Part shown: positions 1 to 37,182 of the stretch, in pieces
Numbering within the stretch: the first letter of the stretch is position 1
Layout of the letters: every line of letters starts with the position of its first letter
Source: Nitrospirales bacterium
Lineage (GTDB): Bacteria; Nitrospirota; Nitrospiria; Nitrospirales; UBA8639
Direction: 5' to 3'
Length of the DNA: 37,182 nucleotides
Assembly: GCA_022824735.1 (NCBI GenBank)
Contig: JAJDZI010000062.1
Location: 1 to 37,182 of the forward strand
The notes under the pieces: generated by a model
Databases searched by the model: none
The model's input: the letters and a program-made list of their open reading frames with translations, nothing else
What the model was told of the DNA's origin: nothing
Program-made: the position numbers and the translations under genes

Positions 1-628
1 GGTTCTGTTTGACGACGGCCCGCACAGCACGGGTCAGATGTTCACCCATGTCCTGGGGCCGCGTGCTTCGCTTCCGTTCGTCGAGCGGCCATTCGTAGCT
101 TTCGCGGCCGTTGATGACGCTCCATCGCGCTTCGGGTGGCAAGTAGAAGCGCAGCAACTTGTGATCGCTTTCGGCAACCTCCAGTGCGGTGGCGCGGTCG
201 CCGTATTCCTCGGCCAGGCGTCCGATCTCATCGTCGAACACGTCGGACAATCGTTTGAGAAACAGGAGCGGCAAGAGGTAATCTTTGAACTTGGCAGCGT
301 CCTTTTCGCCGCGGATGGAACAGGCCGCGTCCCACAACATCTGCTCCATGGGTTTGGTGGATGGGGAAACGGCGCGTCGGGCTGCTTTTGCCCTGCGTCG
401 GGTAACGCGCGATGCCGCTTCGGTCGGCTCTATGGCTGCCTCCGCCTCGTTGAGCTCCGCCTCGGCGGCAAGTACGGCGATCGCTTCCTGTGCTGCCTTT
501 TGTGGCTTGGTGGCGCCGCCTTCCCAGCGGTTTATTGTGGCGAAGGAGACACCGAGCCGTTCAGCGAGTTGCTGCTGGGTAAGATCGAGTTTGGCCCTGA
601 TGGCGCGAATTGTTGACTGAATATCCAT
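1..628 (-). CDS. hsdM: Type I restriction-modification methyltransferase (HsdM), N-terminal XRE HTH fusion, partial
   Basis: The frame is open from ATG 626-628 to the window edge, giving 209 codons of the N-terminus. Residues 5-50 form an XRE-type helix-turn-helix ([20 protein letters not shown] at 17-36). Residues 51-93 are an Ala/Glu/Arg-rich linker. From about residue 96 the sequence matches the HsdM N-terminal helical domain ([37 protein letters not shown]). HsdM subunits methylate adenine with SAM and partner HsdS; the catalytic NPPF region lies outside the window. The HTH fusion is unusual for HsdM and suggests that the subunit, or a processed form of it, binds DNA in a sequence-specific way, perhaps at the heptamer array just upstream (inference). 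The domain assignment is firm; the rest of the operon is not visible. Confidence 0.85.
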
Positions 629-659
629 AACACCATTTATTGATATGTTTGAAATAAAA

Positions 660-841
660 TATAGCAAACATAGCAAAGTATAGCGCTTCACGCAACTTTT
701 TCATAAAGACATCCATGCAATCATAGCATGCTATGAAAAACATAGCGAAATGCTATGTAATGCTATGTTTTTATAGCATTTATAGCAAATTCATAGCATT
801 GGCATAGCACGACATAGCATAAACATAGCAAATTCATAGCA
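660..841. repeat. Array of 15 heptamers, helically phased, upstream of hsdM
   Basis: The heptamer CATAGCA (variants TATAGCA, CATAGCG, TATAGCG) starts at 660, 669, 679, 722, 741, 772, 781, 792, 803, 813, 824 and 835, and in inverted orientation (TGCTATG) at 729, 751 and 761. Start-to-start distances are mostly 9-11 bp, so most sites fall on one face of the helix. The copies at 722 and 729 join into the perfect palindrome CATAGCATGCTATG. One gap without a good copy runs from 686 to 721. The array ends 31 bp before the hsdM start, so it covers the likely promoter. It looks like a cooperative operator for a DNA-binding protein; the XRE domain of the adjacent HsdM is the obvious candidate (inference). 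Confidence 0.9.
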
Positions 842-860
842 GTTGTCTCAGCCTTGCCTT

Positions 861-929
861 CTTCCCCCCACCGGCTCGGCGGCGGGCTGACGCCCTTGGC
901 TTGCCGACTCCCCCTCAAGGGGGGAGTGA
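861..929 (-). repeat. Dispersed intergenic repeat, copy A
   Basis: This roughly 69-bp block, read on the minus strand, is nearly identical to 14720-14787. Both begin TCACTCCCCCCTTGAGGGGG and end CCGGTGGGGGGAAG. The first part is a palindrome (CTCCCC..GGGGAG). It is a REP-like dispersed element without coding capacity, lying between the heptamer array and the symporter small subunit. Confidence 0.8.
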
Positions 930-1005
930 TAATCAACTTCTTGATAAAGTTGTCATGATACGTCAGATTGAATGCCTGTTCTATGATTCGGCGAAAGAGG
1001 TAAAT

Positions 1006-1275
1006 GTGAGCACTCGTTCCAACGCGTATTGGAAGGCTAACCTGCGGCTGATTGGGTGGTGCCTTATGGTTTGGGGTGTGGTGTCTTATGGGTGCGGCAT
1101 CCTCTTTGTCGAACAACTCAACCGCATCTCTCTCGGCGGATACAAGCTGGGCTTCTGGTTCGCACAGCAGGGGGCCATGTACGCATTTGTCGCCTTGATC
1201 TTCTTCTACAATTGGCGAGTCACCAAGCTGGATCAACGCTACCGGGCCGAGCGCGACACACGGGACGGCGCATGA
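1006..1275 (+). CDS. Solute:sodium symporter small subunit (DUF4212 / TIGR03647 type)
   Basis: An 89-residue membrane protein with two hydrophobic segments (about residues 13-35 and 50-67). The pattern YWKANLRLIGWCLMVWG near the N-terminus is typical of the DUF4212 family, which accompanies TIGR03648 symporters. The start is taken at GTG 1006 because AAAGAGG lies 5 bp upstream; longer in-frame starts, such as ATG 958, lack a ribosome site and would include repeat sequence. Its stop overlaps the start of the large subunit by 4 bp (ATGA), indicating translational coupling. It probably stabilises or modulates the large subunit in the inner membrane. The substrate cannot be told from sequence. 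Confidence 0.85.
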   Translation: MSTRSNAYWKANLRLIGWCLMVWGVVSYGCGILFVEQLNRISLGGYKLGFWFAQQGAMYAFVALIFFYNWRVTKLDQRYRAERDTRDGA

Positions 1276-3077
1276 GTTTGCAGGTTTTGACGACGGTCGT
1301 CGTGGGATTCACGTTTGTGGTGTATGTCGGGATTGCTTTTTGGGCCCGCGCCAACAGCACCAGTGAATTTTACATCGCCGGCAGACACGTCCCGCCCGTG
1401 GCCAACGGTATGGCGACTGCGGCGGACTGGATGTCAGCGGCTTCCTTCATCAGTATGGCGGGCCTGATTGCCTTTCTCGGGTACGAAGGCAGCATGTACC
1501 TCATGGGCTGGACCGGCGGGTACGTGTTGCTGGCTATGCTGCTCGCGCCGTACTTGCGCAAATTCGGCAAATTCACCGTGCCGGAATTTATCGGCGAACG
1601 GTATGACTCCGACCTGGCCCGCTTCGTGGCCGCCCTGTGCCTCATCTTCATCTCCTTTACCTACGTGGCGGGACAAATGCGCGGAGTCGGCATCGTGTTT
1701 TCCCGCTTCCTCGAGGTGGAGATCGACGTCGGACTGGCCGTCGGGATGGGGATCGTGTTCATCTACGCCGTGCTCGGCGGGATGAAAGGCATTACCTACA
1801 CCCAGGTGGCGCAATACTGCGTGTTGATCTTCGCGTATACCGTCCCGGCCGTGTTCATTTCCATGCAATTGACCGGCAACCCGGTTCCGCAGTTGGCCTT
1901 GGGGTCCACCATGGCGGACGGGTCCGGGTATCTCCTGCTGAAACTGGATCAAGTCCTGGTGGACCTGGGGTTCAACGCCTATACACACCCCTTCAACGAT
2001 AGTTCCATGATCAACGTGCTGGCCATTACGTTTGCCCTGATGGCGGGGACCGCGGGCCTGCCCCACGTGATCGTGCGGTTTTTCACCGTGCCCCACGTGG
2101 CGGATGCACGACGGTCCGCGGCTTGGGCTTTGGTTTTTATCGCGCTGCTCTATACCGTGGCTCCGGCCGTCGGCGGGCTGGCGCGGTTGAATCTCATTAC
2201 GACCGTCAATGGCCCCGATGGCACGGGCACCGCCTATGAAACCATGCCGGGCTGGTTTCGCACGTGGGAACACTCGGGCCTGATCGCCTGGCACGATCAC
2301 AATCATGATGGTCACGTCCAACACGCGGCCGGCCGAGCCTTCGCCGGTGGCAAACCCGTCTTCGACGGCGATGCCCGTGGTGAATCCGGCCAGCGCCTGG
2401 TCACGAATCCCGGTCCCGGCAACGTAGCCGAGGGCGCGCCTTTCGCCAATGAAATCTACGTGGACCGGGACATCATGGTGTTAGCCAATCCGGAAATTGC
2501 CGGCCTGCCCGATTGGGTGATTGCCCTGATTGCCGCAGGCGGTATTGCCGCGGCGCTGTCCACCGCTGCGGGACTGTTGCTGGTCATTTCCGTGGCCGTG
2601 TCCCACGACATGTTAAAAAGCACCTTTGCGAAAAACCTGTCGGAGAAACAGGAATTGACCGCCGGTCGCATCGCCGCGGCCATATCCATTGGGATCGCAG
2701 GCTATCTCGGGGCTAATCCCCCGGCGTTCGTGGCTCAGGTGGTGGCGTTCGCCTTCGGGCTGGCGGCCTCGTCCCTGTTCCCGGTCATCCTGCTGGGTAT
2801 CTTCAGTACGCGCATGAACAAATGGGGGGCCATTGCCGGCATGTTGACGGGACTCATCTTTACCATGGGCTATATTCTATATTTCAAAGGCGTGTTTATC
2901 GCTCCCATGGCGGAGAACGTCCCGGCCAACTGGTTTCTCGGCATTTCGCCGGAAGGCATCGGCACGGCCGGCATGCTCCTGAACCTGTGCGTCTCGCTGA
3001 CGGTCTCGCAATGCACCACGCCGCCGCCTGCCAAGATCAGGGAACTGGTCGAACGCATCCGCCTGCCGGAGACGTGA
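1272..3077 (+). CDS. Sodium:solute symporter large subunit (SSS family, VC_2705/ActP-like)
   Basis: The 601-residue protein starts at ATG 1272, which overlaps the small-subunit stop; the frame stays open upstream but that part is a shadow. It has the LeuT-fold SSS pattern: N-terminal TM1, SEFYIAGRHVPPVANGMATAADWMSAASFISMAG, then GYVLLAMLLAPYLRKFGKFTVPEFIGERY and the central LPHVIVRFFTVP signature. A hydrophilic insertion at about residues 310-400, rich in His, Gly and Asp, lies between membrane segments; such an insert is seen in the VC_2705 subfamily. The family imports organic acids such as acetate with Na+. With DUF4212 as partner, a small carboxylate substrate is plausible but unproven. 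Confidence 0.9.
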   Translation: MSLQVLTTVVVGFTFVVYVGIAFWARANSTSEFYIAGRHVPPVANGMATAADWMSAASFISMAGLIAFLGYEGSMYLMGWTGGYVLLAMLLAPYLRKFGKFTVPEFIGERYDSDLARFVAALCLIFISFTYVAGQMRGVGIVFSRFLEVEIDVGLAVGMGIVFIYAVLGGMKGITYTQVAQYCVLIFAYTVPAVFISMQLTGNPVPQLALGSTMADGSGYLLLKLDQVLVDLGFNAYTHPFNDSSMINVLAITFALMAGTAGLPHVIVRFFTVPHVADARRSAAWALVFIALLYTVAPAVGGLARLNLITTVNGPDGTGTAYETMPGWFRTWEHSGLIAWHDHNHDGHVQHAAGRAFAGGKPVFDGDARGESGQRLVTNPGPGNVAEGAPFANEIYVDRDIMVLANPEIAGLPDWVIALIAAGGIAAALSTAAGLLLVISVAVSHDMLKSTFAKNLSEKQELTAGRIAAAISIGIAGYLGANPPAFVAQVVAFAFGLAASSLFPVILLGIFSTRMNKWGAIAGMLTGLIFTMGYILYFKGVFIAPMAENVPANWFLGISPEGIGTAGMLLNLCVSLTVSQCTTPPPAKIRELVERIRLPET

Positions 3078-3098
3078 GTGCCGATTCCGGCAGATCAA

Positions 3099-3404
3099 TT
3101 ATGAAGACATTTTTTTGGCTCTTGGCACCCAATATCCGGGCTTCCGCTTGAGGTGCATGACTGCGGTAACATAGATAGTGTCATCTTGTACAGCATAAAT
3201 CAGGCCATAAGGGAACCCATGAATGAGGTAGCGTCGAAATTTGCCTTTGATTTTTCGCCATCGTAGCGGATGCCGGACGATTTCCCCAGTTGCCGCTTCC
3301 ACGCTCGCCAAAAACGCTTTCCCCAAGTCCGGCTGGCTATCTTCATAGAAGACGGCAGCGTTTCGTACTTCCAGAAAAGCCTCCGGATCAACAATTAATT
3401 TCAC
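3099..3404 (-). CDS. ParE/RelE-family toxin
   Basis: A small basic protein of about 101 residues with the RelE/ParE fold pattern: an N-terminal strand (KLIVDPEAFLEVRNAAVFYE), a helix pair, then strands with FRRYLIHGFPYGLIYAVQDDTIYVTAVMHLKRKPGYW. The HxxRxPxYW-like end is typical of ParE-type plasmid-stabilisation toxins, which act on gyrase or cleave mRNA. The start is taken as GTG 3402-3404, which overlaps the antitoxin stop as GTGA; a TTG one codon upstream is possible. It is cotranscribed downstream of its antitoxin. Confidence 0.85.
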   Translation of the reverse strand: MKLIVDPEAFLEVRNAAVFYEDSQPDLGKAFLASVEAATGEIVRHPLRWRKIKGKFRRYLIHGFPYGLIYAVQDDTIYVTAVMHLKRKPGYWVPRAKKMSS

Positions 3405-3634
3405 CAACCAAGTTCCTTGCGAATCCGTTTAAACGCTCGCTCTCGTGGAACTCCGATTCGACTCCCTCTGCGCCATGCTGAAAACCGGCGTTCCGCTTCC
3501 TTCACCCAGGCTTCATCGACCGCAGTCAGCGGTTCATGTTTCAGGCTCCGTATCAACCGTTCAGCGAGAACCTCCCGATCCTTCGCGGACAGGTGAACCG
3601 CATCACGCTCGATTTCCTGTAATGTTCGGCTCAT
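3401..3634 (-). CDS. Addiction-module antitoxin (TIGR02574 type)
   Basis: A 77-residue protein with the addiction-module pattern: N-terminal helix (LQEIERDAVHLSAKDREVLAERLIRSL), then PLTAVDEAWVKEAERRF and a basic C-terminus. This family pairs with ParE/RelE toxins and neutralises them by wrapping the C-terminal helix over the toxin. It is the first gene of the pair and its stop overlaps the toxin start by 4 bp. Autoregulation is usual for such modules but no operator was identified. Confidence 0.85.
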   Translation of the reverse strand: MSRTLQEIERDAVHLSAKDREVLAERLIRSLKHEPLTAVDEAWVKEAERRFSAWRRGSRIGVPRERAFKRIRKELGW

Positions 3635-3800
3635 CGTCGTTCCTCCATGAGGTTATGCAATTATCCCATTTACGTACTTATGTGGTTTTCGCAGTCTCTC
3701 TGAAAAGAGGAGAGCAAGCATGACATTCTATCAATTTCAGAAGCGATTCCCAAACGATGACACCTGCCTGCACCAAATCACGGTCTCTCGCTACTCCTTC

Positions 3801-3920
3801 TGTCATCCTCGACATCCTTAATCGAGGATCCAGCGTCTTTTCTTTTTCCTCCGTTCGCAACAACCACCCTGGATCCCCGATCGGGGTCGGGGATGACAGA
3901 GAAGGAGGGTCGGGGATGAC
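3801..3920. repeat. Inverted pair of GTCATCC..GGATCCAG dispersed repeats
   Basis: TGTCATCCTCGA..ATCGAGGATCCAG at 3801-3833 faces CTGGATCCCCGA..GGGGATGACA at 3869-3898, followed by a partial third unit (GGGTCGGGGATGAC) at 3907-3920. Each unit is itself palindromic, and the pair could form a long hairpin. It lies just past the stop of the 3930-5960 gene and may end its transcription. The rest of 3635-3929 shows no gene. Confidence 0.8.
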
Positions 3921-3929
3921 GGCAAGAGA

Positions 3930-5960
3930 TCAGAAATCGATTCGCAGGCTTGTTTGGGCTCCGTAGCTCACGGCGTCGCTGGTGTCATCGCCGAGAGGCG
4001 AGCCGGCCCTGCCCTGCAGGATGATCGAAACCCCATCCATGATCTTTTTTGCGGCGCCCAACCTGGCATGTCCCCAGGTATCGCTGAACCCTGAACGAAA
4101 CTCGAACCCATAGGCGTTGATCGAACTGTCGTCCTGGAAGTCATGCGCAACACTCAGGTCAACGTAGAGCCTGAGATTCTGCGCCGGAAGTATCATGGCA
4201 GCCCCCAAACCCGCCGATGCTTCGAGACTGTCGCTGTCTCCCTTGGCGACTGCCACGCCGTCACCGTCGGTGAAATTGTCGAAGTCCACCCCTGTATAGA
4301 CCACTTGCAAGCGAGGCGTGATTCTGAAGTCGCCGGCTTCGAATGCCAAGCCGGACTCGAACTCCCGGCCAACCTCGAATGAGACTCCCCATGAACGAGC
4401 GTCGATAGATTCCGAAATCCTCCGCGAGGCGAAGTCAACGTCGACGTTCCAGAAGCTGAACCGGCTCTGCGCCTCCCAATAGAAGCCGTTCGGATCAAAC
4501 CGGGCCAAGGTCAACGCACCGCCGTACCCGGCGGCTTCGAGGTCCGACGCCGCATAAGAACGGCCTTTCCGGGCCTGCGCCGTCGTGTGCATCGCATGGA
4601 TCGAGATTCCTCCAACCACCGGGCCGGCCGCCGGTATCGGGAAGTCATAGCCGATCTCGACCTGGCCGCGATTCTGTCGCCACTTGCCGCCGCCGAAGGA
4701 GTCGGTTGCCACGTCAACGTTCTCGATCCGGCGGTGACCGCCCTTGGCCCGCGCCCAGATGCCCACGGCGGCGGCACTCGGCTGCGTTCGGACCGCGCCG
4801 TATTCACCAAAGCGGCGTCCCAGACGCTCCAGTGTTGCGGGAAATTCCTCGCGCATCAGTTCCGACAACATCGAATACGCGTAGATCTGGCCGAAGACTT
4901 CAGTGGCATTCCACAGCCTGGCACGCTGCATGAACGCAAGGGGGTCGGCATGCCACTCCGCGTAGCCGACACGGCGTTGATCCGTCAGCCAGTTCAATTT
5001 GTCGTCTACACAGGCAGCCAACGCCTCGTCGTCCTTGTCAAAAGCAAAGCCGCCAAGTTCGATCTCGGGATCGAGAGCCGTCACGACAAACGCGCCATCG
5101 GAATCCACACTGGCCTCGCGGTTTCCGATCTCACCCCTTGCCAGGGCATCGACGCCCCCGTTGCGGAGCGCCTCGAATTGCTCGTTCTCGCTTCCGAAAT
5201 ATCTGACCTCGGCTACCGTGCCTTGAGGGCCTTGAAGGCGCGATCGACCATCGAGGTTGGGTGTGGCACCGGCAGCGGTGATGCGGTAGTCGGCACTGCC
5301 GTCGGCAATGACCTGCGTGCCATCAGCCTTGTAAACGATCGTCCCCTGAGCCAAGTCCCCATCGGCGTTGACCATGCCCGTCAACTCGAGCAGCCGGTGT
5401 TCGCCGGTTGTGTCGCCAAGCACGCCGACACGCGCGTCAGCGAGATCGTCATGGCTTGCAAGACGCTCGGCATCCCCTGCGCGCACCAGTAAGGATTGGC
5501 GAAACGTGACGTGTCCCGAGGTAAAGACAACCGCGGTTTCGTTGGCGTCATTACGGGTACGCGAATCAAGAATCGTGATACCGCCTCCCACCATGTCAAA
5601 GTCCGGACCCGCCGGTGCCAGCCAGATGCCGGGCCAGACGCCGATGCCTCTGCGCTGGAAGGACAATCCCGTGTCCTCCATGGCTTCAAGGGCCGTCAAC
5701 AGGTCCGCTTCGTATCCCTGGTGGCGATCAAATCCGGCTGTTCCCGGGGTGGGATTTTCACTGGAACTGACGGGCTTGAAATCCGAGAAGAACCCAAATT
5801 TGAGAACACGCTCATCCGTACAGGCCTGCCGAAGCCGATCCACTTCCGACGCCACGGCATTCGCGGAACAGACCAGCAGACCGGCGATGGTGCCGAGCGC
5901 AAGGAACAGAAACTCCCGGTGAAGAGCATGGCGTGGATTGCGTTCGATGGGTAAAAGCAC
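3930..5960 (-). CDS. Secreted solute-binding domain fused to autotransporter-type beta-barrel
   Basis: A 676-residue protein with two modules. A hydrophobic segment (FLFLALGTIAGLLVCSANA, about residues 18-36) is a signal peptide. Residues about 50-345 resemble a family 3 extracellular solute-binding protein: VLKFGFFSDFKP, FDRHQGYEADLLTALEAM, FDMVGGGITI, DDLADARVGVLGDTTG and FEALRNGGVDAL. Residues about 395-676 look like an autotransporter beta-domain: GIWARAKGGHRR, alternating amphipathic strands, and a terminal Phe in SLRIDF, the outer-membrane barrel signature. The start is GTG 5958-5960, with GAAGGG overlapping the egtB stop; the gap to egtB is 9 bp, so the two are one operon. The architecture suggests ligand capture at the cell surface or in the periplasm. 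A role with ergothioneine or its precursors is inferred only from the neighbours. Confidence 0.8.
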   Translation of the reverse strand: MLLPIERNPRHALHREFLFLALGTIAGLLVCSANAVASEVDRLRQACTDERVLKFGFFSDFKPVSSSENPTPGTAGFDRHQGYEADLLTALEAMEDTGLSFQRRGIGVWPGIWLAPAGPDFDMVGGGITILDSRTRNDANETAVVFTSGHVTFRQSLLVRAGDAERLASHDDLADARVGVLGDTTGEHRLLELTGMVNADGDLAQGTIVYKADGTQVIADGSADYRITAAGATPNLDGRSRLQGPQGTVAEVRYFGSENEQFEALRNGGVDALARGEIGNREASVDSDGAFVVTALDPEIELGGFAFDKDDEALAACVDDKLNWLTDQRRVGYAEWHADPLAFMQRARLWNATEVFGQIYAYSMLSELMREEFPATLERLGRRFGEYGAVRTQPSAAAVGIWARAKGGHRRIENVDVATDSFGGGKWRQNRGQVEIGYDFPIPAAGPVVGGISIHAMHTTAQARKGRSYAASDLEAAGYGGALTLARFDPNGFYWEAQSRFSFWNVDVDFASRRISESIDARSWGVSFEVGREFESGLAFEAGDFRITPRLQVVYTGVDFDNFTDGDGVAVAKGDSDSLEASAGLGAAMILPAQNLRLYVDLSVAHDFQDDSSINAYGFEFRSGFSDTWGHARLGAAKKIMDGVSIILQGRAGSPLGDDTSDAVSYGAQTSLRIDF

Positions 5961-5969
5961 AGAAGCCCT

Positions 5970-7178
5970 TCAGAAGTGTTGGACGCACCGGAAGCCGGCA
6001 TGGGCGTAAGGATAGTCCTGACGAAACCAGTTCCGGAATGATCGACGCAACAGGCAGGAGGCCGTAGTGGGGGCGCCTCCCTTGACGATGAAATGATCGT
6101 CGTCGAAGAAGCGGGAGGAGTAGCCGGGATAGGTGGGATAGGGCTCGAAGCCTTCGAATGGATGAAACCGCGTCGCGGTCCATTCCCAGCCATTGCCGAC
6201 CAACTGAGAAACCCCGAATGCGCTGTCACCGTGCGGATTGGCCGTGACCGGGATCGGATCCCAAAATCGAAAGTCAAAATTTCCGTGTACGCCGTTGGTG
6301 ATTCGTTCCGCCCAAGGATAGACACGCTCTTCGCCGCCGGGTGTCCCGTACGCCGCCCGATGAAATTGCGCTTCGGTCGGTAGTGAGAGACCGGCCCATT
6401 GCGCATAGGCTCGCGCGTGGCCCAGGGAGACGTAGACGGGCCAATGCGGGGGAAGCGGAATTTCCTGAAACAGCGTCAACAGGAACCAGCGGTCTCCGCG
6501 TTTGACCCAAAACGGGGGGACGGGACCGCCCTGTTCCACGAACGTTTCATATTGTTGATTGGTGACCTTGTATTTGCTGATCGCAAAGGCCGGCACGTTT
6601 TCTCGACGTTCACCGAATTCATTATCCCAGCCGAACCCGTCACGACGACCGAGCGTCGCTACGCCTTGAGGAACGTCGATCATGACGTGATTCGGCGGCG
6701 GACTTTCAGGCGGTGGAGACAAAGACGGCGATTTTTTTCTCTCACACGCAACGTGGTGCAGCAGGTAGGCCGTGGTCTCGGCGTGCATCCACCGATGCTC
6801 GATCGCCATGCGCAGGACCGTTTCCGGAGCGTCTGCCAACGCCGCATCAACCGACTCCCTGGCTTTGACGTTGTAGCACCGGATTTCTTCGAGCGAAGGC
6901 CAGTCCGAGGGCGCGTCTTGCTGTTGCGAGCCGACTTCGGGATCAATGCCCGCCTCGAATAAAGAATCAAACGTGTCGTGAAAGGAAGGCCGGCCCAACG
7001 TCCAGCGACAAATCTGGTTCCAATCAAACGCCTCCAAATGGCCGACGTAAAACACGATGCGATGACGTTCCGGGATGGGACGCTCATAGAGCGTTTCCGG
7101 TTGAAACAGGGAAAAGATGTGATCGGTACAGGCCCGCGCCGCGGATAATTCCTTCCGTATTTCGACGAAACTCGGCAT
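5970..7178 (-). CDS. egtB: EgtB-like sulfoxide synthase (iron-dependent C-S bond formation)
   Basis: From ATG 7176-7178 the protein has 402 residues. The N-terminal DinB-like domain carries the iron ligands: His in YVGHLEAFDWNQ (about residue 47) and HRWMHAE (HX3HXE, residues 128-134), matching the His triad known from mycobacterial EgtB. The C-terminal half is an FGE-sulfatase (formylglycine-generating-like) domain with VGNGWEWTATRF and a GFRC near the C-terminus. EgtB joins trimethylhistidine (hercynine) to a thiol donor with O2. No egtA or egtC is in the window, so cysteine rather than gamma-glutamylcysteine may be the donor (inference). An upstream in-frame start at 7208 exists but overlaps the divergent promoter region. 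OvoA is an alternative family, but it normally carries a fused methyltransferase, absent here. Confidence 0.85.
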   Translation of the reverse strand: MPSFVEIRKELSAARACTDHIFSLFQPETLYERPIPERHRIVFYVGHLEAFDWNQICRWTLGRPSFHDTFDSLFEAGIDPEVGSQQQDAPSDWPSLEEIRCYNVKARESVDAALADAPETVLRMAIEHRWMHAETTAYLLHHVACERKKSPSLSPPPESPPPNHVMIDVPQGVATLGRRDGFGWDNEFGERRENVPAFAISKYKVTNQQYETFVEQGGPVPPFWVKRGDRWFLLTLFQEIPLPPHWPVYVSLGHARAYAQWAGLSLPTEAQFHRAAYGTPGGEERVYPWAERITNGVHGNFDFRFWDPIPVTANPHGDSAFGVSQLVGNGWEWTATRFHPFEGFEPYPTYPGYSSRFFDDDHFIVKGGAPTTASCLLRRSFRNWFRQDYPYAHAGFRCVQHF

Positions 7179-7300
7179 AATCCTTGGGAGATAAGACATT
7201 GAACCCATGCGATACGACGCTGACTTCGTTGCGGCAGAGTCGATCAGCTCTCTTGCTTTGTAATATATCCGTCACCGGTCTTGTCAAGAAGAAATACCTG

Positions 7301-8053
7301 ATGAAGCCACCCGTCCTGAGCACCCGAGACGTGAGCAAGGAATTCGGCCCCGGTGTTCGAGTCCTCGACCACGTCGATCTCGAAGTGGTTGAAGGCGAAA
7401 CCCTGGTCCTGATCGGGGAAAGCGGGTCCGGCAAAACAACCTTGCTCCGAATGTTCAACGGGTTGACTCATCCCAGTTCGGGTGAGGTTCGCATCCATCA
7501 CGAACCTGTGCGAGTCAAAGACCCCATCAATCTTCGTCGCCGCGTCGGGTACGTGCAGCAGGACGCCGGATTGCTGCCGCATTGGACCGTTGAAGAAAAC
7601 GTTGGTCTCGTGCCGCTGTTACTTGGATGGAAGCCCGAACAAAGAACAAACCGGGTTCGTGAGCTTCTGGACCTCGTTCATCTTGACCCGCAACAATTTC
7701 GAGCACGGTATCCCATTGAGCTGTCCGGTGGGCAACGACAACGCGTCGCGTTTGCGCGAGCCCTCGCCGCCGACCCCGGGATCGTCCTGCTCGACGAACC
7801 ATTCGGCGCGCTCGACGCCATCACCCGTTACGAACTCCAACGCCAATTCCTGAGTCTCAAACAGCGTCTCAACAAAACCATGGTCATGGTCACCCACGAT
7901 ATTGATGAAGCCTTGCAACTCGGCGACCGCATCGCGGTGTTGAAAGAGGGACGCCTCCTGCAGACCGGAACTCCTGCCGACCTGCTCAACGCTCCGGCAC
8001 ACGACTACGTCGTGCAATTGCTTCGCCACCGATCCCGCGGAGAGCATGCATGA
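7301..8053 (+). CDS. ABC transporter ATPase, OpuCA/ProV-like (EgtV candidate)
   Basis: A 250-residue cytoplasmic ATPase with Walker A GESGSGKTT, signature LSGGQRQRVAFARAL, Walker B IVLLDEPFGAL and the switch His in MVTHDIDEA. It belongs to the quaternary-amine/osmoprotectant (OpuC, ProV) group, but it lacks the C-terminal CBS domains common in OpuCA. ATG 7301 is chosen over the TTG-type upstream frame because homology starts there (LSTRDVSKEFG). Its stop overlaps the permease start as ATGA. Between egt genes it is a candidate EgtV, the ATPase of the ergothioneine importer EgtUV. Confidence 0.85.
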   Translation: MKPPVLSTRDVSKEFGPGVRVLDHVDLEVVEGETLVLIGESGSGKTTLLRMFNGLTHPSSGEVRIHHEPVRVKDPINLRRRVGYVQQDAGLLPHWTVEENVGLVPLLLGWKPEQRTNRVRELLDLVHLDPQQFRARYPIELSGGQRQRVAFARALAADPGIVLLDEPFGALDAITRYELQRQFLSLKQRLNKTMVMVTHDIDEALQLGDRIAVLKEGRLLQTGTPADLLNAPAHDYVVQLLRHRSRGEHA

Positions 8054-9606
8054 CCAGGTTACTTCATTCTCTGTGTTTCACGGCGCTGGTCTTCGTCGCG
8101 TTACCGCCCATGCCGGTCTTTTCACAGGAAGCCCACATTATCGTCGGCTCAAAGAATTTCATGGAGAACAAACTCCTGGCTGAGATCTTCGCTCAACTCA
8201 TCGAAGCCCGCACGGACCTGTCCGTGGAACGACGATTGGGGCTGGCGGGCACGCAGGTCTGCTTTGAAGCGCTTCGGACCGGAGCCATCGACCTGTACCC
8301 CGAATACACGGGCACCGGGCTCGTCAGCATCTTGCAGCAACCGCCGACCGGAGACCCCCGAACGGCGCTCAACACCGTTCGCGCAGAATTTTTACAACGC
8401 TGGGATTTGTGGTGGCTGAATCCATTGGGATTTGAGAATGCCTATGCCCTTGCGGTTCCTCGCGCTCGAACGACCGGCATTCCCTTGCGAACCATTTCGG
8501 ACCTCGTCAAGGTCGCGCCTTCTCTGAAGGGAGGATTCGGGTATGAATTCATCAACCGGCCCGACGGACTACCAGGACTGGAAACACGGTACGGCCTCAC
8601 CTTTCAACTCGTGCAGGCCATGCAACAATCCCTGAAATACCAGGCTGCCGCTGCCGGCGAAATCGACGTGCTTGACGTGTATACCACCGACGGGCGGCTT
8701 GCCGAGTATGACTTCGTGGTACTTGAAGACGATCTCCTCTTTTTCCCGCCTTATGAAGCGTCGGGGCTCATTCGAGGCTCCACGCTTGCGCAACACCCCG
8801 AACTGGGAGCGATCCTGGGATTGCTGGCCAACGCGTTTGACGCCGGGATCATGCGGCAATTGAATTATCGTTTGCAGGAAGGCGGAGAACCCGTGGAAGT
8901 GGTGGCTCGCGATGCCCTGTCGGCCCTCCACTTGTTTGCGAGCGATGATGCCGGCACCCAACCCGTTTCTCACCAGGAAGGGCTCTTGGCGTATATGTGG
9001 GCGAAGCGAACGGATCTCGGGAGACGAATCATCGAACATCTGACCTTGGCCGGGCTGGCTTTGGGCTTGGGGATTCTGTTGGCTGTTCCCTTGGGTTTGC
9101 TGCTCGAACGGCAACAAGCCATTGCCGAACCCGTCATTCGAGGCATCGGTCTGACGCAAACGATCCCATCCATTGCGTTACTCGCCTTCATGATCCCGGT
9201 GTTCGGCATCGGTATCCTGCCGGCCGTGATCGCCTTATGGATTTATTCTCTCTTCCCGATCGTCAGGAATACCTATTCGGGCCTTCGCGATGCCGCACCC
9301 CAAGCCGTGGAGTCGGCTCGCGCCCTCGGCATGACGGAATGGCAAATCCTCCATTGGGTACGATTGCCGTTGGCCGCGCCCGTGATCATGGCCGGCGTAC
9401 GCACCGCGGGGGTCATCACGGTAGGCACGACCACGCTGGCCGCATTCATCGGCGCGGGGGGCTTGGGCGTGCCGATTGTCGCGGGCCTGCAAATGGCCAA
9501 CACGACCGTGATCCTTTCAGGAGCCTTACCCGCGGCCGCCCTGGCATTGTTGATCGACGGGTTTCTCGGCCGGGTGGAAACGTGGGTCAGACCGCGAGGC
9601 ATCTGA
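8050..9606 (+). CDS. Fused substrate-binding protein/permease, OpuC/EgtU-like
   Basis: A 518-residue protein. Residues 1-26 are a signal peptide ending FSQ. Residues about 28-285 are an OpuAC-type binding domain with the family opening VGSKNFMENKLLAEIFAQLIE and the motif IDLYPEYTGTG. From about residue 315 a ProW-type permease domain follows, with five or six membrane segments and the EAA loop ESARALGMTEWQILHWVRLP. Domain order is binding protein first and permease second, the reverse of the permease-first order described for EgtU. The family takes up betaine, choline or other trimethylammonium compounds and, for EgtU, ergothioneine. Given egtB, egtD and a class V PLP gene on both sides, ergothioneine, hercynine or a betaine precursor is the likely cargo (inference). 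Confidence 0.85.
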   Translation: MTRLLHSLCFTALVFVALPPMPVFSQEAHIIVGSKNFMENKLLAEIFAQLIEARTDLSVERRLGLAGTQVCFEALRTGAIDLYPEYTGTGLVSILQQPPTGDPRTALNTVRAEFLQRWDLWWLNPLGFENAYALAVPRARTTGIPLRTISDLVKVAPSLKGGFGYEFINRPDGLPGLETRYGLTFQLVQAMQQSLKYQAAAAGEIDVLDVYTTDGRLAEYDFVVLEDDLLFFPPYEASGLIRGSTLAQHPELGAILGLLANAFDAGIMRQLNYRLQEGGEPVEVVARDALSALHLFASDDAGTQPVSHQEGLLAYMWAKRTDLGRRIIEHLTLAGLALGLGILLAVPLGLLLERQQAIAEPVIRGIGLTQTIPSIALLAFMIPVFGIGILPAVIALWIYSLFPIVRNTYSGLRDAAPQAVESARALGMTEWQILHWVRLPLAAPVIMAGVRTAGVITVGTTTLAAFIGAGGLGVPIVAGLQMANTTVILSGALPAAALALLIDGFLGRVETWVRPRGI

Positions 9607-9723
9607 CTCCTTGCACAAAAGAGAAGCGACCCGTTACAGTGCGGGTTCCACGATTCACTCCCCTCAACAACGTTATCCATTATCTTGTCATCACGATGCG
9701 CGTTCATGCTTGAGCAATCCAAC

Positions 9724-10689
9724 ATGACAATCGACGTGCACTTGGCCAACCAGGATCCCGGTGCCGTCAGGGACGAACTTCGCTCGGGTCTGCTGTCGCA
9801 ACCACGGCGATTACCGACGAAGTATTTTTATGATGATCACGGCTCCGCGCTCTTTGAACGGATCTGCGCCGTGCCCGAATATTACCCGACTCGCACGGAA
9901 CACCAATTACTCAAAACCATCGCCGATGACGTGATCGCGCGAACCTGTGCCGAGGAATTGGTCGAATTGGGATCCGGGGCCGCCACCAAAACCCGGGTCT
10001 TGTTGGACGCCATGGCCCGAACAAACCGACTGCGGTTCTACGTGCCCTTTGATTTCAGCGAGGGCATCGTGCGACGAGTGGCGCAAGAGCTGGTTGAAGA
10101 ATACGAAGGGCTACACGTTCACGGGGTGGTTGGGGATTTCCTGACTCATTTGGAACACATTCCGCAGGGGGGACGACGCCTGGTCGTGTTTTTGGGCGGA
10201 ACCATCGGCAACTTGGGGCCTGAAGCCGTTTCAGCCTTTCTGTCGTCGGTCGCGCATGAAATGGATCCAGGCGATTTTTTTCTCCTTGGCGTTCAACTCA
10301 TCACGGACGTGGCGCGTCTGGAAGCCGCGTATAATGATTCAGCCGGGCTCTCGGCCGCGTTCAACAAAAACATCTTGTCCGTGTTGAAGGTCGTGATTGG
10401 AGCAGAATTTGATCCTGACAACTTCGACCACGTGGCCCGGTTCAATCATGATGAACAGCAAATCGAGATGCGCCTTCGGTCGGTTTGCCGGCAAGTGATT
10501 CCCATTCCTGAATTGGACTTGACTCTTCGCCTTGAAGAGGGGGAAGAAATTCTCACGGAAATCAGCAGGAAATATACACGTCACCACGCGGAATCCCTGC
10601 TGACCGGCGCGGGCTTCACCCCCGTGGCCTGGTATACCGATCCGGCCGAACTTCATGGTCTTGCCCTGGCCCAAAAGCCGTCGGGCTGA
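9724..10689 (+). CDS. egtD: L-histidine N-alpha-methyltransferase EgtD
   Basis: About 321 residues from ATG 9724; ATG 9706 and TTG 9685 are alternatives in frame and no start has a strong ribosome site. It has the EgtD pattern: RLPTKYFYDDHGSALFERIC, PEYYPTRTE, the SAM loop ELGSGAATKTRVLLDA, FYVPFDFSEG, and VVFLGGTIGNLGPE. EgtD trimethylates histidine to hercynine, the first step of ergothioneine synthesis. It lies 117 bp after the transporter and 9 bp before the next gene. Confidence 0.92.
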   Translation: MTIDVHLANQDPGAVRDELRSGLLSQPRRLPTKYFYDDHGSALFERICAVPEYYPTRTEHQLLKTIADDVIARTCAEELVELGSGAATKTRVLLDAMARTNRLRFYVPFDFSEGIVRRVAQELVEEYEGLHVHGVVGDFLTHLEHIPQGGRRLVVFLGGTIGNLGPEAVSAFLSSVAHEMDPGDFFLLGVQLITDVARLEAAYNDSAGLSAAFNKNILSVLKVVIGAEFDPDNFDHVARFNHDEQQIEMRLRSVCRQVIPIPELDLTLRLEEGEEILTEISRKYTRHHAESLLTGAGFTPVAWYTDPAELHGLALAQKPSG

Positions 10690-10698
10690 CTGACACCC

Positions 10699-11784
10699 AT
10701 GATCTATCTGAATTACGCGGCCCTGTGTCCGACTCTTGCAGAAGCTGAAGAGGAAGTGAACCGGACGCTGGCCGCATTCAGGGGCTATTTGTATTCGGAA
10801 GCGGGCATCGAGTGGTACCTCAGGAAGGTCAGCGATTGCCGGCAAAAAGTCGGCGCATTCTTACACGTCAAGGATTCTTCGAGTATCGCATTCACCACGA
10901 ACGCCTCAACTGCGCATTCTCTTTTGCTTTCTTCCTTGACATGGGTGCCGGGCGATACGATTCTCACAACGACGCACGAAAACCCCTCCATTACGAAACA
11001 GCTTCGCGCGCTCGAACGCGAAGGGGTCCGCGTTCATGCCATCAGGCCAACGTCCATTCCTTCGTTTCTGCATACGCTGGAAGAACGGCTCGACGAACCC
11101 GGCGTCAACGCCGTCGTGATAAGCCACGTGTCGCACGTTGACGGGCGCATCTTTCCCATACGCGAAGTGGCATCATTGGCCAGGGCGCGACACTGTCTGG
11201 TCATCATCGACGGTGCGCAAGCCGTTGGGCACGTTCCCGTCGATCTGAACGCGCTGGATTTCGACGCCTACTTTTTCACCGGACACAAGTGGTGTGAAGG
11301 CCCCCTCGGCACGGGAGCGCTGGTCGCACGTGAGAGTTTTTTTACGGGTCCCCGTTACCGCGCGATCGACGAAGCAACCCTCGATGGGGCGGCATCACGA
11401 TTTGAAATCGGGACGCAGAACATCGGACTCATTGCCGGACTCGCCAAGGCCTGTGAACAACGAGGTCAACGCGGCATCGACACGGAACCACAGCGGACGT
11501 TTCGAGAAACGGCCAGGGAACTGCTGGGTGGGCACCGGAATTGCCGTTTCCTGGAATGGCAGGGCCCTCACGCACCCGGCATCCTGACGTTCAGGGGACC
11601 GGATGACCTGGATCATGGCGCGTTCGTCAAACGGCTTGCCTCCGAAGCGGAGATTATCGTGAAACCTTTTGTGGATTACCCTGAAGATGACGCGCCTGCG
11701 ATTCGGCTGTCCTGGTCTTCGACCATGGAACAACGTGAGTTCCAGAAAGGTGTGATGACGATTGCGCAACGGCTTGAGTCGTGA
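10699..11784 (+). CDS. Class V PLP-dependent aminotransferase/lyase, EgtE candidate
   Basis: A 361-residue fold-type I PLP enzyme. The PLP lysine is in FFTGHKWCEGPLGTG (K197), the cofactor-binding Asp is in IIDGAQAVGH (D171), and FTTNASTAHSLLLSS binds phosphate. The family includes isopenicillin N epimerase-like and EgtE C-S lyases. EgtE splits hercynylcysteine sulfoxide to ergothioneine; synteny with egtD (9-bp gap) makes that the best guess. A cysteine desulfurase or kynureninase-like role cannot be ruled out by sequence alone. Confidence 0.75.
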   Translation: MIYLNYAALCPTLAEAEEEVNRTLAAFRGYLYSEAGIEWYLRKVSDCRQKVGAFLHVKDSSSIAFTTNASTAHSLLLSSLTWVPGDTILTTTHENPSITKQLRALEREGVRVHAIRPTSIPSFLHTLEERLDEPGVNAVVISHVSHVDGRIFPIREVASLARARHCLVIIDGAQAVGHVPVDLNALDFDAYFFTGHKWCEGPLGTGALVARESFFTGPRYRAIDEATLDGAASRFEIGTQNIGLIAGLAKACEQRGQRGIDTEPQRTFRETARELLGGHRNCRFLEWQGPHAPGILTFRGPDDLDHGAFVKRLASEAEIIVKPFVDYPEDDAPAIRLSWSSTMEQREFQKGVMTIAQRLES

Positions 11785-11821
11785 CTGGAAAGAGTGCCGC
11801 GCACGACTTGCATGAAGGTTG

Positions 11822-12628
11822 TCAGGACTCACGTTGACGATCCAAGCGTTCCTCCAAACGGCGCAAGGCCTTTTGGGTTGAACGAAGATCGCGCAAAATT
11901 TCCTCCCGCGAGACGGGTTGTTCCAGTTCCCGCAGACGCTCGGCTTTGGCCTCTTCAAGATTGTTGAGAACCACCGCGATAAAAAGATTGATCACGACAA
12001 ACGTGCCGACCACCACGAAACTGACGAAATAGATCCACGCCATCGGGTGCAGTTCCATAGCGGTGTACATGATGTCGGTCCAATCTTCCAGCGTCACAAC
12101 CCGGAACAGCGACAACAATGAAATGCCCAGGGTTCGCCAATGGACGGGGTCGTGTTCGTGAAACAATTGGTAGCCCGTAATCGCATAGATATAAAAGATG
12201 ATGCTCATCAGGAGCATGACGTGTCCCATGCTCGGGATCGAGCGCACGAGCGTCGAAACAATCAAGCGCAGTTCCTGAATCGTGGAAATCAACCGCAGAA
12301 CCCGCAATAACCGGGCGAGCCGGGCGATCATGGCATACTCGCCGGTCGCGGGTACCAGCGAGAACACGATCACCGAAAAATCGAAGACGTTCCAGCCATC
12401 TCGAAAATACCGGTCGACCTGCGGGGCCACAGCCACTATTTTCAGCAGAGCTTCGAGGATGAACACCCCCAACACGAGTTGGTTCCCCAGGTGCATCCAT
12501 TCTCCGTACCGGCGAACCAAATCTTGAGACGTTTCCATGCCCAACAACGCCCCATTCCCGAGAATGAGCGCGATAATCACGTATTCAAACGCGGGGGCAC
12601 TGACCAGTCGTTGCGCGAATCGTTTCAT
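11822..12628 (-). CDS. Single-domain voltage-gated cation channel (NaChBac/BacNav family)
   Basis: A 268-residue protein with six membrane segments. S4 carries regularly spaced arginines (RLARLLRVLRL, R103, R106, R109, R112). The pore loop has the selectivity filter TLEDWTD at residues 179-185, where sodium channels such as NavAb have TLESWSM. S6 (GTFVVINLFIAVVLNNLEEA) runs into a charged C-terminal helix (about 224-268) fitting the tetramer coiled coil of this family. Extra Asp residues in the filter resemble those that make engineered CavAb calcium-selective, so Ca2+ preference is inferred. It is convergent with the EgtE candidate and upstream-adjacent to ftcD on the same strand. Confidence 0.9.
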   Translation of the reverse strand: MKRFAQRLVSAPAFEYVIIALILGNGALLGMETSQDLVRRYGEWMHLGNQLVLGVFILEALLKIVAVAPQVDRYFRDGWNVFDFSVIVFSLVPATGEYAMIARLARLLRVLRLISTIQELRLIVSTLVRSIPSMGHVMLLMSIIFYIYAITGYQLFHEHDPVHWRTLGISLLSLFRVVTLEDWTDIMYTAMELHPMAWIYFVSFVVVGTFVVINLFIAVVLNNLEEAKAERLRELEQPVSREEILRDLRSTQKALRRLEERLDRQRES

Positions 12629-12695
12629 CGTTTTCGACCTTTAATTTTGTCAAATGGGAAAAATAGCATGAAAGATCCGGGGATCCTGCCTTGCC

Positions 12696-13598
12696 TTAGC
12701 CCAACCCACATCGCCCGAGTCGATGCTCCAAGGTTTGCGCCTGCGTCGAGGCATCAAGCCGAAGATCGCGTCCCTCCGTCTGTGCAAGAGCCTCCTGGGG
12801 GATCAGACCCACCAACTCGCTTTTGACCACGGCGACGCCTTTGAGGGCCGCCGCCCGTTTCACGGCTTCGAACGCCACGTGAACGGGCGTTTGATGATAG
12901 TCGACAAGATTCATCGACACCTGCACCAAACCCTGGCTTTTCAGTTCCAGCCCGATGGCCTTGACCGCCGGCAGCCCGCCGTTCGACGAGCGAATGGTTC
13001 CGGCAATATCCCGTGCCAGGGACACATCATGACTCTGCAACACCACGTTGAAGGCAATAAGCGGATGGCGAGCCCCGACCACGATCACACCGGCCGTCGG
13101 ATGCGGCTCCGCCGGACCGAAATCCGGAGCCCACGCCCGGTTGGTGGCCATTCGCTTCCCCAGGGACTCCAGTCCCCCTTTCCGGATCTGTTCCAATCGC
13201 CGGCGAAAGGGGCGCGCACAGGCTTCTTCATACAGAAAAACCGGTATGCGCAAATCCCGCCCGATTCTCGCCCCGACCCGGTGCGCAAGTCCGGCGCATT
13301 GCTCCATGGTCGAGCCTGACAATGGAACGAACGGCAGCACGTCACACGCCCCAAGCCGCGGGTGCCGGCCTGCGTGATGTTTCAGGTTGATCACTTCCGC
13401 AGCCTTGGCAACCACTGAAAAAACAGCTTCCTCAACGGACTCAACGGAACCGACCACGGTCAGGACGCATCGGTGATGATCCTCGTCCCGGTGCCGGTCG
13501 AGCAGGGCAACTCCCTGAGTCGCGGTCAGGGCATGTTCGAGTTGCTCGATGACAGCCGGGTCGCGGCCCTCGCTGAAATTGGGAATACTCTCGACCAT
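12696..13598 (-). CDS. ftcD: Glutamate formimidoyltransferase
   Basis: About 300 residues from ATG 13598 (VESIPNFSEGRD); an in-frame start at 13607 is possible. It matches the formiminotransferase domain only: IPNFSEGRD, LDRHRDEDHHRCVLTVVG, HAGRHPRLGACDVLPFVPL with the family His, and DYHQTPVHVAFEAVK. The cyclodeaminase domain of the bifunctional enzyme is absent. The reaction moves the formimino group of formiminoglutamate to tetrahydrofolate, the last step of one histidine-degradation route. No hut genes are nearby, so its role in an autotroph is open; histidine is also the substrate of EgtD. Confidence 0.9.
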   Translation of the reverse strand: MVESIPNFSEGRDPAVIEQLEHALTATQGVALLDRHRDEDHHRCVLTVVGSVESVEEAVFSVVAKAAEVINLKHHAGRHPRLGACDVLPFVPLSGSTMEQCAGLAHRVGARIGRDLRIPVFLYEEACARPFRRRLEQIRKGGLESLGKRMATNRAWAPDFGPAEPHPTAGVIVVGARHPLIAFNVVLQSHDVSLARDIAGTIRSSNGGLPAVKAIGLELKSQGLVQVSMNLVDYHQTPVHVAFEAVKRAAALKGVAVVKSELVGLIPQEALAQTEGRDLRLDASTQAQTLEHRLGRCGLG

Positions 13599-13617
13599 GC
13601 CGGCCATATCCCTGTTT

Positions 13618-13761
13618 AGGAACCTCTGATTTAGTGCACTATCGGGCGCATGGCGGCGTTGTGTCCTCGCTCAACCCTCACCTATCTCTCTGATAAGCCT
13701 CGGGTTTCGCTCCGGGACGCCTTGCCCTGCATCCCGCTATCACAATAAATCAGAGGTTCCT
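13618..13761. mobile_element. MITE-like element, 144 bp with perfect 16-bp terminal inverted repeats
   Basis: AGGAACCTCTGATTTA (13618-13633) is an exact reverse complement of TAAATCAGAGGTTCCT (13746-13761). The interior has no ORF and contains a smaller GGGCG..CGGGACGCC structure. No clear target duplication was found. It lies 10-20 bp upstream of ftcD and before dsrE2, and is probably a non-autonomous transposon remnant. No transposase is in the window. Confidence 0.85.
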
Positions 13762-13780
13762 TTACTGCAATCGTGCTTTG

Positions 13781-13809
13781 TTGACAACCTCAAAAAGGTG
13801 ATATACAAC
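13781..13809 (+). promoter_or_regulatory. Candidate sigma70 promoter of dsrE2-tusA
   Basis: TTGACA at 13781-13786 is followed by TACAAC at 13804-13809 (17-bp spacer), or TATACA at 13802 (15-bp spacer). A 7-bp inverted repeat, ACAACCT (13784-13790) and AGGTTGT (13817-13823), brackets the -10 region and could be an operator. Eye inspection only. Confidence 0.4.
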
Positions 13810-13870
13810 GTCTGATAGGTTGTCCTGTTTGCAAGCATCGACCCTTTAGCAGATCGGAACAGGTGTTCCC

Positions 13871-14401
13871 ATGACCATGACTCAAGTCGAACCAGCCGAG
13901 GCCCTTGCCGGACTTCAGGAATCCAAACCGGAACGGGTGACCATCGTACTCCTGAGCGGAGACATGGATAAAGCCATGGCCGCTTTCATCATTGCCACCG
14001 GCGCCGCAGCCATGGGCATGCACGTGACCATGTTCTTCACGTTCTGGGGGCTGAACGTCATTCGCAAACCGGGGGCAACCAGTGCCGCCAAGGACTTGCT
14101 TCGGAAGGCCTTCGGGTGGATCAACAAAGGGGGTGCCGCAAGCCTGCCCCTTTCGAAATTCAACTACGGCGGGCTGGGCACCACGATGATGAAGAAAGTC
14201 ATGCGTGACAATCATATGCCCGGGGTCCCGGAACTGATCGAAACCGCACAGGATCTCGGCGTCAAGATGATCGCCTGCACCACCACGTTGGGGTTATTGG
14301 GTATTTCCAAGGAGACCCTGATTGACGGCGTGGACCAACTCGCCGGGGTCTCGACCTACCTCGCGGAAGCCAAAGACGGCTCCGTGAATTTGTTTATTTG
14401 A
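13871..14401 (+). CDS. dsrE2: DsrE2-type sulfur carrier (DsrE/F-like family)
   Basis: A 176-residue protein of the DrsE_2 family: VTIVLLSGDMDKAMAAFIIA, a hydrophobic segment GAAAMGMHVTMFFTFWG that may associate with the membrane, and the conserved Cys in MIACTTTLGLLGIS. DsrE2 proteins relay sulfane sulfur with TusA and rhodanese in sulfur oxidisers and other bacteria. tusA follows 60 bp downstream in the same direction, separated by a palindromic repeat. Confidence 0.88.
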   Translation: MTMTQVEPAEALAGLQESKPERVTIVLLSGDMDKAMAAFIIATGAAAMGMHVTMFFTFWGLNVIRKPGATSAAKDLLRKAFGWINKGGAASLPLSKFNYGGLGTTMMKKVMRDNHMPGVPELIETAQDLGVKMIACTTTLGLLGISKETLIDGVDQLAGVSTYLAEAKDGSVNLFI

Positions 14402-14410
14402 GCAACAACA

Positions 14411-14441
14411 CCCTCTCCCTTTGGGAGAGGGCAGGGTGAGG
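14411..14441. repeat. REP-like hairpin between dsrE2 and tusA
   Basis: CCCTCTCCC and GGGAGAGGG form a perfect 9-bp stem with a TTT loop (14411-14431), followed by CAGGGTGAGG. This is a common dispersed palindromic unit. In the transcript it could reduce readthrough or protect the dsrE2 mRNA. Confidence 0.75.
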
Positions 14442-14461
14442 GGGAAGGGTTAAGGAAAATC

Positions 14462-14707
14462 ATGATCCAATCCGATATCACACTCGATACGCTGGGGTAC
14501 TTCTGCCCCATGCCCATCATTCTCACCTCCAAGAAAATTAAGGAACTCACCACCGGCCAAGTCCTCGAAGTCCTCTCCGATGACGAAGGCATCAAAAAAG
14601 ACATGCCCGCCTGGTGCCAAACCACCGGCCACGAATGGGTCGGCCTCGAAGAAGAAGCGACGAACCCCAAAACGGTGTACAAAGCCTACGTCAAAAAGAC
14701 CAAGTAG
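14462..14707 (+). CDS. tusA: TusA-family sulfurtransferase
   Basis: An 81-residue protein with the TusA motif CPMP at residues 15-18 (LDTLGYFCPMPIILTSKKI); Cys15 would carry the persulfide. The fold pattern continues with GQVLEVLSDDEGIKKDMPAWC and ends in basic residues. TusA accepts sulfur from a desulfurase, rhodanese or DsrE and hands it to biosynthetic or oxidative partners. The pairing with DsrE2 supports a cytoplasmic sulfur relay. A link to the thiol-using egt locus upstream is possible but speculative. Confidence 0.92.
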   Translation: MIQSDITLDTLGYFCPMPIILTSKKIKELTTGQVLEVLSDDEGIKKDMPAWCQTTGHEWVGLEEEATNPKTVYKAYVKKTK

Positions 14708-14719
14708 GGCCTTCCCGAG

Positions 14720-14787
14720 TCACTCCCCCCTTGAGGGGGAGTCGGTAAGCCAAAGGCGAAGCCCGCAGGCGAACCGGTGGGGGGAAG
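14720..14787 (+). repeat. Dispersed intergenic repeat, copy B
   Basis: This is the second copy of the block at 861-929, in opposite orientation, differing at about ten positions. The CTCCCCCCTTGAGGGGGAG palindrome at its left end lies about 15 bp after the tusA stop and could act as a terminator. Confidence 0.8.
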
Positions 14788-14875
14788 GGCCGTCAGACCG
14801 AACCCACAGATACAGTTGATCCGGCCTTGAAAGTCGTGCTAATATTGACCGGTTAAAATGACCAGTTTGAATAAA

Positions 14876-15127
14876 ATGCGTGAAATTCAAGCAACAGAAG
14901 CCAAGACCCATCTTGCACAACTCCTGAGCGCAGTGGAGCGCGGTGAAACAATCGCGATCACCCGCCACGGCAAACCGGTTGCCCATCTCGTGCCGGCTGA
15001 GAGACAGGACCACGCCGCCCGTAAGGCGGCAGTCGAGCGTTTCAAAGTGTGGCGTGCATCATGGAAAGGCATTGGCATGTCTCTCGAGGAAATTCTCGCC
15101 GCCCGTCACGAAGGGCATCGCTATTGA
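14876..15127 (+). CDS. Phd/YefM-type antitoxin
   Basis: About 83 residues from ATG 14876 (MREIQATEAKTHLAQLLSAVE); an upstream ATG at 14858 is in frame. The pattern EAKTHLAQLL..ERGETIAITRHGKPVAHLVP is typical of Phd/YefM antitoxins, whose N-terminus binds DNA and whose C-terminus masks the toxin. It overlaps the PIN-toxin start by 4 bp (TTGA). Confidence 0.9.
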   Translation: MREIQATEAKTHLAQLLSAVERGETIAITRHGKPVAHLVPAERQDHAARKAAVERFKVWRASWKGIGMSLEEILAARHEGHRY

Positions 15128-15534
15128 GTACCCTGGTTCTGGATGCGTCGGTTACCATGTCTTGGTTTCTCGATGATGAAAAAGATCCGCGAGCCGAAAC
15201 CGCACAATCCCGTCTTACACAGGACACGGCTCTTGTACCACAATTGTGGCACATGGAAGTCCGCAACTGCTTGATCGTGGCCAAACGCCGAAAGCACATC
15301 TCCGCCGGCCGTGTGACGGAATGTTTGGAAGCCCTGAAATGGCTTCCCATACAAACCGACGCGGATCTCAACCTGTCAACGGCTTTCTCTCTCGCCCAAA
15401 CGCATGGCCTGTCTTTCTATGATGCCGTTTATCTGGAATTGGCCAAACGGCAGGATGCGGCCCTCGCCAGCCTCGACGCCGCACTAGTTCGAGCCGCCAA
15501 GGCCGAAGGTCTCTCGCCCATCGAGGCCGCCTAA
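15124..15534 (+). CDS. VapC-like PIN-domain toxin
   Basis: A 136-residue PIN-domain RNase from TTG 15124, which overlaps the antitoxin stop; the frame upstream of it is a shadow of the antitoxin. The acidic metal ligands appear as LVLDASVTMSWF (first Asp), MEVRNCL (Glu), SFYDAVYLELA (Asp) and ASLDAAL (Asp). VapC toxins cleave tRNA or rRNA. The position directly behind a Phd-type antitoxin confirms the module. Confidence 0.9.
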   Translation: MSTLVLDASVTMSWFLDDEKDPRAETAQSRLTQDTALVPQLWHMEVRNCLIVAKRRKHISAGRVTECLEALKWLPIQTDADLNLSTAFSLAQTHGLSFYDAVYLELAKRQDAALASLDAALVRAAKAEGLSPIEAA

Positions 15535-15575
15535 CTATATTTCTAGCACGCCGAGAGGCGGCTGAAGTTTGGCGG

Positions 15576-16214
15576 TCAGGACTCTTTCCTTAATCGGCTG
15601 ACGTTGTCATCAATGGCTTGAGCCCATTCGTCACCACTGACTTCCACGACTGACACGTTCCCGACGAAAGCACTGCTCATGACGATGTCAGGATTCAGGT
15701 CTCGAAGCCGTATCAGGCTTTCGGCAAGTGACGCCTTGCTGCCACCGGATCGCGCAAATACCAACGTCGCCCACTTCGCCCTCAACTGAAAAATCGTATC
15801 ACCGGTAAAGAGGTAGGATTTCCCATACGGCGACTTGTAGAAAAAACAAAGGCTGCCTTCGGTATGACCGGGGGTATGGATGATGTCAATATCGCCCAGA
15901 TGATGATCTTCTACCTGAAAAGTTACATCCACCTGCGCATCGTTGCCCACAATCGGGGCTTCCAAGGCACTGCAACACAACCTGGAGCCGAACAGGTCTT
16001 TGATACGGTTCAACGACGGACCCGATTCATCGCGGTGGCTCAGAAGCTGGAACTGAATACCTCCCCGCTCAGCCATTTCCTCGAAATCGCCCTCGTTTTC
16101 GGTATTGTAAAAAAGCACGTTCCCTTCCGGTCGTCGAAGGAAATACGCATGGGTGTTTAACGAGCCCATGCTATGGATCGTGCTTTGCCACAAATCTTCT
16201 TGTAACTGTTTCAT
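15576..16214 (-). CDS. MBL-fold metallo-hydrolase, degenerate metal motif
   Basis: About 212 residues from ATG 16214; GTG 16232 is an alternative. The metallo-beta-lactamase fold is shown by IIHTPGHTEGSLCFFY and LFTGDTIF. The usual HxHxDH motif is reduced to SHRDES, which keeps one His and one Asp, so metal binding is altered or mononuclear. Function is not known. It is convergent with the VapC gene. Confidence 0.8.
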   Translation of the reverse strand: MKQLQEDLWQSTIHSMGSLNTHAYFLRRPEGNVLFYNTENEGDFEEMAERGGIQFQLLSHRDESGPSLNRIKDLFGSRLCCSALEAPIVGNDAQVDVTFQVEDHHLGDIDIIHTPGHTEGSLCFFYKSPYGKSYLFTGDTIFQLRAKWATLVFARSGGSKASLAESLIRLRDLNPDIVMSSAFVGNVSVVEVSGDEWAQAIDDNVSRLRKES

Positions 16215-16250
16215 CGCCGTTATTCTTGACACCAGGGCTCATTGGCTTTT

Positions 16251-16535
16251 CTACGCCGATGCCGGGTGTTTCATTTTCATATAGACGCCGCCTTTTTCGA
16301 GTTCATCAAGCATCTGGCGCAGCCGTTTTTCTTTTGTCTCTTGGCGCTTGGCGCGGTTGATCCAACCGACATAGTCGTTCTGCTGATACGCGGGACGCTT
16401 TCGATATGCCTCCATCAAGCCCTTCTCGTCCAGCGCCTGTCTGACAAAATCCGGCATCGGGTATCGCGGTCGCTTCAGTTTGGAAAAGTCTCCATCCATC
16501 TTTCTTTCTCTCTTTTCTTGTGCTTCAACCGGCAT
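16251..16535 (-). CDS. YdeI/OmdA-family protein
   Basis: About 94 residues from ATG 16535, preceded by AGAGGAAG; a TTG 27 bp further up sits inside a palindrome and is unlikely. The C-terminal part (RQALDEKGLMEAYRKRPAYQ, YVGWINRAKRQETKEKRLRQ) matches the bacteriocin-protection YdeI/OmpD-associated domain. Its biochemical role is unknown in general. It lies 36 bp upstream of the MBL-fold gene and may share its transcript. Confidence 0.75.
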   Translation of the reverse strand: MPVEAQEKRERKMDGDFSKLKRPRYPMPDFVRQALDEKGLMEAYRKRPAYQQNDYVGWINRAKRQETKEKRLRQMLDELEKGGVYMKMKHPASA

Positions 16536-16550
16536 GGGCTTCCTCTTATA

Positions 16551-16585
16551 TATACTCCACAAATATATTATAAATGTGGAGTATA
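16551..16585. promoter_or_regulatory. Perfect 11-bp inverted repeat, possible operator
   Basis: TATACTCCACA (16551-16561) and TGTGGAGTATA (16575-16585) are perfect inverted copies around an AT-rich 13-bp centre. The site lies 16 bp upstream of the OmdA-like start and could bind a dimeric regulator. A 49-codon frame of unknown value starts inside it (16574-16723, plus strand). Confidence 0.6.
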
Positions 16586-16740
16586 GTTAATGAATCTGCT
16601 GATAACAAAAAGGGGCGTCAGTTGACACCCAAACACAACAAACTCAAACTTTTTTACAGTTCTCCAAAGAACGCATTGAACAAGGTTCAAATGCAGGCTT
16701 GCCGCCTACACGCCAAGAAGTGAAAAGAAAGAGAAAAAGA

Positions 16741-16776
16741 CTCTGGATTCCCGATTACAAACGTCGGGAATGACAG
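16741..16776. repeat. GTCATTCC-type dispersed repeat unit
   Basis: CTCTGGATTCCCGAT..GTCGGGAATGACAG is a palindromic unit of the family seen at 3801-3920. It is the only recognisable item in the gap 16586-16833 besides the short frame noted with the inverted repeat. Confidence 0.7.
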
Positions 16777-16833
16777 TTCGGGGTACATTGACTATTTTCA
16801 TGCTAAAGATTACCTCAACAGGAGACATTCAAA

Positions 16834-17109
16834 ATGAGTGATTTAAAAGCCTATATCCGTAAAAGAAAGAAATCTGACTCTGAGTTCAGGGCTGGCTTTG
16901 ACGAAGGCTACAAAGCGTTCAAAATAGGGGTGCTGCTCAGGCAGGCTCGTGAGGCTTCAGGCTTAACGCAAGAAAAAATGGCCGAGAAACTGCATACCCG
17001 GAAATCGGCCATTTCCAGAATTGAAAATCACGCCGAAGACATTCGCTTGTCCACCTTGGAAAAATTTGCATCCGCACTCGGACGCAGCATTGAAATATCA
17101 ATACGATAA
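16834..17109 (+). CDS. HigA-like XRE-family antitoxin/regulator, solitary
   Basis: A 91-residue protein with an N-terminal helical segment (SEFRAGFDEGYKAFKIGVLLRQAREA) followed by a complete XRE helix-turn-helix (GLTQEKMAEKLHTRKSAISRIENH). This arrangement is typical of HigA antitoxins whose HigB toxin precedes them. No toxin gene was found upstream (16586-16833), so it is probably an orphan antitoxin or a stand-alone regulator. Confidence 0.85.
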   Translation: MSDLKAYIRKRKKSDSEFRAGFDEGYKAFKIGVLLRQAREASGLTQEKMAEKLHTRKSAISRIENHAEDIRLSTLEKFASALGRSIEISIR

Positions 17110-17155
17110 GGGTTGGGAAGGGGGCTGTTTTCCGATCTGGCTACGTTCGTCTGTC

Positions 17156-18655
17156 TTATCCGCCCATCAGGGACGTCAAGACGGCGGGATCTGCTGCGGT
17201 GGGGGCACTAAGATTCGAGAACATCAGGGTGGCGGCAACGGCCCAGTCGATGAAGGGTTTGGGGTAAATGCCGAGCAGGAGGGTGCCGGCGATGCCGACG
17301 AAGATGACGGTTTTCAGCGGGGTCGATACCGAAAGCGGCGTGGGATCGTGGGGTTCGTTGATGTACATCTTCTTGACCACGACCAGGTAGTAGTACATGG
17401 AGATGACGATGTTGATCAGCCCGACGATCAACAGCGTGTACAGTTCCTGTTCAATAGCCGCGACAAAGATATAGAGTTTGCCGATGAAGCCGGCCAACGG
17501 AGGCACACCGGCGAGCGACAACAGAAAGAGCAGCATGGCGGCCGCGAGAAACGGCGACCGGCGATTCAATCCGCTGTAATCTTCAATCTCATCGCTCTTG
17601 ATCAGGTTGCTGACGCCGATGACCACGGCAAAGGCCCCCAGGTTGGCAAACAGGTAGGTGAGCAAATAAAAAAGGATTGCGTCACTGCCCCGTTTGGTTC
17701 CGGCCGCCAGACCGATCATGACGTTGCCGATCTGCGCGATGCCGGAATAGGCGAGCAGCCGTTTGATGTTTTTCTGGGCAATGGCCACGATGTTGCCGTA
17801 GGTCATGGACACGATGGAGGCCACGACGAACAGGAGGACCCACGTGGGTTTGAACGTCGCCAGCGCGACGTAGAACATGCGGATGAGAATGGCTAACGCC
17901 GCACCTTTGGGCGCGATCGACAGGAAGGCGGTGACGGGCGTGGGGGCTCCCTGATACGTATCGGGAATCCAGGAATGAAAGGGCACGGCCCCGATTTTGA
18001 AGCCTAACGCGGCGAAGATCATGATGAAGCCGATAGCCAGCCCAATGCTGCCGGGCGCCGAGGCCATTTCGGAAAACACCAGTGTTCCTGTTTCGCCATA
18101 GACGAGACTGATGCCATACGCGAGCAACCCCGCGGCGAACACACCCAGGATGAAGAATTTCAGTCCCGCTTCGCTGGATTTCTGGTCTTCCCGCAGATAG
18201 GCCACCAGGACGTAAAAGCCGAAGGTGGAAAATTCCAACGTGACGAAGACGGAAAGCAAGTCCTGAGCCGAAGCCATGAACATCATGCCCAGGGCCGACA
18301 TCATGACCAGGAAATAATATTCGCCCTTGAAAAACTTGAACGATTTCACGTAGTCGATCGAAGCCAGCAGGACCATCGCCGTAGAGATCAACACCAGAAT
18401 CTTGAAGAAGATCGCCACCCCATCCAGGACAAACATGTCTTTGAAAAGTGCGCCCTGGACTCCGGTGTAATCAAACCAGATCAGGTTGATGAGCGTGGCG
18501 ATGACGCCCCCCACACTCAGGTAGGCCAGGTTTTCGTGGTCGATCTGTTTATAGGTAAAGTCGACAGCCAACACCACGCACAACCAGATGGTGAGGAAGA
18601 TCTCCGGCGCCAGGAGGAGGAGGTCTGAGCCCGATAGGGTAAGGTCGAACGTCAT
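17156..18655 (-). CDS. nuoN: NADH-quinone oxidoreductase subunit N
   Basis: A 499-residue antiporter-like membrane subunit, last gene of the operon, 6 bp after the divergent nuoM copy. Pump residues are present: Glu in LVTLEFSTFGFYV (TM5), Lys in ALGFKIGAVPFHSWIPDTYQ (TM7) and Lys in SIAPKGAALAIL (TM8). It translocates protons next to NuoK. The length is normal for the family (E. coli 485). Confidence 0.95.
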   Translation of the reverse strand: MTFDLTLSGSDLLLLAPEIFLTIWLCVVLAVDFTYKQIDHENLAYLSVGGVIATLINLIWFDYTGVQGALFKDMFVLDGVAIFFKILVLISTAMVLLASIDYVKSFKFFKGEYYFLVMMSALGMMFMASAQDLLSVFVTLEFSTFGFYVLVAYLREDQKSSEAGLKFFILGVFAAGLLAYGISLVYGETGTLVFSEMASAPGSIGLAIGFIMIFAALGFKIGAVPFHSWIPDTYQGAPTPVTAFLSIAPKGAALAILIRMFYVALATFKPTWVLLFVVASIVSMTYGNIVAIAQKNIKRLLAYSGIAQIGNVMIGLAAGTKRGSDAILFYLLTYLFANLGAFAVVIGVSNLIKSDEIEDYSGLNRRSPFLAAAMLLFLLSLAGVPPLAGFIGKLYIFVAAIEQELYTLLIVGLINIVISMYYYLVVVKKMYINEPHDPTPLSVSTPLKTVIFVGIAGTLLLGIYPKPFIDWAVAATLMFSNLSAPTAADPAVLTSLMGG

Positions 18656-18661
18656 GATTGG

Positions 18662-20257
18662 TTACGGTAACAATCCTGTCGTATTCTGGGTGACCATCGG
18701 AGCGACTTGGTTGATTCGATCCAACATCGGCACGACCGTGGAACGTACGACGTTATAGAAGTGCATGGGGAAGATCCCGAAAAAGATGCTGCAACCGATC
18801 ATCAGGAGCAGCGGGAACCGGTCCACCCAGTTCGACGTGTCACGGGTATGCGCGTATTCGGGCGACATGTTGCCATAGAACAGCCCGCGCATCATTTTGA
18901 AGAGATAGGCCATCGTCAACACGATTCCCAACACGGCCACCACCACCTGGAACGGATATTTCTCCCATGAGCCGACGATAATCATGATTTCGGCGATAAA
19001 GTTCACGGTGCCCGGCATCCCGACCGACGCCATGCAGGCGATAATAAAGGCCCCGGCCAGAAACGGCATATTCTTGACCAGCCCGCCCAGGGACGGAATG
19101 TCCCGGGTATGGGTTTGGTCATACACCCAGCCTGCCATGGCGAAGAGCATGCCCGTGGCCAAGGCGTGCGCGAACATGTAGATCACCGCGCCGGTCAAGC
19201 TGATGTAATCCAGCGCGGCCATGCCCAGGAACACGTAGCCCATGTGACTGGAACTGGAATACCCGATGACGTACTTCGTGTCCTTGGCGAAATACGCGAC
19301 AAACCCGCCGTAAATAATGCTGAACACACACAACACCGCGGCGATGGGCATAAGTTCACGTGTGGCGTCGGGCAGGATTTCATAGGCCACGCGAATGATG
19401 GAGAAATGGCCGAGTTTCATGAGCACGCCGGCGTGCAACATGCTGGTCGCGGCCGGAGCCGCGGCGTGCCCGACGGGCGACCAGGAATGCAAGGGCCAGA
19501 TGGGTGCGATGGACGCAAAGCCGAAGAAGACCAACACCCAGATAATCGTCGCCAGCGTGCCGTCGAAATGAGCCACTTCCCGCAGCACCAGGATATCGAA
19601 CGTGTGGACCGGCGAGAAATGGTAAATCAGCAGGATGCCCATCAACGCGAACACCGCTCCCGCCGAGAGGAACAGCGTGAGTTTCATCGCGGCGTATTCC
19701 TTGCTGTTCGACCCGAAGTTCAGGATGAACCCGACCGAATCCCGAAGCTTCCGGCCTTCCTCATCGGTCATGCTCAAATAGCCCTTGGTGTGACTTCCCC
19801 ACACGCCCAGCAGCACGTACATGGGCAACACCGACATTTCATAGAAGAAATAGAGGAAGAACAGGTCCAGCGACATGAAGACCCCGATGGTCGCCGCCGC
19901 CAGGATCAACAGGAAGATGTAAAATTCCTTGGTGCGGTCCTTGATATGCCATGAAATGAAGATGCCCGCAAACAGCAGAATGGCCGAGGCAAAGACCAAC
20001 GGGGCCCCGATTCCGTCCACTCCGATGTGAAACCCGATACCCAGTTCCTCGGACCACGCCCACTTGGTGATGAATTGGAAGCCACCCTGACCAGGGTCAT
20101 AGGCCAGAAACACGTAGAGAGAAGCGAGTAGCGCCACCCCGGCTGAAGCCGCAGCCACGACGCGCACCAGGAACGGCTCACGATTGGGAATGAACAGCAA
20201 CACGACCGACCCCAGGAACGGGGCAAACAATGTTGCCAGTAAGGCCAACTGTCCCAT
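18662..20257 (-). CDS. nuoM: NADH-quinone oxidoreductase subunit M, second divergent copy
   Basis: A 531-residue NuoM-family subunit. It keeps the TM5 Glu (E140 in YFFYEMSVLPMY), the TM8 Lys (K281 in GVLMKLGHF) and the TM12 Glu (NFIAEIMII). The TM7 stretch reads FGFASIAPIWPLHSWSP, so Ile250 stands where canonical NuoM has the conserved Lys (E. coli K234), and LPDAH becomes SPVGH. A loop of about 25 extra residues (WGSHTKGYLSMTDEEGRK onward) lies between TM5 and TM6. It sits between the canonical-looking nuoM and nuoN with gaps of 3 and 6 bp. In 2M complex I the extra NuoM adds a fourth antiporter-like unit; whether this copy pumps protons is uncertain given the lost Lys. Confidence 0.9.
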   Translation of the reverse strand: MGQLALLATLFAPFLGSVVLLFIPNREPFLVRVVAAASAGVALLASLYVFLAYDPGQGGFQFITKWAWSEELGIGFHIGVDGIGAPLVFASAILLFAGIFISWHIKDRTKEFYIFLLILAAATIGVFMSLDLFFLYFFYEMSVLPMYVLLGVWGSHTKGYLSMTDEEGRKLRDSVGFILNFGSNSKEYAAMKLTLFLSAGAVFALMGILLIYHFSPVHTFDILVLREVAHFDGTLATIIWVLVFFGFASIAPIWPLHSWSPVGHAAAPAATSMLHAGVLMKLGHFSIIRVAYEILPDATRELMPIAAVLCVFSIIYGGFVAYFAKDTKYVIGYSSSSHMGYVFLGMAALDYISLTGAVIYMFAHALATGMLFAMAGWVYDQTHTRDIPSLGGLVKNMPFLAGAFIIACMASVGMPGTVNFIAEIMIIVGSWEKYPFQVVVAVLGIVLTMAYLFKMMRGLFYGNMSPEYAHTRDTSNWVDRFPLLLMIGCSIFFGIFPMHFYNVVRSTVVPMLDRINQVAPMVTQNTTGLLP

Positions 20258-20260
20258 GGC

Positions 20261-21889
20261 TCAGTCCTGCCTTCCGGAATCGGGGGTGATCGGATTGCGG
20301 ATTGTCACGGCTCGGTCCTGCCCTTCAGGTTCAAATGCCACGGCATGGGACAACAGCATCCGGTCCCGTTCAATGCTCGCGATCGACCCGTGGTCCAACC
20401 GGTCCATCACGGCCTGCACCGAACCGTTGACCATTCGCAAAAACGGCGAGGGATAGAGCCCGATCCAGAAAATCATGACACACAGGGACACGGCGATGAT
20501 CGTTTCGCGCTGCGTCAGGTCCTTGAGCACTTGCGGGACATGCTCGCCGACAGGGCCGAAAATCGCCCGTTCGTAATACCACAGGAAATAGGCCGCGGCG
20601 AAGATCACGCCCGAAACGGCCACGGCTCCATACACCCAATGCGCTTGAAAGGCGCCGAGCAGGATCAGAAATTCCCCGATGAATCCATTCGTTCCGGGCA
20701 ATCCGATCGAAGCCATTCCGATGATCAGGAAAAAGGTCGCAAGCAGGGGCATTTTCGAGGCGATGCCTCCGCAATTGTCGAGGAGCGTGTTGCCGAGCCG
20801 GTCATAGAGAAACCCGGCCAGGAAAAAGAGGCCGGCGGTGGTAAATCCCAAATTGATCATTTGCAGCAGACCGCCCTGCAACCCCTGGAAATTCAGGGCA
20901 AACAGGCCCAACACGACAAACCCCAAGTGGCTGATGCTGCTGAACACAAGCAGGCGTCTGAAGTCTGGCTGCATGATGGCGATGATGGCTCCCCAGACAA
21001 TGGCGGCCAGCGCCAAAGTCATGACGATCACCACCACGGTGGCATTGGTCGAGGCTTCCGGCAGCAACGGGAAACTGAACCGGAGGAACCCGTACGTGCC
21101 TAACTTGACGCCCGCCAGCACCACGGACATCCCGATCGGCCCTTGTACCAGCGCGTCCGGCAACCACGTGTGGAACGGAAAGACCGGAGCCTTGAAGGCC
21201 AATCCCATGAAGATGAGCCAGAAGATCAAGAGTTGATCCGAGACCGGAACCGGCACCTTCAACAGGGCCAGCAGATCGAAACTATACGTATTCGTGACGT
21301 CGTGGCAATTCAAACTCAGCAGGGCGAATCCGACCAGCATGAACACGCTGCCCAACAGGGTATACAACACGTACTTGAGCGCGGCGTATTCTTTTGCCTC
21401 GCCCACGCCCCACAGTTTGATCAGGAAATAGCTGGGTACGAGCATGAGTTCCCAGAACACGAAGAAGAGGATCAGGTCGATGGACACGAAAATCCCCATA
21501 ATCGTCGTTTCCAAAGCCAGGATACTCATGAAGTACGCTTTGGCCCTGTCCTGCACGGTATCCCATGAATAGAGAATGATCAGGACCGTGATGAAGGCCG
21601 AAAGGCCGACAAACAGGATGCTGATACCGTCCACGGCGAGGTGATAGGAAATACCCAGAGCCGGAATCCAATTCACCCGTTCGCTGAATTGCATCGCTGC
21701 CGATTCCGGGATGAACCGAAGCAACAGGAGCACGGCGAAAACCAGTTCGATCACTGCGACGACCAAGGCAGCCGCCTTGATCAGATAGGGATCCCTTTGC
21801 AGCCACAGCCAGATCGCCCCGAAAAGCGGGAACCAGAGCAGCATCGACAAAAGCGGGAATCCAAATTCCAGTTCTTCAAGCATCGCCAA
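20261..21889 (-). CDS. nuoM: NADH-quinone oxidoreductase subunit M, canonical-type copy
   Basis: A 542-residue proton-pumping subunit. The key residues are intact: E147 in FFVFWELMLVPSY, K233 in AFKAPVFPFHTWLPDA, K262 in LAGVKLGTYGFLRF, and Glu in NGFIGEFLILLG. About 45 hydrophilic C-terminal residues extend past the last membrane segment. It follows nuoL by 10 bp and precedes the divergent nuoM copy by 3 bp. Confidence 0.95.
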   Translation of the reverse strand: MAMLEELEFGFPLLSMLLWFPLFGAIWLWLQRDPYLIKAAALVVAVIELVFAVLLLLRFIPESAAMQFSERVNWIPALGISYHLAVDGISILFVGLSAFITVLIILYSWDTVQDRAKAYFMSILALETTIMGIFVSIDLILFFVFWELMLVPSYFLIKLWGVGEAKEYAALKYVLYTLLGSVFMLVGFALLSLNCHDVTNTYSFDLLALLKVPVPVSDQLLIFWLIFMGLAFKAPVFPFHTWLPDALVQGPIGMSVVLAGVKLGTYGFLRFSFPLLPEASTNATVVVIVMTLALAAIVWGAIIAIMQPDFRRLLVFSSISHLGFVVLGLFALNFQGLQGGLLQMINLGFTTAGLFFLAGFLYDRLGNTLLDNCGGIASKMPLLATFFLIIGMASIGLPGTNGFIGEFLILLGAFQAHWVYGAVAVSGVIFAAAYFLWYYERAIFGPVGEHVPQVLKDLTQRETIIAVSLCVMIFWIGLYPSPFLRMVNGSVQAVMDRLDHGSIASIERDRMLLSHAVAFEPEGQDRAVTIRNPITPDSGRQD

Positions 21890-21899
21890 TCACTCAACC

Positions 21900-23882
21900 C
21901 TACAAGAGAGAACTCCCGGTCAACCACACGAGGATAAAATGCGTGAGAAGAAAAAGGCCGATGACAATCACTGCGGCATAATGATTGACCAACCCGGTCT
22001 GTAATTTCCGCCAGGACCAGGCAGCCAGATGGTTGGCGTACCCGATCACGTTGAGTCCTGCGTAAATCACGTGCTTTTCGGTCCAAGTCACCCCGGCCGC
22101 GCTCACGTCGGCTCCGTGACCGATCCCCCTGATAAAGCGATCGATGACGTGTTGATCGATCCAATCCCATAGCCGGCCAAGCCGTTTGCAAGGCTCCACG
22201 AAGAGGACGTCGTACAATTCATCCACGTAGTATTTGTTCAACAGCGTCCCATAGGCCCCGGCGAACCGTTCCGACCATGCATCCGCGGTCCCCGGCTTGA
22301 TCGCGTACAAATAGTGCGCCACCCCCCAACCGCCCAACGCGATACCGATGGCCCCCGCCATCAATCCGATGAGGGTCCCCATGCCGACTTCATGCGTCAC
22401 CGCGCCCACGGGAGTGGCCACGGATTCCAAAAATCCATGGAACCAGCCATGTTCCGGCGGCACGCCCAGAAACCCGCCCAGTACGGAGAGCCCGGCCAGG
22501 ATCATGAGCGGCACGGTCATGACCGGCGGCGACTCATGAATATGATGTTCCACCTTCGGGTCCACCCGGGATTGCCCGTAAAACGTCACATAGGTGAGAC
22601 GGAACATGTAAAAGGAAGTCAGGAACGCGCCGGCCGCGGCAAAGGCATACAACACGTAATGATGATGGACGAAGGCATGGGCCATGATTTCATCCTTGCT
22701 CCAGAACCCCGCCAAAGGCGGGATGCCGGCAATCGCCAGGGTGCCGATGAGAAACACGGCGTGGGTCACGGGAATTTTTTTGGAAAGCCCGCCCATTTTT
22801 CTGATGTCCTGTTCCCCTTCGAGCGAATGGATCACCGCGCCGGCGGACAGGAACAGGAGCGCCTTGAAAAAGGCGTGGGTCACCAGATGGAAAATGGCGG
22901 CGACGTACGCCCCGACCCCACAGGCCAGAAACATATAACCCAACTGGCTGACGGTCGAATACGCCAGCACGCGCTTGATGTCGTTTTGCACCAGCCCGAT
23001 TGTGGCGGCAAATAACGCGGTCAGGCCGCCGATGATCCCCACCGTGGCCGTGGACACGGGAGCCATGTCGAACAACACGTGATTGCGCACCACCATGTAC
23101 ACCCCGGCCGTGACCATCGTCGCAGCGTGAATCAACGCGCTCACCGGCGTCGGGCCTTCCATGGCATCGGGCAACCACGTATACAGGGGAATTTGAGCGG
23201 ACTTCCCGATCGCGCCCACCAACAGGCATAGCGTAATGGCCGTGGCCATTTCAACGGAGAGCTGGTTCGCGTTTTCGAAGACCTTCAGGTAGTCCAGGGT
23301 CTTGAAATTGACGAAGACCAGAAAGATCGCCAGCAAAAACCCGGCGTCGCCGATCCGGTTGACCACAAACGCCTTGGTGGCAGCCTTGGCCGCGGAGACC
23401 TTGTTGAAGTAATACCCGATCAGGAGGTAGGAACAGAGACCGACCCCTTCCCAGCCAATGAAGAGCACCAGGAAATTGTTCCCCATGACCAGCAACAGCA
23501 TGGAGACCATGAACAGGTTCATGTACACGAAGAAGCGGGTAAAGCCGTCTTCTCCGTGCATGTATCCGACGGAATAGACGTGAATCAGGAAACCGACCCC
23601 CGTCACCACCATCAACATCACGGCGGTCAGCGGATCGATCAAAAATCCGAAATTGACGTGCAGGTCTCCGCCGAAAATCCACGAATAGGCAATGACCTCA
23701 CGGGGCGCGGGATCGGAGAGTACGCCGGCCACCACCGCGACGGCACACAGAAAAGAGAGGCCGATGGAACCCACGGCAATGCGGCCGGCCAGGCCGGTGG
23801 TGTACCGGTGGCCGAGCAAGCCGTTCACCAGGACCGCGATCAGCGGGAAGACGGGTATGAGAATGACAAGAAGATCGGACAC
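21900..23882 (-). CDS. nuoL: NADH-quinone oxidoreductase subunit L
   Basis: A 660-residue distal antiporter-like subunit, longer than E. coli NuoL (613). Pump residues are visible: Glu in FIGWEGVGLCSYLL, Lys in GAIGKSAQIPLYTWLPDAMEG, and Lys in GFWSKDEIM. The C-terminal half holds the lateral helix region (about residues 530-620) and a final anchor helix. Known 2M complexes carry a lengthened lateral helix to span a second NuoM; the extra length fits this, but it needs alignment. Confidence 0.95.
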   Translation of the reverse strand: MSDLLVILIPVFPLIAVLVNGLLGHRYTTGLAGRIAVGSIGLSFLCAVAVVAGVLSDPAPREVIAYSWIFGGDLHVNFGFLIDPLTAVMLMVVTGVGFLIHVYSVGYMHGEDGFTRFFVYMNLFMVSMLLLVMGNNFLVLFIGWEGVGLCSYLLIGYYFNKVSAAKAATKAFVVNRIGDAGFLLAIFLVFVNFKTLDYLKVFENANQLSVEMATAITLCLLVGAIGKSAQIPLYTWLPDAMEGPTPVSALIHAATMVTAGVYMVVRNHVLFDMAPVSTATVGIIGGLTALFAATIGLVQNDIKRVLAYSTVSQLGYMFLACGVGAYVAAIFHLVTHAFFKALLFLSAGAVIHSLEGEQDIRKMGGLSKKIPVTHAVFLIGTLAIAGIPPLAGFWSKDEIMAHAFVHHHYVLYAFAAAGAFLTSFYMFRLTYVTFYGQSRVDPKVEHHIHESPPVMTVPLMILAGLSVLGGFLGVPPEHGWFHGFLESVATPVGAVTHEVGMGTLIGLMAGAIGIALGGWGVAHYLYAIKPGTADAWSERFAGAYGTLLNKYYVDELYDVLFVEPCKRLGRLWDWIDQHVIDRFIRGIGHGADVSAAGVTWTEKHVIYAGLNVIGYANHLAAWSWRKLQTGLVNHYAAVIVIGLFLLTHFILVWLTGSSLL

Positions 23883-23883
23883 G

Positions 23884-24186
23884 TTACCACTTCAACAGGT
23901 TAATCTGGTCGACGTTCGTCGCAATTTTTCCACGGAACACCACGATGATGATCGCCAGGCCCACGGCAGCCTCCCCCGCGGCGATCGCGATCACGAACAA
24001 CGCCGCCATCTGGCCGGCCATCGACGAAAGATAATGGGAGAACGCGACAAGATTGATGTTCGCCGCATTCAACATGATCTCGACCGACATCAGCACAATA
24101 ATGAAGTTTCGCCGGATCAGGACGCCCAACAACCCCGTCATAAACAGGATGGCACTCAACGCCACGTATGCCGAAAGAGGAATCAT
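23884..24186 (-). CDS. nuoK: NADH-quinone oxidoreductase subunit K
   Basis: A 100-residue protein with three membrane helices and the two buried glutamates of the family, in [14 protein letters not shown] and [13 protein letters not shown]. It forms part of the central proton path next to NuoJ and NuoN. It is coupled tightly to nuoL (1-bp gap) and nuoJ (6-bp gap). Confidence 0.96.
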
Positions 24187-24192
24187 GATGAG

Positions 24193-24729
24193 TTACTTGC
24201 GTTGGCCCGTTGGCTCCGGGACCGGACCCGTCGGGGTTTTGGCCAGGACAATCGCCCCGATAATGGCTCCCAAAAGAAAGACTCCCACGATCTCGAACAA
24301 CAACAAGTAGTCACTGAACATGGTGATCCCCACGGCGTGACTCGGGCCGGTCTGCAACACGATTTCCGGGGTCGCGGTCCCCTTGGCCCCGCCGTAGGGG
24401 GTTTGAAACACCAGGATGAGTAATTCCCCGAGAATCGCGACGCCGGCGAACAGGAAAAAGGGATATTTCTTATGCAGGTACTGTTCTTCGGTTTTCAGGC
24501 TGAGCAACATCAGGACGAAGAGGTAGAGCACGAGGATAGCCCCGGCGTAGACGATGATCTGCACGGCAAAGAGAAACTCGGCGTTGAGCAACACGAAAAG
24601 CCCGGCCACGTGCAAAAGCAACGACAAGAGGCTCAGGCCGCAATGGACGGGATTTTTCAGGGCAATCGTAAAAATCCCCGACAGGATACTCACGGTCGCA
24701 AAGTACCCGAACAATACGTACATCATCAT
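24193..24729 (-). CDS. nuoJ: NADH-quinone oxidoreductase subunit J
   Basis: A 178-residue protein with five membrane helices. The helix with the conserved motif FAVQIIVYAGAILVLYLFVLML (pi-bulge region in TM3) is clear. The soluble tail is short and Pro-rich. It lies between nuoI and nuoK with 6-bp gaps on both sides. Confidence 0.95.
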   Translation of the reverse strand: MMMYVLFGYFATVSILSGIFTIALKNPVHCGLSLLSLLLHVAGLFVLLNAEFLFAVQIIVYAGAILVLYLFVLMLLSLKTEEQYLHKKYPFFLFAGVAILGELLILVFQTPYGGAKGTATPEIVLQTGPSHAVGITMFSDYLLLFEIVGVFLLGAIIGAIVLAKTPTGPVPEPTGQRK

Positions 24730-24735
24730 GAAGGA

Positions 24736-25311
24736 TTACGAGTCGGAAGCCTCGGTTTTCCCTACAGGCTGCGGGAAATGATAGCGGTAGGCGCGACTCT
24801 CCTCGTCATCTTGTTCCTGGTTATGGGCATAGAGATATTTTTTTGCGTCTTCCAAATGTTGCTCACCGATTTCGTAGAGTCGCTGTTTGTCGAACAGGAG
24901 GGTCCGTTTGTCATGAGTCGAATACTCGTACATCTTCGTCATGGCCAACGCATTCACCGGACAGGCTTCCACGCAATATCCGCAAAACACGCATTTGGTA
25001 ATATCGATGTAAAACTCGGTCGCGTACCGTTGCAGGGGCAGGGATTTGTCCTCTTCACTGATGACTTTGATGCACCGTGACGGACAGGCGGCCTCGCAGA
25101 GGTCACATCCGACGCACCGTTCCTGCCCGTTGTCGTACCGCAACAAGCCCAGAGCCCCGCGATGCGCGTCGGGAATCGTTCGCTTTTCACGCGGATACTG
25201 GAAGGTCATCGGGCGGTGCAACATGTGTTTGAAGGTGACCTTCATTGCTTTCCAGATTTCGCGGAACAAGACCGCGTCCAACCATCGTGTCGTTTGCTTT
25301 TGCGTATCCAC
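24736..25311 (-). CDS. nuoI: NADH-quinone oxidoreductase subunit I
   Basis: A 191-residue peripheral subunit with two [4Fe-4S] motifs, CVGCDLCEAACPSRC and CVFCGYCVEACP, which hold clusters N6a and N6b and pass electrons from NuoG toward NuoB. It directly follows nuoG with a 9-bp gap, where nuoH would stand in the usual order. Confidence 0.96.
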   Translation of the reverse strand: MDTQKQTTRWLDAVLFREIWKAMKVTFKHMLHRPMTFQYPREKRTIPDAHRGALGLLRYDNGQERCVGCDLCEAACPSRCIKVISEEDKSLPLQRYATEFYIDITKCVFCGYCVEACPVNALAMTKMYEYSTHDKRTLLFDKQRLYEIGEQHLEDAKKYLYAHNQEQDDEESRAYRYHFPQPVGKTEASDS

Positions 25312-25320
25312 GAGACGCTC

Positions 25321-28011
25321 CTAAATTTTTTCGATTGTCACCTGCGCGGACTTGAAATAGGGCACCCGCGTGACGGGGTCCACGACGACCCGGACCAGAT
25401 CCTTGACCGGAGGCTCATTAAAATGTTCAGGGAATGCACAGGTGCCCGGCAGCACGTTGACGTCGACTTGCACGCCCAATTCCAGGCTGCCCTGATCCGA
25501 GGTCACGCGAACGCGGCCGCCTTCGGCGAGCCCCAACCGTTCACATTCCTCCAGGGACATCCGTAACGCTCCGGTATTCGGCGAAACATCCATCAACCCG
25601 GACGCCTTCGTGGACAATTTTCCCGAATGATAAATGAGTTGAATCAATTTCAATCCGTACGGCCGGCCGGACTCTTGTGCGCGGCCACCGGCATACCGGG
25701 CGCGAACCGAATCCGCGTACCCGTTCCGAAGATACGCCGCGGCATCAGCGACAACGGGCCGGGGTTCGCCGAGATTGTAGTAGCCGGGAAGCGCCTTCCG
25801 AATTTCCGCTTGAATATCCTGGGTATCTTCATACGGAAGCGAATGCCCCATGCCGTTGGCAAGCCCTACCATGATATGCCAATCCAGCGCACTTTCACCC
25901 AGCGGGTCCAGCGCCGGCCTCAGGAATTGCACCATCCCCTCCTGGTTCGTGACGGTACCGTCCTTTTCCGCAAACGTACACGCGGGGAACACGACGTGCG
26001 CATAGCGCGCCGTCTCCGTCAGGAAAGGATCCTGGCAGATCAACAGTTCCAAGTGGTTCAGGGCTTCTTCCACGCCAAATGATTTCGGAAGCGTGGCCAA
26101 CGGATTTTCTCCCACGAGGTAGAGGGCTTTAATCTTGCCGGCGCGGCAGTCTTCCAAAATTTCGACGAGCGATTTGCCGGCCTGTGCGTCCGGCAGCGCC
26201 GAGCCCCATGCTTCGGAGAATTTTTGCCGCGCCTCGGGTTGCGCATAGGACACCGGGCCCGGAAGAAATTCCGGGGCGACGCCCATATCCACGGCCCCCT
26301 GCTCGTTTCCCTCCTCGGTGAACGTATTGATCCCGCACCCGGGTTTATTCAATTTTCCCGTGACCCACGCCAGGTCGACCAGGGACAAGGTATGGTGATA
26401 CCCGTCGGGCTGGCGCACGATCCCTTCCCCGCACAGGATGACGGAACGCGGGGCTTCTGCAAATATCCTGGCTGCCTCCTGAATCGTCTCGACCGGGATT
26501 CCCGTTTCAGCGGCGACGGCGTCAAGCGAAACCGCCTGGGCCGCGGCTTTCAAGGCAGACAAGGCCTCGGGGGCCTGAGCGGTCGCGTCAGGATCGATGA
26601 GATCCTGCTCCAGGACCGATTTGACCAATCCTTTAACGAACGCGCCCTCCGACCCCGGTTTGACCATCACCGGATGCGACGCCAATTTGGCCAGGTTGGT
26701 TTGCATGGAATCCACCACGATCACCGACGCATTGTAAGTGCCGATCGCAGCTTTCACCCGCAGGCTGGCCACGGGATTCGTTTCCGTGACATTGGCTCCC
26801 ACCACCAGGATCGCCTTGGCTTTCGTGAGGTCGGCCGAGGCGTTCATTGTCCGGTTGATCCCGAGGGCATGATGGACCGCCCGCACGAAATTCATATGAC
26901 CGTATCGCGCGCTGCTGTCGAGGTTGTTCGTCCCGAGCACGGTCCGCATGAATCGCTGGAACACGTACAGCTCTTCATTCGTGCACCGTGCCGTGATCAA
27001 TCCTGCGATGGCTTCGGACCCGTACCGGCTCTTGATATCCTTCAGCCGCTCCGCGGTCGTGTCCAGGGCTTCGATCCACGGCGTTGGGGCCAAGCCCGTT
27101 TTGTTCCGAACGAGCGGTTCCTTGAGCCGTTCTTTACTGTCAATGAACTGGAAGCCGAAGCGCCCTCGCACACAGAGCCCTCCGTGACCATTGATCGTAT
27201 CCCCCCGGTCGCCCCATTTGTTTTTCCAGGACAAGGGAGAGGTCACCCGCACGACTTCCGTATCCTTCGTTTCCACGTACATCTGACAGCCGTCCCCGCA
27301 GTACGTGCAGGTGGTCGTGGTTTTTCGAAGCTGCCAGGGCTTGTACACGTATTTTGAAAATTTATTGGTAATCGCGCCCACCGGACAGACCGCGAGACAA
27401 TCACCGCAAAACTCGCAGTCCAAGGCGTGATCCCCCTTGGCCACGACCTGCGTAAACCCGCCCTTCTTCATGAACTGCAACGCGTCGATACGCTGGACGT
27501 CCTTGCAGATGTTGATACATTCCCCACAGGCAATGCACCGGTTCATGTTGAAATCGAGCACCAGGCTTCTCGTGTCTTCCGGAATATTTTTCTGTTTGGC
27601 GTTGGCCAGGTTGGTGACCTGGTGCTCGAAAGCCATGTCTTGCAATTCGCAATGCCCGTCCGCGTCGCAGACCGGACAATCCAGGGGATGCACGGACAGG
27701 TGTTTTTCCACGGCCTTCTTTCGCGCCGCAAACAGGTCTTCCCCATCCGTCCGGATCACCATGCCTTCGGTCGCCTTGGCGGTGCAGGACCGCACCGGCG
27801 ACTTTTTCCCTTCCTGCAGGACCAGGCACATGCCGCAGGATCCGAAGGGATCGAACGTATAGTGATAACACATGGCCGGGACGATTTTCCCCATGCTGGA
27901 AATCACGTCGTACAGCGAAACCCCTTCTTTCGCGGTGACGGTTTCGCCGTCGATATTCAGGGCAATCGTCGCGGCTTCAGTATCGGGTGACGTAACCGGT
28001 TTGAGTGCCAT
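25321..28011 (-). CDS. nuoG: NADH-quinone oxidoreductase subunit G
   Basis: An 896-residue iron-sulfur subunit. Cys48, 59, 62 and 76 bind a [2Fe-2S] cluster; His108 with Cys112, 115 and 121 bind the His-ligated [4Fe-4S]; CIACGECINIC (159-169) and CEFCGDCLAVC (199-209) bind two more; CTYCGDGC (234-241) with a distal Cys in GLCVRGRFG fits the N7-type site. A molybdopterin-oxidoreductase-like domain follows (ARYGHMNFVRAVHHALG, LVVGANVTETNP) and ends in a cofactor-binding-like C-domain. Without NuoE and NuoF nearby, electrons must come from another donor, for example ferredoxin or an unlinked NuoEF (inference). Confidence 0.95.
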   Translation of the reverse strand: MALKPVTSPDTEAATIALNIDGETVTAKEGVSLYDVISSMGKIVPAMCYHYTFDPFGSCGMCLVLQEGKKSPVRSCTAKATEGMVIRTDGEDLFAARKKAVEKHLSVHPLDCPVCDADGHCELQDMAFEHQVTNLANAKQKNIPEDTRSLVLDFNMNRCIACGECINICKDVQRIDALQFMKKGGFTQVVAKGDHALDCEFCGDCLAVCPVGAITNKFSKYVYKPWQLRKTTTTCTYCGDGCQMYVETKDTEVVRVTSPLSWKNKWGDRGDTINGHGGLCVRGRFGFQFIDSKERLKEPLVRNKTGLAPTPWIEALDTTAERLKDIKSRYGSEAIAGLITARCTNEELYVFQRFMRTVLGTNNLDSSARYGHMNFVRAVHHALGINRTMNASADLTKAKAILVVGANVTETNPVASLRVKAAIGTYNASVIVVDSMQTNLAKLASHPVMVKPGSEGAFVKGLVKSVLEQDLIDPDATAQAPEALSALKAAAQAVSLDAVAAETGIPVETIQEAARIFAEAPRSVILCGEGIVRQPDGYHHTLSLVDLAWVTGKLNKPGCGINTFTEEGNEQGAVDMGVAPEFLPGPVSYAQPEARQKFSEAWGSALPDAQAGKSLVEILEDCRAGKIKALYLVGENPLATLPKSFGVEEALNHLELLICQDPFLTETARYAHVVFPACTFAEKDGTVTNQEGMVQFLRPALDPLGESALDWHIMVGLANGMGHSLPYEDTQDIQAEIRKALPGYYNLGEPRPVVADAAAYLRNGYADSVRARYAGGRAQESGRPYGLKLIQLIYHSGKLSTKASGLMDVSPNTGALRMSLEECERLGLAEGGRVRVTSDQGSLELGVQVDVNVLPGTCAFPEHFNEPPVKDLVRVVVDPVTRVPYFKSAQVTIEKI

Positions 28012-28074
28012 TTATCTCTCCCGCCCCTCTACTCAGGACTCATCAGGTTTTTTTCAATGACTCCAACTTCTTGA

Positions 28075-28195
28075 CAGGCTGTTCAAAAAGTTCACCAGCA
28101 AGGCCGCAGGCAGTGAGAAGGCCGAGGCGTACTGAAAAGTACGTTGAAGCCTTCGAGCAACGAGAACGCCGCTGGTGGGCTTTTTCAACAGTCTG
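28075..28195. mobile_element. 121-bp palindromic MITE-like repeat between nuoD and nuoG
   Basis: The left end CAGGCTGTTCAAAAAG and the right end (minus strand CAGACTGTTGAAAAAG) are terminal inverted repeats, matching at 21 of 25 positions when CACCAGC is included. The middle folds on the core CGTACTGAAAAGTACG. The right end touches the nuoD stop codon. It has no coding capacity. It stands where nuoE and nuoF are found in usual nuo operons and would put a large hairpin in the mRNA. Confidence 0.85.
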
Positions 28196-29446
28196 CTATC
28201 GGTCGCATTCTCCCATGACAATGTCATACGACCCGAAAATCGTGACCGCGTCGGCAATCATGTACCCCTTGGCCATATAATCAAACGCCCCCATGTGAAT
28301 AAAGGACGGGGATCGGATCTTCAGGCGATAGGGTTTCCCGCCGCCCGTGCTCACGATATAGAATCCCAGTTCACCTTTATGCGCTTCGGTCCCACAATAA
28401 ATCTCACCGGGCGGCGCATCAAAACCTTGTGAAAACAGTTTGAACTGCTGGATCATGGATTCGAGATTCGTGAATACCCGGTTCTTGGGAGGCAGGGTGA
28501 CGCTGGGCACGTCGGCCAGCACCGGACCTTCCTTCGGCATCTGGTCCATGCACTGGCGAATGATCTTGATGCTCTCACGCATTTCCTCGATTCGAATCCA
28601 ATACCGGTCATACGTGTCGCCGTTCTTGCCTACCGGCACGCTGAACTCGCACTTGGGATAGGCGCCATACGATTCGTATTTACGCAAGTCATAATCGACG
28701 CCCGAACCCCGGAGCGTGGGACCACTCAACCCATAACCCAACGCGTCCTCCGCGGAGATGACCGCCACACCCACGGTCCGCGCCAGCCAGATACGATTTT
28801 TTTCCAGGAACACCACGTATTCATCGATCTTCGGAGGAAAGTACGCCAGAAAGTCCCGAATCCTGGTCTCCAGCGAAGCGGTAAAGTCGCGTTCCACGCC
28901 GCCGATCCGGTACCAACTGGTCGTCAGCCGCGCCCCGCACAGTTCATCGAACCAATCGAGCAGAATCTCCCGGTCACGGAACGTGTAGAAAAACACGGTC
29001 ATCGCCCCGATATCGAGCGCCTGCGTCCCCAACCAGAACAGGTGCCCGATAATCCGTTGAACCTCCGCCACGATGGTGCGTAAATATTCCGCCCGCTCGG
29101 GCACGGTGACGTTCATCAATTTCTCCACGGCCCGGCAATACGCGAAGTTGTTGTACATCGCGCAGACGTAATCGAGACGGTCCGTATGAGGAATGAATTG
29201 ATGATACGTCCCGTATTCGGCGAGTTTTTCCACGCCGCGATGGAGAAAGCCCATGACCACCGTGGATTTCGTAATCCGCTCTCCTTCGAGGTCGAGGATC
29301 ACTTTCAGCACGCCATGCGTCGCGGGATGCTGCGGCCCCATGTTCAACAACAATTCCTCGGTCCGCAGGATCGGCAGATCCTTGGTCTCCGGATTGGCCG
29401 GGTCGACTTTGTAGATGGTTTCGCGTTGGTCCTCTAGATGCGCCAT
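28196..29446 (-). CDS. nuoD: NADH-quinone oxidoreductase subunit D
   Basis: A 416-residue quinone-site subunit (49-kDa homologue), separate from nuoC. Family patterns: LLNMGPQHPATHGVLKVILDLEGE, GFLHRGVEKLAEYGTYHQFIP, DALGYGLSGPTLRGSGVDYDLR and the C-terminal GSYDIVMGECDR. It forms the quinone cavity with NuoB. Its stop codon abuts the MITE-like repeat. Confidence 0.96.
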   Translation of the reverse strand: MAHLEDQRETIYKVDPANPETKDLPILRTEELLLNMGPQHPATHGVLKVILDLEGERITKSTVVMGFLHRGVEKLAEYGTYHQFIPHTDRLDYVCAMYNNFAYCRAVEKLMNVTVPERAEYLRTIVAEVQRIIGHLFWLGTQALDIGAMTVFFYTFRDREILLDWFDELCGARLTTSWYRIGGVERDFTASLETRIRDFLAYFPPKIDEYVVFLEKNRIWLARTVGVAVISAEDALGYGLSGPTLRGSGVDYDLRKYESYGAYPKCEFSVPVGKNGDTYDRYWIRIEEMRESIKIIRQCMDQMPKEGPVLADVPSVTLPPKNRVFTNLESMIQQFKLFSQGFDAPPGEIYCGTEAHKGELGFYIVSTGGGKPYRLKIRSPSFIHMGAFDYMAKGYMIADAVTIFGSYDIVMGECDR

Positions 29447-29470
29447 GGTGGCTTCTCGAACAGTGCCGGC

Positions 29471-29971
29471 TCAGGAGGCCGCCCCCTCATTCAGAAAATC
29501 AAACGTATCGCGCCAGCCTTTCCCTTGCAGCGGGAAATCCTTTCGCAACGGGTAGCCTTCGGGGAAATCGTCCGGCATCAAGATTCGTCGCATGTCCGGG
29601 TGGTTGTTGAACCGAATACCCATCATATCGAACACTTCCCGCTCCATGAAGTCGGCGCCCGGCCAAATATCCGTCAAGGAATCCACGAAACAGTCGCGTT
29701 CCGGCACCCGTGTTTTCACGCGAATCCGATGGCGATGGCGGATGGAATACACTTCGTACACCACTTCAAAGCGTTCCTCCTCATCCGGCCAATCCACCGA
29801 ACTGACGTGCACGATGTAATCGCAAGCCATGGACGGATCATCCTTCAGGAAACGGCCGATCGCGTGCAGGGCTTCGCGTTTCACCGTCACGGCCAGGTCG
29901 CCCCGCCATTCCTGAGCACTCAGGAATCCGTCGGGAAACCGGGCCTGGATGGTTTCGGCAAGAGGGTGCAT
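29471..29971 (-). CDS. nuoC: NADH-quinone oxidoreductase subunit C
   Basis: About 166 residues from ATG 29969-29971, whose A is the last base of the nuoB stop (TAATG coupling); the long upstream frame is a shadow of nuoB. Motifs: YIVHVSSVDWPDEEERFEVVYE, DSLTDIWPGADFMEREVFDMMGIRF and HPDMRRILMPDDFPEGYPLRKDFPL, all typical of the 30-kDa subunit. Confidence 0.95.
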   Translation of the reverse strand: MHPLAETIQARFPDGFLSAQEWRGDLAVTVKREALHAIGRFLKDDPSMACDYIVHVSSVDWPDEEERFEVVYEVYSIRHRHRIRVKTRVPERDCFVDSLTDIWPGADFMEREVFDMMGIRFNNHPDMRRILMPDDFPEGYPLRKDFPLQGKGWRDTFDFLNEGAAS

Positions 29972-30528
29972 TATCCGACGGCCTTCTCCTTGGGCCTGAC
30001 TTCTTCGGGCTGCTTCGTAAAGACCCGCTTCTGCATGATCTGATCCTGGAGCTTCAAAATCCCGTCGAACAAGGCTTCGGGGGTCGGGGGGCACCCGGGC
30101 ACGTAAATATCGACCGGCACGAAGCGATCCACGCCCTGGACCACGCTGTAACTGTCGTAAATGTTCCCGGACGTGGCGCAGGACCCCATGGAAATGACGT
30201 ATTTGGGTTCGGGCATCTGATCGTAGATTTTGCGAATGACCGGAGCCATACGCCGGCACACCGTGCCCGCCACGATCATGAGATCGGATTGTCGTGGAGA
30301 ACCACGAAACACGCCGGCCCCGTACCGGTCCACGTCATACCGGGAGGAAACCGCGGCAATCATCTCGATCGCGCAACAGGCCAACCCGAACGTCATCGGC
30401 CAGAGCGATCCCTTGCGTGCCCAATTCGCCGCCTTTTCCAGGGACAACGTGATGACCCCGATATCGCCGTCCTTTTCGTGCTTTTTCCCTATTTGGATCA
30501 GTCCCACTCCAGCGCGCCCTTTCTCCAC
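29971..30528 (-). CDS. nuoB: NADH-quinone oxidoreductase subunit B
   Basis: Up to 185 residues; GTG 30528 overlaps the nuoA 3' end by 31 bp, and a second in-frame GTG at 30507 overlaps it less. The N2 cluster ligands are seen in [10 protein letters not shown] (tandem Cys), MGSCATSG and [12 protein letters not shown]. NuoB passes electrons to quinone at the NuoD interface. Confidence 0.95.
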
Positions 30529-30884
30529 GCATACACGTAGGCAACGACAAACAGACCAATGAAAATCATCATTTCAATGAGGCCGATCACGCCCAGCCGG
30601 TCAAAAGTCACGGCCCAGGGATAGAGAAAAATGACTTCGATATCGAATATCACGAACAGCATCGCAATGACGTAATACCGGACGGGAAACGGCATCCGGG
30701 AATCGGAAAACGGCTCGCTGCCGCATTCATACACGCTCAATTTTTCATCTTCGGGATATTTTGGTTGGACGAGATAGCTGAGGAGAAGCGTCACGATGCC
30801 AAACCCCGCTGCCAGTATAATGAACACAACTATGGGCGAATACTTCGCGAGATAGTCCAGAAACAGATCCAAGCCACCGACCAT
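30498..30884 (-). CDS. nuoA: NADH-quinone oxidoreductase subunit A
   Basis: A 128-residue protein with three membrane helices and the family motif [32 protein letters not shown], including the TM1-TM2 loop Cys next to the quinone site. It is the first gene of the operon; about 430 bp without a gene lie upstream. Confidence 0.96.
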
Positions 30885-30957
30885 GGGGATTTAACCTCGC
30901 AGGAACCTGCCCCCGGCATTCGGGGTCAAAAACATCAATCTTTTCGCACAATTCCAA

Positions 30958-30987
30958 ATCGTAGCACCCCATTTTCCAACGAATCAA
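30958..30987 (-). promoter_or_regulatory. Candidate promoter of the nuo operon
   Basis: On the minus strand, TTGATT (30982-30987) and TACGAT (30958-30963) are spaced by 18 bp, about 75 bp upstream of nuoA. Weak consensus, read by eye. The rest of 30885-31317 holds no convincing gene: it contains a CCCC/GGGG hairpin near 30910 and the perfect 6-bp hairpin CGCATT/AATGCG at 31224-31241. Confidence 0.3.
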
Positions 30988-31317
30988 GAGAACAAAAGAC
31001 CTACCATCCCAATAGCAAAAGCCCCAGGCGGTTTGATGGCATGGATTACAAAAACCAACACTATGTTGAAAAAAACTATTTGACAGAATGGTCGAGCTGA
31101 AGCGGGATGACTCTGTCCTGTTCCCCCCTTCTCAGAGGGAACGAAGCTTGACATGTCCCCGGTCTATACAACAAGGGGGAAGGAGGGGATTCTCTTCTAC
31201 AGGCAGGGAACAAGGAAAGGGTCGCATTATGACAAATGCGCCAAATAAAAGTGCCGTAATGGGTTGCTGCAACTGAGACAAGGACTGAGCCCCTGTGGAA
31301 GAACGACGCCAGAACCG

Positions 31318-33726
31318 TTAACCGAGGCGTTGCTCGATTTCGGTAAGCCGCGAAAAATTGCGTTTGTCTCTTTCGAACGTTGCGCAGGCCCTCTCGTATG
31401 AAGCAGTGGTTTTTCTGCAAACCAAGGTGTACGGGCGGCCCCGGCGCTCCGTCACGTGTGTCAGGTCACAACGATTCCCGTCAATGATCTGGTGCAGATG
31501 CATGCGCCGTTCCTTGTTTAACGGCATGCGGCATTCCCGCTCGATCGGATTTCCCAGGAACCGGCTCAAGACTTGACAGTCAGGGCAGTGACAGGAAAGC
31601 TTATCGGCGCGTCGATAGTCCGTGGGCAGCTGCGGAGCCTGTGCGGTTCGTTCCTGCAATTCGCGCCGGCACGTTGATAGCCAGCGCGTCATCGCCTCGC
31701 TGGACAACGACCGCGTTCCAAGGCGGGACTCGAGCTTGAAGATTGCGGCCAAGTGCGTCGTGGTCAATTCATACTTGTCCCGATGGGCCAAGGCGTGATC
31801 GATCACTTTCCGTAACGGGCCTTCCGCATTGACGTCCAGCATCGCGTTCACCAACGCGCAGAGCAAGGCGGCACGGTCAAGCTTTTGGGCTTGTCTCTGG
31901 CCTGCTGGTGCCTGACTGTCAACCCCCTCCAGTGACAGGGTAGCGGGTCGATCAAATCGAACTGCAACTTGAACTTCCGGAGCCTGATCGTCAAATCTCT
32001 CCAATGACAGGGCAGCGCGTTCGCATAAGCGGGCGCAGAGCGCGACGTCATCTACGTCGTTGTCGGGCTGGCGGCAAAGCAAGGACAGCAGTTCCGCGTT
32101 CCTGGGAAGAGTCATTTCCGTAACGGCGTCGATCACCCGAATCAACTCTCTCTCGAAGCCGGCCAAGCCGTGGCGCCTGTAAAACTTTACGAGCTCGCGG
32201 GGGAATTTGACGCCACTGTCGTTCGGTGCGACCTCGAACAGGAACAGGCGCATCAGGTCCGGATCGTCCAGCGTGTCCAGCAGCTTGAGGAATACGTTTC
32301 GATCCGTTTCACCGTTGCTATCGTCAAGCCACCCACTACGCGGCGGTGCCCAGCTCTCAATGATGGCTCCTGCAAATTTCAAACAGTCCAGCCGACGTGC
32401 TGCCTGCTGCGTCCCGGAGGCCCGTTTCAGGGCTTTCACCATCGCCTCGAGACCGCCGATGGCAGCCTCCGTTCCGGCGCGGCACAACACAGAGAAGTGG
32501 TGCTCTCGTGGCCAGATCAGGACCGCGGCCCGGTGGTACCAGCGCGCCAGACTTATGCCCTCGTTACCGGTATAGCCTTGGAGTTCTTCCTCGCTTGGAT
32601 TATTGGTGTCGAAGGCGGCGGTGGCGGCGATTTCATTGTCCTCCAGCTCCATCCTGCCGAAACGGCAGGTGTCCCCCCGACGATCTGACCAGTCATTCGC
32701 CGTCAAGCTGGTCTCGAAGATTTCACCCATCTCATGTTCGCCGCCGATGTCTCCTTCAACGGCATCATTGTCGTCACGCCGGTAATAGTACCTCCGACCC
32801 GGATGGAAATAATCGTCTTCGTCATAGTCGACGGCACCACACAGCCACAGGGTCACCAGAGCCAAGTGCGCAATGCAGTCGGCCTGCTCCGCCGCCTCGA
32901 ACAACACATCTGCACGTGTGCGATCGACGCCCTTGAGTTTGTCCAGCGTAAGCCCGTTCCTCGTGTACCGATGCTCCAGGGTTACGGCGAGCTTTTCCGT
33001 TTCTCCCCTCTCACGCCACGCTCCGAGAAGTTCCGCAACCCTGGCGCCCACGGTACTATATGATGGGGCATTGAGACCTTGCCTGTCTGAGGACTTGGTG
33101 AGTGTCACGTTGTAGGTCAGGCACAGGCGATAACCGCTGCTCAATGGTTTTACCTCATGCTCGCAGTCGGCGTAAAAGGCCGCGTAACTCAATTCCAACC
33201 CGGAGGCTGCGCCGAGAAAAATGATCTCATGTACCCGGCCTTCGTGCCGGACAACCAACTCCCCGCCTTCATGCACCGACGGCAAAGCGACGATCAACGT
33301 GGCCACCATTCCGTCCAGCTTTTCTCCGTCACGGTGCGGCAAGAAGAAACTCCCCTTCTCATAGATCAGTAACTTGTACAGGTGTGCGGACAGCTTGCGT
33401 TCCTCAAGACCCAGTTGCTGTTGGACTTCATGGAGAACCGACTTGATCAACAATTCCCACTTCGGGTTGGTCAACTCGAAACGCGCCGGATCCATCTCCC
33501 ACACGCGGCGCACGTCGGTATCCACCAGTGTTTGCGTACCTTTACCGTAGGGTGCCTGCCGGCATTGTTTTATCAGGGCACGGGCCTGAGTCTCTGCCAG
33601 CGGCAGACGTAGCGCACCCACTCCCTCGACCTCCAAACCTGGCATCGTCATAGGCAGATCACCAGCCGCAGAGACATCCCCCGGCCGGTCGACTTTAGCA
33701 AGAACTCGAATCAAATCTGCATGCAT
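31318..33726 (-). CDS. Large 2OG-Fe(II) oxygenase-like protein
   Basis: An 802-residue protein. Residues about 110-210 form a prolyl-4-hydroxylase-like Fe(II)/2-oxoglutarate domain: LYKLLIYEKGSFFLPHRDGE with the HxD pair (H131, D133), LIVALPSVHEGGELVVRH, and CEHEVKPLSSGYRLCLTYNV with distal His190 and Arg200 for 2-oxoglutarate. The remaining 590 residues have no recognised domain. A tandem repeat of about 22-26 residues (LSLERFDDQAPEVQVAVRFDR, LSLEGVDSQAPAGQRQAQKLDR) sits near residues 590-640. A CHCPDC motif near residue 720 may bind zinc. The protein is solitary; its substrate is unknown. Confidence 0.75.
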   Translation of the reverse strand: MHADLIRVLAKVDRPGDVSAAGDLPMTMPGLEVEGVGALRLPLAETQARALIKQCRQAPYGKGTQTLVDTDVRRVWEMDPARFELTNPKWELLIKSVLHEVQQQLGLEERKLSAHLYKLLIYEKGSFFLPHRDGEKLDGMVATLIVALPSVHEGGELVVRHEGRVHEIIFLGAASGLELSYAAFYADCEHEVKPLSSGYRLCLTYNVTLTKSSDRQGLNAPSYSTVGARVAELLGAWRERGETEKLAVTLEHRYTRNGLTLDKLKGVDRTRADVLFEAAEQADCIAHLALVTLWLCGAVDYDEDDYFHPGRRYYYRRDDNDAVEGDIGGEHEMGEIFETSLTANDWSDRRGDTCRFGRMELEDNEIAATAAFDTNNPSEEELQGYTGNEGISLARWYHRAAVLIWPREHHFSVLCRAGTEAAIGGLEAMVKALKRASGTQQAARRLDCLKFAGAIIESWAPPRSGWLDDSNGETDRNVFLKLLDTLDDPDLMRLFLFEVAPNDSGVKFPRELVKFYRRHGLAGFERELIRVIDAVTEMTLPRNAELLSLLCRQPDNDVDDVALCARLCERAALSLERFDDQAPEVQVAVRFDRPATLSLEGVDSQAPAGQRQAQKLDRAALLCALVNAMLDVNAEGPLRKVIDHALAHRDKYELTTTHLAAIFKLESRLGTRSLSSEAMTRWLSTCRRELQERTAQAPQLPTDYRRADKLSCHCPDCQVLSRFLGNPIERECRMPLNKERRMHLHQIIDGNRCDLTHVTERRGRPYTLVCRKTTASYERACATFERDKRNFSRLTEIEQRLG

Positions 33727-33773
33727 GAATTCACTCCAGATCAGAACACCTCGGAATCACACTCGGTCCAGGG

Positions 33774-33998
33774 TCACAGGAAAAAGGGGAAGGGGGATTT
33801 AGTAGGGGCGGTGTTCGCCTTCCGCATATCCTGAGGCGGACGTTTCAAACCCTTGGGAGGACCGGCTTGCTCACTTTCCCATTCATCCGTCAGGGGAGAG
33901 ACCGCCTTGGCCTTCTTGCGCCGATGGATCTGGGTTTCAATGCGTTTCGGCGGTGTTTCTTCAGATGATTTTTCTTTATCCGGTTGAATGCGATTCAT
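33774..33998 (-). CDS. Small hypothetical protein, basic and Pro-rich
   Basis: 74 residues from ATG 33998 (MNRIQPDKEKSSEETPPKR); the longer frame to 34109 overlaps the next gene. The composition is highly charged, low in complexity and probably disordered. No family recognised and no clear ribosome site; it may not be real. Confidence 0.4.
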   Translation of the reverse strand: MNRIQPDKEKSSEETPPKRIETQIHRRKKAKAVSPLTDEWESEQAGPPKGLKRPPQDMRKANTAPTKSPFPFFL

Positions 33999-34062
33999 AG
34001 ATACACGGTATAGCAGCAGCAGTTCATGAGAAATACGGAGGAAGCGCTTGGAAGGGCAATCG

Positions 34063-34284
34063 TCAAGACCGGGGGCGTTTCCCGTTTTTCGCCAAGTCCT
34101 TGATGGCAAGCTGCAATTCGGATTGAATCATCTCCATCAGCGGCTCGCGAAAATTCTTGGTTTTTAAGGCCGTCCGTAATTCTTCTTCCGTGACTTCCTG
34201 AATCACCGAGGCCAAAGTGTTGCGGATCGTGGTCCGGACGCTCTCTCGAATGACCGACTTTATTTGTGTCGTGGAATTTGCCAT
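34063..34284 (-). CDS. Small hypothetical helical protein
   Basis: 73 residues, mostly amphipathic helix (VIRESVRTTIRNTLASVIQE) with a basic tail. A purine-rich ribosome site (AAAGGGAAAGAG) lies just upstream of ATG 34284. No family recognised. It stands upstream of the previous small gene on the same strand. Confidence 0.6.
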   Translation of the reverse strand: MANSTTQIKSVIRESVRTTIRNTLASVIQEVTEEELRTALKTKNFREPLMEMIQSELQLAIKDLAKNGKRPRS

Positions 34285-34390
34285 AGCTCTTTCCCTTTCT
34301 ATCGTCAGAACACCATCTTAAAAGAATCCGGATGCGGAAGTCCACCAATGGTGCTCTCAAGAAAGCCTTCGCGGGTTTTCCCAAACGGCA

Positions 34391-34933
34391 CTACGGGGAA
34401 GGCGCGGACCACCGGGGAATACGCGAAGACTCTTTTTCCAGGTGACTGGTATCATACGTCCGTTCATTGCCGGTAATGCCGTCCTCGTCCGGGTCCGACC
34501 ACATCTCGCCTTTGCCTGTTTCAAATTCGCCATTTCCGTTGACATCCAACCAATAGAACAACGGAGACCCGACCGTCACGACGACCGGGGTACCGAATTC
34601 ATCCAGCCACACCTTGTAGGTCCGCCGGGCGGTCATGTAATTCACCACGCCGTCCCCGTTCATATCGAATTCCCGGAAGAACAGATCATTGCGCCAGTCG
34701 TAATACCCCTTCACCTCACGATCGTCGAATTCTTCAGGTTCTTCCGGTAGCGGCGAGAAATCCCGCAAATGCGTTTCCCCAGAAGACTGAGTCGCCAAAG
34801 GGCTCGGGGGCGAAATCGGCGACTCTTCCTGTCCATACACCCGTACAGCCGGCATGCCCACGATCAGGACGAGAGCCCAGAGCATCACCAAAAAGGCGCC
34901 ATTCCACGTTCTCCTGGCAATTAGAACCTGCAT
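34391..34933 (-). CDS. Secreted protein with EF-hand-like calcium loops
   Basis: About 180 residues from ATG 34933; a longer frame to 35002 would run into the start of the divergent priA. The N-terminus is a signal peptide (RRTWNGAFLVMLWALVLIVG). The mature part has DMNGDGVVNYM and DVNGNGEFETG, both fitting the DxNxDG calcium-loop pattern, plus DPDEDG. It is probably exported and binds Ca2+. No domain beyond the loops is recognised. Confidence 0.7.
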   Translation of the reverse strand: MQVLIARRTWNGAFLVMLWALVLIVGMPAVRVYGQEESPISPPSPLATQSSGETHLRDFSPLPEEPEEFDDREVKGYYDWRNDLFFREFDMNGDGVVNYMTARRTYKVWLDEFGTPVVVTVGSPLFYWLDVNGNGEFETGKGEMWSDPDEDGITGNERTYDTSHLEKESSRIPRWSAPSP

Positions 34934-34992
34934 CTCAACAACCGACGTTTCTCTCGTTGTGAGGTCACCACTCCTTTGGCACAATAGCCCGT

Positions 34993-37182
34993 ATGCCGCC
35001 ATCCTATGCCGACGTCGTCTTTCCTCCCAGAACCTCTCAAGCGTTTACGTACCGTATTCCTCAGTCGTGGAGTTCCCAACCCCAAAGAGGGCAATGGGTC
35101 CTGGCACCGTTCGGGCCGCGCGTCAAGCCGGGTATCATTGTCTCTCTTGCCGTAAACGCGAAGCAACCCCTGGTTGATCCGGGCCGTATTCGCGAACTGT
35201 ATCGCGTCACCTCGATCCACTGGGAGCCGGACCCCAAGCTGGTTGCCCTGGCGGAATGGATGACCGACTATTACCTGGCTCCGGCGGGAACCTGCCTGGC
35301 GCTTGTCCAGCCTCCGGACGTCCCTTTTCGCAGCAGCACACGCTGGACCATCACCCAGCAAGGGCAACAACGCCTGGAAACCGCCAGGACCGGCACCTCC
35401 ACGCACACACTCCTCACTGCGCTCGCCAAGCGTTCCAAAGGCCTGGCGCAATCAACCGTTGAGACGCTGCTGGACAACCCTTCCACGGTCTTACAAAGGC
35501 TCAAACGAAACAAGTGGATTCAGGCCCGGCAGGACTGGACCGAACTGCCGGTCCCAAGCAGCCCAAAACCGGCAACTCCTCCTCAAGACTCTTGCCAAGT
35601 CCCGGAGGAAAACCCGGGCTTATTCTCATGGCGGGGCCGTTTTCGGCAATACCTTGCAGCCAAACGATTCGGTGAGTTGCTGCTCACCGATTTGGAAGAC
35701 CCGCAACCGCTGTTGGGTAACGTCATACAAGAAACCATGGCCCAAGGCCGGACGGTCCTGGTCATTGCCCCGAATATCAACCGGGCGACACGCCTGGCCT
35801 CCTATCTTCGATCTTCGGTGAAACACCCGATAGGCGAGTTTCACAGCGGTTATTCGGACAAACAGCGTCTTCAGCTTTGGCAAGCCATCAAACACGGGCA
35901 CTATTCCGTGGTCGTAGGGACCAGGTCCGCGCTGTTCCTTCCTCTTCCTGCCCTGGGCTGCGTATGGATCGAACGCGAAGGGGACAGCGCGTACAAGGAA
36001 GACCCGAGTCCGCACTATCACGCCCGGGAGGTCGCGCGAAAACGAGCCGAGTTGGACGACGCCGTGCTGGTGCTGCACGCGCCTTACCCGACACTCGAGA
36101 CCGTGCATCGCTTTGCCGAGGACGCCAGGTCTCCACGGGCTTTCGCCGAACAGAGCACACCAAGGCCGGTCCGGATGATCAACCTTCAGGACATGGCGTT
36201 CGGCACGATGTTCTCCGATGCCCTGCAAAACGGCATGGAGCAGGCCCTGAAGCAAGGCGGCGGAATCGTGATCTACCATAATCGCAAAGGGTTTTCATCG
36301 TCCATCACCTGCCGGGATTGTGGGACCGCGCCACAATGCCCGCGCTGCCGCATTCCGTTGGGTCTCCGGCAATCACAACTGCGATGCCCCTATTGCGGCC
36401 AGGCCGAACCCATCCCGTCCGCGTGCCCGGCCTGTTCCGGCATTCGTTTGGAACCGGTGGGATTCGGTACGGAACGTCTTGAAGAAGAATTGCGCCGTTT
36501 GTACCCCGACGCCGCCATTGCCCGCTATGACGGCAACACGATACGGAGCGAAGTCGCTGCGGACCGTATCCGCGAGCAATTTTCACAGGGCAGGATCCAC
36601 ATCGTCGTCGGGACGGAACTGCTCTTTCAGGCGTCGCCGTTCACGCCGGTGAGATGCGTCGGCATCCCCTATGCTGACGCCGGCCTGCACGTGCCGGATT
36701 TTCGATCCTCGGAACGTGTGTTTCACCATCTCCAACAGGCCGTGGATCTGTTGACACCCGGTCTCTTGGAGTCCGCGATCATTCAAACGCGCCTTCCCTC
36801 GCACCCGGTCATGCATGCCATCGGCCAACAACAACCCAACCTCTTCTATGACCACGAATTGGCCTTTCGCCGGCTGGTGGGGTATCCGCCCTTCGGGCAA
36901 CTCATCCAGTTACACGTCTCAGGTCAAGATGCGACGGAAACTGAGAACACCGCAAAAACATGGCGCCGGCATCTCACGGAACAACTCGCACACATGATTG
37001 CGCAAGGCGAGATGCAACAGGGCGAACAGGACGCGGTCCTGGGCCCCCTTGCCGCGTATGGAACCCAACCGCGGGGACAGTGCCGCTATCATCTGCTGGT
37101 CAAAGTCGGAGATAGCACCGCCGGACGAACCCTCGTTCGACGCACACTCGAGTCGATGACCCAAGAGAAAACCCATCGACGC
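34993..37182 (+). CDS. priA: PriA-like replication restart protein with degenerate ATPase motifs, partial
   Basis: Open from ATG 34993 to the window edge (730 codons, 3' end missing). The N-terminal 3'-DNA-binding domain is clear (VVFPPRTSQAFTYRIP, VLAPFGPRVKPGIIV). Helicase order is kept (VVVGTRSALFLPL, YHAREVARKRAEL), and the zinc region is intact (CRDCGTAPQCPRC, CPYCG, CPAC). But the Walker A site GVTGSGKTEVY is replaced by LTDLEDPQPLLGN (about 231-243), DEEHD by EREGD (327-331), GSATP by LHAPYP, and the motif VI AGRAGR is gone (AVDLLTPG). It should bind forked DNA and partners but not act as a helicase, as known for actinobacterial PriA. Confidence 0.88.
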   Translation, partial: MPPSYADVVFPPRTSQAFTYRIPQSWSSQPQRGQWVLAPFGPRVKPGIIVSLAVNAKQPLVDPGRIRELYRVTSIHWEPDPKLVALAEWMTDYYLAPAGTCLALVQPPDVPFRSSTRWTITQQGQQRLETARTGTSTHTLLTALAKRSKGLAQSTVETLLDNPSTVLQRLKRNKWIQARQDWTELPVPSSPKPATPPQDSCQVPEENPGLFSWRGRFRQYLAAKRFGELLLTDLEDPQPLLGNVIQETMAQGRTVLVIAPNINRATRLASYLRSSVKHPIGEFHSGYSDKQRLQLWQAIKHGHYSVVVGTRSALFLPLPALGCVWIEREGDSAYKEDPSPHYHAREVARKRAELDDAVLVLHAPYPTLETVHRFAEDARSPRAFAEQSTPRPVRMINLQDMAFGTMFSDALQNGMEQALKQGGGIVIYHNRKGFSSSITCRDCGTAPQCPRCRIPLGLRQSQLRCPYCGQAEPIPSACPACSGIRLEPVGFGTERLEEELRRLYPDAAIARYDGNTIRSEVAADRIREQFSQGRIHIVVGTELLFQASPFTPVRCVGIPYADAGLHVPDFRSSERVFHHLQQAVDLLTPGLLESAIIQTRLPSHPVMHAIGQQQPNLFYDHELAFRRLVGYPPFGQLIQLHVSGQDATETENTAKTWRRHLTEQLAHMIAQGEMQQGEQDAVLGPLAAYGTQPRGQCRYHLLVKVGDSTAGRTLVRRTLESMTQEKTHRR

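Follow-up and report, generated by a model that had tools for sequence, protein, structure and literature searches.

The heptamer array upstream of the HTH-HsdM gene

The analysed DNA (the window, a 37-kb stretch of 37,182 nucleotides) opens with a gene truncated by the contig end, followed by an array of short repeats and a divergent gene. The features are as follows.

1..628, minus strand: 5' part (209 codons) of a gene for an XRE HTH fused to HsdM; ATG at 628, truncated by the contig end
639..677, no strand assigned: inverted repeat, TTTGCTATGTTTG-N13-CAAACATATCAAT on the minus strand; 24/26 to the version in genome G007
660..841, plus strand: CATAGCA array of 15 YATAGCR heptamers, 12 on the plus and 3 on the minus strand
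660..685, plus strand: three promoter-proximal heptamers adjoining the HTH-HsdM start; a 43-bp step precedes the other twelve
722..735, no strand assigned: back-to-back palindrome CATAGCATGCTATG inside the array; the orthologous array of G009 has the same
1272..3077, plus strand: symporter-like membrane protein (family by resemblance), divergent, on the other side of the array

The gene starting at 628 matches Pfam HTH_3 (39 bits) and then HsdM_N (67 bits). Orthologues of this HTH-HsdM are found in eight genomes and are full-length (about 607–611 residues) in G001, G006, G007, G010, G012, and G013. In G009 the reading frame is split (L189), possibly by an assembly error, and the array is kept. 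The symporter-like protein has orthologues in G001, G006, and G007.

YATAGCR occurs 21 times in the window, compared with 6.1 ± 2.4 in dinucleotide shuffles (shuffle maximum 13), and 15 of the 21 matches fall within one 182-bp stretch. The spacings between the heptamers are, in order, 9, 10, 43, 7, 12, 10, 10, 11, 9, 11, 11, 10, 11, and 11 bp, that is, 9–12 bp apart from the single 43-bp and the single 7-bp step. The minus-strand heptamers are located at 729–735, 751–757, and 761–767, and the orientation is more mixed than in most other arrays. A promoter-proximal group like that at 660..685 is also present in G009 and G012. An earlier note on this DNA had described fifteen YATAGCR heptamers, three of them inverted, with a palindrome among them, a phasing too regular for chance, and an adjoining gene for HsdM with an extra XRE domain. 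The coordinates, the shuffles, and the Pfam matches bear out each of these points. The note had overlooked the 43-bp step and nine further arrays in the same genome.

The inverted repeat directly precedes the HsdM start codon and overlaps two heptamers. The corresponding palindrome of G007, TTTGATATGTTTG-N13-CAAACATATCAAA, is perfect (13/13), which is reached in 0 of 300 shuffles, and G007 is arrayless, indicating that an array-independent operator exists. Seven species have the palindrome, with or without an array, and the six array-bearing species keep 22–24 of its 26 positions. Its half-site TGATATG differs by one base from the heptamer read as TGCTATG, and the left half-site contains a heptamer in G000, G009, and G012. 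The start-codon palindrome is probably the operator of the XRE domain, a more natural candidate than the array. Because it overlaps two heptamers, the palindrome and the track of heptamers could compete. Two signals are separated in this way at one restriction-modification promoter, a gene-specific palindrome versus a global track.

A genome-wide family of arrays

The window's own genome contains 52 CATAGCA pairs (heptamers 2–5 bp apart), compared with none for the reversed control pattern. The pairs make up ten arrays on ten contigs, nine of them beyond the window array. Among 60 relatives searched, pair clusters were found in eight further members of the genus, which consists of sponge-associated, Nitrospira-type bacteria, and in none of five others; outside the genus, the relatives have three isolated pairs only. 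Altogether, 79 arrays were defined in nine of 14 congeneric genomes, with 17 arrays on 11 contigs in G005. Most of the genomes are MAGs with a completeness of 90–100% (G010 and G011 are single-contig), so single absences may be missing sequence. Among the matches listed by a triple-heptamer scan of GTDB, arrays with irregular spacers at a 10/11-bp phase occur in Nitrospira/Nitrospirales MAGs, the genus included, and most other organisms have plain constant-period tandem repeats or different elements. Rows of at least four copies at 9–12 bp recur for a single 7-mer, CATAGCA, in 861 kb from the window's genome and one congener (19 loci); the other row-forming 7-mers are its shifted registers and one 7-mer motif at a single locus. 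Together with the dinucleotide shuffles, this result rules out a chance repeat.

Array neighbours include mreB, nuoF/purE, an xthA-like gene, and ilvE; we presume these names and those of thiC and nadA from reading the protein sequences. The sites common to many species are P0002 (a small gene described below), nuoF-purE, an mreB-containing cluster, HTH-HsdM, and the xthA-like gene, and several arrays lie at the same site in six to eight species. By simple ORF picking, 11 arrays are in co-directional, 10 in divergent, and 5 in convergent context. Since all three contexts occur, a promoter-only role for all arrays is unsupported, and a simple promoter-operator role does not account for the many arrays located 3' of a gene or between two convergent ones.

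The arrays are phase-locked to the helical repeat of DNA. Adjacent heptamers on one strand are 10 or 11 bp apart in 437 of 513 cases and 9 or 12 bp apart in the others (mean 10.46 bp). The best period is 10.45 bp, with a pairwise coherence of 0.79 over the 79 arrays of nine genomes, and larger gaps are mostly 20–22, 30–32, or 41–43 bp, as if copies were missing. Successive spacings compensate for each other (r = -0.37, compared with -0.13 ± 0.04 in within-run shuffles; such a low value in 0 of 5000), and summed spacings gain variance more slowly than in the shuffles, up to five or six steps. Simple tandem duplication is insufficient to account for the arrays because the spacers differ and the spacings compensate. 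A coding repeat was set aside, as a 10.45-bp period keeps no reading frame.

Between orthologous arrays, the heptamers are 96.7% identical, the spacers 80.1%, and the flanks 80.7% (246 ordered comparisons in which genome pairs are not independent and aligner anchoring may slightly inflate the heptamer value). Judged by these identities, the heptamers, as putative recognition units, are under purifying selection. Phase-locking, compensation, heptamer conservation, and the uniqueness of CATAGCA together argue strongly for a protein that recognises CATAGCA along one DNA face. The cooperative one-face binding proposed in the earlier note is therefore well supported as a prediction, more by the whole array family than by the window array.

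P0002, a candidate reader encoded beside thiC

P0002, whose gene adjoins thiC, is a protein of 139 residues that is predicted to be helical at the N-terminus and to end in a winged helix resembling HARE-HTH. HARE-HTH (PF05066) matches were obtained in all eight orthologues (best E-value 4.7e-5); the match in the G000 copy, at 20.4 bits, is below the cutoff of 25.9. The AlphaFold model is poor (mean pLDDT 44), and a PDB sequence search with P0002 gave no good match. Searches of plasmid and phage collections gave no match in either, and an origin of P0002 as a plasmid or phage gene was dropped on that ground.

P0002 is intact in exactly G000, G001, G003, G005, G006, G009, G012, and G013. These eight genomes are those with 3–17 arrays (8/8 versus 0/6 elsewhere), a profile that rests on 14 genomes and that another gene could share. 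P0002 is absent in G002, G004, G007, and G008, all four of which have zero arrays of the strict pattern; G010 has a broken remnant and zero arrays, and G011 has no intact P0002 and one array. An array lies immediately upstream of P0002 in all eight genomes, in the order nadA, array, P0002, thiC in G006. The array in front of HTH-HsdM follows the presence of P0002 (6/6 with it, 0/2 without it), not that of HTH-HsdM.

Traces of loss are found at the same locus. In G010 (L296, about 1519–1677), the interval from nadA to thiC holds a P0002 remnant that is 68% identical in the last 44 residues and contains a stop; a lone CATAGCG is nearby. In G004 and G007, nadA is joined to thiC, with both P0002 and the array missing. 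G004 retains one decayed array of a looser pattern in the nuoF-purE intergenic region (L284, L264). In a nuoF tree, in which several inner nodes are weakly supported, G006 and G011 are sisters (bootstrap 100) yet differ in P0002 and arrays, and G007 and G004 are interspersed with species that have P0002. The remnant, the nadA–thiC junctions, and the scattered tree positions indicate that P0002 and the arrays were seemingly lost together several times. P0002 looks ancestral. Its nearest outside relative (38% identity) is in G210 (L295, 1486–1965), a genome of the same taxonomic order, and follows an ORF with a transposase-like sequence. No repeat array was found upstream of this relative, so the arrays are not a general trait of the protein family.

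On balance, we favour the view, with some reserve, that the arrays are cooperative binding tracks for P0002, which would have many targets, the HTH-HsdM promoter among them. P0002 would bind the heptamers head to tail along one DNA face, and the distance of one helical turn between successive sites would make its binding cooperative. Since an array lies in its promoter, P0002 probably autoregulates, controlling its own gene through that array. At HTH-HsdM, a P0002 track would cover the intergenic region and overlap the palindrome that HTH-HsdM itself probably uses. Its occupancy would repress or modulate the restriction-modification operon, competing with autorepression by HsdM. From sequence alone, a genome-wide DNA–protein system can be defined: dozens of sites share a heptamer and a helical phase, and a candidate protein is lost along with them. 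The system yields a prediction that can be tested for the HARE-HTH-like proteins of bacteria, a winged-helix group that has received little study. It also offers a natural series of losses, and the decay of putative binding sites once their candidate reader is gone can be followed directly in G004 and G011.

Competing explanations and known systems

According to the earlier note, HTH-HsdM may itself repress or count its own expression, with its XRE domain bound to the heptamers. In accordance with this, an array lies upstream of six of the eight HTH-HsdM orthologues, the window array is mixed in orientation with its palindrome at 722–735, and the half-site of the start-codon palindrome resembles, and in three genomes includes, the heptamer. 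The link between array and gene holds in all six genomes with both, but fails in G007 and G010, which keep the same HTH without any array. Conversely, G003, G005, and G011 have arrays without HTH-HsdM, and most arrays adjoin unrelated genes; with nine other arrays in the window's own genome, an operator of HsdM only was rejected. The recognition helix, GVSFA[TS][IV]NRWEGG, is nearly identical in species with and without arrays, and the palindrome is perfect in arrayless G007. The same HTH thus occurs without an array, an outcome that the earlier note itself had named as refuting its proposal, and reading of the array by HsdM's own HTH is disfavoured and, in our estimate, quite improbable. HTH-HsdM is probably not the main array reader, and P0002 is the better candidate.

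A selfish repeat is another possibility: a MITE- or REP-like element without function for the host may have spread from one intergenic region to another, with the heptamer row as its interior. Some arrays are indeed species-specific and resemble dispersed elements: a non-orthologous subset has common arms, ...GCTTTGCGGAA|array|CAAGCCTTTTGTCTCCTTCGGTCATTCCCGCC, the right arm ending sharply at 30–32 bp, and the array block C18 of G013 was not found at the orthologous site in the other species examined. However, the heptamers and not the spacers are conserved between orthologous arrays, the compensating spacings hold the helical phase, several arrays persist at one site in six to eight species, and the arms are absent from the P0002 and HTH-HsdM arrays, the window array included. 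No clean target-site duplication was found, in orthologous intergenic regions too diverged to reveal either such a duplication or a clean empty site. We consider a selfish origin improbable. A further explanation is that the arrays are polar, dispersed nucleoprotein sites that serve nucleoid structure, segregation, or replication traffic, with gene regulation secondary. The arrays are dispersed (17 on 11 contigs of G005) and also occur in convergent context and 3' of genes. Of the two strands, the one that reads CATAGCA is the richer in G in 26 of 34 non-redundant clusters (p = 0.003), in 20 of 24 at strong skew (p = 0.0015), and in 14 of the 17 arrays of G005 (windows of about 27–50 kb; p = 0.013). 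Control of promoters would not call for such a polarity. The skew was computed in local windows, in which replication strand and regional gene orientation are not separable, and the HTH-HsdM arrays are discordant with the GC skew or mixed. Moreover, the number of arrays per genome is low and variable (3–17), several members of the genus are without intact arrays, including the complete chromosome G010, and the complete G011 has one. We consider a primarily chromosome-organising role unlikely. A polar chromosome-organising system can be proposed tentatively, although we regard it as rather unlikely: a dedicated small winged-helix protein, nucleating at the promoter of its own gene, would coat dispersed, helically phased CATAGCA tracks oriented with the replication strand; tracks and protein would have been lost repeatedly as a unit, and the tracks would also gate a restriction-modification operon. 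Such a system would be previously undescribed.

The favoured reading, with P0002 on phased tracks, has partial precedents. TAACTGA intergenic direct repeats of marine Beggiatoaceae consist of one heptamer in many intergenic sets per genome, some sets being interrupted by related heptamers, and their reader is unknown (MacGregor 2015, PMC4679880). They are the closest precedent for the genomic pattern, one heptamer in many intergenic direct-repeat sets. Unlike them, CATAGCA forms 4–15 copies locked to 10.45 bp and has a candidate DNA-binding partner with which it is co-lost; whereas TAACTGA sets lie mainly just upstream of start codons, CATAGCA arrays are co-directional, divergent, and convergent. 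BldC of Streptomyces, a solved precedent for small winged-helix proteins on direct repeats, forms head-to-tail polymers on such repeats, whose number varies, and the DNA is distorted as a result (PMC5859096). Like BldC sites, CATAGCA repeats have a fixed orientation and keep helical phase across gaps, and the mechanism of BldC is the one proposed for P0002. BldC is MerR-like with AATT-based repeats, whereas P0002 is HARE-HTH-like with a helical N-terminus; no homology is claimed. RptR is a small repressor that acts at several direct repeats in the promoter to control a type I restriction-modification island (PMC12255303), and it is the closest precedent for type I systems under direct-repeat control. 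However, the RptR gene lies alongside the restriction-modification genes, and the site bound is a palindrome of 6 bp, TAGCTA, whereas CATAGCA repeats are genome-wide and their candidate reader is encoded next to thiC. The CATAGCA system differs from all three, and none is the same.

Several other repeats were encountered. Viral contigs of IMG/VR gave no matching array pattern, only plain tandem repeats or other elements with different spacing. Short dispersed repeats of the type ...TCATTCCCGAC...GGGAATCCAG... (L207, 795–851; L249, 1119–1178), of which most members of the genus have dozens, often adjoin CATAGCA arrays. In Candidatus Poribacteria, an element in many copies combines CATAGCAAATTTCATAGCAGCTTTCATAGCA, spaced at 12 bp, with TGCTATG in inverse orientation some 85 bp beyond (L018, L033, L043–L045, L050, L055, L056, L065, L066, L072, L074, L077, L089, and L092); this is a different dispersed element with the same heptamer in another sponge symbiont. 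Long rows of CATAGCATTAA at 11-bp spacing, in both orientations and several per contig, are present in L029 (Gammaproteobacteria Glo_16) and L110.
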